Below, piece after piece: positions 1 to 64,000 of a stretch of 64,000 nt of DNA (position 1 is the stretch's first letter; each line of letters begins with the position of its first letter). This DNA is from Pseudomonas chlororaphis (lineage in GTDB: Bacteria > Pseudomonadota > Gammaproteobacteria > Pseudomonadales > Pseudomonadaceae), in the NCBI RefSeq assembly GCF_001921865.1, contig NZ_MSCT01000002.1, positions 62,001 through 126,000 on the forward strand, read 5' to 3'. A program made the translations under genes and the position numbers. The notes below the pieces were generated by a model. That model was not told where the DNA came from, did not search any database, and was given only the letters and a program-made list of their open reading frames with translations.

Positions 1-524
1 GCATCGAGGGCGCCGAAGGGTTCGTCCAGCAGCAGGATGCGCGGGCTGGCTACCAGGCCGCGGGCGATGGCCACCCGTTGCGCCATGCCGCCGGAGAGCT
101 GGTGCGGGTAGGCGCGGGCGAAGTCGGCGAGGCCCACCAGCTCGACGAATTCGCCGATGCGGGCATGGCGTTCGGCGGCGCCCAAGGGTTCGTTGACCAG
201 GCCCAGGCCGATGTTTTCCTCGACCGTCAGCCAGGGGAACAGGCGGTGCTCCTGGAACACGATGCCGCGCTCGCCGCCGATGCCGCTGACGGCCTTGCCG
301 TCGACGCGAATCTCGCCGCGAAACTGCGTGTCCAGGCCGATCAGCAGGCGCAGCAGGGTGGACTTGCCGCAGCCGCTGGCGCCGACGATGGCGACGAATT
401 CGCCCTCGGCGATTGCCAGGTTGAAGTCGCGGATCGCTTCGAGTTCGCCGCCGGCGACCTCGAAGCTCTTGCCCACCTGATCGAAGCTGACGATGGGGGC
501 GGGTGGCGATGCGAGTGCGTTCAT
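1..524 (-). CDS. atsC: Sulfate-ester/sulfonate ABC transporter ATP-binding protein (AtsC/SsuB/TauB type), 3' end cut by window
   Basis: ATPase of an importer for organosulfur compounds, acting on the cytoplasmic face of the inner membrane. The visible 174 residues start MNALASPPAP and contain Walker A GASGCGKST (about residues 48-56), the signature LSGGMAQR and Walker B ILLLDEPFGALDA, which is the nitrate/sulfonate/taurine (SsuB/TauB) pattern. The C-terminus lies beyond base 1. The start codon overlaps the stop of the permease gene (ATGA at 521-524), so the two are translationally coupled. The name AtsC rests on the neighbouring atsK and sftP; SsuB or TauB would look much the same. Confidence 0.85.
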   Translation of the reverse strand, partial: MNALASPPAPIVSFDQVGKSFEVAGGELEAIRDFNLAIAEGEFVAIVGASGCGKSTLLRLLIGLDTQFRGEIRVDGKAVSGIGGERGIVFQEHRLFPWLTVEENIGLGLVNEPLGAAERHARIGEFVELVGLADFARAYPHQLSGGMAQRVAIARGLVASPRILLLDEPFGALD

Positions 525-2116
525 GCGTGTCTCCAGCGGGTGGCGCGACGTTCGAGCTGTTGGCCGATCAGGTTGAGCAGGGCGCCGGTGAGGCCGACCA
601 GGAGCATGCCGGCCATGATCAGGTCCATGCGCAGCAACTGCTGGGCGCCGATCATCTGGCTGCCGATGCCGCCGTTGGACGGCATGAAATATTCCGCGCC
701 GATGGTGCCCAGCCAGGCGTAGATCAGGCTCAGGCGCAGGCCGGCGAAGATCCCCGGCGCGGCGCCCGGCAGCACCAGGCGGCGCAGGCGCTGCCAGAGG
801 TTCAGGCGCAGCACCTGGGCCGCCTCCGCCAGTTGCGGCGACAGGTTGGCGACGCCGCGCTGGGTGGCGATGAACAGCGGGAAGAACGCGGCCAGGGCGA
901 CAAACACCCATTTCGCCAGCTCGCCCAGGCCGAACCAGGCGGTGAGCAGCGGCACCCAGGCGAAGATCGCGATCTGCCGGAGCGCCGCCAGGGTCGGCCC
1001 TAAAAGGCGTTCGCTCAGGGGCGACAGGCCCAGCAGCAGGCCCAGGGCGAACCCCAGGCCGCCGCCCAGCAGCAGGCCGCCGAGGGTGCGCTCCAGGCTC
1101 AGGGCCAGGCCGCTGGACAGCGTGCCGTCGAGCAGGCCGTTCCAGGCGGTGTCGAGCACCGCCAGCGGGCTGACCAGGATATTGGCGTCGACCCACTCCT
1201 GCTGGTTCGCCAGTTGCCACAGCGCCAGTAGCAACAGCGGCAGCAGCCACGGTTGCACGCGTTGCCAGCCTTGATAGCGCGGGCCGCGGCGGATCTGCGC
1301 GATGGCCGGGTGGGGCCAGTGCACCAGGGCCTTGTCCAGCAGGCCGATGCCGCGGTCCATGGCCACGCCGATCACGCCTATGACCACGATGCAGACGAAG
1401 ACGATATCCAGCATGAACAGCTGGCGCGCCCAGACCATCAGGTAGCCGATGCCTTCGCTGGAAGCCAGCAGCTCGACCGCCAGCAACGAGGTCCAGCCGG
1501 CGGCCAGGGCCAGGCGCACGCCGGCCATGAAGGCTGGCAGGGCGGCGGGCAGCACCAGGCGGCGGATCAGTAAATGCGGTGGCAGGCGCAGCACCGCGGC
1601 GGCTTCGCGCAATTTGGGCTGGGCGTCGCGCACGCCGACCAGGGTATGCAGGGTCACCGGCACCACGATGGCCTTGACCAGCACCACCAGCTTGAGCAGT
1701 TCGCCGATGCCGAAAAACACCATGAACAGTGGAATCCAGGCCAGGGTCGGGACCTGGGACAAAGCGGCGAAGGTGGGGAAAACCAGCCGTTCCAGGCGCT
1801 GGCTGGCGCCCAGCGCCGCACCGAGCACGGCGCCGGCGCCGATACCCGCCAGCAGGCCCCAGAACAGTCGTTGCAGGCTGATCGCCAGATGGCTCCACAA
1901 CTCGCCGCCGGCCAGTTCCAGGGCGCTGTGCCAGACCAGCGTCGGCGCCGGCAGGATCTGCTCGCTCATCCAGCCGTTGCGGCTGGCCAGCCACCACAGG
2001 GCGAACAGGCCCAGGGGCAGCAGCCAGGGCAACAGCCGTCGGTTGATCCGCGGCCACGACAGCGGTTTATCGACGGGCGCGGCCAACGGCAAGCTGAGAA
2101 GGGAAACACGGGCCAT
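521..2116 (-). CDS. atsB: ABC transporter permease, two fused SsuC-type permease domains (AtsB-like)
   Basis: Inner-membrane channel of the sulfate-ester importer. At 531 residues it is about twice the length of SsuC or TauC and has two homologous halves. Each half has a hydrophobic N-terminal segment, a run of membrane spans and a cytoplasmic EAA loop: EAAAVLRLPPHLLIRRLVLP in the first half and EAAQVLRLNLWQRLRRLVLP in the second. A single polypeptide can therefore supply both halves of the pore. It is followed with overlap by the ATPase gene and is divergent from the binding-protein gene at 2544. The fusion, tandem order and context match what I recall of AtsB in P. aeruginosa and P. putida; the exact substrate is inferred. 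Confidence 0.8.
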   Translation of the reverse strand: MARVSLLSLPLAAPVDKPLSWPRINRRLLPWLLPLGLFALWWLASRNGWMSEQILPAPTLVWHSALELAGGELWSHLAISLQRLFWGLLAGIGAGAVLGAALGASQRLERLVFPTFAALSQVPTLAWIPLFMVFFGIGELLKLVVLVKAIVVPVTLHTLVGVRDAQPKLREAAAVLRLPPHLLIRRLVLPAALPAFMAGVRLALAAGWTSLLAVELLASSEGIGYLMVWARQLFMLDIVFVCIVVIGVIGVAMDRGIGLLDKALVHWPHPAIAQIRRGPRYQGWQRVQPWLLPLLLLALWQLANQQEWVDANILVSPLAVLDTAWNGLLDGTLSSGLALSLERTLGGLLLGGGLGFALGLLLGLSPLSERLLGPTLAALRQIAIFAWVPLLTAWFGLGELAKWVFVALAAFFPLFIATQRGVANLSPQLAEAAQVLRLNLWQRLRRLVLPGAAPGIFAGLRLSLIYAWLGTIGAEYFMPSNGGIGSQMIGAQQLLRMDLIMAGMLLVGLTGALLNLIGQQLERRATRWRHA

Positions 2117-2178
2117 GGACGAACTCCGTTGTCGGGTTTTCGAGCGTCCCTGCTGTCCGGGCGCCCTCTGTTTTTTCC

Positions 2179-2270
2179 GTAGGAGCGAGCGGGCTCGCGA
2201 TAGGCCACAGGCCGCTGGTGGCCTGGGTGCGGCCTTGAGGCCGCTATCGCGAGCAAGCTCGCTCCTACAG
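2179..2270. repeat. REP inverted pair (GTAGGAGCGAGC family)
   Basis: Two copies of the Pseudomonas REP unit face each other: GTAGGAGCGAGC at the left end and GCTCGCTCCTAC at the right, separated by about 45 bases that include a second GGCC-rich dyad. It lies just upstream of the permease start, an unusual place because most copies here follow gene ends. Confidence 0.85.
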
Positions 2271-2543
2271 GGGGGTGTGTTGGTTTGATATTTTGGTTAT
2301 ATAAAAAGTTATATCGATGCTATTGGGAGATAAGAGAGGCCATTTAAGGCCTCCAGGCCCGCAGCATCCAATGCATTTGAAGAATATTTTCGATGCTGTC
2401 CATGCATACGGCGCCAAGAGCCCCGTCCTGGCTGATTTATTCGATAAGGTTATTAAAATGTGAATTTATAGTATTTAAAGCCCGGGTCGCCTTCGGCCTA
2501 CCTTCTGCTCCTCAATGCCCGTCGCAGCCAGGAGCCGCACCTT
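2271..2543. promoter_or_regulatory. AT-rich divergent control region between atsB and atsR
   Basis: This AT-rich stretch separates the minus-strand permease/ATPase pair from the plus-strand binding protein. It holds a perfect dyad ATATAA-N4-TTATAT (2299-2314) and a second perfect dyad GAGGCC-N6-GGCCTC (2336-2353). An AGGAG ribosome site about ten bases before 2544 serves atsR. CysB- or LysR-type control is plausible for sulfur genes but is inferred only. Confidence 0.45.
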
Positions 2544-3566
2544 ATGAACCTTCCCTTCAAACGCGTCCTCAGCCTGTTCGCCGCGCCGGCCCTGGCGGGG
2601 CTCCTGGGCTGCCTGCCAGTGCTGGCCCAGGCCGATGAGCTCAAGCAGATCCGCATCGCCGTGCCGGACCTCAGCGCCGGCACCGGGCACAGCGGCGGCG
2701 GCATCACCGATGTGTTGCGCCAGCAGCAGATCTTCGAGAAGGCTTTCGCCGACCAGGGCGTCAGCATCCAGTGGAATTACTTCAAGGGCGCCGGCCCGGT
2801 GATCAACGAGGCCTTTGCCAACGGTCAGGTGGACCTGGCCTACCTGGGCGACCTGGCGGCGATCATCGGCAAGTCCAACGGCCTCGATACCCGGCTGCTC
2901 AGCGCTACCGCGCGCGGGGTTAAGCAATACCTGGGGGTGGTCCCGGGTTCGGGAATCAAGACCCTGCAAGACCTCAAGGGCAAGCGCCTGGCGGTGTTCC
3001 GCGGCACGGCCACCCAGCTGTCGCTGGACGCGGCGCTGGCCAGCCAGGGCCTGAGCGAGAAGGACCTGAAAATCATCAACCTGGATTTCAATGCCGCGGT
3101 GGCGGCGCTGGCCGCCCGGCAGATCGACGCCTCCTGGGGCGGTTCCGGGCTGACGGCATTGCAGGCCAAGGGCCTGGCCGAGGTGCCGCTGAACACCAAG
3201 GACCTGGGCGGCGCCGGCAGCGTGCAGGCGGTGCTGGTGGCCAGCGGCGCGTTCGTCGATGCCCATCCCGAGGCCGTGGAAAAACTGCTCAAGGCCCAGC
3301 AGCAGGCGGTGCAATGGCTGACCCAGGACAGCAACAAGCAGGCCTATATCGACCTGGTGTCGGGCCTGGCCAGCTACCCGCCGGTGATCCTGCAGCAGGA
3401 CCTCAAGGACCAGAACCTCAGCGAAGTCTTCCCCTCCAGCCTGGACCCGGTGTTCCTCGGCAAACTGCAAGACGCCGTGGACCTCGCCGCGCAACAGCGG
3501 CTGATCCGCAAGCCGTTCAAGGTCAGCGAATGGGTAGCGCCGCAGCTGGCGGCCGCCGGCCTGTAA
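2544..3566 (+). CDS. atsR: Periplasmic sulfate-ester/sulfonate-binding protein (AtsR/SsuA type)
   Basis: Solute receptor of the importer, delivering organosulfur ligands to AtsBC. It has 340 residues. The N-terminus (KRVLSLFAAPALAGLLGCLPVLAQA) is a signal peptide cleaved near residue 30. The mature protein has the aliphatic-sulfonate-binding layout: IRIAVPDLSAGTGHSGGG, GPVINEAFANGQVDLAYLGD and KGKRLAVFRGTATQLSL. It is transcribed away from the permease/ATPase pair and is followed by an inverted repeat. AtsR in P. aeruginosa and P. putida is the binding component, but sulfonate specificity cannot be excluded. Confidence 0.8.
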   Translation: MNLPFKRVLSLFAAPALAGLLGCLPVLAQADELKQIRIAVPDLSAGTGHSGGGITDVLRQQQIFEKAFADQGVSIQWNYFKGAGPVINEAFANGQVDLAYLGDLAAIIGKSNGLDTRLLSATARGVKQYLGVVPGSGIKTLQDLKGKRLAVFRGTATQLSLDAALASQGLSEKDLKIINLDFNAAVAALAARQIDASWGGSGLTALQAKGLAEVPLNTKDLGGAGSVQAVLVASGAFVDAHPEAVEKLLKAQQQAVQWLTQDSNKQAYIDLVSGLASYPPVILQQDLKDQNLSEVFPSSLDPVFLGKLQDAVDLAAQQRLIRKPFKVSEWVAPQLAAAGL

Positions 3567-3597
3567 GCCACCTGGCGATTCGCCTGGAATACGTCCC

Positions 3598-3758
3598 GTA
3601 GCCGCTGCCGAGCACGCGAGGCCGCGTACGGCCCCGTAGGGGCCGCAAAACCGTGCGCTGCGATCTTCCAGGCAACCCGCGCAAGTAGGTTTGGCGAGGA
3701 CTGCGTCGGAATGCCGCCCACCTCGTACGCAGCCTCGCAGGCTCGGCAGCGGCTACAG
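3598..3758. repeat. Long inverted repeat, GTAGCCGCTGCC family
   Basis: The outer arms GTAGCCGCTGCCGAGC (from 3598) and GCTCGGCAGCGGCTAC (to about 3757) pair across roughly 160 bases. This is a second repeat family, distinct from the REP family; further copies are at 7671, 30862, 35406, 45274 and 54751. Confidence 0.8.
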
Positions 3759-3771
3759 GAGAGCGTGTCTT

Positions 3772-3798
3772 CTGTAGGAGCGAGCTTGCTCGCGATGG
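3772..3798. repeat. Single REP unit
   Basis: One copy starting CTGTAGGAGCGAGC and ending GCTCGCGATGG, just after the stop of the minus-strand LysR gene. Confidence 0.8.
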
Positions 3799-3802
3799 CG
3801 TC

Positions 3803-4723
3803 CTAGGAGGCGATGCTCACCTGCTGGCGATCCACCGCCACCAGCACTTCGATCATCTTGCGCGCCGCCGGCGACAGGCGAAATCCGGTGCGGCTGACGA
3901 TGCCGCAGCGGGCATTCATGCTCTCGATGTTCTGCGGCAGGTTGCGCCAGTGCAGCAGCGCCAGGGAGCCCTGGGCGATGTCCTCGACGAACGCCTCTTC
4001 GGTGCCTACGCCGATGGCGTTGGACTGGCGCACGATCTTCACCAGCGCCGGGAAGTGCTCGGTCTGGATGGTCGGGGAAAAGTCGATGCGCCCGCTGAGG
4101 TTGGCCAGCAGTTTGCGGATGCCCGGCGGGATCAGCGTGGTGGCCAGCGGGTAGTCGAACATGTCGTTGGTCGACAGGCTTTCCTTGTCCAGCAGCGGGT
4201 GCCCGGGGCGGCAGAAGAACACCCCGCGCTTGGGCGTCAGGGGCTGGGTCTGGAAGTTCGGGTCGGCCTCGAAATGGCGGATGTCGGCGATAAAGAATTC
4301 GATCTCTTCGCGGCTCAGGCTGCGGCTGAGTTTTTCCCAGTTGTCCACCTCCAGGCAGATCCGCACTTTCGGGTGGCTGCCGGTGAATTGCGCCACTGCG
4401 TCGGGCACCAGTTTCACCGCCGGCGCCGGGCCGCAGCCGAAGCGCAGCTCGCCAGCGTCGAGCTTGGTCATCTGCGTCACTTCGCTGTTCAGCAGCGCCG
4501 CGCCCTGCACCAGGCTCAGAGCGTGTTGCAGTACCACCTGGCCCTCCGGGGTGGGGCGCAGGTCCTTGTTGCCGCGGTCCACCAGCACGCAGCCGAACTC
4601 CTGTTCCAGGCCCTGGATGCTGCGGCTGAACGCCGGCTGGGTGATGCCCATGGCGTCGGCCGCGCGGACGAAACTGCGGTGTTCGTTGAGGGCGATGAAG
4701 TAACGCAACTGGCGAAGATCCAT
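3803..4723 (-). CDS. LysR-type regulator, SftR-like paralogue beside atsK
   Basis: Transcriptional regulator with the N-terminal winged helix-turn-helix MDLRQLRYFIALNEHRSF...ITQPAFSRSIQGLEQEFG (residues 1-60) and a C-terminal co-inducer domain. The start is placed at MDLRQL (4723) because GGGAAAG lies just upstream; a start five codons earlier is also open. It is divergent from atsK across about 180 bases that contain a TTATTCC motif. It is clearly paralogous to the regulator at 7790: both share DLRQLR-FIAL, QGLEQE/QALEHS, AGELRFGCGPAPA and the PLTPKRG/RLRPRKW region. One of the two should be the sulfate-ester regulator SftR; sequence alone does not say which. Confidence 0.85.
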   Translation of the reverse strand: MDLRQLRYFIALNEHRSFVRAADAMGITQPAFSRSIQGLEQEFGCVLVDRGNKDLRPTPEGQVVLQHALSLVQGAALLNSEVTQMTKLDAGELRFGCGPAPAVKLVPDAVAQFTGSHPKVRICLEVDNWEKLSRSLSREEIEFFIADIRHFEADPNFQTQPLTPKRGVFFCRPGHPLLDKESLSTNDMFDYPLATTLIPPGIRKLLANLSGRIDFSPTIQTEHFPALVKIVRQSNAIGVGTEEAFVEDIAQGSLALLHWRNLPQNIESMNARCGIVSRTGFRLSPAARKMIEVLVAVDRQQVSIAS

Positions 4724-4797
4724 ATGCTTTCCCGGCATCCGAAAAATAGCCCGAAGGCATTTGCGACGAGTGAGGAATGAGGTTTTAAATGCAAGCT

Positions 4798-4812
4798 CTT
4801 ATTCCGTCAACG
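4798..4812 (+). promoter_or_regulatory. TTATTCC motif upstream of atsK
   Basis: CTTATTCCGTCAACG lies 92 bases before the atsK start in an AT-rich divergent region. Near-identical copies precede sftP (8804), the hydrolase at 29254 (29182) and, inverted, the MetQ-like gene (31052). The repeated use suggests a shared sulfur-starvation operator; the protein that binds it is unknown. Confidence 0.45.
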
Positions 4813-4904
4813 AAGCAAGTAGTTATCTATTAGATCTAAATTGAATATAGATAGAGCGTTGTTTCGCTGCCGCCAACCGTAAGCAGTCAGATGAGGGTTA
4901 CCCG

Positions 4905-5810
4905 ATGAGCAATGCCGCATTAGCTGTTAAACCCGCTGTCCAGGCGCTCGAGATCCACCCGGTGGCCGGCCGTATCGGCGCCGAGATCCGCGGCGTGCAA
5001 CTCTCCGGCGCGCTGGACGCCGCCACGGTCGAAGCCATCCAGCAGGCGCTGCTGGAGCACAAGGTGATCTTCTTCCGCGGCCAGACCCACCTCGACGACC
5101 AGAGCCAGGAGGCCTTCGCCCACCTGCTCGGCGAGCCGGTGGCGCACCCTACCGTGCCGGTGCGCGACGGCACCCGCTACCTGCTCGAACTGGACGGCGC
5201 CGAGGGCCAGCGCGCCAACTCCTGGCACACCGATGTGACCTTCGTCGACGCCTACCCGAAAGCCTCGATCCTGCGTTCGGTGGTGGCCCCGGCCTCCGGC
5301 GGCGACACGGTCTGGGCCAACACCGCCACGGCCTACAACGAACTGCCGGTGGAACTGCGCGAACTGGCGGACAAGCTCTGGGCGGTGCACAGCAACGAAT
5401 ACGACTACGCCGGGGCCAAGCCGGACGTGTCGGTGGAGAAGCTGGAGCGCTACCGCAAGATCTTCACCTCCACCGTCTACGAAACCGAACACCCGCTGGT
5501 GCGCGTGCACCCGCTGAGCGGCGAGAAAAGCCTGGTGCTCGGGCACTTCGTCAAACGCATCAAGGGCTATACCCAGGCCGATTCGGCGCACCTGTTCAAC
5601 CTCTTGCAAAGCCACGTCACCCGCCTGGAAAACACCGTGCGCTGGCGCTGGACCGTCGGCGACGTGGCGATCTGGGACAACCGTTCGACCCAGCATTACG
5701 CGGTCGACGACTACGGCACCCAGGACCGCATCGTGCGCCGCGTGACCCTCAAGGGCGACGTGCCGGTGGGCGTGCACGGGCAGCGCAGCCAGACCATCAA
5801 GGGGTTGTGA
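4905..5810 (+). CDS. atsK: Alkylsulfatase, Fe(II)/alpha-ketoglutarate-dependent dioxygenase AtsK
   Basis: Cytoplasmic dioxygenase that hydroxylates the carbon next to the sulfate ester so that it collapses to an aldehyde and sulfate, consuming O2 and 2-oxoglutarate. Its 301 residues match the length of P. putida AtsK. The iron-binding facial triad is visible as H108-x-D110 (NSWHTDVTF) and H264 (STQHYAVDDYG); R275 and R279 (QDRIVRRV) are the expected 2-oxoglutarate and substrate contacts. The N-terminus MSNAALAVKP resembles AtsK closely. It is divergent from a LysR gene and convergent with the sulfatase gene across a REP pair. TauD is the nearest alternative, but the residue positions favour AtsK. 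Confidence 0.9.
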   Translation: MSNAALAVKPAVQALEIHPVAGRIGAEIRGVQLSGALDAATVEAIQQALLEHKVIFFRGQTHLDDQSQEAFAHLLGEPVAHPTVPVRDGTRYLLELDGAEGQRANSWHTDVTFVDAYPKASILRSVVAPASGGDTVWANTATAYNELPVELRELADKLWAVHSNEYDYAGAKPDVSVEKLERYRKIFTSTVYETEHPLVRVHPLSGEKSLVLGHFVKRIKGYTQADSAHLFNLLQSHVTRLENTVRWRWTVGDVAIWDNRSTQHYAVDDYGTQDRIVRRVTLKGDVPVGVHGQRSQTIKGL

Positions 5811-5860
5811 CGCGCTCATTCTGGTCGACGCGGCTACAGACGCGGTGTTCTTGCGGTCTT

Positions 5861-5923
5861 TCGCGAGCAAGCTCGCTCCTACAGGTTCGGCTAATCTCCT
5901 GTAGGAGCGAGCTTGCTCGCGAT
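5861..5923. repeat. REP inverted pair between convergent atsK and sulfatase genes
   Basis: Two facing REP units (TCGCGAGCAAGCTCGCTCCT then GTAGGAGCGAGCTTGCTCGC) occupy the space between two convergent gene ends. They may act as a bidirectional mRNA-stabilising or terminating structure. Confidence 0.85.
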
Positions 5924-5942
5924 CAGCCGCGCAGCGGCGCTC

Positions 5943-7559
5943 TCACCACACCCCGATCTGCACCACCTTCTGCGCCTCCGGCTCGCCATAACGAAACCTT
6001 TGCCCACGCAGATCGATCTCTGCGTGGCTGATGGTGGTCCGCCGCTTCAGCCCGCGCAGCCAGTCGAACAGATACCCCAGGTGTTCCTCGCGCACCGCCC
6101 CATAGGCCGGGTCGGCGCCGAGGTCGTGGAGTTCCTGCGGGTCGTTGTGCAGGTCGAACAGCTGCGGACGGAAGCCGTCGTAGGCCAGGTACTTCCAGCG
6201 CTCGCTGCGCACCATGGTCATGCGGCAGCGGTCGATGGGTTGGGCCAGGCGTTCGCGGGCCGGGGCCTGGAAGGCGTAGTCGTATTCGCTGATGGCGTAG
6301 CGGCGCCAGTCGCCGGCCGTGCCGTGCAGCAGCGGGATCAGCGAGCGGCCTTCCAGCCGGTGCTCGGCGCCGGGCAGCCCGAGGGCGTCGAGAAAGGTCG
6401 GCAGGGCGTCGATGGTTTCCACCAGGCGCTCGTCTTGCGTGCCGCGGCTGCCGTCCGCCGCTGCCCGCGGGTCGCGCACGATCAGCGGCACGCCCACCGC
6501 GGGCTCCAGCAGAAACTCCTTTTCCCCCAGCCAGTGGTCGCCGAGAAAATCGCCGTGGTCGCTGGTGAAGACGATCAGGGTGTCGTCCCAGCGCCCGCTG
6601 CCTTGCAGGAAATCGAACAGGCGGCCGAGCTGGTCGTCCACCTGCTTGATCAGGCCCATGTAGGTCGGCACCACGTTCAGGCGCACTTCGTCGCGAGAGA
6701 AGTTGCGGCTCTCTTCGTGCTGGCGAAACGCGGCGTACACCGGGTGGTCGCTGGCCTCTTCAGCGCTCGCGCGCACCGGCTCGATCACCTGCCCGGCGCC
6801 GTACAACGCGTGGTAGGGCGCCGGGGCGATGTAGGGCCAGTGCGGCTTGATATAGGACAGGTGCAGGCACCAGGGTTGTTCGCCCTGCTCCTTGATGAAG
6901 TCCAGGGCGCGGTCGGTGGTGTAGACGGTTTCCGAATGCTGTTCGGCAACCCGCGCCGGCAGGTGGGCGTTGCGCATCTGCCAGCCGCTGAGGATTTCGC
7001 CTTGCTCACCGCTGGCGGCATTGGCCCAGTCGTGCCAGGGGTTGCGCCCGGCGTAACCCTGTTCGCGCAGGTAATGGGTGTAGGGCGCGGATTCGCGCTT
7101 GTCGTCGAACAGCGGGCTGTCGGGGAAGATCCCATCGTGGCGCAGGTAGGGTTCGAAACCGACCTCGTTGAGGGCTTCGGCCTGCCGGCTTTCGGGGTCG
7201 ATGGCCAGGCGTTGCAGGGCGTCGAGGTTGGGCGTGGCGTGGGTCTTGCCCACCAGCACAGTGCGAATGCCGTGGGGGCGCAGGTAGTCGCCGATCGTCA
7301 GCTCTTCCAGGGGCAGCGGCACGGCGTTCCAGGCCACCTGGTGGCTGCTGACATAACGCCCGGTGTAGGCCGACATCCGCGACGGTCCGCAGATGGTGCC
7401 CTGGGTATAGGCGCGCGTGAAACGCACCCCGGCGGCGGCCAGGCGGTCGATGTTCGGCGTGTGCAGGTGCGGGTGGCCGTAGCACGACAGGTAATCGCGG
7501 CGCAGCTGGTCGCACATGATGTACAGCACGTTGCGCACGGGTGGGACGGGGTTGGACAT
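5943..7559 (-). CDS. Cys-type sulfatase of the phosphonate monoester hydrolase/arylsulfatase group
   Basis: Hydrolyses sulfate esters (possibly also phosphonate or phosphate monoesters) with a formylglycine nucleophile. The maturation motif is C-G-P-S-R within QGTICGPSRMSAYTGRY (Cys about residue 57 from this start). The metal and active-site segments are MCDQLRRDYLSCYG near the N-terminus and FTSDHGDFLGDH near two-thirds. The region LHLSYIKPHWPYIAPAPYH and the following LIKQVDDQLGRLFDFL resemble phosphonate monoester hydrolases. There is no signal peptide, so it acts in the cytoplasm. An in-frame GTG three codons earlier (7568) overlaps the likely ribosome site, so the ATG at 7559 is preferred. 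The context favours a sulfate ester as the natural substrate. Confidence 0.85.
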   Translation of the reverse strand: MSNPVPPVRNVLYIMCDQLRRDYLSCYGHPHLHTPNIDRLAAAGVRFTRAYTQGTICGPSRMSAYTGRYVSSHQVAWNAVPLPLEELTIGDYLRPHGIRTVLVGKTHATPNLDALQRLAIDPESRQAEALNEVGFEPYLRHDGIFPDSPLFDDKRESAPYTHYLREQGYAGRNPWHDWANAASGEQGEILSGWQMRNAHLPARVAEQHSETVYTTDRALDFIKEQGEQPWCLHLSYIKPHWPYIAPAPYHALYGAGQVIEPVRASAEEASDHPVYAAFRQHEESRNFSRDEVRLNVVPTYMGLIKQVDDQLGRLFDFLQGSGRWDDTLIVFTSDHGDFLGDHWLGEKEFLLEPAVGVPLIVRDPRAAADGSRGTQDERLVETIDALPTFLDALGLPGAEHRLEGRSLIPLLHGTAGDWRRYAISEYDYAFQAPARERLAQPIDRCRMTMVRSERWKYLAYDGFRPQLFDLHNDPQELHDLGADPAYGAVREEHLGYLFDWLRGLKRRTTISHAEIDLRGQRFRYGEPEAQKVVQIGVW

Positions 7560-7670
7560 GGGGTTCACCGATCGAAAGACAGGTGAGGGTTTTCGCCTTC
7601 GCCGCCGGTTACGACAAGCGCATTCGGCGCATGGTTTTCATGCGTGATCCGCATGGGGCGAAAACTACCC

Positions 7671-7773
7671 CTGTAGCCGCTGCCGCAGGCTGCGCAAGGT
7701 CCGCAGGACCTCCGGCGATCTCAAGAGCGGCGCCCGCTGCGCGGTCGTGCGCAGCCTGCGGCAGCGGCTACAG
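7671..7773. repeat. Long inverted repeat, GTAGCCGCTGCC family
   Basis: The arms CTGTAGCCGCTGCCGCAGGC and GCCTGCGGCAGCGGCTACAG enclose about 60 bases. It lies between the starts/ends of the sulfatase and the second LysR gene. Confidence 0.85.
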
Positions 7774-7789
7774 GGTCCGGCGTCCGGGT

Positions 7790-8734
7790 TCAGACGGCGA
7801 AATTCTCCAGCGAATACACGTCCTCATCCAGCGCGTCGGTGCGCTGGATCTCTTCGATCATCGCCTCGGCCAGCGGCGACAGCCGATACCCGGCGCGGCT
7901 GACGATGCCGTAGCGGGTGTACAGCTCTTCCAGGTCGTCGGCCAGGCCCTCGATCTTCAGGCACACCAGCTCGCCCCTGGCCTGGTGCAGCGCGTCGCTG
8001 TAGGAGCCGACGATGCCGATGGCGTCGGAACGCAGCACCACGCCGAGCAGGCTGTAGCTGTTCTCGCATTCCACATTCGGGGTGAAGTCCGGGCGGCCGC
8101 TGAGGTCGACGATGACCTTGCGCAGGTTCGGCGGGCGGATGGTCACGGCCATGGGGTAGCTCATCAGCTCGGCGGCGCTGACGCTTTCCTGACTGGCCAG
8201 CGGATGCCCGGCGCGGCAGCAGAAATGCCATTTGCGCGGGCGCAGGCGCTGGGTCAGGTAGTCCGGGTTGGCCTCGAAGTGCCGGGTGTCGGCGACGAAG
8301 AATTCGAACTCTTCGCTGAGCAGGCGTTTGCTCAGGGTTTGCCAGTCGTCCACCTGGAACTGCACCCGCGCCTTGGGGTAGCGCCCGATAAAACTGCCGA
8401 TGGCCCGCGGGATCAAGCCCGCCGCCGGCGCCGGCCCGCAGCCGAAACGCAGCTCGCCGGCTTCCAGGCCGTTGAACTGGCTGATCTCGTTGGCCAATTG
8501 CTGCGCGCCGCTGACCAGCCGCCGCGCGTGTTCGAGCAGCACCAGCCCTTGCTTGGTCGGGGCCAGGTCCTTGCGCCCGCGGTCCACCAGCTGGCAGCCG
8601 GCGCTGTGTTCCAGGGCCTGGATGCTGCGGCTGAAGGCCGATTGCGACAGGTTCACCGCCAAGGCGGCCGCGACGAAGCTGCGCTGTTCGGCGAGGGCGA
8701 TGAAGTGTCTGAGTTGGCGCAGGTCGATATGCAT
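7790..8734 (-). CDS. LysR-type regulator, SftR-like, divergent from sftP
   Basis: Regulator of 314 residues: helix-turn-helix MHIDLRQLRHFIALAEQRSF...LSQSAFSRSIQALEHSAG in residues 1-62, co-inducer domain from about 90. It is divergent from the TonB-dependent receptor gene, the usual arrangement for a LysR protein acting on the shared intergenic region. In P. putida S-313 the LysR protein SftR controls sulfate-ester genes including sftP and atsK (established knowledge recalled, not checked). This copy is the better positional candidate for SftR, while the 3803-4723 paralogue is the alternative. A weak start context (GTGAAAA) precedes the ATG. Confidence 0.85.
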   Translation of the reverse strand: MHIDLRQLRHFIALAEQRSFVAAALAVNLSQSAFSRSIQALEHSAGCQLVDRGRKDLAPTKQGLVLLEHARRLVSGAQQLANEISQFNGLEAGELRFGCGPAPAAGLIPRAIGSFIGRYPKARVQFQVDDWQTLSKRLLSEEFEFFVADTRHFEANPDYLTQRLRPRKWHFCCRAGHPLASQESVSAAELMSYPMAVTIRPPNLRKVIVDLSGRPDFTPNVECENSYSLLGVVLRSDAIGIVGSYSDALHQARGELVCLKIEGLADDLEELYTRYGIVSRAGYRLSPLAEAMIEEIQRTDALDEDVYSLENFAV

Positions 8735-8803
8735 TTTTCACATTGAAAATATCGGGCAAATGCATTGGCTATGCATTGGGTCGACTCTTTATAAAGGCAA
8801 TCT

Positions 8804-8818
8804 CTTATTCCGTAAATG
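8804..8818 (+). promoter_or_regulatory. TTATTCC motif upstream of sftP
   Basis: CTTATTCCGTAAATG lies 70 bases before the sftP start, followed by the AT-rich TTCGTAAAAACATAAATAAA. It matches the atsK copy in its first ten bases and sits at a comparable distance. Confidence 0.45.
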
Positions 8819-8888
8819 TTCGTAAAAACATAAATAAATAATCAAAAAGAATATACGGATCAGTCTGTTTTTTGCCCAGGAGCCGCCC

Positions 8889-11258
8889 ATGAGCCCGTTG
8901 AACCTTGCGTCACCTATCTCCCCCCGACGGCTCAAGCGCCTGCCGCTGGCCTTGTTGCTGGCCGGCAGCGCCGGCTGGTCCCAGGCCTATGCTGCTGAAG
9001 CCGAAGCGCCCGTCGAAGCCGCGGCCAAGGCCAGCGCTGGCAAGCCCGCCGCCAGCGGCCAGCTGGAAACCGTGACCGTGACCGCGCGGCGTCGCGAGGA
9101 AAGCGCCCAGGACGTGCCGACGCCGATGAGCGTGATCGGCGGCCAGGCCCTGGAGAGCCAGCGCGTCTACCGCATCCAGGACTTGCAACAGCTGGTGCCC
9201 AGCGTCAACGTCGCCTACATGCATGCGCGCCAGTCCAGCGTGTCGATCCGCGGCCTGGGCAACAATCCGGCCAGCGACGGCCTGGAAGGCAGCGTCGGGC
9301 TGTACATCGACAACGTCTATCTGGGACGGCCGGGCATGGCCGTGTTCGACCTGATGGACATCGAGCAGCTGGAAGTGTTGCGCGGTCCCCAGGGCACGCT
9401 GTTCGGCAAGAACACCACCGCCGGGGTGATCAACATCAGCACCCGCGCGCCGAGTTTCACCCCCGAGCGCAGCATCGAGACCTCGGTGGGCGAGGACGGT
9501 TATTTCCAGACCAAGGGCACGATCTCCGGCCCGCTGAACGACGAGCTGGCCGGGCGCTTTTCGGCGTACCGCACCCGCAGCGACGGCGACATCAAGAACG
9601 AATACGACGGCCACGACTTGAACGGCGGCTCGCGCCAGGGCTTCCGCGGGCAACTGCTGTACAAGCCCAACGAGAACTTCAACCTGCGCTGGATCGGCGA
9701 CTACAACGAAGAGGACTCCAGCGCCGGCACCCGGGTGCTGTACAGCACCGGGCCGACCATCAACGGCACCAACCTCTACCAGGCGCGGGCCAACGCCGCG
9801 GGGGCGACCCTGGTCGACGGCACGCACCGCAAGGTCAACTTGGACAACGACCAGCACGTCACGGTGTTCCAGGGCGGCACCTCGCTGGAGGCCAACTGGA
9901 CCCTGCCCAGCGACTTCACCCTGACCTCCGTCAGCTCCTACCGCTGGTGGAACTTCACCCCGCGCAACGATGACGGCCTCAACGTGCCGGCGACCTACAA
10001 CGCCGGGGTCTCGGTGGAAGACAAACAGTGGTCCCAGGAATTTCGCCTGGCCTCGCCCACCGGCGGCTTCTTCGACTACGTGCTCGGCGCCTACTACTTC
10101 GGCTCCGACCTGGACAACAAATCCTTCGCCTATTACGGCCCCCAGGCGGACATCTGGAACGGCACGCCCACCGGCGCGCTGAACAACGTCACCAGCATCG
10201 GCAACGGGCATATCCGCACTGACAGTTTCGCGCTGTTCGCCCAAGGCACCTGGCACCTCACCGAACGCCTGGACTTCACCGCCGGCCTGCGCGGCACCTA
10301 TGAAGAAAAAAGCGCCTGGGTGACCCGCAACGCGCCAGTGGGGGGCGCCGCAGTGAGCGGTGCCGCGGCCACCGCGCGGCGCGGACGGGCCGGGGCCTAC
10401 GATTCCGGCGACCTCAATCAATACAGCACCAGCCCCTCGGGCCTGCTCAACCTCAGCTATCGCTTCACCGACGACCTGCTGGGCTACGCCACCCTGTCCC
10501 ACGGCGAAAAGTCCGGCGGGGTCAACCTGGTGGTGGGCTCGGCGCCGACCGCCGGCGCCGACTCGCTGCTGGTCGGTACCGAACGCGCCAACAACGCCGA
10601 GCTGGGCTTCAAGAGCACCCTGTGGGACAAGCGCCTGCAGCTCAACGCCAACCTGTTCTGGACCCAGGTCAACGGCTACCAGACCAACGCCTACGACGAG
10701 GCCAACCGTGTGCAGTACCTGACCAACGCCGGTTCGGTGCGCTCGCGCGGGGTGGAATTCGAAAGCACGCTGATCCCCATTCGTGGCCTGACGCTGAACT
10801 TCAACGGCTCCTACAACGACGTGCGCTACCTGTCCTACAAGGACGCGCCGTGCCCGCCCGAAGTCAGCCTGCGCCCCGGCGCCCCGGCCTCCTGCGACCT
10901 CAGCGGCCACCAAGTGGTCGGCGCCTCGAAATGGATCGGCAACGCCAACGGCGAATACAAATGGAACCTGGACAACGGCCTGGAACCCTACGTCACCGGC
11001 AGCTACGCCTTCCGCTCCAAGGCGGTGGGCACGGTGGAGGATTCCGACTACGGCCAGATCCCCAGCTACGCGGTGGTCAACCTCTCCACCGGCCTGCGCG
11101 GCAACTACGAACAAGGCCAGTGGGACGTGTCGCTGTGGCTGAAAAACGCCTTCGACAAGACCTACTACACCACGCTGTGGACCGGCGGGAATGGTGGGTA
11201 TGAAGGGCTGTTGGGGACGCCTCGGACCCTGGGCGTGACCGGGCGTTACGACTTCTGA
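8889..11258 (+). CDS. sftP: TonB-dependent outer-membrane receptor, SftP-like (sulfate esters)
   Basis: Outer-membrane beta-barrel that imports a ligand using energy from TonB. It has 789 residues. The signal peptide ends near residue 36 (SQAYA-AEA), followed by a TonB box ETVTVTA (about 60-66). The plug domain contains SVSIRGLGNNPASDGLEGSV and the invariant LEVLRGPQGTLFGKNTTAGV. The long barrel ends in an aromatic residue (GVTGRYDF). The AGGAGC ribosome site precedes the start. Its placement next to atsK, a sulfatase and a LysR gene matches sftP of P. putida, thought to take up sulfate esters. Siderophore uptake is the usual default for this family, but nothing nearby supports it. Confidence 0.85.
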   Translation: MSPLNLASPISPRRLKRLPLALLLAGSAGWSQAYAAEAEAPVEAAAKASAGKPAASGQLETVTVTARRREESAQDVPTPMSVIGGQALESQRVYRIQDLQQLVPSVNVAYMHARQSSVSIRGLGNNPASDGLEGSVGLYIDNVYLGRPGMAVFDLMDIEQLEVLRGPQGTLFGKNTTAGVINISTRAPSFTPERSIETSVGEDGYFQTKGTISGPLNDELAGRFSAYRTRSDGDIKNEYDGHDLNGGSRQGFRGQLLYKPNENFNLRWIGDYNEEDSSAGTRVLYSTGPTINGTNLYQARANAAGATLVDGTHRKVNLDNDQHVTVFQGGTSLEANWTLPSDFTLTSVSSYRWWNFTPRNDDGLNVPATYNAGVSVEDKQWSQEFRLASPTGGFFDYVLGAYYFGSDLDNKSFAYYGPQADIWNGTPTGALNNVTSIGNGHIRTDSFALFAQGTWHLTERLDFTAGLRGTYEEKSAWVTRNAPVGGAAVSGAAATARRGRAGAYDSGDLNQYSTSPSGLLNLSYRFTDDLLGYATLSHGEKSGGVNLVVGSAPTAGADSLLVGTERANNAELGFKSTLWDKRLQLNANLFWTQVNGYQTNAYDEANRVQYLTNAGSVRSRGVEFESTLIPIRGLTLNFNGSYNDVRYLSYKDAPCPPEVSLRPGAPASCDLSGHQVVGASKWIGNANGEYKWNLDNGLEPYVTGSYAFRSKAVGTVEDSDYGQIPSYAVVNLSTGLRGNYEQGQWDVSLWLKNAFDKTYYTTLWTGGNGGYEGLLGTPRTLGVTGRYDF

Positions 11259-11276
11259 CCGGACCCCGCGCTCCCT

Positions 11277-11358
11277 TGTAGGAGCGAGGCTTGCCCGCAA
11301 TACAGACGCCTCGGCGTATCAGGCCGAACGCTATCGCAAGCAAGCTTCGCTTCTACAG
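11277..11358. repeat. REP inverted pair (diverged)
   Basis: TGTAGGAGCGAGGCTTGCCC and the facing GCAAGCAAGCTTCGCTTCTA enclose about 35 bases, between the convergent ends of sftP and the lipoprotein gene. Confidence 0.75.
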
Positions 11359-11366
11359 CCGCCGGC

Positions 11367-12038
11367 CTATTTGCAGCTGTAACTGTCCGGCATGGTCACC
11401 GTGTACGTGCGCTGCACCCGGTCGCGGAAATCCAGGTTCTGCAAACCTTGCTCCACCACAAAGGCTTCGACCTTGGCGTCCTGGCAATCGTCGTTCTGCG
11501 ACGACGCCCGCAAGAGATACACCGCGCGTTTGCTCGCCTCGTCCCGGGCCGTCACGGTGAACGTGGTCAGGCTGGCATAACCGGTGCGCTCCGAAGTCCC
11601 CACCGGCCCGTAACTGGTGTTGGGCGTACTGGTGCAGACCAGACTCTTGTCCTTCTTCTGCTTGTCCTTGCAGACCGTCGTGGTGCTGTTCGCCACCTGC
11701 CCATAGTCGGTGGCGGTGTAGCGATAAGTCACCCGCTTGCTGCCGATATCCAGCGTTACCGTCATCTTGATCGGCGCATGCTTCTTCGGCAGCGTCGCCT
11801 CGGTAAACACCTCGCGAAACCCCTGGTCCTTCATCGCATTGACCATGTCGCGCAGGTAGTAACGGGCATTGAGCCCATGCTCGTCGTTGCCCTGGGTCAC
11901 CGTCACCAACACCGGCGCCTGCCGGTCGAAGGCATAGTCCGGATCGGGCGTGCCATTGAGCGCCACGCCGAGTTCAGTGGCGCAGCCAGTAAGCAGGAGG
12001 GAAAGGAGAAGGAGGGGGTAAAGCATGTATCGAGTCAT
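11367..12038 (-). CDS. Hypothetical lipoprotein
   Basis: The 223-residue protein has a type II signal peptide with lipobox LLTGC (Cys19), so it is probably anchored in a membrane facing the periplasm. The mature part is polar and beta-rich with no motif I recognise; it includes a basic stretch KDKQKKDK and four further cysteines, and ends SYSCK. Its codon use is like that of the flanking high-GC genes, unlike the AT-rich genes that follow. It may be unrelated to both the sulfur locus and the T6SS island. Confidence 0.75.
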   Translation of the reverse strand: MTRYMLYPLLLLSLLLTGCATELGVALNGTPDPDYAFDRQAPVLVTVTQGNDEHGLNARYYLRDMVNAMKDQGFREVFTEATLPKKHAPIKMTVTLDIGSKRVTYRYTATDYGQVANSTTTVCKDKQKKDKSLVCTSTPNTSYGPVGTSERTGYASLTTFTVTARDEASKRAVYLLRASSQNDDCQDAKVEAFVVEQGLQNLDFRDRVQRTYTVTMPDSYSCK

Positions 12039-12252
12039 GAGGGTCTTCGTTGTGCCGCGGGGGAGTGGATAGGGATTAAACGGATGAATGGCGGAATAAA
12101 CAAATGGGCAGTGGGGGTGAGGGTACGGGTTGCTGGGTTTACGACAGGTTAAAGCGCCTGCCGGGTGGGGGCGCAGGGGGAGGGAGCATGACGGGTTTGG
12201 TGGGGGAGGTGGTTGTGGTTTTTTGTCGCTGGGGGCGATTTTTCGGCGTCGA

Positions 12253-12615
12253 TCAGGCTTCTCTAGAAAGTCGCTCCTTCAATATTTCGCACTTTAATAA
12301 AGTGCTTTCCCGATCGGGAATCTCGTTGCTTTCGCACCAGTGGGTGATGGCTGCAACGCCATCAGAAAATGAAATCACCACGTGCTCGTCCATAAACTCG
12401 AAAGCCATGCCTTTTCTCAGATATCCGGGAATGTTCTCAGCGTCCTTATCGGTGCTGAGGTAGATCCCAGACATTTCTATGCCGAAACCTTCCGAGACCA
12501 TGAGCTTGTCCAAGGCTATTGGTAGAAAGCTTGGGCTTTTCAGAGAGGAGGAGTCCTTTAGATCGAGCAAACAGTTGTGGATGATGTTTTTTTGTTTGAG
12601 AGTGAGTGTATTCAT
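12253..12615 (-). CDS. Hypothetical small protein, possible immunity protein of the Rhs island
   Basis: A 120-residue acidic cytoplasmic protein with no recognised domain. It starts 27 bases after the stop of the gene at 12643, so it belongs to the same string of AT-rich minus-strand genes downstream of rhs. Small size, acidic composition, low GC and position are typical of polymorphic-toxin immunity proteins, but this is inference. No clear Shine-Dalgarno site is visible. Confidence 0.55.
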   Translation of the reverse strand: MNTLTLKQKNIIHNCLLDLKDSSSLKSPSFLPIALDKLMVSEGFGIEMSGIYLSTDKDAENIPGYLRKGMAFEFMDEHVVISFSDGVAAITHWCESNEIPDRESTLLKCEILKERLSREA

Positions 12616-12642
12616 TTGTCTGCATTACTGGTTGGGTTTAGG

Positions 12643-13311
12643 TCAGTTGCATTGTGTAACTATGTAAACTCGATCATCGACATCGCCGGCCCTGCTTCCA
12701 AAGAAGTAGACTTCGTTCTGATTGAATAAAATATAGTTTCTCTTTGCTCGGGGCTTGCTTCCGCCAAAGATATTCGTTTCTCGTTGCGCGGGGGCGGAAC
12801 CAGTAATCGGAAATGACTGCTCTCCATATACTTGCAGTAAAAAGTCAAAAGCCGCTCCCTTGTACTGGCCCGGCGTCTCATAATTCAGAACCCATTTAGG
12901 CTTGTCGCCAGCCCAACCGAACACATCATGGCCTTTGCTATGGCTAAACGCTAAGGGAGTCATTGCGATCCGTATTGGGTAATCAGTCAAATAGACCTTC
13001 TCTTCGTTCTTGAAAAGAAAGAGTGCGAAATATTTTTGGTAATTTCTTAAGAAGCCATCGGGAACGCTTGCTCCCAAGAGTGGGACCTTGAGCATTTCAG
13101 GAATCGTATAGTCTTCGTTGAAGTCATCTGTTGCTGCAAAAACACTAAGCGTGTAGCCATGCAGGGAATGAGCTTCTGGGAACTGTAGGGTGAAATAAAA
13201 GCTCATCAAGCTGCCGCTTGGGCTTTTGGGGATGCTCATCCCTTGGGGGATGACTGGTTTGCCTCCAATGTATGAGGCTGGTTCGGTTTTGGGAACCTTG
13301 TTGATGTACAT
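12643..13311 (-). CDS. Hypothetical protein with a DUF1963/YwqG-like N-terminal motif
   Basis: The start is placed at MYINKVPKTEPASYIGGKP (13311) because GAGG lies about ten bases upstream; an upstream in-frame start at 13392 would overlap the preceding gene. The 222-residue product contains GGKPVIPQGMSIPKSPSGSL followed by MSFYFTLQFPE, resembling the GGxPxxPxxxxWP...PLxFIAQI opening of DUF1963 (YwqG) proteins, which often sit beside polymorphic toxins. The assignment is tentative. The gene is AT-rich and part of the cluster downstream of rhs; an immunity or accessory role is inferred from position only. Confidence 0.6.
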   Translation of the reverse strand: MYINKVPKTEPASYIGGKPVIPQGMSIPKSPSGSLMSFYFTLQFPEAHSLHGYTLSVFAATDDFNEDYTIPEMLKVPLLGASVPDGFLRNYQKYFALFLFKNEEKVYLTDYPIRIAMTPLAFSHSKGHDVFGWAGDKPKWVLNYETPGQYKGAAFDFLLQVYGEQSFPITGSAPAQRETNIFGGSKPRAKRNYILFNQNEVYFFGSRAGDVDDRVYIVTQCN

Positions 13312-13366
13312 TGATTTAGCCTCGGTTCTTTGGTTGGAGGTATTTTTGTTGATTTTTATTAGAGTC

Positions 13367-13804
13367 TTATTTTTGAGAAATTGAAATTTCAATTATTATT
13401 TTTGAGTAGTCGATATGTCCATTGGATTTGGTTCTTTTTAGAGGGTCAAAGGCATATTTTATTTTTATTTTTGCTCCGGGTTTGTAGTGATGCTTTTCGG
13501 AGTTTTTGTTTGCGTATATGCCTTCTGTATAGAGGCTGTTGTCATCTGCTTTTATATCGATGGTATTGATTTTTTCGATATTGTCTTGTCCGGTTAAATA
13601 TACCCTTGTGATAACTCCAGAAATCTCTTTTTGAGGGATGAGACCTTTGTTGAGGTTGTTCCACCACTCATCTGAGCCCAGCAATCCAAAAGTTCCTTTA
13701 AGACCGGCTTTCGGTTTTGACTCATTAAGAGTCAGCTCTTGGGCTTTTCGAATGTACTCGGGATCTTCTTTGATGCGCTCTTTGAAGTGATAGATAACTT
13801 TCAT
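13367..13804 (-). CDS. Hypothetical AT-rich protein downstream of rhs
   Basis: A 145-residue, lysine- and isoleucine-rich protein. The N-terminal third is helical and charged (MKVIYHFKERIKEDPEYIRK); the remainder looks beta-rich and includes TRVYLTGQDNIEKINTIDIK and a lysine-rich end. No family recognised. The ribosome site is absent on the coding strand (TAAGGCCTCCT before the ATG), so the start or even expression is uncertain. It is the first of three same-strand small genes after a 450-base gap behind the Rhs immunity gene. Confidence 0.5.
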   Translation of the reverse strand: MKVIYHFKERIKEDPEYIRKAQELTLNESKPKAGLKGTFGLLGSDEWWNNLNKGLIPQKEISGVITRVYLTGQDNIEKINTIDIKADDNSLYTEGIYANKNSEKHHYKPGAKIKIKYAFDPLKRTKSNGHIDYSKIIIEISISQK

Positions 13805-14251
13805 AGGAGGCCTTATAGGGGGGAGTTGTATGCGGGCATGGAAGACTAGGGCTAAAGGAAAAACGGCGCACTTGAAAGTGCCGCACGCGCAGCGTGCCGC
13901 AACACAATAATGCAGGCATAAAAAATACCTACATGTTTTTTTGGCGTTTTAGCACCTTTAGCTATAGAGCGGACTTCCACATCCGATCGCTGATTTCGCA
14001 GCGACTTGAAGATGCTATCTAGGTGGATGCCTTGGCACAAGTTAATGGAAGTCAATGCCGGCTGCAGGAAAACTCTCCGAGTTTTGTAGGAATAAGACTT
14101 ACTGGTTCGGTAATGACGTTGTGCACTTTGTTTGAGATATTTGATGGTTTGATCTTTCAGGAATGCTTTTGATTTGGCGTCTAATTTTATTGTTTTTCAT
14201 TGGTGTAAAGTTATCAGAATTCCGGGGTATCGTTTAATATGTGTTTTTAAA
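13805..14251. other. AT-rich gap between Rhs immunity gene and the next small genes
   Basis: No convincing gene is seen. A 67-codon frame (14055 to 13852, minus, starting at TTG) spans its middle but has no good start. A short dyad TCGCTG-N6-CAGCGA lies near 14001-14018. It may be a remnant of an older toxin/immunity module or a recombination scar. Confidence 0.4.
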
Positions 14252-14683
14252 CTATATGGTTTTAAAGGGGAATGTCTCGCCGGAGACTATGATGCCAGAC
14301 TCCGTTGTGTAAATTCTTTCTATGTTATTTATTACTAGTTTTAAGTTTTTATTTTCTGGGAATAGCGAGTCTAATAAATCAAAGTATAGGTAGTCTTTGA
14401 TGAGGGCGGCCACTAATTTTGGATTGCTTTTGATCAAGTTTTTAAAGGGTGGATAATTTAGCTTTTCTAGCTCGTCGATGTCTGCAAAACCTTGCTGGAT
14501 ATCATCGGTTTTGCACTGTTCTATAAAGGAATCAGAACTTTTTATAAAGGCTTCTGGTAGTTCGCTGAAGCTTATTGTTAATTCATAAGGGCTTGTTTCA
14601 AGGCCCGTATCCTCACCAAAGCCAAGGCTTCGATATCCCACTGAACATGGACTGATGTTCTCACCTGCTGATTTGAATATCAT
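14252..14683 (-). CDS. Probable immunity protein for the Rhs nucleotidyltransferase-like toxin
   Basis: The 143-residue acidic cytoplasmic protein starts on the Rhs stop codon (ATGA overlap at 14680-14683), the hallmark of a toxin-immunity pair. There is no signal peptide, consistent with protection in the cytoplasm. Visible segments are a polar N-terminus (SAGENISPCSVGYRSLGFGE), a helical centre rich in D and E, and a hydrophobic LIKDYLYFDLLDSLFPEN. No family recognised. It would neutralise the C-terminal tip of the Rhs protein in the producer and its kin; the function is inferred from position. Confidence 0.7.
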   Translation of the reverse strand: MIFKSAGENISPCSVGYRSLGFGEDTGLETSPYELTISFSELPEAFIKSSDSFIEQCKTDDIQQGFADIDELEKLNYPPFKNLIKSNPKLVAALIKDYLYFDLLDSLFPENKNLKLVINNIERIYTTESGIIVSGETFPFKTI

Positions 14684-17600
14684 GGTTTTGTTCCTGGTGG
14701 TAGCAAAGTGATTGTGCCGTCTTTTTCCAGTGTAATAGACCCAGAAGGTTTATATTCCTGACCAGCTTTCGGGTCAAGACCGGCGCGTGTTCCTGAACGC
14801 TGGAAAAACTCTTCTGGAGATTTTATCTCTTCAATGTTTGCTGTTTTATTTCCTGGCACGATTCTGGTCTTTTCAAGCGTTAGGAAACTCTCCTCACCCT
14901 CAAATTTACTTTCAAGGGCTTTAACATGTTTGCCAGCCTGGTTTGCATTAAGGTTCCCGAAACCAACATCTAAGTCGCTGCCGGGAAGATTGTCACCTCT
15001 AACTCTGCTTCCTCCGATTACAACCGAAGTTCCCTTTTTATAAGAGTCCTCAAGAATCATCTGTGCCTGCTCTTTAGGTAGCCCAGGAAGATGCTCTTGC
15101 AAAAAGGCTGCTTGCTCTTCGGGACCTGAAGTTTTTATGACCTTTCTTTCGGGGTACTTATTAAATACCGACCTCTCTGTCCATCTCTTAGGCGGCTCAG
15201 TACCTGGGGGGCATTGTCCGGTGGTGGAGTTCAACCCCAACGGATCCACCCACCCCGTAGGGTTAGGCACGTACTGGTAGTTATTCAACCCCCCCGCCAG
15301 CTTGATCGGATCCGGCGTCAGAAACCGCCCCGAGCTCGGATTGTAATAGCGATGACGATTGTAGTGCAGCCCGGTTTCCGTATCGAAATACTGCCCCTGG
15401 AAACGCAGCGGATTGTCGATTTCCGAAACGTCCAGCGCGGCCAAATTGCCATACGCCCGGTACTTCGCCGACCACATGATCTCGCCGCTGTAGGCGGTCA
15501 GTTCCTGCGGTGTACCCAGGTGATCGAGTTGGTAATAGAACGGCGTGGCCTGGGTCGGGCCTTCGCCGTCGAGCATGGCCAGCGGGCGGAAGGTGCCGGG
15601 TTCGTAGATATAACTGCGATAGCGATTTTCAGCGCTCTCGGCGATCAGCCGTTCACCTTGCCAGAGGAACTCGGTCGTGCGGCCATCGACGGTTTTAGCG
15701 ATGCGCCGGCCGAAGGCATCGTACTTATAGGTGGCGGTGCTGCCTCCCGGCAGGCTCACACCAATCAACCGATGTTGGCAGTCGTATTGGTATTCCGTGA
15801 CCAGCTTCTGGCCCGCCCCACGACGTTCGCGACTCAGGTTGCCGAAGGCGTCGTAGTCGTAGTGGCGGTCGCCTTGCATCAGCAGGCGGTTGCCTTTGAC
15901 GTTGGCCAGGTTGGCGGCGGGTTGGTCGCCCTGGCCGAGCAGGTTACCGGCGGGGTCGTGGGCGAAGCTTTCCGGGGTGGCGCCGCGGACGTTGATCAGG
16001 CGGTCCAGCGGGTCGTAGTGATAACGCAGGTTGCCCTTGCGGCTGTCGTCGATGCCGGCGAGGTTGCCGTTGGCGTCGTAGGCGTAGGCGCGGCGGAACA
16101 GGTTGCGTTGCTGCTGGCCGTGCTGTTGCTGGCTGACGCTGTGGGCCTGCAGGCGGCCTTGTTCGTCGTACTGGTACTGGCTGAGCAGCAGGCCTTGCTG
16201 GCGTTGCTGTTCGCGGCCGGCGTCGAATTGGTGGCTGGTCAGGCGCGAGCCGTTGAGGTCGATGCTGCTCAGTTGCCCGCCCGGGGCGTGGCGATAGTCG
16301 AGCTTGCTGCCGTCGGGCAGGCGGCAGTGGCTCAATTGGCCGAGTTTGTCGTACTCGTAGCGCAGGGTGCCCCAGCCTTGGTGCTCGGTAATCAGCCGAT
16401 CTTGCAGGTCGTATTCGTAGGCCAGCGGCCAGTGGCTGTCGTCGACGTTGACCAGGCGCCCGAGGGCGTCGTAGCTGTAGTGAATTTCTTCGCCATCGGC
16501 GAGGGTTTTCACCAGCAGGCGGCCAGCGGCGTCACGTTGATACTCGGTGACCAGCTCGCTGCCGTCGTCGCCGAATTCGGTTTTTTTCAGCAGCTTGCCG
16601 TTGAGGTCGTAGGCGTAAGCAGTGCTGCGCCCGTCGAAGCCGGTTTCCTGCTGGATCAGGCCGTTGGGGTAGTAATCCAGGTGGTACTGCTCGCCGCGCT
16701 CGTTCTCGATGTCGGTGAGCAGCAGGCGCGCATTGTCGTAGCGATAACGCAGCTGGCTGCCGTCCGGGTTGATGCGGCGGCTGACCAGGTGCAGGTTGTC
16801 GGCGTATTCGTAGCGGGTGACGCGACCCAGCTCGTCGCGTTCGGCGGTGACTTTGCCGTAGGCGTTGTAGCTGAAGGCGCGGGTCGCGCCGCCGGGCAGG
16901 ATGATCTGCGCCAGGCGGTTGGCGGCGTCCCATTGGTACTGGGTGACGGCGCTGCTTTCGTCCTGGCGGGTGATCTGCCGGCCCAGGGCGTCGTAGCGGT
17001 ATTTGCGCTGGCCGCCGTCGGGCAGGCGTTCTTCCAGCAGCTGGCCGAGGCCGTTCCAGCCCAACTGGTGGCGGCTGCCGTCGGGGTGGGTGATTTCCAG
17101 CAGGCGGCCCTGGCGGTCGTAGTTGTAGTAGGTTTCGTTGCCGTCGGGATCAGTTTGCCGGGTGATGTCGCCCTGCTGGTTGCGCTGGTATTCCCATGTC
17201 GCGTTGCCGCGATGGACTGCACTGACGCGACCGTTGTCGTATTCGTAGGCGGTAGGTTTATCTTCCGGCGGAATCACCGCCACGATGTCCCCTGCTTCGT
17301 CGTAGCGGTATTCGGTCACTGCACCGAGTGGATCCTTTTCCGCAATCAGCCGGCCTTTTTCGTCATAGGCCTTGAGGTGTTCGGCGCCGTCCGGGTCGAC
17401 TTTGCTGATCAGTCGAGCCTGCTCGTCGTGGGTATAGATTTCTTCACTGCCATCGGCATTGACGGCCGTGACGCTGCCTTTGTCATCCCAGATGTAGCGC
17501 TGATCCATCTGCGTAAAGTTCGCCCAGTGATGGACGCAGCGTGAGTCCTTGCCCCGGTTTTCCCATTCCCAGAAGAAGCTGGCCCCGCCGGCCAGTTGCC

Positions 17601-19485
17601 GTTCGAGAATGACGTTTTGTTCGTCATAGGCGTATCGCTCTGCCTCACCGGCAGCGTTCTTCGCTTCTATCAGGCGATGCTGGTTGTCGTAGCTGTAGCT
17701 GACCAGGGTCTGGACGGTACTCCAGCCTTCTTCGAGGATGTCTGCCGGGGTGAACTGCTGGTAATCGACGGCAACGATCAGTGTGCGGTCGTAGCGCAAC
17801 AACAGGGCGCGTCCGGCACCGTTGTCGATACGTTTGATCCGACCCTGGATATCGCGAGTGATGTGCAGGCGGTTGTCGTAGTTGTCGCTGATAGCGATCA
17901 GGCTCGCGCCCTTGCTGTTGTAGCGGAAGTGGTAGAAACGCGACGATTTGCCGGCCTGGCACAGGATCAGTTCGGAAGGATCGTCCCCCAGGAAAATCGC
18001 TGCCCGGGAAAGAGTGTTGGTAATGGCCGGACGTTGTTCGTTGGGTAGAGGGAAGGTCGTGGAGCGGTTCTCGTGGTCGGTCCAGACAACGCTTTCGCCA
18101 TCGATCTCGACGCGTTGGGCGAGGGCATGGCTCCAGCCATAACCCAGGCCACAGTTGAGTTCGGCGGCACTGGTGCGATACAGGCGCGTCCATTCAAACG
18201 GTAGCAACCCATCAAGCCCGCCATCGGTCAGGGTCAGTAGCTCTTCGCCGGTGACCATCGAAACCGGGCAGCCGCTGGTGCAGGTATTGCTGGCGGAATC
18301 GGCGTTGCGTCTGGCTGGAGTCGTTGCAGGACGAGAGGCGTCGGGAGTCGCAGGCCTTCCTCCTAGTACGGAGTTTTTCCTGCCATCGAAACGAACCTCG
18401 ACAGTACCTCTCTTGGCCGCGGTCTGGATGCCACGCGCAGCCACTTCGGTGTACTTCTTGATGTAGCCCATGAAGCTGTTGATGATTTTGAATATGGCCT
18501 CGACAAAGCGGGTCGCGGCCTTGACGATCACCTGGCCATACTTCTTCAGGCGCAGGGCCAGGTAGACGACTCCCATGCCTTCCAGGGCAATGGTCAGCAC
18601 GATGCCCAGGATGATATCGATCAGGATCGACACGACAGCAGAGGAAATGAATTTGGCCGCGTCGCCGGCAATTTGAGTTGGGGGCAACGCGCTGAGCCAG
18701 ATCGACGCGCTGCGTACCAGCAGGAACAACGCCGCCTCGTCGCTGGCAAACAGCATCGCCTTGCGCATGACGTCCGGCGCTTCTTTGGCCAGTTTGGCGA
18801 GTTTCTCCGCGCCTGCTCCTAGCCTGTCGACGTACTTCATCGGGTTTTGCAGGATGTCGAGAATGAGCGTGATGCCATCCCACACGCCTTTGATTGCTTC
18901 CCAGCTACCGGCAAGGATGCCGTTGCCGACGGCCTTCAGAGAGGCCGCCGCCGACTGAGTGGACCATTGCGGCTTGAAGACTGCCCACTCTTTGCGCAGC
19001 CAGCCTTCCAGCTCGCCGGTCAGGCCGTCATAGGATTTGAACAGCGCGTTGACTTGAGCGGGGGTCACCTCGTTCTGCACGCGGATCTTGTAAAGCTCCC
19101 CCGGCTTGCCCTGATAGCTGGCCTTGCCCTTGGCGTCCAGCGTCAGCTTGGTCGCGGCACCGCCCTTGACCGGAATGACCTCGACCTGGATGCCTCCCAA
19201 AGGAATGTCGTAGACCGATTCGAACTTGCTCTCGATCAGCAGCGGCCCTTTCAGCGGACACCTTGCAATGTTGGAGGTGAAGCTGCCGTCAGTCATGCTG
19301 ACAGCCTTGCTGGTGCCACCGACTTTGATGACTCGCTCCATGCCCAGCAAGGAAGGCATGTCTGTCTTCTCGCTCACGGCATCTGCGGCTTGCGCATACC
19401 ATTTTTCGGTCTGCTGGCGGTACAGCGTCAGGCTGCTTTTGAACGAATTCAGTTGTTTTTCGATATCGGCAACACGACCCATCAT
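14680..19485 (-). CDS. rhs: T6SS Rhs-repeat effector with a polymerase-beta-type nucleotidyltransferase tip
   Basis: Large polymorphic toxin delivered by type VI secretion, 1601 residues. Residues 1-250 are a soluble loading region, about 255-315 contain hydrophobic segments (ILIDIILGIVLTIALEGMG), and CPVSMVTGEELLTLTD near 400 begins the Rhs cocoon. Many YD repeats (YRYDALGR, YEYDKLGQL) fill about 560-1360. The core ends with DPIKLAGGLNNYQYVPN and WVDPLGL (to 1418), the autocleavage-type motif. The 183-residue tip contains GGSRVRG...SDLDVG with the acidic pair D1504/D1506, the Pol-beta nucleotidyltransferase signature. GC drops sharply at the tip boundary (about 15231). No PAAR domain is visible. 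It is coupled by overlap to the DUF4123 chaperone upstream and the immunity gene downstream. Confidence 0.9.
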   Translation of the reverse strand: MMGRVADIEKQLNSFKSSLTLYRQQTEKWYAQAADAVSEKTDMPSLLGMERVIKVGGTSKAVSMTDGSFTSNIARCPLKGPLLIESKFESVYDIPLGGIQVEVIPVKGGAATKLTLDAKGKASYQGKPGELYKIRVQNEVTPAQVNALFKSYDGLTGELEGWLRKEWAVFKPQWSTQSAAASLKAVGNGILAGSWEAIKGVWDGITLILDILQNPMKYVDRLGAGAEKLAKLAKEAPDVMRKAMLFASDEAALFLLVRSASIWLSALPPTQIAGDAAKFISSAVVSILIDIILGIVLTIALEGMGVVYLALRLKKYGQVIVKAATRFVEAIFKIINSFMGYIKKYTEVAARGIQTAAKRGTVEVRFDGRKNSVLGGRPATPDASRPATTPARRNADSASNTCTSGCPVSMVTGEELLTLTDGGLDGLLPFEWTRLYRTSAAELNCGLGYGWSHALAQRVEIDGESVVWTDHENRSTTFPLPNEQRPAITNTLSRAAIFLGDDPSELILCQAGKSSRFYHFRYNSKGASLIAISDNYDNRLHITRDIQGRIKRIDNGAGRALLLRYDRTLIVAVDYQQFTPADILEEGWSTVQTLVSYSYDNQHRLIEAKNAAGEAERYAYDEQNVILERQLAGGASFFWEWENRGKDSRCVHHWANFTQMDQRYIWDDKGSVTAVNADGSEEIYTHDEQARLISKVDPDGAEHLKAYDEKGRLIAEKDPLGAVTEYRYDEAGDIVAVIPPEDKPTAYEYDNGRVSAVHRGNATWEYQRNQQGDITRQTDPDGNETYYNYDRQGRLLEITHPDGSRHQLGWNGLGQLLEERLPDGGQRKYRYDALGRQITRQDESSAVTQYQWDAANRLAQIILPGGATRAFSYNAYGKVTAERDELGRVTRYEYADNLHLVSRRINPDGSQLRYRYDNARLLLTDIENERGEQYHLDYYPNGLIQQETGFDGRSTAYAYDLNGKLLKKTEFGDDGSELVTEYQRDAAGRLLVKTLADGEEIHYSYDALGRLVNVDDSHWPLAYEYDLQDRLITEHQGWGTLRYEYDKLGQLSHCRLPDGSKLDYRHAPGGQLSSIDLNGSRLTSHQFDAGREQQRQQGLLLSQYQYDEQGRLQAHSVSQQQHGQQQRNLFRRAYAYDANGNLAGIDDSRKGNLRYHYDPLDRLINVRGATPESFAHDPAGNLLGQGDQPAANLANVKGNRLLMQGDRHYDYDAFGNLSRERRGAGQKLVTEYQYDCQHRLIGVSLPGGSTATYKYDAFGRRIAKTVDGRTTEFLWQGERLIAESAENRYRSYIYEPGTFRPLAMLDGEGPTQATPFYYQLDHLGTPQELTAYSGEIMWSAKYRAYGNLAALDVSEIDNPLRFQGQYFDTETGLHYNRHRYYNPSSGRFLTPDPIKLAGGLNNYQYVPNPTGWVDPLGLNSTTGQCPPGTEPPKRWTERSVFNKYPERKVIKTSGPEEQAAFLQEHLPGLPKEQAQMILEDSYKKGTSVVIGGSRVRGDNLPGSDLDVGFGNLNANQAGKHVKALESKFEGEESFLTLEKTRIVPGNKTANIEEIKSPEEFFQRSGTRAGLDPKAGQEYKPSGSITLEKDGTITLLPPGTKP

Positions 19486-20219
19486 CCTTGCTCCAGAGTC
19501 AGGTGGTTAAGCAGTGCTTCGTTAAGGGCTTTCGGCGCGTTTGGCCGGCGTACGAAGTGCGCGACTTTGTGGCGCAACACGGCCTCGGGGAAAGCGTCGT
19601 AGAGGTCTGGGCGTTCCTCGCTCAGCCATTGCATCAGGTTGTCGATCAGGGTGGTCGGGTCCTTCTTGGCCAACTGATCGAGCAGCGTCTTTGGTACTTC
19701 CCACCAGGGCCATTGCTTGACCTTCGGCACCGGGCGCGTGCCGGTTTCCAGGGGTTGGCCGTTGATCCAGTAGCGATTGAACACCGGCAGTACTTCTCCG
19801 GCGCCATCCCCCAACCCCTGCAGAATCGGCCCGATATGCCGCCCATCCCAGAACCGGAAAAACACCTCTGCGCCATCCGGCATCTTCACCTGGGTCAGGC
19901 TGCGCAGGTGCTCGAACACCACCAGCGGCTCGCAGCTGGAGACGGCCAGCCAGCCCCAGTCGTCGGCGTCGGTGTTGGCGATCCAGTCGAGGAAGGCGGA
20001 GGTCGGCTTGAGTTCGGCGAGGTAGGGCATCACCGGCTGCCAGTCGGCGTAGGGCGTGCCGCTCCAGATCGCGGTCAGGCCGCTGGCGCCTTCGCTCTGG
20101 TAGAAGTCCTTGAGCGGGTCGGCGTCGCTGGCGTTGCTGGCGACCAGGTACAGGCGTTCGTCGGCGTGCAATGGCTGGCGGGCGAGCCAGGCTTGGGGTG
20201 TCAGGCGATCAGAGGGCAC
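19482..20219 (-). CDS. DUF4123 T6SS effector chaperone (Tap/TEC family)
   Basis: Adaptor that loads a cognate effector, here the Rhs protein, onto the VgrG spike. DUF4123 features include the N-terminal LYLVASNASDADPLKDFYQSEG, LAELKPTSAFLDWI, VFFRFWDGRHIGPIL and RYWINGQPLE. The start is uncertain: the GTG at 20219 has AAGGA eight bases upstream and barely overlaps the vgrG stop, while an ATG at 20264 gives a 15-residue extension overlapping vgrG by 56 bases. Its stop overlaps the rhs start. Position between vgrG and rhs strongly supports a dedicated chaperone. Confidence 0.85.
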   Translation of the reverse strand: MPSDRLTPQAWLARQPLHADERLYLVASNASDADPLKDFYQSEGASGLTAIWSGTPYADWQPVMPYLAELKPTSAFLDWIANTDADDWGWLAVSSCEPLVVFEHLRSLTQVKMPDGAEVFFRFWDGRHIGPILQGLGDGAGEVLPVFNRYWINGQPLETGTRPVPKVKQWPWWEVPKTLLDQLAKKDPTTLIDNLMQWLSEERPDLYDAFPEAVLRHKVAHFVRRPNAPKALNEALLNHLTLEQG

Positions 20220-22251
20220 AGGCACCGTCCTTGCACTTTTCGCACTCTTCACAGAACGGTGCATTGCGCTTGAGGGTGTTGATTTGCGCCGGGGTCAGCA
20301 GGGCGCCGGCCTTGTCAGCGTCGGCCTGTTGCAGCACGCCGGGCATCAGTGGGGCGGCGCCGGAGCCGCTGCCCGGGCCGCCGCCGGAGTTGACCTTGAC
20401 CACCGCGCCGTTGATGGTCACGCCGCCGGCGTCGAGCTTGATAAAGCTGCCGCCGCCCTTGAGGGTCAGTTCGCTGCCGGCTTCCATGACCACCTTGAGC
20501 CCGGCATTGAGGTGGATTTCCTGGCCGGCCTCGATGAACTGCCCGGTGCCGATCTTGATGTGCTGGTTGGCGCCGACGGTGAGGTGGTCGTTGGCACGGG
20601 TCTCGACCTTGCGGTCGGCGTGCACGGTGTGGTGTTCCTCGGCCTTGAACTCGCTGTAGCTGTTGGCCTCGACCGTGTCGTGGCGTTCGTTGCCGACGCG
20701 GATCTTCTGGTCGTGCTCGACGTTCTCGTCCCAGTCGCGCTGGGCGTGCAGGAAGATCTGTTCCTGGCCCTTCTTGTCCTCGATGCGCAGCTCGTTGTAG
20801 CCGCCGCCACCGGGGCTGCTCAGGGTCTTGAAGGTGCTGCGGGTCTTGTTCGCCGGCAACTCGTAGGGGACGACGTTTTCCTTGTGGTACAGGCAGCCGC
20901 TGATCAGCGGCTGGTCGGGGTCGCCCTCGAGGAAGGTCACCAGCACTTCCATGCCGATCCGCGGGATGGCGATGCCGCCGTACTGGGCGCCGGCCCAGGC
21001 CGAGGACACGCGCAGCCAGCAGCTGGTCTTGTCGTCGGACTGGCCTTCGCGGTCCCAGTGGAATTGCACTTTCACCCGGCCGTATTGATCGCAGTGGATC
21101 TCCTCGCCCTTGGGGCCGGTGACCACCGCGCTCTGGCTGCCGAGGATGCGCGGCTTGGGGTGCGCCAGCGGCGGGCGGTGCGGCACGTCCCAGGGGGTGG
21201 CCTGGAAGCGGTTGCGGTAACCCTGGTGGAAGTCGTCCTTCAGGGCCGTGGTGTCGCTGGTCACCGACTCTTCCAGCACCTGCGGCTGCTTGCCTTCGTG
21301 GACGATTTCGGTGAGCAGCCAGAGGTCGTTCCACTTGGCCTTGGGGTGTTCGCTCAGGGCCAGGAAATGACCGCTGACCAGCAGCGGCTGGTCGCTCTTG
21401 CCCTCGGCCAGCTGGTAGTCGCTGCGGTGGCGTTCCAGGGCGCGCTTGGCCAGGTGTTTACCGCGTTCGCGATCGACGAAGCGGCCCGGGTAGTCGTAGT
21501 CCTCGAGGTCTGGCTTGAGCTCGCTCTTGGCGTCGCTCTCCAGGGTCAGGCGCGGTTTTTCGAAGTCGTAGTCGCGGCGCGTGGTGCGGCTGGTACGGGC
21601 TTCCAGGCGCAGGTCGAAACGCTTGATCACCGGGTCGTTGGCGACCATGCCGGAGTCTTGCTGGTAGGCCACGGGAGCGAGTTTGGGGAACACCGTCTGG
21701 TCGTCGCCGAAGACGATTTTGTGGCTCTCGGCGCTGTGCTGGAAGTGGTAGTGGATACCTTCTTCCTCGCACAGGCGCTGGATGAAATGCAGGTCCGATT
21801 CATCGTACTGCACGCAGTAGACGCGCTCGGGATAGATCGAACCGGTCTTGAATTCGTAGGCGTCGCTTTGAATGCCGTGTTCTTCGAGGACCTGGCCGAT
21901 GATTTTCGGCACCGTGAGGTTCTGGAAGATGCGTTGGTTGATGCGGTGCGCGAGGTAGGCCAGGTGCGGGCGCACGGTGACCGAATAGCGGGTCAGGCGC
22001 TTGCCGGAATCGCCCTGGGCGACGCGGTAGATCTGCCCGTGGATGCCGGTGCCGTTGGGGGCCAACTGCAGGAAGGCCGGTTTGTGCAGCAGGCTTTCCA
22101 GGTCCAGGGCAGCCTGGGCGCTGACCAGTTCCACCTCGAAGGCAAACGGCTGGCTGATGGCTTCCCGCCCGGTAAAGGACAGGACCTGGAGGTCATTCTC
22201 CAGCCCCTCGACAGTGAGGCTGAAATGGGTCTGATTGGCCGGCGCGAACAT
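20209..22251 (-). CDS. vgrG: T6SS spike protein VgrG (TssI) with a Cys-rich tail
   Basis: Trimeric tip of the type VI needle, 680 residues. The N-terminal gp27-like region (1-370) includes ESDLHFIQRLCEEEGIHYHF. The gp5-like OB domain begins near GPKGEEIHCDQYGRVKVQFH and contains SCWLRVSSAWAGAQYGG and PRIGMEVLVTFLEGDPDQP. A DUF2345-like beta-helix (about 480-620) follows. The last 60 residues are a Gly/Ser linker, an ADADKAGALLTPAQINTLK segment and a tail with C-x2-C-x2-C-x4-C spacing, likely the docking site for the chaperone or effector. The start at 22251 is preceded by an AACAAGGG ribosome site. Confidence 0.92.
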   Translation of the reverse strand: MFAPANQTHFSLTVEGLENDLQVLSFTGREAISQPFAFEVELVSAQAALDLESLLHKPAFLQLAPNGTGIHGQIYRVAQGDSGKRLTRYSVTVRPHLAYLAHRINQRIFQNLTVPKIIGQVLEEHGIQSDAYEFKTGSIYPERVYCVQYDESDLHFIQRLCEEEGIHYHFQHSAESHKIVFGDDQTVFPKLAPVAYQQDSGMVANDPVIKRFDLRLEARTSRTTRRDYDFEKPRLTLESDAKSELKPDLEDYDYPGRFVDRERGKHLAKRALERHRSDYQLAEGKSDQPLLVSGHFLALSEHPKAKWNDLWLLTEIVHEGKQPQVLEESVTSDTTALKDDFHQGYRNRFQATPWDVPHRPPLAHPKPRILGSQSAVVTGPKGEEIHCDQYGRVKVQFHWDREGQSDDKTSCWLRVSSAWAGAQYGGIAIPRIGMEVLVTFLEGDPDQPLISGCLYHKENVVPYELPANKTRSTFKTLSSPGGGGYNELRIEDKKGQEQIFLHAQRDWDENVEHDQKIRVGNERHDTVEANSYSEFKAEEHHTVHADRKVETRANDHLTVGANQHIKIGTGQFIEAGQEIHLNAGLKVVMEAGSELTLKGGGSFIKLDAGGVTINGAVVKVNSGGGPGSGSGAAPLMPGVLQQADADKAGALLTPAQINTLKRNAPFCEECEKCKDGACAL

Positions 22252-22385
22252 CCCTTGTTCCTCGTGCAGTACTGCAGCGTGGGCCGGGCCTAAGAGCGGG
22301 CGCCGACGAACGCAAGAAATCCCTTATGGCGTAAACAACATCGACCAGCAGAGCTGGCCGATGTCGGTGTAACGGTCGGCCGGAC

Positions 22386-22904
22386 TTAGCCCGCGACCGG
22401 GGAGCGCCAGTCGTCGGAACCGGAAGTACCGGAGACTTCGTGGGTCCAGGTGATTTTGCGGTAGGTGAAGTGCACGTCTTCCAGGTGGGTGAAGTGCGAG
22501 TTCGCCGGGTCCTGGCAGTTGTGCATGTAGTCCTTGATGTCGACGATGATCGCGTCTTCCAGGGTGGTGGTGTAGTAGTGCTCCTGGGTGCCGGCAGCCG
22601 AGGTGCGGTACCACTGGATTTCGATCTTGGTCAGACGCTCGCCGGAGGTCAGGGCTGCCAGCAGCAGGGGCGAAGCCTTGTCGAACACCTTGGTGATGAC
22701 CACTGGCTTGTGTACGCGCTGGCCGGTTGGCTGGCCGGACTGCGGGTCGCGCGGGATGATCACTTCGTGCTGGAAGCCTTGAACCATGACCTGGTCTTCG
22801 TGGCCTTCCTGGTAGGTGTTGCCAACGGAGTCAGCGGTGAAGGCACCGGCGGTGATCAGGCCTTGTTTGGTGCCGGTGATGGACATATACGCTGGTGTAG
22901 CCAT
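22386..22904 (-). CDS. hcp: T6SS inner-tube protein Hcp (172 residues)
   Basis: Hexameric tube subunit secreted with the spike. The start is set at MATPAYMSITG (22904), where AAGGAGA lies upstream; longer frames lack a site. Family features are AYMSITGTKQGLITAGAFT, the loop KPVVITKVFDKASPLLLAAL and SHFTHLEDVHFTYRKITWTH near the end. Length and sequence match the HcpA/B/C (Hcp2-type) proteins of Pseudomonas rather than the 162-residue Hcp1. It is the first gene of an orphan hcp-vgrG-DUF4123-rhs-immunity string and has a sigma54-like promoter upstream. No core T6SS genes are in the window. Confidence 0.93.
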   Translation of the reverse strand: MATPAYMSITGTKQGLITAGAFTADSVGNTYQEGHEDQVMVQGFQHEVIIPRDPQSGQPTGQRVHKPVVITKVFDKASPLLLAALTSGERLTKIEIQWYRTSAAGTQEHYYTTTLEDAIIVDIKDYMHNCQDPANSHFTHLEDVHFTYRKITWTHEVSGTSGSDDWRSPVAG

Positions 22905-22973
22905 GGATGCTCTCCTTGCTGAAAATAAAAGGTGCCCGGTGGGACGAATCGTCCGGTGGGTGCGCTTAGGGGT

Positions 22974-22989
22974 ATCAAGGAGCGTGCCA
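22974..22989 (-). promoter_or_regulatory. Candidate sigma54 (-24/-12) promoter of hcp
   Basis: On the minus strand TGGCACGCTCCTTGAT matches the -24/-12 consensus TGGCACGN4TTGCW at all fixed positions except C to A in the -12 element. A start site about 12 bases downstream would leave a leader of roughly 55-60 bases before the hcp ATG. Sigma54 control of hcp clusters is known in Pseudomonas. Confidence 0.5.
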
Positions 22990-23073
22990 CGGCGTATAAA
23001 TAGTATATAAATCAATCAGTTAGTTTGTTTTTGAGTTTGCGCCACGACGTTTTCGCCGCGGCGGCCGCCGAAA

Positions 23074-23197
23074 GTGCGCAACTTCTTGCGCAGTGCTGTG
23101 CAAGAAGTTGCGCACTCTTCTGCGTGCCTTGTTTTACGAGGCTTTGCGCTATCTGTTCACAGTGTTATCCACAGGCGGGTGCGCAAGAAGTTGCGCA
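23074..23197. repeat. Three copies of a GCGCAAGAAGTTGCGC-type palindrome
   Basis: A perfect inverted repeat at 23074-23115 (arms GTGCGCAACTTCTTGC and its complement, 10-base loop) is followed 63 bases later by a third copy, GTGCGCAAGAAGTTGCGCA, at 23179-23197. Each copy is itself a near palindrome. They lie between the MFS gene end and the hcp promoter. There is no T-run, so simple termination is unlikely. Confidence 0.75.
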
Positions 23198-23215
23198 TGC
23201 TGGCCATGGGCCTTA

Positions 23216-24433
23216 TCAGGCGCAGGTCGAAGCGCCTTCGCGGGCGGCCCGGGTCGCCGGTGGCGGCTCCCGGTAGCTGGCCGGGCTGAAGACCCGGGTC
23301 AGCGCCAGCATGGCCAACACGCTCAGGATCAACACCCACCAGGCGCTGGTGAAACTGCCGGTCAGTTGCCGCAGCCAGCCGGTCATCCACGGCGACACGG
23401 CATTGATCAGGAACCCCACCCCCTGCACGAAGGCCGCCAGTTGCCCGGCTTGTCGCGGGTCGCGGCGGTGGTCGAGGGTGAGGATCAGGCTCAGGGCGAA
23501 GCAGGCGCCGAGGCCGAAGCCGATCAACGCCACCCACAGTTGCGGCGCTTGCAGCGGCCACAGCACCAGCCCGGTGAACCCCTGGGCCTGGGCCAGCAGA
23601 CTGACGGCCAGCAGCGGCCGGCGATCGCTCTGCCGTTGCGCCAGGGCCGGCATCGACAGCGCCGCCAGCACCTGGAAAATGGTCATGAAGGCCAGCAGCG
23701 AACCGCTCTGGGTCGCGCTCCAGCCCAGTTGCAGGTAATAGGCCGGCAGCCAGGCGACCATGCTCATGTAGCCGCAGTTGACCAGGCCGAAGTACAGCGC
23801 CAGCAACCAGGCCCGGCGGTTGCGCCACAAGCTGATGGAGGGCGCGTCGAGGCGCTGGCCCGGTCCGGCGAACGGCAGCAGCCACCACAGCAGCAGGGCC
23901 GCCAGGGCCGGCAGCAACCACACGCCGAGCCCGGCCTGCCAGTGGGCGAAGTGCGTGGCCACCCGCGGGCTGAGCAGGGCCGCCAGACCGCCGCCGCCCA
24001 TCAGCGACGCCGAGTAGATGCCCATCGCCAGCGCCACTCGGTGCTGGAACTGACGCTTGATCAGCGCCGGCACCAGAGCCTGGATCAAGGCCACGCCGGC
24101 GCCGCCGAACAGCGCCGTGGCCAGCAGCGCGTCGGCGCGGTCGCACAGCAACCGCGCCAGGCAGGCGCAGAAGATCATCGCCAGGCCCAGGGCGATGCCG
24201 CGGCGTTCCCCCAGGCGCGCTTCCAGGCGCACCCCGAGCAACGCCACCAGGCCCATGCAGACCACCGGCAGGCTGGTGAGCCAGGCGCTGCTTTGAAAGC
24301 TCATGCCGGTGGCTTCGCGGATCTCCATCAGCAGCGGGCTGATGGAGCTGAGCAGCGGCCGCAGGTTGAGCCCCAGGGCGATCAGCAGGGCCCAGCCGCC
24401 GAGGCGTCGCAGGCGCGACTCAACGTGTGGCAT
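23216..24433 (-). CDS. MFS transporter, CynX/NimT type
   Basis: Inner-membrane permease of the major facilitator superfamily with about 12 membrane spans in 405 residues. The N-terminal segment LNLRPLLSSISPLLMEIREATGM is characteristic of the cyanate/2-nitroimidazole transporter (CynX/NimT) group, and a loop between spans 2 and 3 carries RLEARLGERRG. Its start lies inside the end of the deaminase gene (14-base overlap), so both are one transcription unit and the substrate may be a purine or related nitrogen compound. The C-terminus is hydrophilic and arginine-rich. Confidence 0.8.
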   Translation of the reverse strand: MPHVESRLRRLGGWALLIALGLNLRPLLSSISPLLMEIREATGMSFQSSAWLTSLPVVCMGLVALLGVRLEARLGERRGIALGLAMIFCACLARLLCDRADALLATALFGGAGVALIQALVPALIKRQFQHRVALAMGIYSASLMGGGGLAALLSPRVATHFAHWQAGLGVWLLPALAALLLWWLLPFAGPGQRLDAPSISLWRNRRAWLLALYFGLVNCGYMSMVAWLPAYYLQLGWSATQSGSLLAFMTIFQVLAALSMPALAQRQSDRRPLLAVSLLAQAQGFTGLVLWPLQAPQLWVALIGFGLGACFALSLILTLDHRRDPRQAGQLAAFVQGVGFLINAVSPWMTGWLRQLTGSFTSAWWVLILSVLAMLALTRVFSPASYREPPPATRAAREGASTCA

Positions 24434-24881
24434 GGCGGGCCTGCCAGTCGCGGTAGATCTCGTGCATCGCCGCGTGCGGCAGGTGCTGCACCGGCAAGCG
24501 TTGGGCTGCCAGCGGTTGGGCCAGCTGTTCGTAGATCGTTGCGGTGGACAGGCCGAAAGGCGCGGCGCTGGCGTTGTCCGCGGCGAACACCGCGCGCTCC
24601 ACCCCGCACAGGTACATGGCGCCCAGGCACATCGGGCAGGGCTGGCCGCTGGCGTAGATCACGCAGCCGTCCAGGCGCGGGCCGAGCTGCTGGCTGGCGA
24701 CCCGGATGGCCAGCAGTTCGGCGTGGGCGGTGGGGTCCTGGTCCAGGTGGATTTGGTTGACCGTCTCGGCCAGCACCTGGCCGTCGCGCACCAGCACTGC
24801 GCCGAACGGCCGGCCGCCGGCGGCGACGTTGTCGCGGGCCAGTTCGACGGCGCGTTGCAGGTAAGCCTGATCGTTTTTCAT
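24420..24881 (-). CDS. Nucleoside/guanine deaminase family protein (cytidine-deaminase fold)
   Basis: Zinc-dependent deaminase of 153 residues. The zinc and catalytic residues are visible: H53-A-E55 in PTAHAELLAIR and C82-x2-C85 in SGQPCPMCLGAMYL. GRPFGAVLVRDG near residue 23 is the usual nucleotide-pocket strand. The length and sequence fit guanine deaminase (GuaD) or related purine deaminases better than tRNA adenosine deaminase TadA. A good AAGGAA ribosome site precedes the start. It overlaps the MFS permease gene, suggesting coupled uptake and deamination. Confidence 0.8.
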   Translation of the reverse strand: MKNDQAYLQRAVELARDNVAAGGRPFGAVLVRDGQVLAETVNQIHLDQDPTAHAELLAIRVASQQLGPRLDGCVIYASGQPCPMCLGAMYLCGVERAVFAADNASAAPFGLSTATIYEQLAQPLAAQRLPVQHLPHAAMHEIYRDWQARHATR

Positions 24882-24902
24882 GGGGGTTCCTTATGTCGGC
24901 AA

Positions 24903-25562
24903 TCAGGACGCACCGGCGTCCCGCAGCAGTTTGGCGATGGCCGTCTGGCCGCGATTTTCCGCCTGTCGCAGCGGGCTCAGGCCGGCGTTGTCCGGCAGGT
25001 TCAGGTCGGCGCCGGCGGCGATCAATTGGGCGACGATCTGCTGGTGCGCCGGGCCGCCGTCGGCCAGCACTATGGCTTCCATCAGGCAGGTCCAGCCCAG
25101 GCGGTTGACGTGGTCGAGGTCGACGCCGGCGGCGATCAGCAGGCGCACGGTGTCGACATGCCCGCGCTCGCAGGCCGGGATCAGCGCGGTGCCGCCGTAG
25201 CGGTTGGTGCTGCGCAGGTCGGCGCCGTGGGCCAGGGTCATTTGCAGGATGGCGTTGCGTCCGCTGGCGCCGGCCAGCAGGTAGGGGCTGTCCTGGATCA
25301 GGTTCTTCTGATTGACGTCGGCGCCGGCGTCGATCAGCGCCCGGGCGATCTCGACCTGGTTGGCGGCGGTGGCCAGCAGCAACGGGCTGCTGCCGTCGAG
25401 GCTGCGGGCGTTGAGGTCGACGCCCTGGCCGATCAGCGCCTGGACCTGGTCCAGTTGCCCATCGCGGACAGCCTTGAGCAGTGGGTTATCGCTGGCCATG
25501 GCCACTCCTACCACGAATAGACCGAGGGCCAGAACGGCGCGTTTGCAAGACAGGTAACGCAT
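24903..25562 (-). CDS. Periplasmic ankyrin-repeat protein
   Basis: The start is set at MRYLSCKRAVLALG (25562), giving a 219-residue protein with a cleavable signal peptide (ending near VAMAS, residue 24). The mature part is a run of about six ankyrin repeats: NPLLKAVRDGQLDQVQALIG, SPLLLATAANQVEIARALID, TALIPACERGHVDTVRLLIA and LSPLRQAENRGQTAIAKLLR. Such proteins mediate protein contacts in the periplasm (AnkB beside catalase in P. aeruginosa is one example). It ends 21 bases before the deaminase start, so all three minus-strand genes may be co-transcribed. The partner is unknown. Confidence 0.8.
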   Translation of the reverse strand: MRYLSCKRAVLALGLFVVGVAMASDNPLLKAVRDGQLDQVQALIGQGVDLNARSLDGSSPLLLATAANQVEIARALIDAGADVNQKNLIQDSPYLLAGASGRNAILQMTLAHGADLRSTNRYGGTALIPACERGHVDTVRLLIAAGVDLDHVNRLGWTCLMEAIVLADGGPAHQQIVAQLIAAGADLNLPDNAGLSPLRQAENRGQTAIAKLLRDAGAS

Positions 25563-25671
25563 GGCACCAGGCTCCCTGTGCGTTGAATGAACGGCGAGTA
25601 TGGTCAGGCCCTGATGTATTCTGAAATTAAATATAACCATGCCAATCAGTGGCATTAAGAATGGTGTCGCC

Positions 25672-26529
25672 ATGTTCGATCCTGTGCTGCTGCGCAGTTT
25701 TGTCGCCGTCGTCGACTGCGCCAACTTCACCCGCGCCGCCGAGCGCCTGCACCTCACCCAGTCCACGGTCAGCCAGCAGGTGCGCCGGCTGGAGGAAAGC
25801 CTGGACTGCCAACTGCTCGACCGCGACCAGCGCCGGGTGGTGGCCACCGCCGAGGGCGAGCGCCTCTTGGGGTATGCGCGGCGCATCCTGGCCCTCAACG
25901 AGGAGGCCAGCGATGTGCTGCTGCATCAACAGAGCGAAGGCGTGTTGCGCCTCGGGGTGCCGGAAGACTTCGCCGCCGAACGCTTGATGCCGCTGTTGTC
26001 GCGCTTCGGCCAGGACCACCCCGGCGTGCGCCTGGAAGTCACCAGCGGCCTGGGCCCGGAATTGACCCGGCTGTATCGGCGCGGCGAGTTCGACTTGCTG
26101 CTGGTCAAGCAGATGGGCGCCAGCGACGACTGCCTGGGCTCGTGGCCGGAACCGCTGTGCTGGGTCGACAGCCGCGGCACGCCGGCCTTCGGTCGCGACC
26201 CGTTGCCGTTGGTGGCCTTTCCGGTGGGCGGGCTGTATCGCCATGAAATGCTCCACCACCTGGAAGTCGGCGGCTGGCGCTGGCGCATCGGTTATTCCAG
26301 CGCCAGCCTGGCCAGCGTCTGCTCGGCGGTGGCGGCGGGGCTGGGGATCAGCCTGCTGCCCGTGCGCGTGGTGGCCGCCGGGCACCGCATTCTCGACGCT
26401 GCGAGCGGCCTGCCGGATATCCAGGGCGTGCGCCTGGCGCTGTACGGCCGCGGCGGTTTGAACCGTGCCGGCAAAGCCCTGGAGAGCCAGTTGCTGGCGC
26501 TGTGCGAGAGCCAGGCGCTGAAGGTCTGA
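25672..26529 (+). CDS. LysR-type regulator divergent from the ankyrin-deaminase-MFS operon
   Basis: Regulator of 285 residues starting MFDPVLLRSFVAVVDCANFT (25672); the upstream in-frame ATG at 25639 lacks a ribosome site. The helix-turn-helix spans LHLTQSTVSQQVRRLEESLD. The co-inducer domain includes GVLRLGVPEDFAAERLMPLL and SVCSAVAAGLGISLLPVRVV. It is divergent from the ankyrin/deaminase/MFS genes, with only about 110 bases between, so it probably controls that operon. Confidence 0.85.
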   Translation: MFDPVLLRSFVAVVDCANFTRAAERLHLTQSTVSQQVRRLEESLDCQLLDRDQRRVVATAEGERLLGYARRILALNEEASDVLLHQQSEGVLRLGVPEDFAAERLMPLLSRFGQDHPGVRLEVTSGLGPELTRLYRRGEFDLLLVKQMGASDDCLGSWPEPLCWVDSRGTPAFGRDPLPLVAFPVGGLYRHEMLHHLEVGGWRWRIGYSSASLASVCSAVAAGLGISLLPVRVVAAGHRILDAASGLPDIQGVRLALYGRGGLNRAGKALESQLLALCESQALKV

Positions 26530-26830
26530 GCGCCTGGTAACCCGTCGACCAGGCGTTTCGCCGCGGTTTTACCGGGGCAATTCGATGCCTTTGGCGAATA
26601 TTTTCAATGCTTGAAAAGCATGGTTTTTTGCCGCCTTCCCTACAGCCCTTGATTCGCGCGGCCTGGCGCGAAATGACGGCTTTTTATATGTGTTTTTGAT
26701 CTATCCATAACTTCAAAGATTACTTTCGGAGATAAGTGTCTGGCGCCAATCATTCAGCCCAGGACGCCGCACCGGGGGATTCAGCGAGTGCGGGTCGGGT
26801 TATTCGCAAAAGACTGTAGGGAGTCATTCA
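26530..26830. other. Intergenic region before tonB
   Basis: About 300 bases without a gene. AT-rich patches (GGCTTTTTATATGTGTTTTT and ATAACTTCAAAGATTACTTT) probably hold the tonB promoter. I see no clear Fur box and no TTATTCC motif. A GGGAG ribosome site lies just before the tonB ATG. Confidence 0.4.
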
Positions 26831-27640
26831 ATGGGCAATGTCCAGACCGCCGCCGCTACGCACGAGGTGCCGTGGCGTCAGGCACCGAGCGGCGATCTGG
26901 TGGACCTCGGCCGGCCACATCGCTTGCCGTTGGGCCAGCTGCGTTTGCAGAAAGCGCCCAAGGCCGGGCTGCGGCGGCGCGAGGCGATCGCGCTGGGGGT
27001 GATTGCCCTGGTGCTGCACGGCGCGGTGATCTACTGGATCAACCAGCAGCCGACCCCGGTCTTGCCGATCGTGCCGCCGGAAATTCCGCCGATGACCATC
27101 GAGTTTTCCCGGCCTGCGCCGCCGGTGGTCGAACCGCCGCCACCGCAGCCGGTACAACCGGTGGTCGAGCCACCGCCGCCGGTGGAAGACGAACTGGCGG
27201 TCAAGCCGCCACCGCCCAAGCCTGTGCCCAAGCCGAAACCGGTTGCCAAGCCTGTGCCCAAGCCCGCGCCGAAACCGGTCCAGCAACAGCCCGCGCCGCC
27301 CCAACCGGCCGCGCCTGTCGCCGCTCCGGCACCGCCCGCGCCACCGGCCCCGGCGCCCGTGACCCCGGCATCGGCGAACGCCGCCTATTTGAAGAACCCG
27401 GCGCCGGAATACCCATCGCTGGCCCAGCGTCGCGGTTGGGAAGGCACGGTGCTGCTGCGGGTGCATGTCCTGGCCAGCGGCAAGCCGGGCGAGATCCAGG
27501 TCCAGAAAAGCAGCGGTCGCCAGCAACTTGACGACGCGGCGCTGGCGGCAGTGAAGCGCTGGAGCTTCGTGCCGGCCAAGCAGGGTGATGTCGCCCTGGA
27601 CGGCTGGGTCAGCGTCCCTATCGATTTCAAGATTCATTGA
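26831..27640 (+). CDS. tonB: Energy transducer TonB
   Basis: Couples the inner-membrane proton motive force to outer-membrane receptors. It has 269 residues: a cytoplasmic tail of about 50 (longer than in E. coli TonB), one membrane anchor (51-70, IALGVIALVLHGAVIYWI), a long Pro/Lys-rich periplasmic spacer (about 75-180, PKPVPKPKPVAKPVPKPAPK) and a C-terminal domain with YPSLAQRRGWEGTVLLRVHV and SSGRQQLDDAALAAVKRWSF. It is followed by exbB and exbD. The same tonB-exbB-exbD trio follows sftP-type genes in P. aeruginosa (recalled), so SftP may be a client. Confidence 0.92.
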   Translation: MGNVQTAAATHEVPWRQAPSGDLVDLGRPHRLPLGQLRLQKAPKAGLRRREAIALGVIALVLHGAVIYWINQQPTPVLPIVPPEIPPMTIEFSRPAPPVVEPPPPQPVQPVVEPPPPVEDELAVKPPPPKPVPKPKPVAKPVPKPAPKPVQQQPAPPQPAAPVAAPAPPAPPAPAPVTPASANAAYLKNPAPEYPSLAQRRGWEGTVLLRVHVLASGKPGEIQVQKSSGRQQLDDAALAAVKRWSFVPAKQGDVALDGWVSVPIDFKIH

Positions 27641-27670
27641 GCCTGCGCCAGGCGCGGTGCCTGGTCGGTC

Positions 27671-27699
27671 GCTATCGCGAGCACGCTCGCTCCTACAAG
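27671..27699. repeat. REP unit between tonB and exbB
   Basis: A single unit GCTATCGCGAGCACGCTCGC plus TCCTACAAG lies within the operon, between the tonB stop and the exbB ribosome site. It may tune the relative expression of tonB and exbB. Confidence 0.8.
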
Positions 27700-27718
27700 G
27701 GTTATAGAGGGACACATC

Positions 27719-28444
27719 ATGAGTTTATTGGCATCTCCACTCGAATCCATCGAAAGCGCGGTGATCTGGCTGCTGGTGGTGTTTTCCGTGGCCACCTGGG
27801 GCCTGGCCCTGCTCAAGGGCGCGCAATTCGCCCGCCTCAAGGCCCAGGATCGCAAGTTCCACAAACAGTTCTGGGCCGCCTCCAGCCTCGACTCGGCAGC
27901 CGAATTCAGCGAAACCCAGCCCGGCGCCGCGGCGCGGGTAGCCCAGGCCGGCTACGCGGCGATCCAGGTCGGCGACACGACCCATGCGGCGGACCTGAGC
28001 CAGGCCATCAATCACCAGGACCGCCTGGAGCGGGCCCTGCGCCAACAGATCGTGCGCGAGCGACGTTCCCTGGAAACCGGCCTGGCGGTGGTCGCCAGTA
28101 TCGGCAGCACCTCGCCCTTCATCGGCCTGTTCGGCACCGTGTGGGGGATCATGGAAGCCCTTAAAGGCATCAGCGCGGCGGGCTCGGCGAGCCTGGAAAC
28201 CGTGGCCGGGCCGATTGGCGCGGCGCTGGTCGCCACGGGCGTGGGGATCGCCGTCGCGGTGCCGGCGGTGCTGGTTTACAACTACTTCCTGCGCCGCCTG
28301 AAGCTGACCGCCGCCGACCTGGACGACTTCGCCCACGACTTCTACAGCCTGGCGCAGAAGAGCGCGTTCCGCGTGCTGATCCACCCGGCCGCGCACAAGG
28401 TCGCGGCCCAGGGCGGCGCGCAGAAAGTAAAGGAGGCGTCCTGA
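27719..28444 (+). CDS. exbB: TonB-system proton channel subunit ExbB
   Basis: Inner-membrane MotA/TolQ/ExbB-family protein of 241 residues that with ExbD energises TonB. There are three membrane spans: residues about 14-34 (VIWLLVVFSVATWGLALL), 130-150 and 170-195 (AALVATGVGIAVAVPAVLVY). The family signature GSTSPFIGLFGTVWGIMEAL lies in the second. Its stop is one base before the exbD start. Confidence 0.93.
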   Translation: MSLLASPLESIESAVIWLLVVFSVATWGLALLKGAQFARLKAQDRKFHKQFWAASSLDSAAEFSETQPGAAARVAQAGYAAIQVGDTTHAADLSQAINHQDRLERALRQQIVRERRSLETGLAVVASIGSTSPFIGLFGTVWGIMEALKGISAAGSASLETVAGPIGAALVATGVGIAVAVPAVLVYNYFLRRLKLTAADLDDFAHDFYSLAQKSAFRVLIHPAAHKVAAQGGAQKVKEAS

Positions 28445-28445
28445 T

Positions 28446-28847
28446 ATGGCCTTCTCGACCCAGGACAGCGACGAGGTACTGAGCGAGATCAACGTCACCC
28501 CGCTGGTGGACGTGATGCTGGTGCTGCTGGTGGTGTTCATCGTCACCGCGCCGCTGCTGACCAACGCGATTCCGATCAACTTGCCCAAGACCGAGGCCGT
28601 GGCCCCGGTGGAGCAGAAGGACCCGCTGGTGGTGAGCATCGACGGCAGCGGCAAGCTCTTTATCAACAAGGACCCGATCCAGCCGGACCTGCTGGAAAGC
28701 AATCTGCAGGCGGCCAAGGCCAAGGATCCGGAGGTGCGCGTGCAATTGCAGGCGGACGACGGCGTCAACTATGGCGAAGTGGCCCGCGCCATGGCCTCCA
28801 TCGAGCGGGCCGGCATCACCAAACTGTCGGTGATCACCGCCCGCTGA
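28446..28847 (+). CDS. exbD: TonB-system subunit ExbD
   Basis: Inner-membrane protein of 133 residues with one N-terminal span. INVTPLVDVMLVLLVVFIVT contains Asp22, the proton-carrying aspartate of the ExbD/TolR family, and the periplasmic domain ends with GEVARAMASIERAGITKLSV. Spacing of one base after exbB and a strong terminator after the stop mark it as the last gene of the operon. Confidence 0.93.
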   Translation: MAFSTQDSDEVLSEINVTPLVDVMLVLLVVFIVTAPLLTNAIPINLPKTEAVAPVEQKDPLVVSIDGSGKLFINKDPIQPDLLESNLQAAKAKDPEVRVQLQADDGVNYGEVARAMASIERAGITKLSVITAR

Positions 28848-28874
28848 AACAGTGTCGTTAAGCCACGACTTTTC

Positions 28875-28908
28875 AGGCCGTCTCCTTGGCAGGGTGCGGC
28901 CTTTTTTT
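28875..28908 (+). terminator. Rho-independent terminator after exbD
   Basis: Stem AGGCCG / CGGCCT with a 15-base loop, followed by seven T residues (28901-28908), 28 bases after the exbD stop. Confidence 0.75.
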
Positions 28909-28930
28909 ATGCCTGCGGTTTGCCTGCCCG

Positions 28931-29120
28931 GACGCCATCGCGAGCACGCTCGCTCCTACAGGTCCGGTGTCGTACGTGCGAGCTTTTGTAGGCGCGAGGC
29001 TTGCCCGCGATGCAGGCGCTGCGGTGTGTCTGTCTGGACGCCATCGCGAGCACGCTTCGCTCCTACAGGTCCGGTGTCGTACGTGCGAGCTTTTGTAGGC
29101 GCGAGGCTTGCCCGCGATGC
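28931..29120. repeat. Tandem duplication of an 83-84 bp REP-containing unit
   Basis: Two copies (28931-29013 and 29037-29120), each beginning GACGCCATCGCGAGCACGCT and ending with a facing REP unit GAGGCTTGCCCGCGATGC, differ by a single T insertion in the second. They are separated by 23 bases. The near-identity points to a recent duplication. Confidence 0.85.
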
Positions 29121-29181
29121 GCTCGTACAGCAGAGGTACAGGTGAAGTTTGATATTCTTTATGGGTATTAATAAATAGCTT

Positions 29182-29196
29182 CTTATTCCTTAACGA
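29182..29196 (+). promoter_or_regulatory. TTATTCC motif upstream of the hydrolase gene
   Basis: CTTATTCCTTAACGA lies 57 bases before the ATG at 29254, in the same orientation as the copies before atsK and sftP. Confidence 0.45.
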
Positions 29197-29253
29197 ATAT
29201 AACTCTCGTCCCTATACTCGATCGGGAACAGACACGCAGCAGGAGAGCTCCCC

Positions 29254-29835
29254 ATGCGCAACGAATCAATTCGCTACCTGATTGTGCCGGGCTGGCAAGG
29301 ATCGCCAGAAGATCATTGGCAAAGCCACTGGCAGAACAGCCTGCCGAACAGCGCGCGGGTGGAGCAGGCCGACTGGCTGACGCCGCGGCGTGAAGACTGG
29401 GTCGCGGCGCTGGCCGAGGCGATTGCCGCCGACAGCACGCCGGTGATCCTGATCGCCCACAGCCTGGGCTGCATCACCGTGGCGCACTGGGCGGCCCATG
29501 CGCCGGCTAGCGCCTTGCGCCAGGTGCGCGGTGCCTTGCTGGTGGCGCCGGCGGATGTCGAGCGTCCGGCCTGCGTGCCGGCGCTGCGCAATTTCGCGCC
29601 GATCCCCGGCGAGCCGTTGCCGTTCCCGAGCCAGGTCGTCAGCTCCGACAACGACAGCGCCATCAGCGCGCCGCGGGCCCTGGAACTGGCCCGCAACTGG
29701 GGCGCCGAGGCGGGGATTCTCGCCGGCGCCGGGCATATCAACGTCAAGTCCGGCCACCAGCGCTGGGAGCAAGGCTTCGCCTATCTCTACCGCCTGCAAA
29801 ACCGCATGGAACAGCATGCCCTGCGCCGCGCCTGA
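29254..29835 (+). CDS. RBBP9/YdeN-family alpha/beta hydrolase
   Basis: Small serine hydrolase of 193 residues. It begins with the family segment YLIVPGWQGSPEDHWQSHWQ. The nucleophile elbow is AHSLG (Ser70), the likely acid Asp134 is in SSDNDS, and the base His161 is in GAGHINVKSGH. There is no signal peptide. An AGGAG site precedes the start. The gene is followed 55 bases later by a sigma54-type activator and has a TTATTCC motif upstream, which ties the pair to the sulfur regulon. The natural substrate is unknown. Confidence 0.8.
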   Translation: MRNESIRYLIVPGWQGSPEDHWQSHWQNSLPNSARVEQADWLTPRREDWVAALAEAIAADSTPVILIAHSLGCITVAHWAAHAPASALRQVRGALLVAPADVERPACVPALRNFAPIPGEPLPFPSQVVSSDNDSAISAPRALELARNWGAEAGILAGAGHINVKSGHQRWEQGFAYLYRLQNRMEQHALRRA

Positions 29836-29890
29836 TATTCCTTTTTGTTAAACGCCCCCGTCTCCTGGCGGATTTGGGCGGGAGTCTGCC

Positions 29891-30823
29891 ATGAGTCTGC
29901 ATGAGTCTTTCGGTCAGCCGCTGCTGACCTTTCCCGATGCCGAGAAAAGCCCGCTGAGCATCCGCGCCAAGGCGCTGGTGTTCGTCGATCCGCGTTCGCG
30001 GCAATTGCGCCAGGAGCTGGAACAGCTGGCGCCGCGTTCGACCTCGGTGCTGATCCGCGGCGAAACCGGCAGCGGCAAGGAGCTGCTGGCCCGGCATATC
30101 CATCGCGCCAGCGATCGCGGCGGGCTGTTCGTCTCGGTCAACTGCGGGGCCATCAGCCCGACCTACGCCGACGCCGAATTGTTCGGCTATGCCGCCGGCA
30201 CGTTCAGCGGTTCGGCCAGCAGCCGCGCCGGCTGGTTCGGCTCGGCCAACGGCGGCACCCTGTACCTGGACGAGATCGGCGACTTGCCGTTGCCGATCCA
30301 GATCAAGCTGCTGTCGGCCCTGGAAAACCACGAGGTGACCCGGGTCGGCGCCCATCAGCCGAGCCCGGTGGACGTGCGCCTGGTGGCGGCCACCAGCATC
30401 GACCTGGCCCAGGCGGTGGCGGCGGGCAAATTCCACGAGCGGCTGTACCACTACCTGGGCGAAGGGCACCTGGAGTTGCCGGCGCTGCGCGAGCGGGTCG
30501 GCGACATCCTGTCGCTGGCCGAGTACTTCCTCGGCATTTACAGCCAGCGCCTGGACCTGCCGGTGCCGCTGATCAGCGAGGCCGCGCAGCAGGTGCTGGA
30601 GCAGCACAACTGGCCGGGCAACACCCGCGAGCTGGAGAACGTCATTCACTTTGCCCTGCTGGTCAGCAGCGGCGAGGAGATCCTGCCGGAGCACCTGAAC
30701 CTGCCGCCGCAGCTGTCGCGGCTGGAGCAGGTGGATCAGCACCTCAAGAGCCTGGTCGCCGATGGCTCCGCCGCCGAGTTCCAGGCCCTGAAGCACCTGC
30801 TCAAACAGCACGGCCTGCTCTGA
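29891..30823 (+). CDS. Sigma54-dependent activator AAA+ domain protein without a DNA-binding domain (SfnR-like)
   Basis: Enhancer-binding-type protein of 310 residues. Walker A is GETGSGKE (57-64), Walker B GGTLYLDEIGDL (about 121-132), and NWPGNTRELENVIHFALL lies near 240. The loop that normally reads GAFTGA and touches sigma54 is GTFSGS here (103-108). After the AAA+ domain only about 45 residues follow, ending LKHLLKQHGLL, with no FIS-type helix-turn-helix. It also lacks a receiver or sensor domain. The family includes SfnR, which activates dimethyl-sulfone genes; the context supports a sulfur role. It may work with a partner or be a degenerate regulator. Confidence 0.75.
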   Translation: MSLHESFGQPLLTFPDAEKSPLSIRAKALVFVDPRSRQLRQELEQLAPRSTSVLIRGETGSGKELLARHIHRASDRGGLFVSVNCGAISPTYADAELFGYAAGTFSGSASSRAGWFGSANGGTLYLDEIGDLPLPIQIKLLSALENHEVTRVGAHQPSPVDVRLVAATSIDLAQAVAAGKFHERLYHYLGEGHLELPALRERVGDILSLAEYFLGIYSQRLDLPVPLISEAAQQVLEQHNWPGNTRELENVIHFALLVSSGEEILPEHLNLPPQLSRLEQVDQHLKSLVADGSAAEFQALKHLLKQHGLL

Positions 30824-31158
30824 TCGCGTTGCCCATTTCTACGGGCCTTCACGGTCCGCTTCTGTAGCCGCTGCCGAAGGCTGCGATCGACCGGAACGGT
30901 CGTGGCGATCTTGTGGACGTAGGAGGGCCTTCGGCCCTATCGCAGCCTTCGGCAGCGGCTACAGAGACCGTGTGAGTCGCGCCAGGTGCAGGCTAGAGCG
31001 GTTCGGATCTGTATGAATAAAATGGAATATCAACGTGAATAAAAGATATTTTTAAGGAATAAAAAATCCCGGTATCTTCCGCTCCACGCCAGAGATAGCA
31101 CTTCGCTGGCACCTTCATTATAAAAGCCGTCGTCCCTGACGACTCATAAGGACACTGC
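30824..31158. promoter_or_regulatory. Intergenic region with inverted repeat and inverted TTATTCC motif before the MetQ-like gene
   Basis: A long inverted repeat of the GTAGCCGCTGCC family fills 30862-30964. An AT-rich segment follows, containing TTAAGGAATAA (31052-31062), the reverse complement of the TTATTCC motif found before atsK and sftP. The ribosome site AAGGA lies just before 31159. Confidence 0.45.
30862..30964. repeat. Long inverted repeat, GTAGCCGCTGCC family
   Basis: The arms CTGTAGCCGCTGCCGAAGGC and GCCTTCGGCAGCGGCTACAG enclose about 60 bases that include a smaller GGGCCTTCGGCCC hairpin. Confidence 0.85.
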
Positions 31159-31941
31159 ATGAAAAAGGTTCTGTTGTTCACCGCGTTGGCGGCTGCCCTG
31201 ACCGCGGGTATCGCCCAGGCTGGCGAGAAACTGGTAGTAGCGGCCACGCCGGTGCCGCACGCCGAGATCCTCGAGCTGATCAAGCCGACCCTGGCCAAGG
31301 AAGGCGTGGACCTGGAAATCAAAGTCTTCACCGACTACGTGCAGCCCAACGTGCAGGTCGACCAGAAGCGTCTGGACGCCAACTACTTCCAGACCCTGCC
31401 GTACCTGAAAAGCTTCAACGAAGGCAAAGGCACTAACCTGGTGACCGTGATCGGCGTGCACGTCGAACCGTTCGGCGGCTACTCGAAGAAAGTCAAAACC
31501 CTGGCCGAGCTGAAAGACGGCGCGACCATCGCCATTCCGAACGAAGGCAGCAACAGCGGCCGGGCCCTGATCCTGCTGCAGAAAGCCGGCCTGATCGAAC
31601 TCAAGGACCCGAAAAACGCCCTGGCGACGCCGAAGGACATCGCCAAGAACCCGCACAACTTCAAGTTCAAGGAACTGGAGTCGGCCCTGCTGCCGCGCGT
31701 GCTGGACCAGGTCGACCTGGACATGATCAACACCAACTACGCCCTGGAAGCCGGCCTGAACCCGGCCAAGGACGCGCTGGTGATCGAGGGCGCCGATTCG
31801 CCGTACGTGAACTTCCTGGTGGCCCGTCCGGACAACAAGGACAGCGCCGCGATCCAGAAACTGGCCAAGGCCCTGACCAGCCCGGAAGTGAAGGAATTTA
31901 TCGCGAAGAAATACAGCGGCGCGGTATTGCCGGCGTTCTGA
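31159..31941 (+). CDS. MetQ/NlpA-family substrate-binding protein, orphan
   Basis: Periplasmic receptor of 260 residues with a type I signal peptide (MKKVLLFTALAAALTAGIAQA, cleaved at 21) and no lipobox cysteine. The family segments are KLVVAATPVPHAEILELIKP, VFTDYVQPNVQVDQKRLDAN and IAIPNEGSNSGRALILLQKA. The ligand may be methionine or another sulfur compound. The genes downstream belong to another ABC family, and this gene has its own terminator, so it would have to share a MetNI-type permease encoded elsewhere, such as the set at 45415-47185. Confidence 0.85.
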   Translation: MKKVLLFTALAAALTAGIAQAGEKLVVAATPVPHAEILELIKPTLAKEGVDLEIKVFTDYVQPNVQVDQKRLDANYFQTLPYLKSFNEGKGTNLVTVIGVHVEPFGGYSKKVKTLAELKDGATIAIPNEGSNSGRALILLQKAGLIELKDPKNALATPKDIAKNPHNFKFKELESALLPRVLDQVDLDMINTNYALEAGLNPAKDALVIEGADSPYVNFLVARPDNKDSAAIQKLAKALTSPEVKEFIAKKYSGAVLPAF

Positions 31942-31980
31942 TGAACTACGCTTGAGTTGTACAAACCCCTTCAAGGTTTA

Positions 31981-32014
31981 AACGCCGACGGCTCCTACAG
32001 CGTCGGCGTTTTTT
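31981..32014 (+). terminator. Rho-independent terminator after the MetQ-like gene
   Basis: Perfect stem AACGCCGACG / CGTCGGCGTT with a ten-base loop, followed by a run of T, about 40 bases after the stop. Confidence 0.85.
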
Positions 32015-32431
32015 ATTGCCCGCGCCTCGGCTTGTCTGGCTGGACGCCATCGCTGTAGGAGCGGGGGGTCAGGAAGGGCTCATGGCCCGGCGCAAGGCCT
32101 TCAGCCATTTGACGATGTCCTGTGGATCGAGGGGTTGCGGGGTGTCGAGCTCGGTCATGTCTTGTCGTCCTTGTGGGTGGCCCGTGGCGGTCGGGCGCCG
32201 GCTGTCCGTTCCTTGGAGAGGGGAAAAAGATCCCCGTCGGCGCCAGAAAAAGTAGTCGGCCCACGCGCCCATGGCAAACCCGCAGGTTAGTTTTTTGGGT
32301 GATATCAATATGCTTTAACGGTATTTAAATTATTGTTTTTATAGCTATAAAGTCGACGCCTGCCGGGTGGTTACCCACCGCCCAATGGACTGCGCCACCG
32401 CCGCTGTACCCCAGCGGCGTCCAGGATTGCC
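32015..32431. other. Intergenic region before the amino-acid ABC operon
   Basis: The left half is GC-rich and carries a possible very small minus-strand gene (32069-32158). The right part (about 32290-32350) is AT-rich (GATATCAATATGCTTTAACG, TTTAAATTATTG) and probably holds the promoter of the ABC operon. Confidence 0.4.
32069..32158 (-). CDS. Possible small protein of 29 residues
   Basis: The frame starts MTELDTPQPLDPQDIVKWLK and ends RRAMSPS. AAGGA lies about ten bases upstream of the ATG. Composition (acidic start, amphipathic helix, basic end) looks protein-like, but length and a lack of context make it doubtful. Confidence 0.25.
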   Translation of the reverse strand: MTELDTPQPLDPQDIVKWLKALRRAMSPS

Positions 32432-33097
32432 ATGACCCTCGACTACGCTTTTATCCTCAGCACGCTGCCGGCCTTTCTCAAGGCCGTGGGCGTGACCTTG
32501 CAGGTCGGCCTGATCGCCATCGTCACCTCCCTGCTGGTGGCGCTGATCAACGCCACCATCCTGGTGCTGCGCACCCCCTACCTGCAGCGCCTGGTCGGCC
32601 TGTACGTGGAGCTGGCGCGCAACACCCCGCTGCTGATCCAACTGTTCTTCGTCTACTTCGCCCTGCCGGCGCTGGGGCTGAAGATTTCCGGCTTTGCCGC
32701 GGCGATCATCACCATGACCTTTCTCGGCGGCGCCTACCTCACCGAGGTGCTGCGCGCCGGCGTCGAAGCGGTGCCGGCGGCGCAGTTGGAGTCGGGCCGT
32801 TCCATCGGCCTGTCGCACTGGCAGCTGCTGCGCCATGTGATCCTGCCCCAGGCCGGAATCCTCAGCCTGCCGTCGCTGTTCGCCAACTTCATTTTCCTGC
32901 TCAAGGAAACCACCGTGGTCTCCGCGGTGGCAGTGCCGGAAATTCTCTACACCACCAAGAGTTACATCGCCCTCTACTACAAGACTTACGAAATGCTCGC
33001 CGTGCTGACGCTGATCTGCGTGCTGTTGTTCCTGCCGCTGTCGCTGTTGCTCAGCCGCCTGGAAAGGAGGCTGCAACATGGCCAGTTCGGGTCTTGA
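32432..33097 (+). CDS. Polar amino-acid ABC transporter permease (HisM/YecS type), first subunit
   Basis: Inner-membrane subunit of 221 residues. It begins with a membrane span (LPAFLKAVGVTLQVGLIAIV). The family segment VELARNTPLLIQLFFVYFAL and the EAA-loop region RAGVEAVPAAQLESGRSIGL are visible. It overlaps the second permease gene by 20 bases. With the next three genes it forms a complete importer, probably for an acidic or sulfur-containing amino acid; the substrate is inferred. Confidence 0.87.
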   Translation: MTLDYAFILSTLPAFLKAVGVTLQVGLIAIVTSLLVALINATILVLRTPYLQRLVGLYVELARNTPLLIQLFFVYFALPALGLKISGFAAAIITMTFLGGAYLTEVLRAGVEAVPAAQLESGRSIGLSHWQLLRHVILPQAGILSLPSLFANFIFLLKETTVVSAVAVPEILYTTKSYIALYYKTYEMLAVLTLICVLLFLPLSLLLSRLERRLQHGQFGS

Positions 33098-33737
33098 GTT
33101 GCTCTGGGTGTCCTTGCCGCAACTGGGCAAGGGCGCCGCGCAAACCCTGTCGATCTCGCTGCTGAGCATTGCCTTCAGCACCGTTGGCGGGGTGCTCTAC
33201 GGCGTGCTGCGAACCCTCGACAGCAAGTGGCTGAACGCCGTGCTGCGGGTTTATCTGGAGCTGTTCCGGGCGATCCCGGTGCTGGTCTGGTTGTACCTGC
33301 TGTTTTTCGGTTTCCCGATCTTCTTCGGCATCAGCATCCCGAGTTTCACCTGCGCGGTGCTGGTGCTGTCGCTGTGGGGGGCCAGCGAGGTCGGCGAGGT
33401 GGTGCGCGGCGCCCTGCATTCGCTGCCCCGCGGCCAGCGCGAAGCGGGGCTGTCGATCGGCCTGTCCGCCCCGCAGCTGTACGGCCATGTGCTGCTGCCC
33501 CAGGCGCTGAAACGCATGACGCCGCCGACCATCAACGTTTACACGCGGATCATCAAGACCAGTTCGCTGGCGGTGCTGATCGGCGTGGTGGACGTGATCA
33601 AGGTCGGCCAGCAGATCATCGAGCGCACCTACGAGTCGGTGCTGATCTACGGCGCCCTGTTCCTGTTTTTCTTCTTTATCTGCTACCCGCTGTCGGCCGC
33701 CTCGCGTGTGCTGGAGCGGCGCTGGACGCAAGCATGA
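33078..33737 (+). CDS. Polar amino-acid ABC transporter permease, second subunit
   Basis: Inner-membrane subunit of 219 residues, homologous to the preceding gene. It contains LELFRAIPVLVWLYLLFFGF and the loop RGALHSLPRGQREAGLSIGL. A strong AAAGGAGG ribosome site lies inside the end of the first permease gene, and its own stop overlaps the ATPase start (ATGA at 33734), so expression is tightly coupled. Confidence 0.87.
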   Translation: MASSGLELLWVSLPQLGKGAAQTLSISLLSIAFSTVGGVLYGVLRTLDSKWLNAVLRVYLELFRAIPVLVWLYLLFFGFPIFFGISIPSFTCAVLVLSLWGASEVGEVVRGALHSLPRGQREAGLSIGLSAPQLYGHVLLPQALKRMTPPTINVYTRIIKTSSLAVLIGVVDVIKVGQQIIERTYESVLIYGALFLFFFFICYPLSAASRVLERRWTQA

Positions 33738-34516
33738 GCGCACTGATCGAGTTCCAGGGTTTCAACAAATTCTTCGGCGAGCAGCAGGTGCTCAAGGACG
33801 TCGACCTCAAGGTCGCCCAGGGCGAGGTGGTGGTGATTCTAGGCCCCAGCGGCTGCGGTAAATCCACCCTGCTGCGTTGCCTCAACGGCCTGGAGCAGGC
33901 CCACGGCGGCCACCTCAGATTCGCCGGCCGCGAGCTGCTGGACAAGGCCACCGACTGGCGCCAGGTGCGCCAGCGGATCGGCATGGTGTTCCAGAGCTAC
34001 CACCTGTTCCCGCACATGAGCGTGCTCGACAACATCCTGCTCGGCCCGCTCAAGGTGCAAAAGCGCGACCGCCGCGAGGCCCGCGCCCAGGCCGAGGCGC
34101 TGCTCGAGCGCGTGGGCCTCCTGGACAAGCGCGACGCCTTCCCGCGCCAGCTTTCCGGCGGCCAGCAGCAACGCATCGCCATCGTCCGCTCGTTGTGCAT
34201 GAACCCCCAGGTGATGCTGTTCGACGAGGTCACCGCGGCGCTCGACCCGGAAATGGTCAAGGAAGTACTGCAAGTGATCCAGGGCCTGGCCCGCGACGGC
34301 ATGACCCTGCTGATCGTCACCCACGAAATGGCCTTCGCCCGCGCGGTGGCCGACCGCATTGTGTTCATGGATGCCGGACGCATCCTCGAACAGAACCCTC
34401 CCGAGACCTTCTTTACGAAACCGCAGACCGCACGCGCGCAGCAGTTCCTGGAGAAATTCTCCTTCGTTGAAGCACTGCCCAAAAAGACCCCTGCAAAGGA
34501 ACTGGAGCTCTTATGA
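33734..34516 (+). CDS. Polar amino-acid ABC transporter ATP-binding protein
   Basis: Cytoplasmic ATPase of 260 residues of the GlnQ/HisP type. Walker A GPSGCGKST (about 37-45), Q-loop FQSYHLFPHM, signature LSGGQQQR and Walker B VMLFDEVTAALDP are all intact (the D-loop reads VTAALD rather than PTSALD, a common variant). The start is the ATG at 33734 because it overlaps the permease stop. The last 20 residues form a polar tail. Its stop overlaps the binding-protein start. Confidence 0.9.
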   Translation: MSALIEFQGFNKFFGEQQVLKDVDLKVAQGEVVVILGPSGCGKSTLLRCLNGLEQAHGGHLRFAGRELLDKATDWRQVRQRIGMVFQSYHLFPHMSVLDNILLGPLKVQKRDRREARAQAEALLERVGLLDKRDAFPRQLSGGQQQRIAIVRSLCMNPQVMLFDEVTAALDPEMVKEVLQVIQGLARDGMTLLIVTHEMAFARAVADRIVFMDAGRILEQNPPETFFTKPQTARAQQFLEKFSFVEALPKKTPAKELELL

Positions 34517-35397
34517 AAACTGCCAAGTCTTCGCTACTGTTACTCCCGCTGTTCGGCCTCGCCCTGCTGGCCGGCTGCGACAAGTCCGCCGAGGCGCCCA
34601 AGCCCGCGGCCACCAGCGCCAGTGCCGCGCCGGCGACCGGCTACCTGGACAAGATCAAGGCCCGCGACAAGCTGATCGTCGGCGTGTTCACCGACAAGCC
34701 GCCGTTCGGTTTCGTCGACGAGGCCGGCCGTTATGTGGGCTTCGATACCGACATCGGCCGGCAATTCGCCAAGGACCTGTTGGGCGACGAGAACAAGGTG
34801 GAGTTCGTGGCCGTGGAGCCGGCCAGCCGTATTCCGTTCCTGCAAAGCGACAAGGTCGACCTGATCCTGGCCAACATGACCGTCACCCCCGAGCGCAAGG
34901 AAGCGGTGGAGTTCACCAACCCCAACCTCAAGGTCGCGGTCCAGGCCCTGGTGCCCGAAGGCAGCGCGGTGAAGCAGCTGGACGACCTGGCGAGCCGCAC
35001 CACCATCGTCACCACTGGCACCACCGCCGATATCTGGCTGACCAAGAATCACCCGGACTGGAAACTGCTGAAGTTCGAGAAGAACTCCGAGTCCTTGCAG
35101 GCCCTGGCCAACGGCCGTGGCGATGCCTATGCCCAGGACAACCTGATCCTGTTCAGCTGGTCCAAGCAGAACCCGGGCTACCGCGTGCTGCCGCAGACCC
35201 TGGGCGAACAGGCGCCGATCGCGCCGGCGGTGAAGAAAGGCAATATCGAACTGCGCGACTGGGTCAACGCCGAGCTGGCCAAGCTGGGCGAAGACAAGTA
35301 CCTGCTCAAGCTCTACGACCAGTACGTGCGCAAGGAATTGAGCGACGACACTAACCCCGAAAGCGTGATCGTCGAAGGCGGCAAGTGGCAGGGCTGA
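34513..35397 (+). CDS. Amino-acid ABC transporter substrate-binding lipoprotein
   Basis: Receptor of 294 residues with a lipoprotein signal (LFGLALLAGC, Cys22), a short Ala/Pro linker and a family 3 solute-binding domain: DKLIVGVFTDKPPFGFVDEA, GRYVGFDTDIGRQFAKDLLG and RIPFLQSDKVDLILANMTVT. It resembles PEB1/GltI/cysteine-binding proteins, so glutamate/aspartate or cysteine are candidate ligands; the sulfur-rich context makes cyst(e)ine attractive but unproven. Last gene of the operon; an inverted repeat follows directly. Confidence 0.87.
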   Translation: MKTAKSSLLLLPLFGLALLAGCDKSAEAPKPAATSASAAPATGYLDKIKARDKLIVGVFTDKPPFGFVDEAGRYVGFDTDIGRQFAKDLLGDENKVEFVAVEPASRIPFLQSDKVDLILANMTVTPERKEAVEFTNPNLKVAVQALVPEGSAVKQLDDLASRTTIVTTGTTADIWLTKNHPDWKLLKFEKNSESLQALANGRGDAYAQDNLILFSWSKQNPGYRVLPQTLGEQAPIAPAVKKGNIELRDWVNAELAKLGEDKYLLKLYDQYVRKELSDDTNPESVIVEGGKWQG

Positions 35398-35405
35398 CCT
35401 GATCC

Positions 35406-35510
35406 CTGTAGCCGCTGCCGCAGGCTGCGAAAAGGTCCGCAGGACCTTCCGAGGGCCTTAAAGACGGCGCCTGCTGCGCAGTCGATCGCAGCCTGCGGCA
35501 GCGGCTACAG
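35406..35510. repeat. Long inverted repeat, GTAGCCGCTGCC family
   Basis: The arms CTGTAGCCGCTGCCGCAGGC and GCCTGCGGCAGCGGCTACAG enclose about 65 bases, immediately after the ABC operon; it may be its terminator. Confidence 0.85.
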
Positions 35511-35524
35511 GGAGGTACCGCGAA

Positions 35525-35550
35525 CTGTAGGAGCGAGGCTTGCCCGCGAT
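35525..35550. repeat. Single REP unit
   Basis: CTGTAGGAGCGAGGCTTGCC and GCGAT, between the long inverted repeat and the end of the minus-strand ATPase gene. Confidence 0.75.
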
Positions 35551-35566
35551 GCTTTTACGGTTGCGC

Positions 35567-36727
35567 TCAATCCGGCCAATGCCATGCCGGTTCGTCGAGC
35601 ATGCCCTGGCCGACGATTTCGGTCTGGCCGAAATTCTTTTCCAGCACGATGGCGTTGCACTCCGGGTCCTGTTGCAGGGCGGCGATCAGCCGGCTGGCAT
35701 GAGACACCACCCACACCTGGCAGTCCTGGCTGGCACGGATGATCAGCCGCGCCAGCGCCGGCAGCAGGTCCGGGTGCAGGCTGGTTTCCGGTTCGTTGAG
35801 CACCATCAGCGTCGGCGGTCGCGGCGTCAGCAGGGCGGCGACCAGCAGCAGGTAGCGCAGGGTGCCGTCCGACAGCTCCGCCGCCGACAGCGGCCGCAGC
35901 AACCCTTCCTGATAGAACTCGATGGCGAAGCGTCCGCCCTGCAACGGCGCGATGTTCAACCGCGCCCCGGGGAAGGCGTCGCTGATCGCCCGTTGCAGGG
36001 CCTCGGGGTCGCCGATCTCGCGGATGGTTTGCAGGGCGGCCGCCAGGTCGCGGCCGTCGTGATGCAGCACCGGGGTGCGGGTGCCCAGTTGCGGTTGCCG
36101 CACCGGGGCCTCGGCATCGCTGCGAAAGTGATCGTAGAAACGCCAGCCGCGAATGTTCTCGCGCAACAACAGCACTTCCGGCGAGGAGCGCAGGTTGCCC
36201 ACCTGGTCGAACAGGCTGTCGAAGGTCGGCGTGTGCTGGGCCTGCACGTCCCAGCTGCGCCCCTCACGGGTGCGGATCATCGGCCCGGCGCGGTTGACCA
36301 GCAGGCTGGCCGGGCGATACAGCGGCCCGGCCCAGATGCACTCGCGCTTGATTTCCGGGTCCAGGGAAAACGCCGAGCGGCTGGGTTCCGGCAGGCCCAG
36401 GGCGATGGCGTAGCTGAAGTCCTCGCCGGAAAACCCCAGGCGCAGGCGCTTGGTGCCCTGGCGCACGGTGGACTCGATGGGCACCTCGCCGTTGCGCATG
36501 CGTCGGCTGATCTGCTCCGGGCCGGCCCAGAAGGTCGAGTCCAGCCCGCCCTCGCGGGCCAGTGCGTTGATCACCCCGCCCTGGGCGGTTTCCGCCAGCA
36601 GGCGCAGCGCGCGATACAGATTCGACTTGCCGCTGCCGTTGGGGCCGGTGATCAGGTTCAGCCGCGCCAGCGGAATCACCAGTTTGTTGATCGAGCGGTA
36701 GTTGGCCACTGCCAGGGTCTTGAGCAT
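35567..36727 (-). CDS. AAA family ATPase (RecF/OLD-like, AAA_21 type)
   Basis: Cytoplasmic ATPase of 386 residues of unknown cellular role. The N-terminal MLKTLAVANYRSINKLVIPL is typical of the RecF/OLD/SMC-like group, followed by Walker A GPNGSGKSN (28-36). The signature-like ELSDGTLRYLLLVAALL and Walker B LMVLNEPETSLHPDLLPALA lie in the C-terminal third, and VWVVSHASRL is the switch region. There is no coiled coil and no nuclease domain after the ATPase. A stand-alone gene between REP elements; housekeeping DNA-related or defence roles are both possible. Confidence 0.8.
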   Translation of the reverse strand: MLKTLAVANYRSINKLVIPLARLNLITGPNGSGKSNLYRALRLLAETAQGGVINALAREGGLDSTFWAGPEQISRRMRNGEVPIESTVRQGTKRLRLGFSGEDFSYAIALGLPEPSRSAFSLDPEIKRECIWAGPLYRPASLLVNRAGPMIRTREGRSWDVQAQHTPTFDSLFDQVGNLRSSPEVLLLRENIRGWRFYDHFRSDAEAPVRQPQLGTRTPVLHHDGRDLAAALQTIREIGDPEALQRAISDAFPGARLNIAPLQGGRFAIEFYQEGLLRPLSAAELSDGTLRYLLLVAALLTPRPPTLMVLNEPETSLHPDLLPALARLIIRASQDCQVWVVSHASRLIAALQQDPECNAIVLEKNFGQTEIVGQGMLDEPAWHWPD

Positions 36728-36785
36728 CCTGCGTCTCCTGTTGCGTGGGGCGCAGTGTGCAGCACAAACCCAGCATCCCCAACCC

Positions 36786-36870
36786 CTGTAGGAGCCAGCT
36801 TGCTGGCGATGACGGCCTCAAGAGCGACATCGACCTCAAGGGCCTCATCGCCAGCAAGCTGGCTCCTACA
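36786..36870. repeat. REP inverted pair (GCCAGCTTGCTGGC variant)
   Basis: The facing units CTGTAGGAGCCAGCTTGCTG and CAGCAAGCTGGCTCCTACA enclose about 35 bases. The core differs from the GCGAGCTTGCTCGC form used elsewhere in the window. Confidence 0.85.
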
Positions 36871-36978
36871 AGGGGTGGTCCAGGCATTTGTTTTGCGGCC
36901 CCGTGCAGCGTTTGAACCCTGTTCTAAGCTCACAGTCGTATCGTCATCGGTACGACAGCATTGCCTGGGGGAGCCTGC

Positions 36979-38076
36979 ATGGCCGGTCTCGAATCGAAGT
37001 GGATAGTGGGTTTGACGCTGGTGGCTCTACTGAGCGGTTGCGGGGCAGACAAGCCGACCGAAAAGGACCGCGTGCGGGTGCGTGTGCAAACCGTGCAGCC
37101 CAGCGATTTCGCCGCGCAGGTGACCCTCACCGGGGACGTCCAGGCGCGGGTGCAGACCGAATTGTCGTTCCGCGTCGGCGGCAAGATCATCCAGCGCCTG
37201 GTGGATGTCGGCGACCGGGTCACGGCCCGCCAGGTACTGGCTCGGCTCGATCCGAAAGACTTGCAGACCAACGTCGACTCCGCCGCCGCCTCGGTGTTCG
37301 CCGAGCAGGCGCGGGTCAAGCAGACCGCCGCGGCCTTCGTCCGCCAGCAGAAACTGTTGCCCAAGGGTTACACCAGCCAGAGTGAATACGATGCCGCCCA
37401 GGCCGCGTTGCACAGCAGCCAGAGCGCCCTGACCGCGGCCCAGGCGCAGCTGGCCAACGCCCGCGAGCAACTGAGCTACACCGCGCTGGTCGCCGACGTG
37501 GCGGGGGTGATCACCGCGCGCCAGGCCGAGGTCGGCCAAGTGGTGCAGGCCACCATGCCGATCTTCAGCCTGGCCCGCGACGGCGAGCGCGACGCGGTGT
37601 TCAACGTCTACGAATCGCTGCTGGCAGCCCCGGCGAAGGAAGGCGCGATCACCGTCAGCCTGCTGGACAACCCGAACATCAAGACCACCGGCAAGGTGCG
37701 CGAAGTCACCCCGGTGGTGTCGGCGCAGAGCGGCACGGTGCAGGTCAAGGTGGCGCTCGACGGCTTGCCGGCGGGCATGGACCTGGGCTCGGTGGTCAGC
37801 GCCACTGCCCAGGCCGCCGGCCAGGCCAGTGTCGAGTTGCCCTGGGCGGCGCTGACCAAGAGCCTCAGCGACCCGGCGGTATGGCTGGTGGGCGAAGACG
37901 GGACGAGCGCCTTGCACAAGGTCACGGTAGGGCGTTACCAGACTGGCCGGGTGATTGTCAGCGACGGCCTCAAGGGCGGCGAAAAAGTGGTGGTCGCCGG
38001 CGGCCAGTTGCTGCATCCGGGAATGCGCGTCGAGATCGTCGCCGAACCCGCGGCGCCACAAGGAGCCACGCCATGA
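36979..38076 (+). CDS. triA: RND efflux periplasmic adaptor lipoprotein, first of two (TriA-like)
   Basis: Membrane-fusion protein linking an RND pump to an outer-membrane channel. It has 365 residues from the ATG at 36979, chosen because GGGGGAG lies six bases upstream; the TTG at 36961 is less likely. Lipobox LSGC (Cys21). The lipoyl halves, coiled-coil hairpin (QSEYDAAQAALHSSQSALTA) and barrel domains are in the usual order. It overlaps the second adaptor gene (ATGA at 38073). The two-adaptor plus one-pump layout matches TriABC of P. aeruginosa, which exports triclosan. Confidence 0.8.
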   Translation: MAGLESKWIVGLTLVALLSGCGADKPTEKDRVRVRVQTVQPSDFAAQVTLTGDVQARVQTELSFRVGGKIIQRLVDVGDRVTARQVLARLDPKDLQTNVDSAAASVFAEQARVKQTAAAFVRQQKLLPKGYTSQSEYDAAQAALHSSQSALTAAQAQLANAREQLSYTALVADVAGVITARQAEVGQVVQATMPIFSLARDGERDAVFNVYESLLAAPAKEGAITVSLLDNPNIKTTGKVREVTPVVSAQSGTVQVKVALDGLPAGMDLGSVVSATAQAAGQASVELPWAALTKSLSDPAVWLVGEDGTSALHKVTVGRYQTGRVIVSDGLKGGEKVVVAGGQLLHPGMRVEIVAEPAAPQGATP

Positions 38077-39143
38077 AGCGCCTACCGTTGTTGGTGTGTG
38101 CTGGGCTGGCGCTGGGCGCCTGTTCCAAGCAGGAACCGGCGCCCGAGCCGGTGCGCCCGGTGCTGTCGTTCGAGGTGCGGGCCGAGTCCGAGGCGAGCCT
38201 CGGAAGGTTCGCCGGAAGCATCCAGGCGCGCTATGAAACCAACCTCGGTTTCCGCGTGCCGGGGCGTATCGCCAAGCGTAATGTCGATGTCGGCGCCGAG
38301 GTGGCCAAGGGCGCCTTGCTCGCGACCCTCGACCCCACCGATCAACAGAACCAGCTGCGTTCCGCCCAGGGCGACCTGGCGCGGGTCCAGGCGCAGTGGA
38401 TCAACGCCCAGGCCGACGCCCGGCGCCAGCAGCAACTGTTCGACCGCGGCGTCGGCGCCCAGGCGCAGCTGGATATCGCCCAGACCAACCTGAAAACCAC
38501 CAGCGCCTCGCTGGAGCAGGCCAAGGCCTCGGTCCGCCAGGCCAGCGACCAGCTCGCCTACAGCGAACTGCGCACCGATCACGGCGGTGTGGTCACCGCC
38601 TGGAGCGCCGAGGCCGGCCAGGTGGTCAGCGCCGGCCAGCAGGTGGTGACCCTGGCCCGCCCGGACATCAAGGAAGCGGTGATCGACCTGCCGGCCGCCC
38701 TGGTGGATCAGTTGCCGGCCGATGTGGTGTTCAAGGTCGCCTCGCAACTGGACCCGAGCATCAACACCAGCGCCACCGTCCGCGAGATCGAGCCCCAGGC
38801 GCAGAGCGCCACCCGCACCCGGCGCTCGCGCCTGAGCCTGACCGACACCCCGCCGGCCTTTCACCTGGGCACGGCGGTCAGCGTGACCCTCAGCTCGGTG
38901 ATCGTCCCGCGCATCGAAGTGCCGTTGTCGGCCCTGCAAGAGGCGGACGGCCAGACCCGGGTGTGGATCGTCGACCCGCAGGCGCAGACCGTGGCGTCGC
39001 GCGAGGTCACGCTGCTCGGCCGCGGCCCTGAGTCGGCGTTGATCGGCAGCGGTATCAAGATCGGCGAGCGGGTAGTGAGCGCCGGGGTGAACAGCCTCAA
39101 GCCGGGGCAGAAAGTCAAAATCGACGAGGACAGCCCACGATGA
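38073..39143 (+). CDS. triB: RND efflux periplasmic adaptor lipoprotein, second (TriB-like)
   Basis: A second adaptor of 356 residues, related to but distinct from the first. Lipobox LGAC (Cys17), lipoyl region RVPGRIAKRNVDVGAEVAKG, hairpin AQLDIAQTNLKTTSASLEQA and C-terminal barrel SVTLSSVIVPRIEVPLSALQ. The start overlaps the first adaptor stop and its own stop overlaps the pump start. In TriABC both adaptors are needed and are not interchangeable (known of the family). Confidence 0.8.
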   Translation: MKRLPLLVCAGLALGACSKQEPAPEPVRPVLSFEVRAESEASLGRFAGSIQARYETNLGFRVPGRIAKRNVDVGAEVAKGALLATLDPTDQQNQLRSAQGDLARVQAQWINAQADARRQQQLFDRGVGAQAQLDIAQTNLKTTSASLEQAKASVRQASDQLAYSELRTDHGGVVTAWSAEAGQVVSAGQQVVTLARPDIKEAVIDLPAALVDQLPADVVFKVASQLDPSINTSATVREIEPQAQSATRTRRSRLSLTDTPPAFHLGTAVSVTLSSVIVPRIEVPLSALQEADGQTRVWIVDPQAQTVASREVTLLGRGPESALIGSGIKIGERVVSAGVNSLKPGQKVKIDEDSPR

Positions 39144-42100
39144 CCCCCGCCGCGAAAGGCAGTTTCAACTTATCCGAGTGGGCCATCAGGCATCAGTCGT
39201 TCGTCTGGTACCTGATGTTCGTCGCCCTGCTGATGGGCGTGTTTTCCTATATGAACCTGGGGCGCGAGGAGGACCCGTCCTTCACCATCAAGACCATGGT
39301 CATCCAGACCCGCTGGCCGGGCGCGACCCAGGAGGAAACCCTCAAGCAGGTCACCGACCGCATCGAGAAGAAACTCGAGGAACTGGACTCCCTCGACTAC
39401 GTGAAAAGCTACACCCGCCCCGGCGAATCGACGGTCTTCGTCAACCTGCGCGACACCACCAGCGGCAAGGACATCCCCGAGATCTGGTACCAGGTGCGCA
39501 AGAAGATCAACGACATCCGCGGCGATTTTCCCCAGGGTTTGCAAGGGCCGGGCTTCAACGACGAGTTCGGCGACGTGTTCGGCTCGGTCTACGCCTTTAC
39601 CGCCGACGGCCTGAGCATGCGCCAGCTGCGCGACTACGTGGAGCAGGTGCGCGCCGAGATCCGCGAAGTGCCGAACCTGGGCAAGGTGGAGATGGTCGGC
39701 GAGCAGGACGAGGTCCTCTACCTGAACTTCTCCACCCGCAAGCTGGCGGCCCTGGGCATCGACCAGCGCCAGGTCCTGCAAAGCCTGCAAGCGCAGAACG
39801 CGGTGACCCCGGCGGGGGTGATCGAGGCCGGGCCGGAGCGGATTTCCGTGCGCACCTCGGGGCAGTTCGCCTCGGAGAAGGACCTGGCCACGGTCAACCT
39901 GCGGTTCAACGACCGCTTCTATCGCCTGGCGGATATCGCCGAGATCAGCCGCGGCTACGTCGACCCCGCGACCCCGCAATTTCGCTTCAACGGCCAGCCG
40001 GCCATCGGCCTGGCGATCGCGATGAAGAAGGGTGGCAACATCCAGGACTTCGGCAAGGCCCTGCACGCGAAAATGAGCCAGCTCACCGCCGACCTGCCGG
40101 TGGGCGTCGGCGTGCACACCGTGTCGGACCAGGCCGAGGTGGTGGAAAAAGCCGTCGGCGGCTTTACCAGCGCGTTGTTCGAGGCGGTGGTGATCGTGCT
40201 GGTGGTGAGCTTCATCAGCCTCGGCGTGCGCGCCGGGCTGGTGGTGGCGTGCTCGATTCCGCTGGTGCTGGCGATGGTCTTCGTCTTCATGGAGTACAGC
40301 GGCATCACCATGCAGCGGATTTCCCTGGGGGCGTTGATCATCGCCCTGGGCCTCTTGGTGGACGACGCGATGATCACCGTGGAGATGATGGTCACGCGCC
40401 TGGAGATGGGCGAGACCAAGGAGCAGGCGGCGACCTTCGCCTATACCTCCACGGCCTTCCCGATGCTCACCGGGACCCTGGTGACGGTCGCCGGCTTCGT
40501 GCCCATCGGCCTCAACGCCAGTTCCGCCGGCGAATACACCTTCACCCTGTTCGCGGTGATCGCCGTGGCCATGCTGGTGTCGTGGATCGTCGCCGTGCTG
40601 TTCGCCCCGGTGATCGGCATCCATATCCTCAGCACCAACGTGAAGCCCCACTCCGAAGAGCCGGGCCGCATCGGCCGGGCCTTCAACGGCGGTCTGCTGT
40701 GGGCCATGCGCAACCGCTGGTGGGCCATCGGCATCACCGTCCTGACGTTCGTGCTGGCGGTGTTCTGCATGCGCTTCGTGCAGAACCAGTTCTTCCCGTC
40801 CTCGGACCGGCCGGAGCTGCTGGTCGACCTCAACCTGCCGCAGAACGCCTCGATCGCCGAGACCCGCAAGGCGGTGGACCGCCTGGAAGCGACCCTCAAG
40901 GACGACCCGGATATCCTGCGCTGGAGCACCTACATCGGCGAAGGCGCGATCCGTTTCTACCTGCCCCTGGACCAGCAGTTGCAGAACCCCTACTACGCGC
41001 AGCTGGTGATCGTCAGCAAAGGCCTGGAGTCGCGCACGGCGCTCGCCGAGCGCCTGAAAAAGCGCTTGCGCGACGACTTCGTCGGCATCGGCAGCTACGT
41101 CCAGGCCCTGGAAATGGGCCCGCCGGTGGGGCGGCCGATCCAGTACCGGGTCAGCGGCAAGGACATCGACCAGGTGCGCAAGCATGCCATCGAGCTGGCC
41201 ACCGAACTGGACAAGAACCCGCACATCGGCGAGATCATTTACGACTGGAACGAGCCCGGCAAGGTCCTGCGCATCGACATCGCCCAGGACAAGGCGCGGC
41301 AGTTGGGGCTGTCCTCGGAGGACGTGGCGCAACTGATGAACAGCATCGTCAGCGGCACCACCGTGACCCAGGTGGACGACGACATCTACCTGATCAACGT
41401 GGTCGGCCGCGCCGACGACAGCGAGCGCGGTTCCCCGGAAACCCTGCAGAACCTGCAGATCGTCAGCCCCAACGGCACTTCGATCCCGCTGCTGGCCTTC
41501 GCCACCGTGCGCTACGAGCTGGAGCAGCCGCTGGTCTGGCGCCGCGACCGCAAGCCGACCATCACCATCAAGGCAGCGGTGCGCGACGCGATCCAGCCCA
41601 CCGACCTGGTGCGCCAGCTCAAGCCGGACATCGACAGGTTTTCCGCGAGCCTGCCGGTCGGCTATTCGGTGGCCACCGGCGGCACGGTGGAAGAGAGCGG
41701 CAAGGCCCAGGGGCCGATCGCCAAGGTGGTGCCGCTGATGCTGTTCCTCATGGCGACCTTCCTGATGATCCAGCTGCACAGCGTGCAGAAACTGTTCCTG
41801 GTGGCCAGCGTCGCGCCGCTGGGGCTGATCGGCGTGGTCCTGGCCCTGGTGCCGACGGGCACGCCCATGGGCTTCGTGGCGATCCTGGGGATTCTCGCGC
41901 TGATCGGCATCATCATCCGCAACTCGGTGATCCTGGTGACCCAGATCGACGAGTTCGAGCGCGACGGTTATTCGCCCTGGGACGCGGTGGTGCAGGCCAC
42001 CGAGCACCGGCGCCGGCCGATCCTGCTGACCGCCGCGGCGGCCAGCCTGGGCATGATCCCCATCGCCCGCGAAGTGTTCTGGGGCCCGATGGCCTACGCC

Positions 42101-42205
42101 ATGATCGGCGGCATCATCGTCGCCACCCTGCTGACGCTGCTGTTCCTGCCGGCGCTGTATGTGGCCTGGTACAAGATTCGCGAACCGCAGAAAACCGCCG
42201 GTTGA
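39140..42205 (+). CDS. triC: RND multidrug efflux pump (TriC-like)
   Basis: Proton-driven inner-membrane pump of 1021 residues with 12 spans. The proton-relay pair DD is in GLLVDDAMITVEMMVTRLEM (about residues 400-420), the N-terminal segment ends with YMNLGREEDPSFTIKTMVIQ, and GIIIRNSVILVTQIDEFERD is in the second half. The sequence closely resembles TriC in these stretches as far as I can recall. It ends the operon before a GC-rich terminator. No outer-membrane channel gene is present; TriABC uses OpmH (TolC) encoded elsewhere. Confidence 0.88.
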   Translation: MTPAAKGSFNLSEWAIRHQSFVWYLMFVALLMGVFSYMNLGREEDPSFTIKTMVIQTRWPGATQEETLKQVTDRIEKKLEELDSLDYVKSYTRPGESTVFVNLRDTTSGKDIPEIWYQVRKKINDIRGDFPQGLQGPGFNDEFGDVFGSVYAFTADGLSMRQLRDYVEQVRAEIREVPNLGKVEMVGEQDEVLYLNFSTRKLAALGIDQRQVLQSLQAQNAVTPAGVIEAGPERISVRTSGQFASEKDLATVNLRFNDRFYRLADIAEISRGYVDPATPQFRFNGQPAIGLAIAMKKGGNIQDFGKALHAKMSQLTADLPVGVGVHTVSDQAEVVEKAVGGFTSALFEAVVIVLVVSFISLGVRAGLVVACSIPLVLAMVFVFMEYSGITMQRISLGALIIALGLLVDDAMITVEMMVTRLEMGETKEQAATFAYTSTAFPMLTGTLVTVAGFVPIGLNASSAGEYTFTLFAVIAVAMLVSWIVAVLFAPVIGIHILSTNVKPHSEEPGRIGRAFNGGLLWAMRNRWWAIGITVLTFVLAVFCMRFVQNQFFPSSDRPELLVDLNLPQNASIAETRKAVDRLEATLKDDPDILRWSTYIGEGAIRFYLPLDQQLQNPYYAQLVIVSKGLESRTALAERLKKRLRDDFVGIGSYVQALEMGPPVGRPIQYRVSGKDIDQVRKHAIELATELDKNPHIGEIIYDWNEPGKVLRIDIAQDKARQLGLSSEDVAQLMNSIVSGTTVTQVDDDIYLINVVGRADDSERGSPETLQNLQIVSPNGTSIPLLAFATVRYELEQPLVWRRDRKPTITIKAAVRDAIQPTDLVRQLKPDIDRFSASLPVGYSVATGGTVEESGKAQGPIAKVVPLMLFLMATFLMIQLHSVQKLFLVASVAPLGLIGVVLALVPTGTPMGFVAILGILALIGIIIRNSVILVTQIDEFERDGYSPWDAVVQATEHRRRPILLTAAAASLGMIPIAREVFWGPMAYAMIGGIIVATLLTLLFLPALYVAWYKIREPQKTAG

Positions 42206-42211
42206 GGCAGG

Positions 42212-42240
42212 GCCCTGCGCGTGCTGCGCGCAGGGCTTTT
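42212..42240 (+). terminator. Terminator after the RND operon
   Basis: Stem GCCCTGCGC / GCGCAGGGC around a short loop, followed by four T residues, seven bases after the triC stop. Confidence 0.7.
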
Positions 42241-42308
42241 CCCGGGGCGGGCGGAGCAGGCCGCGCTTTGCTTTACACTCTCGCCCTTCATTCGAGAAGG
42301 GATCGCTC

Positions 42309-44564
42309 ATGTCCTGCGTTGTCCGGCCGCTACGTGGCCTGTTGCTTGCCGTCGCCCTGCTGCTGTCGCCCTGGGCGCTGGCCCAGCCGTCGTTGGAAAA
42401 CTCGCTGTGGCAGGTCGAGATCGATCCGGCGACTCTGGCGATTCGCGTGACCCCCACGGGCCAACCGGCCGTACAGGCTTCGGCGGGCGTGGACCGCCAC
42501 CGGGTCAGCGCCTTGCAGCAGACGCCGCAGCGGCTCAGCTGGCAATGGGACGATGGCGCCTGGAGTCTCAGCGCAACCTTGCAGCAGCGCGACCTGGTGT
42601 TCTCCATCCAGGCCCGGGAGCCGGGTTCGCTGGCGTTTCTGCGCCAGCCGGCCAGCGCCATGGGCAAGGGCCTGGTCTGGCCGCTGGCCGAGGGGCACTA
42701 CGTACCGGCGGGGGACCTGCGCTGGCAACGGTTTCTCCTGGACCAGGGCGAGGTCAACACGACCCAGGACCTGAGCCTGCCGCTGTGGACCCTGGATCAC
42801 GGCGCCTTCACCCTGAGCTGGCTGCTGACCCGCCCCTATAACAATCGCCTGAACCTGAGCGCCGAAGGGCCGGCCATGGCGCTGACGGGGCAGCATCATT
42901 TCACCCGGCTGGAAACCGATGCGCCGCTGACCTTTACCTTGTACCTGGGCGACGCCGACCTGCTGGCGGGGGCCAAGCGCTATCGCCAATGGCTGATCGA
43001 CAACGGCCGCTACCAGACCCTGGAGGCCAAGCTGGCGCGCACGCCGCAAGGGAGCGAGTTGCTGGGGGCCAGCCATGTCTACCTGTGGGGCAACGATCTG
43101 CTGGGGGCGGACGATGTGCGCAGCTGGCCGCACCTGCTACAGGATCTGCGCGGTAACGAGCCGCTGGCGGTGAAGCTGCGGGCCGGCCTGGACAAGGAAA
43201 GCGCGAAGATTCTCGAGGCGCCGGCGGCCACCCTGGACGCCTACCGGCGCACCACCCTGCTGCGCAGCCTCAACAGTGCGTTGAACCAGCAGGCCCGCTT
43301 GGGCTGGCAGGGCGCGGAAGAGCCCGACATGCAAGCCCTGGCGCGGGGCTACGGCGAGCTGCGTACGCAGATGGCCAAGGTATTCGCCATGGCCCTGACC
43401 GCCGATCCGGCGCGCTGGGGCAGCAGCCTGTCGCTGGCGACCATGGAGCGCTTGCAGGCGGCCGGGCTGAGCCGTTTGTGGCTGGGCCTCGGCGAAGGTT
43501 GGGAGGGCGGGCTATGGCACCCCGAAGCGGTGCGGGCCGGGGTGGCTGCGGGTTATCTGGTGGCGCCCTACGACTCCTACGAGACCGCGTTGCGCAGCGA
43601 TGAAAACCCCGACTGGAGCACCGCCCACCTGGGCGCGCGGGCCAACCGCGAGTGCGCGATAGTGCTGGAGGACGGCCAGTTCAAGAGCGGTTTCCAGCAG
43701 TCCGGGCATTACACCGACCCCCGTTGCGTCAGGCCATTGCTGGAGGCCCGGGTCAAGGCCGTGCAGGCCCGGGTCGGGTTCAACAGTTGGTTCCTCGACG
43801 CCTACGCCACCGGCATGCTGTTCGACAGCTACCGCGCCGAGAGGCCGATGACCCAGGCGCAGAACGCCGAGGGCAATATCGATGCGTCGCGCTGGCTTGC
43901 CGAGCAGCAGCAACTGGTCAGCGGTTCCGAAGACGGCAATGGTGTAACGGCTGGCGGCGTGCTGTTCGCCCATGGCATGCAGACCCCGGTCATGGGCTGG
44001 GGGGACGCGCAGATGAGCAAGGAGCCGAAGTCGCCCTATTACCTGGGCAACTGGTACCCGCCGGAGCAGCCGGCGGTGTTCTTCAAGAGTGCGCCTCTCA
44101 AGGAGCCTTACCGCACGGTGTATTTCGCTCCGGCGACGCGCTTGCCGCTGTACCAGGCGGTGTTCCATGGGGCGCTGGTGACCAGCCATCACTGGTTGTT
44201 CGACAGCCTCAAGTTAAGCAACGTGCGGGTCGAGAACGAATTGGCCCAACTGCTCTACAACGTGCCGCCCTTGTATCACTTGAGTGCCGCCACCTTGCGC
44301 CAGCGCTTGCCGCCGATGGTCCGCCAGGATGGGTTTTTCCGGCCTTTGCACCAGCGCCTGGGCACCCAGGCCCTCACCGATTTTCGCTGGCTGACGGCGG
44401 ACCGCCAGGTGCAGCAGACCACCTTCGCCGACGGCTCGCGGCTGCTGGCGAATTTCGATTCCCGAGCCCGTGAGGTGGAAGGCGAGATGTTGCCCGGGCA
44501 GAGCATCAAGGCCGTGTTGGCGGACGGCGAGGTGCGTGAGTACCAGGTCGCGCGCCAGCCTTGA
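42309..44564 (+). CDS. Secreted glycoside-hydrolase-like protein
   Basis: Large exported protein of 751 residues from MSCVVRPLRG (42309), with a signal peptide ending near WALAQ (about 26). The N-terminal third looks like a beta-sandwich. The central part has features of a TIM-barrel glycosidase: GEGWEGGLWHPEAVRAGVAA, VGFNSWFLDAYATGMLFDSY (a possible catalytic Asp) and AHGMQTPVMGWGDAQMSKEP. The C-terminal third ends in a small beta domain with SRLLANFDSRAREVEGEMLP. It is not close to a family I can name with certainty; GH101-like enzymes are a guess. Probably works on a periplasmic or external polysaccharide. Confidence 0.65.
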   Translation: MSCVVRPLRGLLLAVALLLSPWALAQPSLENSLWQVEIDPATLAIRVTPTGQPAVQASAGVDRHRVSALQQTPQRLSWQWDDGAWSLSATLQQRDLVFSIQAREPGSLAFLRQPASAMGKGLVWPLAEGHYVPAGDLRWQRFLLDQGEVNTTQDLSLPLWTLDHGAFTLSWLLTRPYNNRLNLSAEGPAMALTGQHHFTRLETDAPLTFTLYLGDADLLAGAKRYRQWLIDNGRYQTLEAKLARTPQGSELLGASHVYLWGNDLLGADDVRSWPHLLQDLRGNEPLAVKLRAGLDKESAKILEAPAATLDAYRRTTLLRSLNSALNQQARLGWQGAEEPDMQALARGYGELRTQMAKVFAMALTADPARWGSSLSLATMERLQAAGLSRLWLGLGEGWEGGLWHPEAVRAGVAAGYLVAPYDSYETALRSDENPDWSTAHLGARANRECAIVLEDGQFKSGFQQSGHYTDPRCVRPLLEARVKAVQARVGFNSWFLDAYATGMLFDSYRAERPMTQAQNAEGNIDASRWLAEQQQLVSGSEDGNGVTAGGVLFAHGMQTPVMGWGDAQMSKEPKSPYYLGNWYPPEQPAVFFKSAPLKEPYRTVYFAPATRLPLYQAVFHGALVTSHHWLFDSLKLSNVRVENELAQLLYNVPPLYHLSAATLRQRLPPMVRQDGFFRPLHQRLGTQALTDFRWLTADRQVQQTTFADGSRLLANFDSRAREVEGEMLPGQSIKAVLADGEVREYQVARQP

Positions 44565-44583
44565 AGCAGCCCAGGCGTGGGCC

Positions 44584-45210
44584 TCAGGCCTTGCGCCAGA
44601 CGCTCGCCAGCCACGGCTGCTGCTCGCGCGGCAGGCCGGCGGGGCGGTAGTAATGTTCCAGCTCGACGAACCCCGCCGCCGCGAGCAATTGCTGCCATGC
44701 CGCCAGGTCGTGGTAGGCGCCATAGCGCGGGCCGTTCCAGCCTTCCTGGTTGTCGCCGCGGGGGTTGGAACTGAACAGCACACCGCCGGGTTTCAGCGTC
44801 GCATGCAACTGACGCAGCACACGCGGTAGTTCCTGCACGGGGATATGGAACAGCACGGCGTTGGCGAAGATGCCATCGAAGTGCGCGGCGGGCAGGTCGA
44901 GCTTGAGGAAGTCCTGTTGCCAGACTTCGCAGCCGCTGTCGTCCCGGGCCATCTGGGCGAAACGTTCGGAGCCGTCCAGGCCGATGGCGACATGGCCCAG
45001 GCGGGTGAAGGTTTGCAGGTCGCGCCCGGGGCCGCAGCCGAAGTCCAGCACGGTAAAAGGCGCCGAACCCTGGAGATGCCGCAACAGCGCGTCGATGTTC
45101 TGGCTGACGTCGTGGTCGCGGGTGCCTTCGCGAAAGCCTTCGGCGACCTGGTTGTAGTGGCCCAGGGTGGTGGCGGTGATCTGGTCGAGGTCGTTCGGAG
45201 CGAGTTTCAT
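44584..45210 (-). CDS. Class I SAM-dependent methyltransferase
   Basis: Cytoplasmic enzyme of 208 residues. Motif I FTVLDFGCGPGRDLQTF (about 52-68) binds S-adenosylmethionine, and FDGIFANAVLFHIPVQELPR and LKPGGVLFSSNPRGDNQEGW are motifs II and III. The N-terminal segment TLGHYNQVAEGFREGTRDHD is common in this group (Methyltransf_11/25). The substrate is unknown; convergent with the secreted hydrolase gene and with no operon partner. Confidence 0.8.
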   Translation of the reverse strand: MKLAPNDLDQITATTLGHYNQVAEGFREGTRDHDVSQNIDALLRHLQGSAPFTVLDFGCGPGRDLQTFTRLGHVAIGLDGSERFAQMARDDSGCEVWQQDFLKLDLPAAHFDGIFANAVLFHIPVQELPRVLRQLHATLKPGGVLFSSNPRGDNQEGWNGPRYGAYHDLAAWQQLLAAAGFVELEHYYRPAGLPREQQPWLASVWRKA

Positions 45211-45273
45211 GGCGGGCTGCGTTGGCTGGGGATGGTGTGCCGAATATTACCCCCATGCCGGCCGCTCCGCTCC

Positions 45274-45386
45274 CTGTAGCCGCTGCCGCAGGCTGCGCCC
45301 GACTGCGCAGCAGGCGCCGCTCTTGAGGGCCCCGAAGGTCCTGCGGACCTTATCGCAGCCTCGCCAAGGCTCGACAGCGGCTACAG
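45274..45386. repeat. Long inverted repeat, GTAGCCGCTGCC family
   Basis: The arms CTGTAGCCGCTGCCGCAGGC (45274) and the diverged AGGCTCGACAGCGGCTACAG enclose about 70 bases, between the methyltransferase start and the metI end. Confidence 0.8.
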
Positions 45387-45414
45387 GATGTTCGTCAGTA
45401 CCAGGCGGTGTTTC

Positions 45415-46059
45415 TCAACGCTTGTTGAGCACCCGCGCCAACCGGTCGCCGCCGAGCTGGATCGCCGCCACCAGGATCACCAGCAGCACGATCACCGTGA
45501 GCATGATCTGGCTGTCGAAACGCTGGTAGCCGTAGCGATAGGCGATGTCTCCCAGGCCGCCGGCGCCGATGGCCCCGGCCATGGCCGAAGAGTTGATCAT
45601 GGTCACCAGGGTGATGGTGAAGCCGCCGACGATGCCTGGCAGCGCTTCCGGCAACAGCACATGGCGGACGATGTGCCAGCGCCGGCAGCCCATGGCCTGG
45701 GCGGCTTCGATCAGCCCGTGGTCGACCTCGCGCAGGCTGACTTCGGCGATCCGCGCGAAGAACGGCGTGGCGGCGATGGTCAGCGGCACCACCGCCGCCC
45801 AGACGCCGTAGGTGGTGCCGACGATCAGCCGGGTGAAGGGGATCAGCGCGACCATCAGGATCAGGAACGGAATCGAGCGGAACAGGTTGACGAAGGCCCC
45901 CAGGACCGCGTTCAGCCTCGGCGCCTCGTAGATCCCGCCCTTGCCGCTGGTGACCAGGAACACCGCCAGCGGCACGCCCGCGAGCAAGGCGATCAGCGAC
46001 GACACGCCGACCATCAGCAAGGTATCGACAGCGCCCTGGAGCAAGCGATCAAACCACAT
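45415..46059 (-). CDS. metI: MetI-type ABC transporter permease
   Basis: Inner-membrane subunit of 214 residues with about five spans. [20 protein letters not shown] starts the protein, and [20 protein letters not shown] is the EAA loop that docks MetN. It overlaps the end of metN by 11 bases. It forms a methionine-type importer with the next two genes; sulfur-gene neighbours suggest the true substrate could be methionine or another organosulfur compound. Confidence 0.88.
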
Positions 46060-47185
46060 AGCCGAGTACCTCCACCTGTTGGGTCCATTGTTTCTGCAAG
46101 AAGTGTTGCGCGCGCAGGCGCTGTTCCTCGGCGCCCTGGGACGAGCCGCTGACCGCCAGCAAGAGTTGCCCCAGGGCGTGGCCCTGGATGCGTTCCACGC
46201 CGCCGTGCAGCAGACGCACGCGCCCGCCCAGGGTGGCGAACAGCGCGGCCAGGTCCGGCTCGTCGCTGCTGCGGCCGGTGAAGCGCACGCGCAACACCAC
46301 CGCTGCTTCCGCGGACGGTGGCTGGGCCTGGAGGCGGTTTTGCAGCTCCTGCGGCAGGTCGTGCTGCAAGGGCGCCAGCAGGGTCTTGCTGACCTCGTGC
46401 TGCGGGTTGCCGAACACTTCCCAGACCGGCCCCTGCTCGACGACGCGCCCGTGTTCGAGCACCACCACCCGGTCGCAGATATCGCGGATCACCGCCATCT
46501 CATGGGTGATCAGGACGATGGTCAGGCCCAGGCGCTGGTTGATCTCCTTGAGCAGGCCGAGGATCGACTGGGTGGTCTCCGGGTCCAGCGCCGAGGTGGC
46601 TTCGTCGCAGAGCAGGATCGCCGGGTCGTGCACCAGCGCCCGGGCGATGCCGACGCGCTGTTTCTGCCCGCCCGACAGCTGCGCCGGGTAGGCCTTGTGC
46701 TTGTCCTTCAGGCCCACCAGTTCCAGCAGTTCGCGCACCTTGCGCTCGCGCTGCTCCTTGGGCACGCCGGCCACCTTCAGCGGCAGCTCGACGTTCTGCC
46801 ACACGGTCTTGGCCGACATCAGGTTGAAGTGCTGGAAGATCATGCCGATGCGCCGGCGCAGCTCCACCAGGCGGTCTTCGTCGAAGTCGCCGATGTCCAC
46901 CTGATCGATCAGCACCCGCCCGCCGGACGGCTGTTCCAGGCGGTTGATGGTGCGGATCAGCGACGACTTGCCGGCGCCGCTGCGGCCGATGATGCCGAAC
47001 ACCTCGCCGTGCTGGATCGCCAGGTCGATGCTGTGCAGGGCCTGTACCGGGCCTTGCTGGCCCTGGTAGGTCTTGGTCAGGCCGATAAAGCGCACATGGG
47101 CCCGGTTGAGCTCGGGGTGCAGTTCGGTCTGCCGCGCGCCCAGGGGTTGTTCGGGCGCCTGTTTATGCAGGTAGGCAACGCTCAT
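46049..47185 (-). CDS. metN: MetN-type ABC transporter ATP-binding protein with C-terminal NIL domain
   Basis: Cytoplasmic ATPase of 378 residues. Walker A is GRSGAGKSS (about 68-76), signature LSGGQKQR, Walker [14 protein letters not shown]. The C-terminal part after residue 290 ([20 protein letters not shown]) is the NIL domain that in E. coli MetN senses internal methionine. The N-terminus has an extension of about 30 polar residues before the core. It starts two bases before the end of metQ. Confidence 0.9.
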
Positions 47186-47186
47186 T

Positions 47187-47996
47187 TCAACCTTCCCAGC
47201 CGGCTTGGTAGAGCTTGCCGTGGGCTTTATCCAGGGCGGCGCGCACGGCTGGCGAATGCTGGTAAATGTCGACGAACTTGATCAGCCGCGGATCGCTCTT
47301 GCTCTTGGGCTGGATCACGAACTGGATCACGTATTCCTTGTGGTCCAGGCCGTCGAACAGCAGCGCCGAGCCGGCGTCGAACGTCTTGGCCAGGCGGATA
47401 TAGGCCGGGTAGCCCTGGACCAGGTCGGCGTCGTCGTAGGCGCGCACCAGTTGCACGGCTTCCACCTGGAGGATCTTCAGCTTTTTCGGATTGGCGACGA
47501 TGTCTTCCTCGGTGGCCTTGTAGCCCACGCCCGGCTTGAGCGTGATCAGCCCGGCCTTGGCCAGCAGCTGCAAGCCGCGGCCGCTGTTGATCGGGTCGTT
47601 GGCGATGGCCACGCTGGCACCGATGGGCAGCTCGTCGAAGCTTTTGTATTTCTTCGAGTACAGGCCGACGTTGTTGATGATCCCCGGGGCGAACGGCACC
47701 AGGTCGAAACCGGCGGCGGCCTTGGCGTTTTCCAGGAACGGGATGTGCTGGAAGTAGTTCACGTCGATATCGCCGGCGGCCAGGCTGACGTTCGGCGCGA
47801 TCCAGTCGGTGAACTCCACCAGCTCGACTTTCAGCCCCTGTTTGCCGGCCTCCTCGACAGCGGCCTCCAGGGGGATGGCGAAGGCGGCGGTGGTGCCGAC
47901 CTTCAGCGGCGCGTCGGCGGCGAATACCGTGCCGCTGAACAGCCCGAGGGCGAGGGCCAGTGCTTTGACTGGGTGGCTGAGAAGCTTGGTTTTCAT
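47187..47996 (-). CDS. metQ: MetQ/NlpA-family substrate-binding protein
   Basis: Periplasmic receptor of 269 residues, the first gene of metQNI. Signal peptide with no lipobox cysteine ([20 protein letters not shown]), so it is soluble rather than a lipoprotein as in E. coli. Family segments [40 protein letters not shown] and [20 protein letters not shown]. It is clearly related to, but different from, the orphan at 31159. Neighbouring monooxygenase and SfnB genes suggest a sulfur-containing ligand beyond methionine. Confidence 0.87.
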
Positions 47997-48046
47997 GGGT
48001 CGGGTTTCCAGTCAGTGCATGAAGTTTTGGGTGTTGGTGCTGGCCT

Positions 48047-48114
48047 CATCGCGGGCAAGCCTCGCTCCTACAGGGGAGTGCGCTCAACCTGTAGGAGCGA
48101 GCTTGCTCGCGATC
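48047..48114. repeat. REP inverted pair overlapping the end of the monooxygenase gene
   Basis: The facing units CATCGCGGGCAAGCCTCGCT and GTAGGAGCGAGCTTGCTCGC sit between metQ and the monooxygenase. The right unit encodes the last residues of that protein. Confidence 0.85.
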
Positions 48115-49478
48115 GGGCGATAGCCCGCTCCGGCGTGTTGCCCGGGCAATCGTGCCTCGCCGTGGAACAGCTTTTCGCGCAAGGTGCCGCTGTCGTAGGC
48201 GGTCTTGTACGAGCCGCGGCGTTGCAGCTCGGGGATCACCAGGTCGATGAAGTCGACGTAGCTTTCCGGGCTGACGATGCGGGTCAGGTTGAAGCCGTCC
48301 AGGCCGGTTTCGGCGATCCAGGATTCGAGGTCGTCGGCCACTTGCTGCGGCGAGCCGATCACGGTGATGTAGCGTCCGCCGAGGGCGTGCTGGTCCAGCA
48401 GCTTGCGCCGGGTCCAGTCGTTGTTCTGCAGGTTCTTGGTGGCCGACTGGATGGCGTTGCTCTTCACGTACTGGATCGGTTCGTCGATCTCGTACCGGGA
48501 AAAGTCGATGGCGGTGGACGCCGAGAAATGCGCCAGCCCGGCTTCGGCGCTGGCGTGGCTGCGGTACTCGGCATGTTTCTTCCAGGCCAGTTCCTCGGTC
48601 GCGGCGACGATCACGTTGAGTCCCATGAACACCTTGATGTCTTCGGGGTTGCGCCCGGCCGCCACGGCGCTGGCGCGCACCTTGTCCACCTGGACCTTGG
48701 TCGAGGCCTTGTTCTGCCCGCTGATGAACACGCATTCGGCATGGCGCCCGGCGAACGCCAGGCCGCGCTCCGAACTGCCGGCCTGGAACAGCACCGGCGT
48801 GCGCTGCGGCGAGGGTTCGCACAGGTGATAACCCTCGACCCGGTAGAACTCGCCCTGGTGCTCGACCTTGTGCACCTTGTCCGGTCGGGCGTAGATCCGC
48901 TGCTGGCGGTCGTTGACCACCGCGTCGTCTTCCCAACTGCCTTCCCAGAGTTTGTAGAGCACTTCCAGGTACTCGTCGGCCTGGTCGTAGCGCCGGTCGT
49001 GCTCGGCCTGTTCGTCCAGGCCCATGGCCTTGGCGGCGCTGTCGAGGTAGCCGGTGACGATGTTCCAGCCGACCCGGCCGCGGCTCAGGTGGTCCAGCGT
49101 GGACATGCGCCGGGCGAACAGGTACGGCGCCTCGTAGGTGAGGTTGGCGGTGAGGCCGAAGCCGAGGTTTTTCGTCACCGCGGCCATGGCCGAGACCAGC
49201 AGCAGCGGGTCGTTGACCGGCAACTGGATCGACTCCTTGAGCGTCACGTCCAGGGAGTTCTGGTAGACGTCGTAGACCCCGACGATGTCGGCGATGAACA
49301 GCCCGTCGAACAGCCCGCGCTCCAGCAGTTGCGCCAGCTCGGTCCAGTATTCGAGGGTCTTGTACTGGGTCGAGTTGTCCCGCGGATGGGTCCACAGGCC
49401 GTGGTTGATGTGCCCGATGCAGTTCATGTTGAAGGCGTTGAGCAGGATCTTCTTCTTGCCTTTCTCAAGAGCGCTCAT
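48084..49478 (-). CDS. Flavin-dependent monooxygenase, NtaA/SnaA/DszA family
   Basis: Bacterial luciferase-like enzyme of 464 residues that uses reduced FMN and O2, typically to cleave C-S or C-N bonds. The family segments LLNAFNMNCIGHINHGLWTH, GRVGWNIVTGYLDSAAKAMG and TPVLFQAGSSERGLAFAGRH are visible. The start (49478) shares one base with the stop of the SfnB gene, so they are co-translated. The last residues, YRPIASKLAPTG, are encoded by a REP element, so the normal C-terminus is probably shorter. Likely desulfurises an organosulfur substrate imported by the adjacent ABC system; the reductase is not in the window. Confidence 0.85.
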   Translation of the reverse strand: MSALEKGKKKILLNAFNMNCIGHINHGLWTHPRDNSTQYKTLEYWTELAQLLERGLFDGLFIADIVGVYDVYQNSLDVTLKESIQLPVNDPLLLVSAMAAVTKNLGFGLTANLTYEAPYLFARRMSTLDHLSRGRVGWNIVTGYLDSAAKAMGLDEQAEHDRRYDQADEYLEVLYKLWEGSWEDDAVVNDRQQRIYARPDKVHKVEHQGEFYRVEGYHLCEPSPQRTPVLFQAGSSERGLAFAGRHAECVFISGQNKASTKVQVDKVRASAVAAGRNPEDIKVFMGLNVIVAATEELAWKKHAEYRSHASAEAGLAHFSASTAIDFSRYEIDEPIQYVKSNAIQSATKNLQNNDWTRRKLLDQHALGGRYITVIGSPQQVADDLESWIAETGLDGFNLTRIVSPESYVDFIDLVIPELQRRGSYKTAYDSGTLREKLFHGEARLPGQHAGAGYRPIASKLAPTG

Positions 49479-50683
49479 CAGATGGTCCCCCGCAGCGGCG
49501 GGTTCGTCTCGTTGAGGTAGTAGTTGCCCACGGCGTGGTACTTCCAGCGCACCGGATCGTGCAGGGTGTGCACCCGGGCGTTGCGCCAGTGACGGTCGAG
49601 GCCGTGCTCGGCCAGGGTCGCCTGGCTGCCGGCCAGCTCGAACAGGGTGCTGCCGGCGGCCAGGGAAATCTCGGTGCTGATGGCGCGGGCCTCGGCCACC
49701 GCGATGGAGGCGGCGGCCACGGTCTGGGCGTTGGTCTCGGCCTGGGCGGCGTCCAGGTACTCCCCGGAGCGCTCCAGCAGCGCCTCGGTGGCGTGCAGGC
49801 GGATGCTCAGGTGGCCGAAGCTCTTGAGGGTCAGCGGGTCTTCGCTGGCCTTGTCGTTGCCGGAATCGATCCAGGGCCGGGTCTTGGTCCGCACGAAGTG
49901 CAGGGCGTCTTCATAGGCGGCACGGGCGATCCCGGTGTCGATGGCGGCGTGGAGGATCTGCGCCAGCGGGCCGACCGGGGTCGGGCGCTCGAAGGCGCTC
50001 TGGAAGGGGATCACGTCCTCGGCGGCGACGAACACGTCCTCGAACACCACCGAACCGCTGCCGGTGGTGCGCTGGCCGAAGCCGCTCCAGTCGTCGATCA
50101 CGTTCAGGCCCGGGCTGCCCGCCGGGACGAAGGCCAACTGTTGCACGCCGTCTTCGTCCACCACCGAGGTGGGGATACGCTGGGCGTAGAGGGCGCCGGT
50201 GGAGTAGAACTTGCGGCCGTTGATGCGATAGCCGGCGCGTCCCTGGTGCTCGCCGGGGGTCAGGCGGGTGGTGCGGTCGTGGGCGGTCTTGGTGCCCAGC
50301 TCCGCCAGGGCGTTGCCGAAGCGCTGGCCGGCCAGGACTTCGGCGTACAGGCGTCGTTTCTGCTCGGCGCTGCCGTTCACCCGCAGCACTTCCAGGGCAT
50401 AGAAATGGTTCTGCGGGATCTGTCCCAGGGAGCCGTCGGCCTGGGCGATCAGGGCGATGACCTTGGCCAGGGTGACGTTGGAGACGCCGGCGCCGCCGTA
50501 TTCTTTCGGCACGCTGATGCCCCACAGGCCGGAGCGGGAAAAGGCTTCGAGTTCGGGGTGCGGCAGGCGGCGTTCGCGGTCGCGCAGGGCGCTGTCGCGC
50601 TTGAAATCCTCGGCCAGGTCGCTGGCGACGATCAGGGCTTGCTCATCGCTGGTTATGACCGCGACGTGTTGGGAAAGAGTCAT
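49478..50683 (-). CDS. sfnB: SfnB-family acyl-CoA-dehydrogenase-like oxidoreductase (sulfur acquisition)
   Basis: Flavoprotein of 401 residues with the acyl-CoA dehydrogenase fold. Segments GLWGISVPKEYGGAGVSNVT, LGQIPQNHFYALEVLR, INGRKFYSTGALYAQRIPTS and VIDDWSGFGQRTTGSGSVVF are typical of SfnB and DszC, and the C-terminal ends HWRNARVHTLHDPVRWKYHA. SfnB-type proteins act in sulfur release from sulfones and related compounds. The gene lies 24 bases after a paralogue. Confidence 0.87.
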   Translation of the reverse strand: MTLSQHVAVITSDEQALIVASDLAEDFKRDSALRDRERRLPHPELEAFSRSGLWGISVPKEYGGAGVSNVTLAKVIALIAQADGSLGQIPQNHFYALEVLRVNGSAEQKRRLYAEVLAGQRFGNALAELGTKTAHDRTTRLTPGEHQGRAGYRINGRKFYSTGALYAQRIPTSVVDEDGVQQLAFVPAGSPGLNVIDDWSGFGQRTTGSGSVVFEDVFVAAEDVIPFQSAFERPTPVGPLAQILHAAIDTGIARAAYEDALHFVRTKTRPWIDSGNDKASEDPLTLKSFGHLSIRLHATEALLERSGEYLDAAQAETNAQTVAAASIAVAEARAISTEISLAAGSTLFELAGSQATLAEHGLDRHWRNARVHTLHDPVRWKYHAVGNYYLNETNPPLRGTI

Positions 50684-50707
50684 GTGCTTCTCCAGAGATC
50701 TGGTCGC

Positions 50708-51949
50708 TTAAATCCAGGAATGGCGAGCGGGCAGGGTGCCGTTCAGGTGGTAGGCGCCGACGGCGTGGTATTTCCAGCGCACCGGGTCGTGTAGGGTGTG
50801 GACCCGGGCATTGCGCCAGTGCCGGTCGAGGTTGAATTCGGCGAGGGTGGCGCGGCTGCCGGCCAGCTCGAAGAGCTTCTCGCTGGCCAGCAGCGAGATC
50901 TCGGTGGTCAGCACCTTGGCCTCGGCCACGGCGATCGAGGCGCGGGCGGCGGCCTCGGCGGTCAGCGGTGCGCCGTTGACCTGGTCGAGCACCTGGCCGG
51001 CCTTGCGCAGCAGGGCTTCGGCGGCGTGCAGTTCGATCTTCAGCTTGCCGATGTCGGCGATCACGTACAGGTCGTCGCTGGCCCGTTCGACGTTGGCGTC
51101 GACCCACGGCCGCGAGCGTTCGCGGACGAAAGCTATGGCGTCGTCGATGGCCCCGCGGGCGATGCCGGCGTCAATGGCCGCCTGGATCAACTGCGAGACC
51201 GCGCCCTGGGTCGTGGGCGACTCGTTGATGCGCCAGGTGTCCACCACCAGCTCGGCGTCGACCCGCACGTCGTTGAGCAAAATGGTGCCGCTGGCGGTGG
51301 TGCGTTGGCCGAAGCCGCTCCAGTCGTCGACGATGCGCAGCCCCGGGGTGCCGCGCCGGACGAACGCCAGGACCTGCTTGCCGTCGTCGTTCAGCGCCTT
51401 GACGGCGACCCAGTGGGCGAACAGCGCGCCGGTGGAGTAGAACTTCTGGCCGTTGAGCAGGTAGCCGTCGCCGTCGGCGGTGATCCGCGCCTTGAGTTCG
51501 AGGGTGTTCCTGGTGCCGCGTTCGGGGCCGGCGTTACCGATGCGCCAGCCTTCCAGCACGCTCTGGAACAGCTGTTTTTTCTGCCGTTCGGTGGCGCTGC
51601 CGAGGATCAGGTTGAGAATGCCGAACTGGTTCTGCGGGATCTGTCCCAGGGCCGGGTCGGCCGCGGAAATGATCGCGAAAACTTCGGCCAGGGTCACGAA
51701 GGACACCTGCGGGCCGCCGTACTCCCGAGGGATGGCGATACTGCCCAGGCCGCTACGGGTGAAGTGTTCGATTTCCGCCCAGGGCAGCTTGCGCTGCTGG
51801 TCGCGCCGGGCCGCTTGTTGGCGGGCGACGGCGGCGAGTTCATGGGCGGCTTGCAGGGCTTGCGCATCGTTGCGCAGTACCCGTGCGGGCAACAACAGGG
51901 GGGCGATATCCAGATCGCTCTGGACAGTTGCATCGGCCAGACTGGACAT
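50708..51949 (-). CDS. SfnB-family oxidoreductase paralogue
   Basis: 413-residue homologue of the next gene, first of the sfnB-sfnB-monooxygenase string. It has GLGSIAIPREYGGPQVSFVT, LGQIPQNQFGILNLILGSAT, LLNGQKFYSTGALFAHWVAV, IVDDWSGFGQRTTASGTILL and the same C-terminal HWRNARVHTLHDPVRWKYHA. The ATG at 51949 is preferred because AAGGAG lies eight bases upstream; a GTG three codons earlier overlaps it. Two adjacent paralogues may act on different substrates or form a heteromer. Confidence 0.87.
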   Translation of the reverse strand: MSSLADATVQSDLDIAPLLLPARVLRNDAQALQAAHELAAVARQQAARRDQQRKLPWAEIEHFTRSGLGSIAIPREYGGPQVSFVTLAEVFAIISAADPALGQIPQNQFGILNLILGSATERQKKQLFQSVLEGWRIGNAGPERGTRNTLELKARITADGDGYLLNGQKFYSTGALFAHWVAVKALNDDGKQVLAFVRRGTPGLRIVDDWSGFGQRTTASGTILLNDVRVDAELVVDTWRINESPTTQGAVSQLIQAAIDAGIARGAIDDAIAFVRERSRPWVDANVERASDDLYVIADIGKLKIELHAAEALLRKAGQVLDQVNGAPLTAEAAARASIAVAEAKVLTTEISLLASEKLFELAGSRATLAEFNLDRHWRNARVHTLHDPVRWKYHAVGAYHLNGTLPARHSWI

Positions 51950-52315
51950 CAGCGCCACTCCTTGGCTGCACGCAATGCCCTGGCGATCTGCACTGGGGTG
52001 ATTGTGTTCCGGACCATACCTACCTCACATCTTTGGATTGCCGCGTCGTGCGGCGTAATCGGGTTCAAGAATGTCCGGTGGTCCGGTGCATATACCCTAT
52101 GCGTGTATAAAAATTAAATAAACTAACTTCTAGGAATATGCATAGAAGGGGTTTACGTATACGGCAGGCAGGTGCCGGACGGCCGTTGCCATAAGGTTTC
52201 GGTGGATGGACGCAGGCCTTTGTAGCCGCTGCCGCAGGCTGCGTACGGCTGCGCAGCAGGCGTGTTTTTCGGATCGCTGCCGAGCTGATGGCGGGCCCGG
52301 CAGCGAGGGCGTGGA
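51950..52315. other. Intergenic region upstream of the sfnB string
   Basis: Divided into an AT-rich part (about 52085-52150, GTGTATAAAAATTAAATAAA), probably the sfnB promoter, and a GC-rich part with half of a GTAGCCGCTGCC repeat (52219 onward). No gene seen. I found no sigma54 or TTATTCC match here. Confidence 0.4.
52219..52261. repeat. Half copy of the GTAGCCGCTGCC repeat
   Basis: GTAGCCGCTGCCGCAGGCTG is followed by GCGCAGCAGGCG, but no matching right arm is found before the tcyN gene, so this is a solo or decayed unit. Confidence 0.65.
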
Positions 52316-53077
52316 TCAGCCTTGGGGCTGGCCTGAGGTGAGGAATTTGCTGAGGAACTGCCGGGTGCGTTCTTCCCGGGGGTTGGCGAACAGCGCCTTG
52401 GCTTCGCCCTGTTCGACGATCACCCCCTTGTCGAAGAAGATCACCCGGTTGGCCACGTCGCGGGCGAAGCTCATTTCGTGGGTGACGATGACCATGGTGC
52501 GTTTCTCCTCGGCCAGGCCGCGGATGGTCGCCAGCACCTCGCCCACCAGTTCGGGGTCCAGCGCCGAGGTCGGCTCGTCGAACAGGATCACCTGCGGCTC
52601 CATCGCCAGCGCCCGGGCGATCGCCACGCGCTGTTGCTGGCCGCCGGAGAGGCGCCGCGGGTAGGCGTCCTCCTTGCCCGCCAGACCGACCTTGGCCAGC
52701 AACCGGCGGCCCAGGGCCACGGCTTGTTCGCGCGGCGTCTTCTTCACCACCAGCGGGCCTTCGATAACGTTTTCCAGGGCCGTGCGGTGGGGGAACAGGT
52801 TGAAGTTCTGGAACACGAAACCCACCTGCTGGCGCAGTTGCCGTACCAGGCCCTGTTGCTGGACCAGCGGGCGGCTGCCGTCGATTTCGATCTGGCCGAC
52901 CTTGATCCGGCCGCTGGTAGGTTCTTCGAGAAAATTCAGGCAGCGCAAGAAGGTGGTCTTGCCCGAGCCGCTGGGGCCGATGATGGCGACCACTTCGCCT
53001 TCCGCCACCGTCAGGTCGATGCCATTGAGAACGGTCTGACCCTTGAACTGCTTCGTCAGTTTTTCAACCACAATCAT
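52316..53077 (-). CDS. tcyN: Cystine-type ABC transporter ATP-binding protein (TcyN/YecC)
   Basis: Cytoplasmic ATPase of 253 residues. Walker A is GPSGSGKTT (about 33-41), Q-loop FQNFNLFPHRTALENVIEGP, signature LSGGQQQR, Walker B VILFDEPTSALDPELVGEVL. The C-terminal REERTRQFLSKFL is characteristic of the GlnQ/TcyN group. It lies four bases after the permease gene. Neighbouring D-cysteine desulfhydrase and serine acetyltransferase genes support cystine as the substrate. Confidence 0.88.
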   Translation of the reverse strand: MIVVEKLTKQFKGQTVLNGIDLTVAEGEVVAIIGPSGSGKTTFLRCLNFLEEPTSGRIKVGQIEIDGSRPLVQQQGLVRQLRQQVGFVFQNFNLFPHRTALENVIEGPLVVKKTPREQAVALGRRLLAKVGLAGKEDAYPRRLSGGQQQRVAIARALAMEPQVILFDEPTSALDPELVGEVLATIRGLAEEKRTMVIVTHEMSFARDVANRVIFFDKGVIVEQGEAKALFANPREERTRQFLSKFLTSGQPQG

Positions 53078-53081
53078 GGGT

Positions 53082-53747
53082 TCAGGACTCCTGGTCGTGC
53101 CGATTGACCCGCGCTTCCAGTCGGTTCTGCAGGTGCGCCAGCACGCTGGCGAGCACCCAGTAGATCAGCGCGGCGGCAAGATACATGGTGAAGATTTCGA
53201 AGGTCCGGGCGGTAATCAGCTGGGCCTGGCGGAACAGCTCGGGCACCTGGATGGTGGCGGCCAGGGCCGTGTCCTTGACCAGCGAGATAAAGCTGTTGCC
53301 CAGCGGTGGCAGGGCGGTACGCATGGCTTGCGGCAGGATCGCCCGGCGCAGGGTCTGCGCCCGGGTCATGCCGATGCTGGCCGCCGCTTCCCACTGCCCG
53401 CGCTCGATGGAGCCGATGGCCGCGCGCAGGATCTCGCAGGCATAGGCCGCCATGTTCAGCGAGAAACCGATCAGCGCCGCCGGCAGCGGGTCGAGCTCGA
53501 TCCCCAGCTGTGGCAGGCCGTAATAGATCACGAACAGTTGCACCAGGAGCGGCGTGCCGCGAAAGAACGACACGTAGACCCGGGCGCTCCAGCTCAGCAG
53601 CTTGAAGCGCGACAGGCGCATCAGCGCCAGGCCGAAGCCCAGCACCAGGCCGAAGAACATGCCGCCGAGGCTGAGGATGACGGTGTAGTACGCGCCCTTC
53701 AGGAGGAAGGGCGCGGAGTCCAGAGCAAGCTGAAAACCTGCTTCCAT
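53082..53747 (-). CDS. tcyL: Cystine-type ABC transporter permease (TcyL/YecS)
   Basis: Inner-membrane subunit of 221 residues. The start shares one base with the stop of the binding-protein gene (TAATG). VYVSFFRGTPLLVQLFVIYY and the EAA loop AIGSIERGQWEAAASIGMTR are characteristic of YecS. With tcyJ and tcyN it forms the cystine importer. Confidence 0.88.
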   Translation of the reverse strand: MEAGFQLALDSAPFLLKGAYYTVILSLGGMFFGLVLGFGLALMRLSRFKLLSWSARVYVSFFRGTPLLVQLFVIYYGLPQLGIELDPLPAALIGFSLNMAAYACEILRAAIGSIERGQWEAAASIGMTRAQTLRRAILPQAMRTALPPLGNSFISLVKDTALAATIQVPELFRQAQLITARTFEIFTMYLAAALIYWVLASVLAHLQNRLEARVNRHDQES

Positions 53748-54544
53748 TATTGGGTGACGTCAGCGTTGAAGTATTTTTCCGAGAGCTTTTTCAGCGTGCC
53801 GTCGGCGCGCAGTTCCTCGATCGCCTTGTTCACCGCGGCCAGCAGCTCGGGTTCGCCTTTGCGCAGGGCCACGCCGGCTTCCTGGCGGGAGAAGGGCTCG
53901 CCGGAAACGGCCAGGGTGTCGTTGGTTTTCTTGATCAGCTCGAAGGCGGCCAGGCGGTCCACCAGGATCGCGTCGATCCGGCCCACGCGCAGGTCCTGGT
54001 ACTTGGTCGGATCGTCGTCGTAGGTCTTGATGACGGCCTTCGGTACGTTGTCCTTGAGCCATTGTTCGTAGTTGGTGCCCAGGCCCACGCCGACTTTGTG
54101 CCCGGCCAGGTCGGCGGCGGTCTTGAACTTGCCTTCGTCCTTCTTCTGGGTCAGGGCCTGGATGCCGGAAACGGTGTAGGGGGTGGAGAAGTCGTACTTC
54201 TTCTTGCGTTCCTCGGAGATGGTCACCTGGTTGATCACCGCGTCCAGGCGCTTGGATTCCAGGGCCGCGAGGATGCCGTCCCATTTGGTCGGCTGCAGTT
54301 TGACCTTCACGCCCAGCTTCTGCGCCAGGGCTTCGGAGAACTCCACTTCGAAGCCGGCCAGCTTGCCGTTTTCGTCGACGTAGCTGAACGGCGGGTAGGT
54401 GCCTTCCAGGCCGACGTTGAGGGTGCCGGCGTCCTTGATTTTCTGCAGTTGCTCACCGGCAACCGCTTGCCCCAGCAGCCCGGCACCCAGTGCCAGACCC
54501 AGCGAGCCAATGAGGATATTTCGACGTAGTGCGGAAAAAATCAT
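53747..54544 (-). CDS. tcyJ: Cystine-binding periplasmic protein (TcyJ/FliY)
   Basis: Solute receptor of 265 residues from MIFSALRRNI (54544, with AGGGG upstream; the longer frame to 54655 lacks support). Signal peptide ends near QAVAG (about 30). The solute-binding domain is TLNVGLEGTYPPFSYVDENG, KLAGFEVEFSEALAQKLGVK and LQPTKWDGILAALESKRLDA, matching FliY/TcyJ. First gene of tcyJLN. Confidence 0.9.
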   Translation of the reverse strand: MIFSALRRNILIGSLGLALGAGLLGQAVAGEQLQKIKDAGTLNVGLEGTYPPFSYVDENGKLAGFEVEFSEALAQKLGVKVKLQPTKWDGILAALESKRLDAVINQVTISEERKKKYDFSTPYTVSGIQALTQKKDEGKFKTAADLAGHKVGVGLGTNYEQWLKDNVPKAVIKTYDDDPTKYQDLRVGRIDAILVDRLAAFELIKKTNDTLAVSGEPFSRQEAGVALRKGEPELLAAVNKAIEELRADGTLKKLSEKYFNADVTQ

Positions 54545-54854
54545 GACAAGCCCCTGTGTTTTCTTATGAAGATACCGATGGGAAATGCAGGTCAATCCGT
54601 GAGCTGGAACGCGCGCTTTATCCTGCACTAATGCAGCGTATGCGTCTTCCGGCAAATGCGCCTGCGGCGCGACTATAAGCGGCTGCTGATAGATTCAAAA
54701 ATAATATAATTTCACATTTATATTCTATTTGTGAATATTAAAGCCTCTGCCTGTAACCGCTGCCGAAGGCTGCGCAGCAGGCGCAAATGCGGCGCAGGCT
54801 TCACGACAGCTTCGCCGCCGAGCGCAGGCTGCGCCAGCGGCTACCGATCATCGT
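54545..54854. other. Intergenic region between tcyJ and dcyD
   Basis: Contains an AT-rich promoter-like patch (about 54690-54740, AATAATATAATTTCACATTT) and a diverged copy of the long inverted repeat (54751-54844). No gene seen. A dyad resembling CysB-type sites was looked for but not clearly found. Confidence 0.4.
54751..54844. repeat. Long inverted repeat, GTAGCCGCTGCC family, diverged
   Basis: The left arm CTGTAACCGCTGCCGAAGGC and right arm GCGCAGGCTGCGCCAGCGGC pair imperfectly around about 50 bases, just after the end of dcyD. Confidence 0.65.
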
Positions 54855-55850
54855 TCAGGCGAACGAGTCGGCATAGGCGAACAGCGCCGGCGCGCCGCCG
54901 GTGTGCAGGAAGAGGATCGGGCCGTCGTCGAAGCGCTGGCGGCCGATGCCGTCGAGCAGGCCGGCCATGGCCTTGCCGGTGTAGACCGGGTCCAGCAACA
55001 GGCCTTCCTGGCTCGCCAGCAGCTTCACCGCGGCCAGGGTGCCGGCGTTCGGTTCGCCATAACGGGGGGCGAAATACTCGTCCCACAACTGCACCTTGAA
55101 GCTGTCCGGCAGCGCCACGCCGAGCAGTTCGGCGGTGCGTTCGGCCAGGCCCTGGACCTTCGGCCGCTGCGCTTCGTCGGTGCGCGAGACGGTGACGCCG
55201 ATCACCGGCAACTGCGGCAGTTCCTCGCTCAAGGCCAGGGCCAGGCCGCTGTGGGTGCCGGCGCTGCCCGAGGCCAGCACGACCGCGGCAAAGTCGAGCC
55301 CGGTGTGCCGGATCTGCTCCGCCAGCTCCAGGCCGGCCCGCACGTAACCCAGGGCGCCTAACGCATTGGAGCCGCCGATCGGCACCACATAGGGCTGCTT
55401 GCCGTTGCTGCGCAGGCGTTCGGCCAGGGCGTGCAATTGCTCGTCGGCGTTGTCTAGGTTTTCCACCAACTCGACCTTGGCGTCGAACAGATCGAGCAGC
55501 AGGCGGTTGCCGTTGCCCAGGTAATTGCGCTCGTCGGTGCCGATCGGGTTCTCCAGCAGGGCCACGCAGCCCAGGCCCAGCTTGGCGGTGAGAGCCGCGG
55601 TCTGGCGCACATGGTTGGACTGGATGGCGCCCGCGGTAATCAGGGTGTCGGCGCCCTGGGCCAGGGCATCGGCGGCCAGGTATTCGAGTTTGCGCAGCTT
55701 GTTGCCGCCCATGGCCAGCGGTGTGGTGTCGTCACGCTTGACGTAGACATCGCGGCCCAGCCACGCCGACAGGCGTTCGAGTTTTTCCAGGGCGGTGGCG
55801 CCGCCCAGCAGGTCGAGACGGTTAAAACGGGCGAGCTGTTGTTTGATCAT
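54855..55850 (-). CDS. dcyD: D-cysteine desulfhydrase
   Basis: PLP enzyme that converts D-cysteine to pyruvate, sulfide and ammonia. The start is set at [17 protein letters not shown] (55850), which gives 331 residues, close to the expected length; the longer frame adds 20 untypical residues. The PLP lysine is in [20 protein letters not shown] (Lys51) and [20 protein letters not shown] and [18 protein letters not shown] are the phosphate- and substrate-binding loops. In enteric bacteria it also lies beside the cystine importer. No clear ribosome site precedes the ATG. Confidence 0.87.
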
Positions 55851-56042
55851 GGGGCCGTACGGGTGGTCAGAGGTGCCAGGGACTATAGGCAGCGATATTT
55901 CCTGGGGCAACCGCCAATCGCTTATGCCAAAAGGTGCTTAGCGCCGAACAATTAGTTCTTAATTTGGCCCGGGGCGCATACCGTAAAGTGGCGTCGTTTG
56001 CGCGGCCAGATCGTCCGGCCGCCGCCGTAGAGGAGTCCTATC

Positions 56043-56969
56043 GTGAGCGAGCGTTCCAGCCATTGGCAATTGCAGACCATCGTCGGTCAACTGCGCGATG
56101 CCCGCGACCAGTGGCGTACCCGCAACGGTCGGGTCAGCGGCGAGCAAGGCGGTCGCGAACTGCCGTCGCGCGCGGCCATGGCCGAGATTCTCGAAGCGCT
56201 GTGCGGCGCCTTGTTCCCGATGCGCCTGGGCCCGGTGGACCTGCGCGAAGAGAGCGAGGACTTCTACGTCGGCCATACCCTGGACGCGGCCCTCAACGCG
56301 CTGCTCGCCCAGACGCGTCTGGAACTGCGCTACGCCGCGCGCCAGAGCGGCGAGGCGGACGAAGGCGTCAATGCCCGGGCCATTCGCCTCATCCAGGATT
56401 TCGCCCTGGCCTTGCCAGGCCTGCGGGTGCTGCTCGACACCGACGTACTGGCCGCCTACCACGGCGACCCGGCGGCGCGCAGCGTCGATGAAGTGTTGCT
56501 GTGCTACCCGGGCATCCTGGCGGTGATCCACCATCGCCTGGCCCACCATTTGTACCGTGCCGGCTTGCCGCTGCTGGCGCGGATCAGCGCGGAAATCGCC
56601 CATTCGGCCACCGGCATCGACATTCACCCGGGGGCGCAGATCGGCCGCAGTTTCTTCATCGACCACGGCACCGGCGTGGTGATCGGCGAAACCGCGATCA
56701 TCGGCGAGCGCGTGCGCATCTACCAGGCCGTGACCCTGGGTGCCAAGCGCTTCCCGGCGGACGAAGACGGCCAGTTGCAGAAGGGCCATCCGCGCCATCC
56801 GATCGTCGAGGACGACGTGGTGATCTACGCCGGCGCGACCATTCTCGGGCGCATCACCATCGGCAAGGGCTCGACCATCGGCGGCAACGTCTGGCTGACC
56901 CGCAGCGTGCCGGCGGGCTGCAATCTGACCCAGGCCAACCTGCAACATGACGACGGTTCGCAAAAATAA
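56043..56969 (+). CDS. epsC: Serine O-acetyltransferase (EpsC/CysE type)
   Basis: Forms O-acetylserine, the acceptor for sulfide in cysteine synthesis. It has 308 residues with a GTG start (56043) preceded by GAGGAG. The N-terminal half is helical. The C-terminal left-handed beta-helix (about 190-290) carries hexapeptide repeats with the active-site segment GIDIHPGAQIGRSFFIDHGT and GVVIGETAIIGERVRIYQAV. The C-terminal tail ANLQHDDGSQK lacks the Ile that inhibits O-acetylserine sulfhydrylase in classical CysE. Divergent from dcyD, so the two may share a control region. Confidence 0.87.
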   Translation: MSERSSHWQLQTIVGQLRDARDQWRTRNGRVSGEQGGRELPSRAAMAEILEALCGALFPMRLGPVDLREESEDFYVGHTLDAALNALLAQTRLELRYAARQSGEADEGVNARAIRLIQDFALALPGLRVLLDTDVLAAYHGDPAARSVDEVLLCYPGILAVIHHRLAHHLYRAGLPLLARISAEIAHSATGIDIHPGAQIGRSFFIDHGTGVVIGETAIIGERVRIYQAVTLGAKRFPADEDGQLQKGHPRHPIVEDDVVIYAGATILGRITIGKGSTIGGNVWLTRSVPAGCNLTQANLQHDDGSQK

Positions 56970-56994
56970 GAATCTTCTGAAACGGTCGGACTTT

Positions 56995-57059
56995 TCGCGA
57001 GCAAGCTCGCTCCCGCAGGCAACGGCGCAGCCCTTGCAGGAGCGAGCCCGCTCGCGATA
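56995..57059. repeat. REP inverted pair after epsC
   Basis: The facing units TCGCGAGCAAGCTCGCTCCC and GCAGGAGCGAGCCCGCTCGC enclose about 20 bases. Confidence 0.85.
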
Positions 57060-57297
57060 AAACGCGCCACAGCCAGTACTGAACGATTTGCTTCCGTCAC
57101 CCGTCATACCCTCCTCTGAGCTAGCGTAACCAGGCTACCGCCCAGCCCGGCGATTGGTCCTGACCCACTTATCCGTGTTTAACTTGAACGCTTGTTCAAG
57201 TTAAACCGGCAGCTCGCCGCCCGCTCACACCAGGAGGCTTACCTTTGCTGAGTCCGATCTTTTCAGGCGTTTTTTACCCGTTCGAGGTGCACCTTTC
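57060..57297. promoter_or_regulatory. Upstream region of betT with a perfect 13-bp palindrome (candidate BetI operator)
   Basis: A perfect inverted repeat lies at 57177-57206: arms GTTTAACTTGAAC and GTTCAAGTTAAAC separated by GCTT. It is typical of TetR-family operators, and BetI, the choline-responsive TetR repressor, is the natural candidate for betT. BetI is not encoded in the window. The ribosome site before 57298 is weak. Confidence 0.5.
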
Positions 57298-59301
57298 ATG
57301 AGTGCATCGTCCACCCCCGCCAGCGGCTCGATCCGCATGAACCCGCCGGTGTTCTACTTCGCCGCGAGCTTTATCCTGGCCTTCGGCCTGGTGGTGATTT
57401 CCTTCCCGCAACAGGCCGGTGCCTGGTTGCTGGCCGCGCAAGACTGGGCGGCCAACACGGTCGGCTGGTACTACATGCTGGCAATGACCCTGTACCTGGT
57501 CTTCGTGGTGGTCACCGCCTTGTCCGGCTACGGCAAGATCAAGCTCGGTGCCGACCACGACGAACCCGAGTTCAGTTACCTGTCCTGGGCCGGCATGCTG
57601 TTCGCCGCGGGGATCAGCATCACCCTGTTTTTCTTCTGCGTGTCGGAACCCCTGACCCACATGCTGCAACCGCCCCAGGGCGAGGCCGGCACCGCGGACG
57701 CCGCGCGCCAGGCCATGCAGGTGCTCTTCCTGCACTGGGGCCTGCACGGTTGGGGCGTGTTCGCCTTCGTCGGCATGGCCCTGGCGTATTTCGCCTACCG
57801 GCACAACCTGCCGCTGGCCCTGCGTTCGGCGCTGTACCCGCTGATCGGCAAGCGCATCAACGGCCCCATCGGCTATGCGGTGGACGGCTTCGGCATCATC
57901 GCCACGGTGTTCGGCCTGGGCGCCGACATGGGCTTTGGCGTGCTGCACCTGAACTCCGGCCTCGACTACCTGTTCGGCATCGCCCATACCCAGTGGATCC
58001 AGGTCGGCCTGATCACCCTGATGATGGGCGCGGCGATCGTCGTCGCGGTGTCCGGGGTCGACAAGGGCGTGCGGGTGATGTCCGACATCAACATGCTGCT
58101 GGCCTGCGCGTTGCTGCTGTTCGTGCTGTTCGCCGGGCCTACCCAGCACCTGCTCAACACCCTGATCCAGAACCTGGGCGACTACCTGGGCGCCTTGCCG
58201 GTCAAGAGTTTCGACCTCTACGCCTACAACAAGCCCAGTGACTGGCTGGGCGGCTGGACGGTGTTCTACTGGGCCTGGTGGATCGCGTGGTCGCCGTTCG
58301 TGGGCCTGTTCATCGCGCGGATTTCCCGCGGCCGGACCATCCGCGAATTCGTCTTTGGCGTGCTGTTGATTCCCCTGGGCTTCACCCTGGCCTGGATGTC
58401 GATCTTCGGTAACAGCGCCATCGACCAGGTGCTCAACCACGGGATGAACGCGCTGGGCCTGGCGGCCATCGAAGACCCGTCGATGGCGCTCTACCTGCTG
58501 CTGGAAACCTACCCATGGAGCAAGACCGTCATCGCGGTGACGGTGTTCATCAGTTTCGTGTTCTTCGTCACCTCGGCCGACTCCGGCACCGTGGTGCTCT
58601 CGACCCTCTCGGCCAAGGGCGGCAACGCCGACGAGGACGGGCCGAAATGGCTGCGGGTGTTCTGGGGCGCGATGACCGCGCTGGTCACCAGCGCGTTGCT
58701 GTTCGCCGGCAGCATCGACTCATTGAAGTCGGCGGTGGTGCTGACCTCGCTGCCGTTCTCGATGATCCTGCTGTTGATGATGTGGGGGCTGCACAAGGCC
58801 TTCTACCTCGAATCGCAGAAGCAGATCGCCCAGCTGCATTCGCTGGCGCCGGTGTCGTCGTCTTCGCGTCGCGGCAAGGGCGGCTGGCGCCAGCGCCTGA
58901 GCCAGGCGGTGCATTTCCCGTCGCGCGACGAGGTGTATCGCTTCCTCGATCAGACCGTGCGTCCGGCCATCGAGGAAGTGACCGCGGTGTTCGTCGAGAA
59001 AGGCCTGAACGTGATCACCCAGCCGGACCCGGCCAACGACAGCGTCAGCCTGGAAATCGTCCATGGTGACCAGCATCCGTTCGTCTATCAGGTGCAGATG
59101 CGCGGCTACTTCACCCCGTCTTTCGCCCGCGGCGGCATGGGGCCCAAGGAAATGCGCAACCGGCGTTACTACCGGGCCGAGGTACACCTGAGCGAAGGTA
59201 GCCAGGACTACGACCTGATGGGCTACACCAAGGAGCAGATCATCAACGACATCCTCGACCAGTACGAACGGCATATGCAGTTCCTGCACCTGGTGCGTTG
59301 A
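57298..59301 (+). CDS. betT: BCCT-family choline/betaine transporter BetT
   Basis: Secondary transporter of 667 residues with 12 membrane spans that imports choline for glycine-betaine synthesis. The BCCT signature WWIAWSPFVGLFIARISRGR is near residues 323-343. The cytoplasmic C-terminal domain (about 510-667) is long, as in osmosensitive BetT proteins, and contains SRDEVYRFLDQTVRPAIEEV and NRRYYRAEVHLSEGSQDYDL. The family is activated by osmotic stress. Transport of choline rather than another betaine is inferred from the similarity of length and C-terminal domain. Confidence 0.88.
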   Translation: MSASSTPASGSIRMNPPVFYFAASFILAFGLVVISFPQQAGAWLLAAQDWAANTVGWYYMLAMTLYLVFVVVTALSGYGKIKLGADHDEPEFSYLSWAGMLFAAGISITLFFFCVSEPLTHMLQPPQGEAGTADAARQAMQVLFLHWGLHGWGVFAFVGMALAYFAYRHNLPLALRSALYPLIGKRINGPIGYAVDGFGIIATVFGLGADMGFGVLHLNSGLDYLFGIAHTQWIQVGLITLMMGAAIVVAVSGVDKGVRVMSDINMLLACALLLFVLFAGPTQHLLNTLIQNLGDYLGALPVKSFDLYAYNKPSDWLGGWTVFYWAWWIAWSPFVGLFIARISRGRTIREFVFGVLLIPLGFTLAWMSIFGNSAIDQVLNHGMNALGLAAIEDPSMALYLLLETYPWSKTVIAVTVFISFVFFVTSADSGTVVLSTLSAKGGNADEDGPKWLRVFWGAMTALVTSALLFAGSIDSLKSAVVLTSLPFSMILLLMMWGLHKAFYLESQKQIAQLHSLAPVSSSSRRGKGGWRQRLSQAVHFPSRDEVYRFLDQTVRPAIEEVTAVFVEKGLNVITQPDPANDSVSLEIVHGDQHPFVYQVQMRGYFTPSFARGGMGPKEMRNRRYYRAEVHLSEGSQDYDLMGYTKEQIINDILDQYERHMQFLHLVR

Positions 59302-59332
59302 TCGCAGGGAAAGGCGGCGTCAGTGCCGCCGC

Positions 59333-59398
59333 CATCGCGAGCAAGCTCGCTCCTACAAGGGATTCACCGAACCTGTAGGCGCGAGCTTGCTTGCGATC
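59333..59398. repeat. REP inverted pair after betT
   Basis: The facing units CATCGCGAGCAAGCTCGCTC and CTGTAGGCGCGAGCTTGCTT enclose about 18 bases; the right unit overlaps the stop codon of the convergent membrane-protein gene. Confidence 0.85.
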
Positions 59399-59654
59399 AG
59401 GCCTGGCTCATCACCATGAACAGCACCAGCGCCGCCACCGGCACGCCGAACACCACGCTGCCGACCGCCAGTTCCGTGCTCAAGCTCTGGCCGGCGTGGA
59501 CCATCCCTACCGCACCGTTGATCAGTGTCAGCGCCAGCCAGAGCAGGGCGAAGCTATAGGCCAGGATCTGGCGGCCAAGGCCGAGCTTGTCGCCGATGAA
59601 CAGCATCAGCGCGAGCAGGACCAGGCCGAAGGTGGTGATGATTGCGGTGTGCAT
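59397..59654 (-). CDS. Hypothetical small membrane protein
   Basis: An 85-residue protein from MHTAIITTFG (59654; GAGGA lies upstream) with three hydrophobic segments (about 2-20, 30-50 and 60-82). No family recognised. Its TGA stop is formed at the edge of a REP element. It is the last gene of a minus-strand string that includes a DoxX protein and two SDR enzymes. Confidence 0.65.
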   Translation of the reverse strand: MHTAIITTFGLVLLALMLFIGDKLGLGRQILAYSFALLWLALTLINGAVGMVHAGQSLSTELAVGSVVFGVPVAALVLFMVMSQA

Positions 59655-59706
59655 GATGACGTCCTCGCGGGCGGGATTCAGGGGTGAGCTCAAGGTCGAC
59701 GGCTCT

Positions 59707-60186
59707 TCAAAGCTCCCGACCTAGAGTGTGGTCCAGGGAATAGCGTCCTGCTCCGCGAAACAGGATGTAGAGCGACAAGAACGCCAGCAGCAGCGGGTAC
59801 TCCATGCCCTGGTCGATCCACGGCCAGGTGGGGCCGAGGAGGCCGGCGATGGTCAGCATCTGCACGCCCATCATGGCCACGATCAGGCGCGTTCCCAGGC
59901 CAAGGGCCAGGAGCAGTCCGCCGAGGCCTTCCAGAAGCGCCACGAACAGGGCAATCAACGCAGGTGCTGGCAGATGCAGGACGTTCTGGATCAGGTTGAT
60001 GGAGGCCGCCATCGGGTCGGCCATCGAGCCGTGGGGGCGGCCCAGCAGTTTGGGCAGGCCGTGGGTGATCATGATCGCCCCGTAACAGACCCGCAGCAAT
60101 GCGTAGGCCAGGGGTTCGCCGACCTGGTACAGCGGGGCCAGGGCCGGGATCAGCAGAGTGTTGGGCGAGGTGCTGGCAGAGGGCAT
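59707..60186 (-). CDS. DoxX family membrane protein
   Basis: Four-span inner-membrane protein of 159 residues. LAYALLRVCYGAIMITHGLP and LIALFVALLEGLGGLLLALG are DoxX/SURF4-like segments. DoxX proteins are linked to quinone or thiosulfate-related redox functions in some organisms, but the role here is unknown. Probably co-transcribed with the genes on either side. Confidence 0.75.
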   Translation of the reverse strand: MPSASTSPNTLLIPALAPLYQVGEPLAYALLRVCYGAIMITHGLPKLLGRPHGSMADPMAASINLIQNVLHLPAPALIALFVALLEGLGGLLLALGLGTRLIVAMMGVQMLTIAGLLGPTWPWIDQGMEYPLLLAFLSLYILFRGAGRYSLDHTLGREL

Positions 60187-60257
60187 GGCGGGCTCCGCGG
60201 ATGGGTCATCAGAGTCACCGACGGCCCCTGGGTTGCCCGGGCCATCGATGCGTTGTT

Positions 60258-61154
60258 TCAGCGAACCGCAGGCTTGAGCAGGTCTTCCAGGCCGATGCGG
60301 CGGAACATCTCGGCGCGCACCCGGTCGGCCATGGCATTGACGATTTCGGCGCCGTCCTGGGACGGGTCGATATGCCGACGTAATGGCCGGGTGCCGAAGG
60401 GCAGGCCGACGATCTCGACGATGGCCCTAGCCACCTCGGCGACATCGGCGTCGGCCGGCTCCAGGGCGGCCAGGCCATGGAGCGCCTGTTCCGGAACGCC
60501 GGCATAGGGGCCATGGTTGTATTCGACGGCACGGTCCTGGTCGGCCGGGGTTCCTGAATGGGTGAAGTGGTTGGTGCCCTGGGTGAAGGCGCCGGGTACC
60601 ACGATCGACGTCTCCACGCCCCAGCGCGCCAGCTCGCCGGCATAGGACACCGCCAGGGAGTCCATCGCCGCCTTGGCCGCGAAGTACGGCGCCAGGTAGG
60701 GCGGGGTACCGCCGCGGGCACTGCTGGAAGACACCCATACCACCAATCCCCGGCCCTGCTTGCGCAACTGTGGCAGGGCCGCGCGGTTGACTCGCTGGGT
60801 GCTCAGTACGTTGATGTCGTAGAGCTGGGCGAACTGTTCGGGCGTGAACGCCTCTGCAGGTCCGAAAGACATGTGCCCGGCATTGTGGATGATCACGTCC
60901 AGGCGGCCGCAGTCGGCAATGATCCGGGCGACGCCGGCCTCGACCGAGGCGCTGGAAGCAACGTCCAGTTCGACGCTGCGCAAATCCACCCGTTGCGCGT
61001 CGGCGTAGCGTTGCACCTCGGCCACCTGGGGCGCGTTGCGGCCCAGGGTTTCACGCATGCTGGCGTAGACGATATGGCCGGCGTCGGCCAGGGCGCGGGC
61101 GGTCAGGGCGCCAAAACCGCTGGAGGCACCGGTAATCAGGATGACGGCTTGCAT
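60258..61154 (-). CDS. Short-chain dehydrogenase/reductase
   Basis: NAD(P)-dependent oxidoreductase of 298 residues. The start is set at MQAVILITGASSGFG (61154) with GAAGAGA upstream; the much longer open frame is not coding. The cofactor motif TGASSGFG is at 8-15, the NAG segment DVIIHNAGHMSFGPAEAF, the catalytic Ser in VSSSSARGG and the Tyr-Lys pair in APYFAAKAAMDSL. The substrate is unknown. Confidence 0.85.
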   Translation of the reverse strand: MQAVILITGASSGFGALTARALADAGHIVYASMRETLGRNAPQVAEVQRYADAQRVDLRSVELDVASSASVEAGVARIIADCGRLDVIIHNAGHMSFGPAEAFTPEQFAQLYDINVLSTQRVNRAALPQLRKQGRGLVVWVSSSSARGGTPPYLAPYFAAKAAMDSLAVSYAGELARWGVETSIVVPGAFTQGTNHFTHSGTPADQDRAVEYNHGPYAGVPEQALHGLAALEPADADVAEVARAIVEIVGLPFGTRPLRRHIDPSQDGAEIVNAMADRVRAEMFRRIGLEDLLKPAVR

Positions 61155-61183
61155 GGCATTGATCTCTTCGGGTAAGGGTGGTT

Positions 61184-61693
61184 TCAGGCGCGACGGGGCA
61201 AGCGTTGCTGTATGGCATGGGACAGCCAGCCGGCGAAGGAGCCCAGGGTCCCGGCGCCGCCTAGTTCGGCGAAGCTCTCCAGCGAGGGTTCCAGGTGCGC
61301 GGCAAACCAGGCGATCAAGCCGAGGAAGTAGGCGACCAGGTTGTTCATCACCCGCAGGCTGCGCAGCGACACCACCAGCATCGCCACCCCGAACACCACC
61401 AGCGGCAGGGCCCAGGGGCCGAGGCTCGGGCTCAACGCGCCGATGCTCAGCGCCGCGGCCATGCCGACGGCGAGCCCCGTCAGTACACAACCCAGGTTGA
61501 TCAGCCCGTCGCGCAGGGTCAGGCCACGGCTAAAAAACGCGACCCAACCGACGAACATCGCCCAGACCGGCAGGCTCAGCAGCAGGCTGGAGCCCGCCGC
61601 CAGCGCAGCGGTGGCGGCGGCTATCGCGGTGAACAGGGTGAACATCAGTTTGGTCTGCCCACTGCGGGCAGGTGTCGGGGTGGAGTGGTTCAT
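61184..61693 (-). CDS. DUF1097 family membrane protein
   Basis: Inner-membrane protein of 169 residues with five or six hydrophobic spans (for example MFTLFTAIAAATAALAAGSS and GLAVGMAAALSIGALSPSLG). It fits DUF1097, a group of small multi-span proteins of unknown function. It sits between two SDR genes with about 30 bases on each side, so it is co-transcribed with them. Confidence 0.7.
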   Translation of the reverse strand: MNHSTPTPARSGQTKLMFTLFTAIAAATAALAAGSSLLLSLPVWAMFVGWVAFFSRGLTLRDGLINLGCVLTGLAVGMAAALSIGALSPSLGPWALPLVVFGVAMLVVSLRSLRVMNNLVAYFLGLIAWFAAHLEPSLESFAELGGAGTLGSFAGWLSHAIQQRLPRRA

Positions 61694-61724
61694 GGATGCC
61701 TCCTTCGACCGTGAGTGGGGCGGC

Positions 61725-62465
61725 TCAGGCCAGGCCGCCGTTGGCGCGCAGGATCTGTCCGTTGACCCAGGCGGCTGCCGGGCTGACCAGGAAGGAAACC
61801 ACGCCGGCGATGTCTTCCGGCTGGCCGAGGCGTTCCAGGGGCGGCATCTTGGCGAAATGCTGGATCTGCTCTTCGCTCTTGCCGTGCAGGAACAGTTCGG
61901 TGGCGACCGGGCCAGGGGCCACGGCGTTGACGGTGATGTCGCGGCCGCGCAACTCCTTGGCGAACACCTGGGTCAGGGACTCCACCGCGGCCTTGCTGGC
62001 GATGTACACCGCGTAGCCCGGCAGGTTCAGGGCCACCGTGGTGCTGGAGAAGTTGACGATGCGCCCGCCGGCGTTCAGGCGGGTGGCCGCTTCGCGCAGG
62101 GTGTTGAAGGTGCCGCGGGTGTTGATGGCGAAGGTCTGCTCGAACAGCTCATCGCTGTGTTGCGCCAACGGCAGGACCTTGAGGATGCCGGCGTTGTTGA
62201 TCAGCGCATCGACCTTGCCCAGTTGCGCTTCGGTCTCGTCGAACAGCCGGCGCACGTCGCTGGCATCGGCCACGTCGGCCTTGACCGCTATGGCCCGATG
62301 CCCGGCCTGGCGCAGTTCCACCACCAGCGCCGAGGCTTCGGTGGCGCTGCTGGCGTAGTTGATGGCGACGGCGAAACCGTCGTGGGCCAGTTGCCTGGCG
62401 ATGACGGCACCGATGCCGCGGGAGGCGCCGGTCACGATGGCAACTTTCGAAGTCTGTTCAGTCAT
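61725..62465 (-). CDS. SDR family oxidoreductase (FabG-like)
   Basis: NAD(P)-dependent enzyme of 246 residues, the first gene of the minus-strand string. The cofactor motif TGASRGIG is at 12-19, NNAG in ALINNAGILKVLPL, catalytic Ser in NFSSTTVALNLPG, Tyr-x3-Lys in YAVYIASKAAVESL, then VNAVAPGPVATELFLHG. Divergent from a LysR gene with a shared operator-like dyad. Confidence 0.87.
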   Translation of the reverse strand: MTEQTSKVAIVTGASRGIGAVIARQLAHDGFAVAINYASSATEASALVVELRQAGHRAIAVKADVADASDVRRLFDETEAQLGKVDALINNAGILKVLPLAQHSDELFEQTFAINTRGTFNTLREAATRLNAGGRIVNFSSTTVALNLPGYAVYIASKAAVESLTQVFAKELRGRDITVNAVAPGPVATELFLHGKSEEQIQHFAKMPPLERLGQPEDIAGVVSFLVSPAAAWVNGQILRANGGLA

Positions 62466-62546
62466 GGCGAATTACCTGATGGGAGGAGTGTGCGGTGGAA
62501 GCAGATTCACAGGTTTATCCCGGCGGATAAATGCGCCAGAGTTGGC

Positions 62547-62575
62547 TTGACTGTTCAATAATCGCCAACAATCAA
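62547..62575 (+). promoter_or_regulatory. LysR-type operator between SDR operon and lysR
   Basis: The dyad TGTT-N11-AACA at 62552-62570 is the classic T-N11-A LysR box, extended outward as TTGACTGTT and AACAATCAA (eight of nine positions symmetric). It lies 17 bases before the lysR GTG start and about 80 bases upstream of the SDR start. Confidence 0.6.
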
Positions 62576-62592
62576 GACCTCGGGAGGCCGGC

Positions 62593-63483
62593 GTGGATCA
62601 AGTCAAAGCGATGAAGGTGTTCGTGCGGATCTACGAACGCGGCAGCTTCACCCTGGCCGCCGCGGACCTGAACCTGCCGCGCGCCACCCTGACCCATTCC
62701 CTCAACCAGTTCGAGGCCTGGCTCGGCACCCGCCTGCTGGAGCGCAGCACCCGTCGCGTGCGCCCGACCCTCGACGGCGAGGCCTATTACCCGCGTTGCG
62801 TGCAGTTGCTGGCGGAACTGGAAGAGGCCGAGCTGGCGTTTCGCACGGTGGCGCCCAAGGGCCGTTTGCGGGTCGACCTGCATGGCACCCTGGCCAAGTA
62901 CTTCGTGATTCCGGCGCTGCCCGAATTCATGGCGCGCTACCCGGACATCGAGCTGTCGGTCAGCGAGGCCGACCGTTTTGTCGACCTGATCGCCGAAGGG
63001 GTGGACTGCGTGCTACGCGCCGGCAGCCTGGGCGACTCGACGCTGATCGGCCGGCGCGTGGCCAACCTGCAACAGATCACCTGCGCCAGCCCGGCGTACC
63101 TGCGCCAATACGGCGAGCCGAAGAGCCTCGACGACCTGGCGCGGCACCGTGCGGTGAACTACGTCTCGCGCACCACGGCCAAGCTGTTCCCGTTCGAGTT
63201 CATGGTCGACGGCGAGCTGCGGGAAGTCGCCATCGACGGCGCGCTGTCGGTGTTCGGCGCCGAAATCTACGCGGCCTCGGCGGTGGCCGGGCTGGGCATC
63301 ATCCAGTGCCCGCGCTACCGCATGGCCGAGCAGATATCCCAGGGGCTGGTGCGCGAGATCCTGGCCGATACGCCCCCGCCGCCGATGCCGGTGTCGGTGC
63401 TGTACCCGCACAACCGCCACATGTCGCCCCGGGTGCGGGTGTTCGTCGACTGGCTGGCGCAGGTGTTCGCCCGGGCGGTCTGA
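62593..63483 (+). CDS. LysR-type regulator of the SDR/DUF1097/DoxX operon
   Basis: Regulator of 296 residues starting at GTG (62593) with GGGAGG upstream. The helix-turn-helix segment is GSFTLAAADLNLPRATLTHS (17-36); the co-inducer domain begins near GRLRVDLHGTLAKYFVIPAL. It belongs to the CrgA-like subgroup that usually acts on divergent SDR and oxidoreductase genes. The inducer is unknown. Confidence 0.87.
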   Translation: MDQVKAMKVFVRIYERGSFTLAAADLNLPRATLTHSLNQFEAWLGTRLLERSTRRVRPTLDGEAYYPRCVQLLAELEEAELAFRTVAPKGRLRVDLHGTLAKYFVIPALPEFMARYPDIELSVSEADRFVDLIAEGVDCVLRAGSLGDSTLIGRRVANLQQITCASPAYLRQYGEPKSLDDLARHRAVNYVSRTTAKLFPFEFMVDGELREVAIDGALSVFGAEIYAASAVAGLGIIQCPRYRMAEQISQGLVREILADTPPPPMPVSVLYPHNRHMSPRVRVFVDWLAQVFARAV

Positions 63484-63607
63484 AGCGTGCCCGAGCGACG
63501 CCAGTCATCGCCGTTTACTGTATTGAATGTCATGATGTGTATAGTGTGTATTGTTAGCTTTTGACTGTGTACGGTGGCTTTTCGTGACGCATCGAAAGGA
63601 CACGGCA

Positions 63608-63790
63608 ATGCGCAGTCGGGAACTGATCAGGATGATCGAGGAGGATGGGTGGTATCTGATCGCGGTCAAGGGCAGTCATCACCAGTACAAGCATCTGCAC
63701 AAGCCGGGGCGGGTTACTGTCCCCCACCCGGACGCGGATCTGCCCAGGGGTACGGTCCACAGCATCCTGAAGCAGGCGGGCCTGAAATGA
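63608..63790 (+). CDS. hicA: HicA-type mRNA interferase toxin
   Basis: Small RNA-cleaving toxin of 60 residues. The start is MRSRELIRMIEEDGWYLIAV (63608), with AAAGGA eight bases upstream; the longer frame from 63551 is not supported. The catalytic histidine lies in VKGSHHQYKHLHKPGRVTVP, and the C-terminus PRGTVHSILKQAGLK is typical of HicA. It is followed by hicB, its antitoxin. Confidence 0.9.
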   Translation: MRSRELIRMIEEDGWYLIAVKGSHHQYKHLHKPGRVTVPHPDADLPRGTVHSILKQAGLK

Positions 63791-63819
63791 GGCAGGTGTT
63801 CGATGAGAGGGTCAACGAC

Positions 63820-64000
63820 ATGAAATTTCCGGTGGTGCTGCACAAGGATGCCGACTCCGAGTACGGGGTCATCGTCCCCGATGTGCCGGGCTGCTTTTCC
63901 GCGGGCCCGAGCGTGGCCCAAGCGTTCGATAACGTGCAGGAGGCGCTGTCCCTGCACTACGAGGGCTTGGTGGCCGACGGCGAGCCGCTGCCCCAGGTAC
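63820..64000 (+). CDS. hicB: HicB-type antitoxin, 3' end cut by window
   Basis: Antitoxin that binds HicA. The visible 60 residues have the partial-RNase-H-like fold opening MKFPVVLHKDADSEYGVIVP, then DVPGCFSAGPSVAQAFDNVQ and EALSLHYEGLVADGEPLPQV. The ATG at 63820 is chosen because GAGAGGG lies upstream; an in-frame ATG at 63787 overlaps the hicA stop. The C-terminal DNA-binding part lies beyond the window. Confidence 0.88.
   Translation, partial: MKFPVVLHKDADSEYGVIVPDVPGCFSAGPSVAQAFDNVQEALSLHYEGLVADGEPLPQV

Follow-up and report, generated by a model that had tools for sequence, protein, structure and literature searches.

The window analyzed here is a stretch of 64,000 nucleotides from contig NZ_MSCT01000002.1 of Pseudomonas chlororaphis, an organism with a 6.76-Mb genome. 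It encodes a short AAA+ protein of sigma54-activator descent, which follows a gene for a small serine hydrolase and is itself followed by a MetQ-like gene and then by an amino acid ABC system. The features discussed below are as follows.

29170..29189, + strand: AT-rich element AATAAATA..TTCTTATTCC before the hydrolase gene, from side-by-side comparison of upstream regions
29190..29218, + strand: sigma70-like promoter TTAACG-17-TATACT, from a consensus scan
29254..29835, + strand: serine hydrolase of the RBBP9/YdeN type (PF06821, 230 bits in Pfam), 193 aa, catalytic triad S70-D132-H161
29891..30823, + strand: AAA+ protein of 310 aa, descended from sigma54 activators but lacking GAFTGA, both arginine fingers, and the helix-turn-helix (HTH)
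30059..30082, + strand: Walker A motif GETGSGKE (residues 57-64)
30197..30214, + strand: GTFSGS in the place where GAFTGA is expected (residues 103-108), from ortholog motif counts
30269..30274, + strand: Walker B residues Asp127-Glu128
30431..30457, + strand: arginine-finger helix FHERLYHYL (residues 181-189), with the fingers replaced by His182 and Tyr188
30626..30628, + strand: sensor II Arg246
30707..30820, + strand: C-terminal tail (residues 273-310), weakly constrained and without an HTH, as judged by dN/dS, entropy, and Pfam
31159..31941, + strand: MetQ/NlpA-type methionine-binding protein, first of the downstream uptake cluster (PF03180, 338 bits)

Conserved and lost motifs

Above the Pfam cut-offs, the 310-residue protein consists of an AAA+ core and its lid only (Sigma54_activat, PF00158, 183 bits against a cut-off of 20.2; AAA_lid_14, 71 bits), with neither a regulatory nor a DNA-binding domain. 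The original prediction had described an activator with intact Walker motifs, an altered GAFTGA loop, and a missing FIS-type HTH, and this last point was borne out: a Pfam scan at E≤1 found no HTH in either the window protein or its ortholog L182. In the full-length controls P0002 and L285, HTH_8 scored E values of 0.0075 and 0.002, under the Pfam cut-off. An HTH hidden in the C-terminal tail was also looked for and not found. Past Leu271, the orthologs carry only 2 to 69 residues, fewer than 15 in 34 of 210, against 59 to 104 in full-length relatives; within residues 273 to 310, dN is close to dS and the mean entropy is 2.55 bits.

Motifs were counted in 210 distinct orthologous proteins and compared with 14 full-length relatives (8 SfnR-like and 6 others from the P. 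chlororaphis genome itself). The ortholog set comprises 241 loci matching at 56% identity or more, some of whose genomes may have entered through two collections. The Walker motifs are indeed intact, with the Walker A Lys63 present in all 210 orthologs and the Walker B Asp and Glu in 209 and 210, respectively; sensor II Arg246 is likewise found in 210/210. The weighted entropy is 0.25 bits at Walker A, 0.15 at Walker B, and 0.17 at sensor II, as opposed to 2.34 at the loop core. The loop does read GTFSGS in the window protein, as first noted, but it is degenerate across the family: Phe105 is found in 16 of the 210 orthologs, Thr106 in 18, and the Glu-Lys pair before the loop in none, and other orthologs display GSQGGT, GAHVGA, GAHNGP, and further variants. 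Given this variation, GTFSGS does not qualify as a functional alternative to GAFTGA conserved in the family.

These losses of loop and HTH were foreseen; overlooked were the replacements of both arginine fingers, sensor I, the Glu that follows the loop, and, in part of the family, the switch Asn. All 210 orthologs have Gly in place of the Glu that follows the loop, whereas the relatives have Glu (13/14) or Asp (1/14). Both finger arginines are present in 14/14 relatives. The first of them, at position 182, which we take to be the equivalent of PspF R162, is Arg in none of the orthologs (His in 122, Asn in 41, Asp in 25, Ser in 12, Leu in 9, and Tyr in 1). The second, at position 188, is equivalent to PspF R168 and is Tyr in 210/210 orthologs, as against Arg in 14/14 relatives; PspF R168, like NtrC1 R299, is described as contacting the gamma-phosphate in trans (PMC7175178). 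The sensor I Asn is Ser in every ortholog (Asn in 9/14 relatives), and the switch Asn is Ser in 41/210. Thus, the ATP-site residues acting in cis are kept, and those given in trans are lost.

Weighted entropy falls to zero at Leu185, Tyr188, and Leu189. With 2.34 bits at the loop core and zero at Tyr188, drift is confined to the loop of these two, a new residue having become fixed in the finger helix, and an invariant Tyr at a finger position suggests that the ring face may have been rebuilt for a different contact rather than simply decayed. Structure prediction for the window protein, with 24 relatives at least 85% identical to it as input, gave a mean pLDDT of 41.7 and was set aside.

The AAA+ core shows dN/dS values of 0.025 to 0.093 against 11 relatives and, over 150 random pairs, a median of 0.035 and a maximum of 0.118, so that strong purifying selection on the core is well supported.

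Ancestry and known systems

Searching the P. chlororaphis genome with the window protein returned 24 matches, including the query. The nearest of the others, L002, is a full-length protein of 51% identity, with GAFTGA and an HTH-bearing tail, and is presumably SfnR, judging by similarity. Another sigma54-activator match in this genome (G000:C13:76712-77448) is split into two places in separate open frames and is possibly a broken activator gene.

In a sample of the genus, the gene is found in 181 of 199 genomes (E≤1e-90), and G096 adds one more copy, cut by a contig end. The family sample has it in 97/198 genomes representing 12 of 19 genera (E≤1e-100). In the order sample, 5 of 145 genomes pass 1e-75, and the sole match outside the family, G227, is owed to full-length relatives with GAFTGA. 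In a tree of 55 rows (a quick search with SH-aLRT supports and no bootstrap), all 40 short proteins group together as a single clade (SH-aLRT 99) nested among the SfnR-like proteins; its sister is the full-length L071 (SH-aLRT 90). Descent of the window protein from SfnR-type activators of sulfur scavenging is therefore well supported. Its assignment as the SfnR ortholog was considered and rejected, because it belongs to this separate clade and lacks both GAFTGA and an HTH.

In Pseudomonas, SfnR activates the use of dimethyl sulfone; it is CysB regulated and sigma54 dependent according to the title of a paper cited in PMC8234197. The window protein resembles the SfnR-type L002 in its AAA+ core, in the absence of an N-terminal sensor domain, and in its sulfur context, and it has the N-terminal S[IV]RAxxLVFxDP stretch in common with SfnR-type relatives. 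In contrast to it, those relatives possess GAFTGA or GAYTGA, fingers of the FREDLYYRL type, and an extended C-terminal region that bears an HTH. The full-length sister L071/L285 (genome G291) is 56% identical to the window protein and has the N-terminal stretch PLSIRAKALVFADPRSRQL; unlike the window protein, it has 358 aa, GAFSGA, both finger arginines, and a Fis-type HTH under the Pfam cut-off. It is located in the vicinity of a flavin-monooxygenase-like gene, as read from the sequence.

Both outer domains are also absent from FleT of Cereibacter (Rhodobacter) sphaeroides, which is presented in PMC7175178 as the only known activator without regulatory and DNA-binding domains and which coactivates flagellar genes with FleQ (PMC11999139). 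The likeness is one of domain makeup, and FleT has no sulfur link. TyrR, DhaR, HupR, and VpsR are DNA-binding regulators. They have a broken GAFTGA and have lost the sigma54 contact, as reported in PMC3162934; the window protein family shares that loss but, unlike them, has no DNA-binding domain. It may be included in the supplementary list of defective GAFTGA proteins of that survey. Searches of the open-license literature brought up no account of proteins that have lost the HTH, GAFTGA, and fingers together and retain an intact ATP site.

Gene neighborhood and upstream region

The gene was originally described as following a hydrolase gene under a TTATTCC motif, and this arrangement is confirmed: the motif occupies positions 29183 to 29189, and 55 bp separate the hydrolase and AAA+ genes. 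Among the 179 loci with long flanks, the hydrolase gene lies immediately upstream in 169, with a gap of 9 to 208 bp (median, 57 bp); none of these genes overlap, and none of the 169 loci searched contains a fusion of the two. In the other ten loci, metQ is upstream in nine, and L245 shows only an ABC-ATPase match. The catalytic triad is retained in almost all hydrolases (Ser in 168/169, Asp in 166/169, and His in 168/169).

Across the 199 genomes of the genus, 182 encode both proteins, none the AAA+ protein alone, 11 the hydrolase alone, and 6 neither (Fisher p = 1.5e-7, with shared ancestry ignored). At E≤1e-68, the AAA+ protein is missing beside the hydrolase from G014, G041, G042, G069, G075, G109, G133, G138, G148, G185, and G187; all eleven genomes are 3.5 to 5.0 Mb in size. 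The hydrolase is also found in 15/15 genomes from five other genera, including nine genomes of genus g3 in which the two genes lie apart. In nine g3 loci, the AAA+ gene lies with metQ; in the three g3 genomes examined (L282 to L284), the hydrolase gene is found at tonB-exbB-exbD, preceded by the AT-rich element known from the window. Loci L182 and L183 display the order cioB-cioA-metQ-lyase-AAA+ gene, in which a PLP-dependent Cys/Met lyase-like gene stands between metQ and the AAA+ gene (the cio and lyase names are read from N-terminal sequence). This placement indicates a relocation of the AAA+ gene between the hydrolase operon and a methionine operon, in one direction or the other. Elsewhere, the pair adjoins putative sulfate or taurine uptake genes, again as read from N-terminal sequence. 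In the window, an ATPase gene of the AAA_21/AAA_15 type lies by the transporter cluster (35567-36727, - strand) and is present in a number of related loci.

The tonB-exbBD synteny leads us to regard PA0201 of P. aeruginosa as the putative hydrolase. The order of genes in g3 parallels the adjacency of cioA and PA3931 in P. aeruginosa (PMC6588701), which makes PA3932, annotated as a "transcriptional regulator," the probable ortholog of the AAA+ protein. Table 2 of PMC8466066 gives log2 values of -2.58 for PA3931 and -0.97 for PA3932, which fall together with cysA, cysW, cysT, sbp, ssuF, cysD, and cysN. In the groups reported in PMC6546240, PA0201 is placed with cysA, cysW, sbp, PA3931, and cysD, and PA3932 is in a separate, larger group.

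The AT-rich element before the hydrolase gene, which also reads AATAAATA..TTCTTATTCCTTA, precedes the sigma70-like promoter and, in divergent orthologs, forms a dyad of the GGAATAA..TTATTCC type. The pattern TTATT[CA][CT]TT is found in 164 of 167 distinct upstream regions, in 157 of them at 65 to 74 bases before the hydrolase start; it is missed in L088, L238, and L239, with L088 seemingly representing a wrong start region. A -10-like TATACT or TAGACT is present in most of the upstream regions compared side by side. The hydrolase and AAA+ genes are probably cotranscribed from this sigma70-type promoter. The 6.76-Mb genome contains 3 copies of the decamer TTATTCCTTA and 8 of its reversed control, so the decamer is not enriched genome-wide; the window holds 2 copies against 0.01 expected. 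One precedes the hydrolase gene, and the other, an inverted exact copy at 31053-31062 (- strand), lies upstream of the metQ-like gene; the third genomic copy (L281) is inside an open frame. We refer to the upstream element as a putative CysB-like site, a label given for its sulfur context only. A repeated extragenic sequence (tcgcgagcacgct-tcgctcctacag-like) occupies positions 28940 to 29130, between exbD and the hydrolase promoter.

No sigma54 -24/-12 site was found near the operon, and a scan of the window gave 5 matches against 14.75 expected. A sigma54-like site with one mismatch is located at 22974-22989 (- strand); with fewer such sites than chance would give, it may mean nothing.

Possible functions

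Without a contact loop, arginine fingers, or a DNA-binding domain, the window protein is not expected to perform sigma54 activation in its usual form, and these sequence features make it very probable that it is no sigma54 activator. Two roles proposed originally, action on a partner activator and ATPase activity of another kind, are compatible with these features. Our tentative preference is for a retired activator that would have been redeployed in the response to sulfur starvation, where it would be an ATP-dependent binding subunit acting on the hydrolase. Such a protein would serve as an ATP-binding nucleotide switch that hydrolyzes hardly any ATP by itself, if any, and would act through a partner. 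The likeliest partner would be the hydrolase made together with it, whose activity or location might be controlled when sulfur is short; the choice of this partner is conjectural, guided by gene order and co-occurrence. A broader version, in which the family serves across Pseudomonadaceae as a nontranscriptional ATP switch controlling the serine hydrolase or some other sulfur enzyme, is possible but rather doubtful. Both the lack of fusions and the separate loci in genus g3 speak against the hydrolase as the target, and in the eleven genomes that have it without the AAA+ protein, the hydrolase is independent of the latter.

The invariant Walker B Glu would suit real hydrolysis with fingers from another protein and so favors a different explanation, according to which the window protein joins rings of SfnR-type activators, taking a finger and giving none. 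The output of such mixed rings could be weakened, tuned, or redirected in sulfur starvation, in a manner reminiscent of FleT and FleQ but acting as a brake. This proposal, which we hold to be only slightly less probable than action on the hydrolase, accords with the position of the protein inside the SfnR-like clade and with the retention of cis and loss of trans parts of the ATP site. SfnR is present in 136 of the 182 genus genomes with the gene versus 1 of the 17 without it, 16 having neither (Fisher p = 2.3e-8, shared ancestry being ignored). Mixed activator rings are also on record, PMC9542535 naming HrpR/HrpS, FleQ/FleT, and VnfA paralogs. However, 46/182 genomes have the gene without SfnR, an absence that holds at the sensitivity of the search (E≤1e-95, with 10 candidates per genome scored). 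Furthermore, the P. chlororaphis SfnR gene is on another contig while the hydrolase gene is adjacent, and the sensor I Asn and, in some orthologs, the switch Asn are altered. A separate count (window protein as the query, E≤1e-68) had suggested that 21 of 32 divergent genomes lack SfnR-like proteins; it was dropped because G080 matches with an SfnR query but not in that search.

The protein might instead bind no hydrolase and no activator and take part in the sulfur response as an independent nucleotide sensor or scaffold, with an uptake system or a different enzyme as its target, for example. The varying neighbors (methionine, sulfate, and taurine uptake genes) and the position of the AAA+ gene after metQ and the lyase-like gene in genus g3 are compatible with such a role, but the hydrolase gene is by far the most constant neighbor (169/179), and we consider it unlikely. 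The original suggestion of action from solution, here taken as that of a true sigma54 activator with a relaxed loop, could draw on CtcC, FlgR, and FleT, which PMC3162934 lists as activators without a DNA-binding domain, and on GAYTGS and GSFTGA, regarded as functional in the survey of PMC4641369. The family-wide loss of a conserved loop and of both fingers (210/210) speaks against it, and it is very improbable. That the gene is a decaying pseudogene is hardly credible: despite the nearly neutral tail, an internal stop in some rows, and the 17/199 genus genomes without it, the core has a median dN/dS of 0.035, Walker A, Walker B, sensor II, and the new Tyr188 are invariant or nearly so, and orthologs persist in 181/199 genus genomes and 12/19 genera.

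These results suggest that the "transcriptional regulator" label of PA3932 is wrong for the whole of a widespread clade. If the AAA+ protein is indeed a partner-dependent ATP switch, the family would provide a natural experiment on the capabilities of an activator-type AAA+ core devoid of its loop and fingers, and it would represent a control layer of sulfur starvation, along with an accompanying hydrolase. A nontranscriptional switch would, in addition, mean that this clade of AAA+ proteins has been put to use outside transcription.
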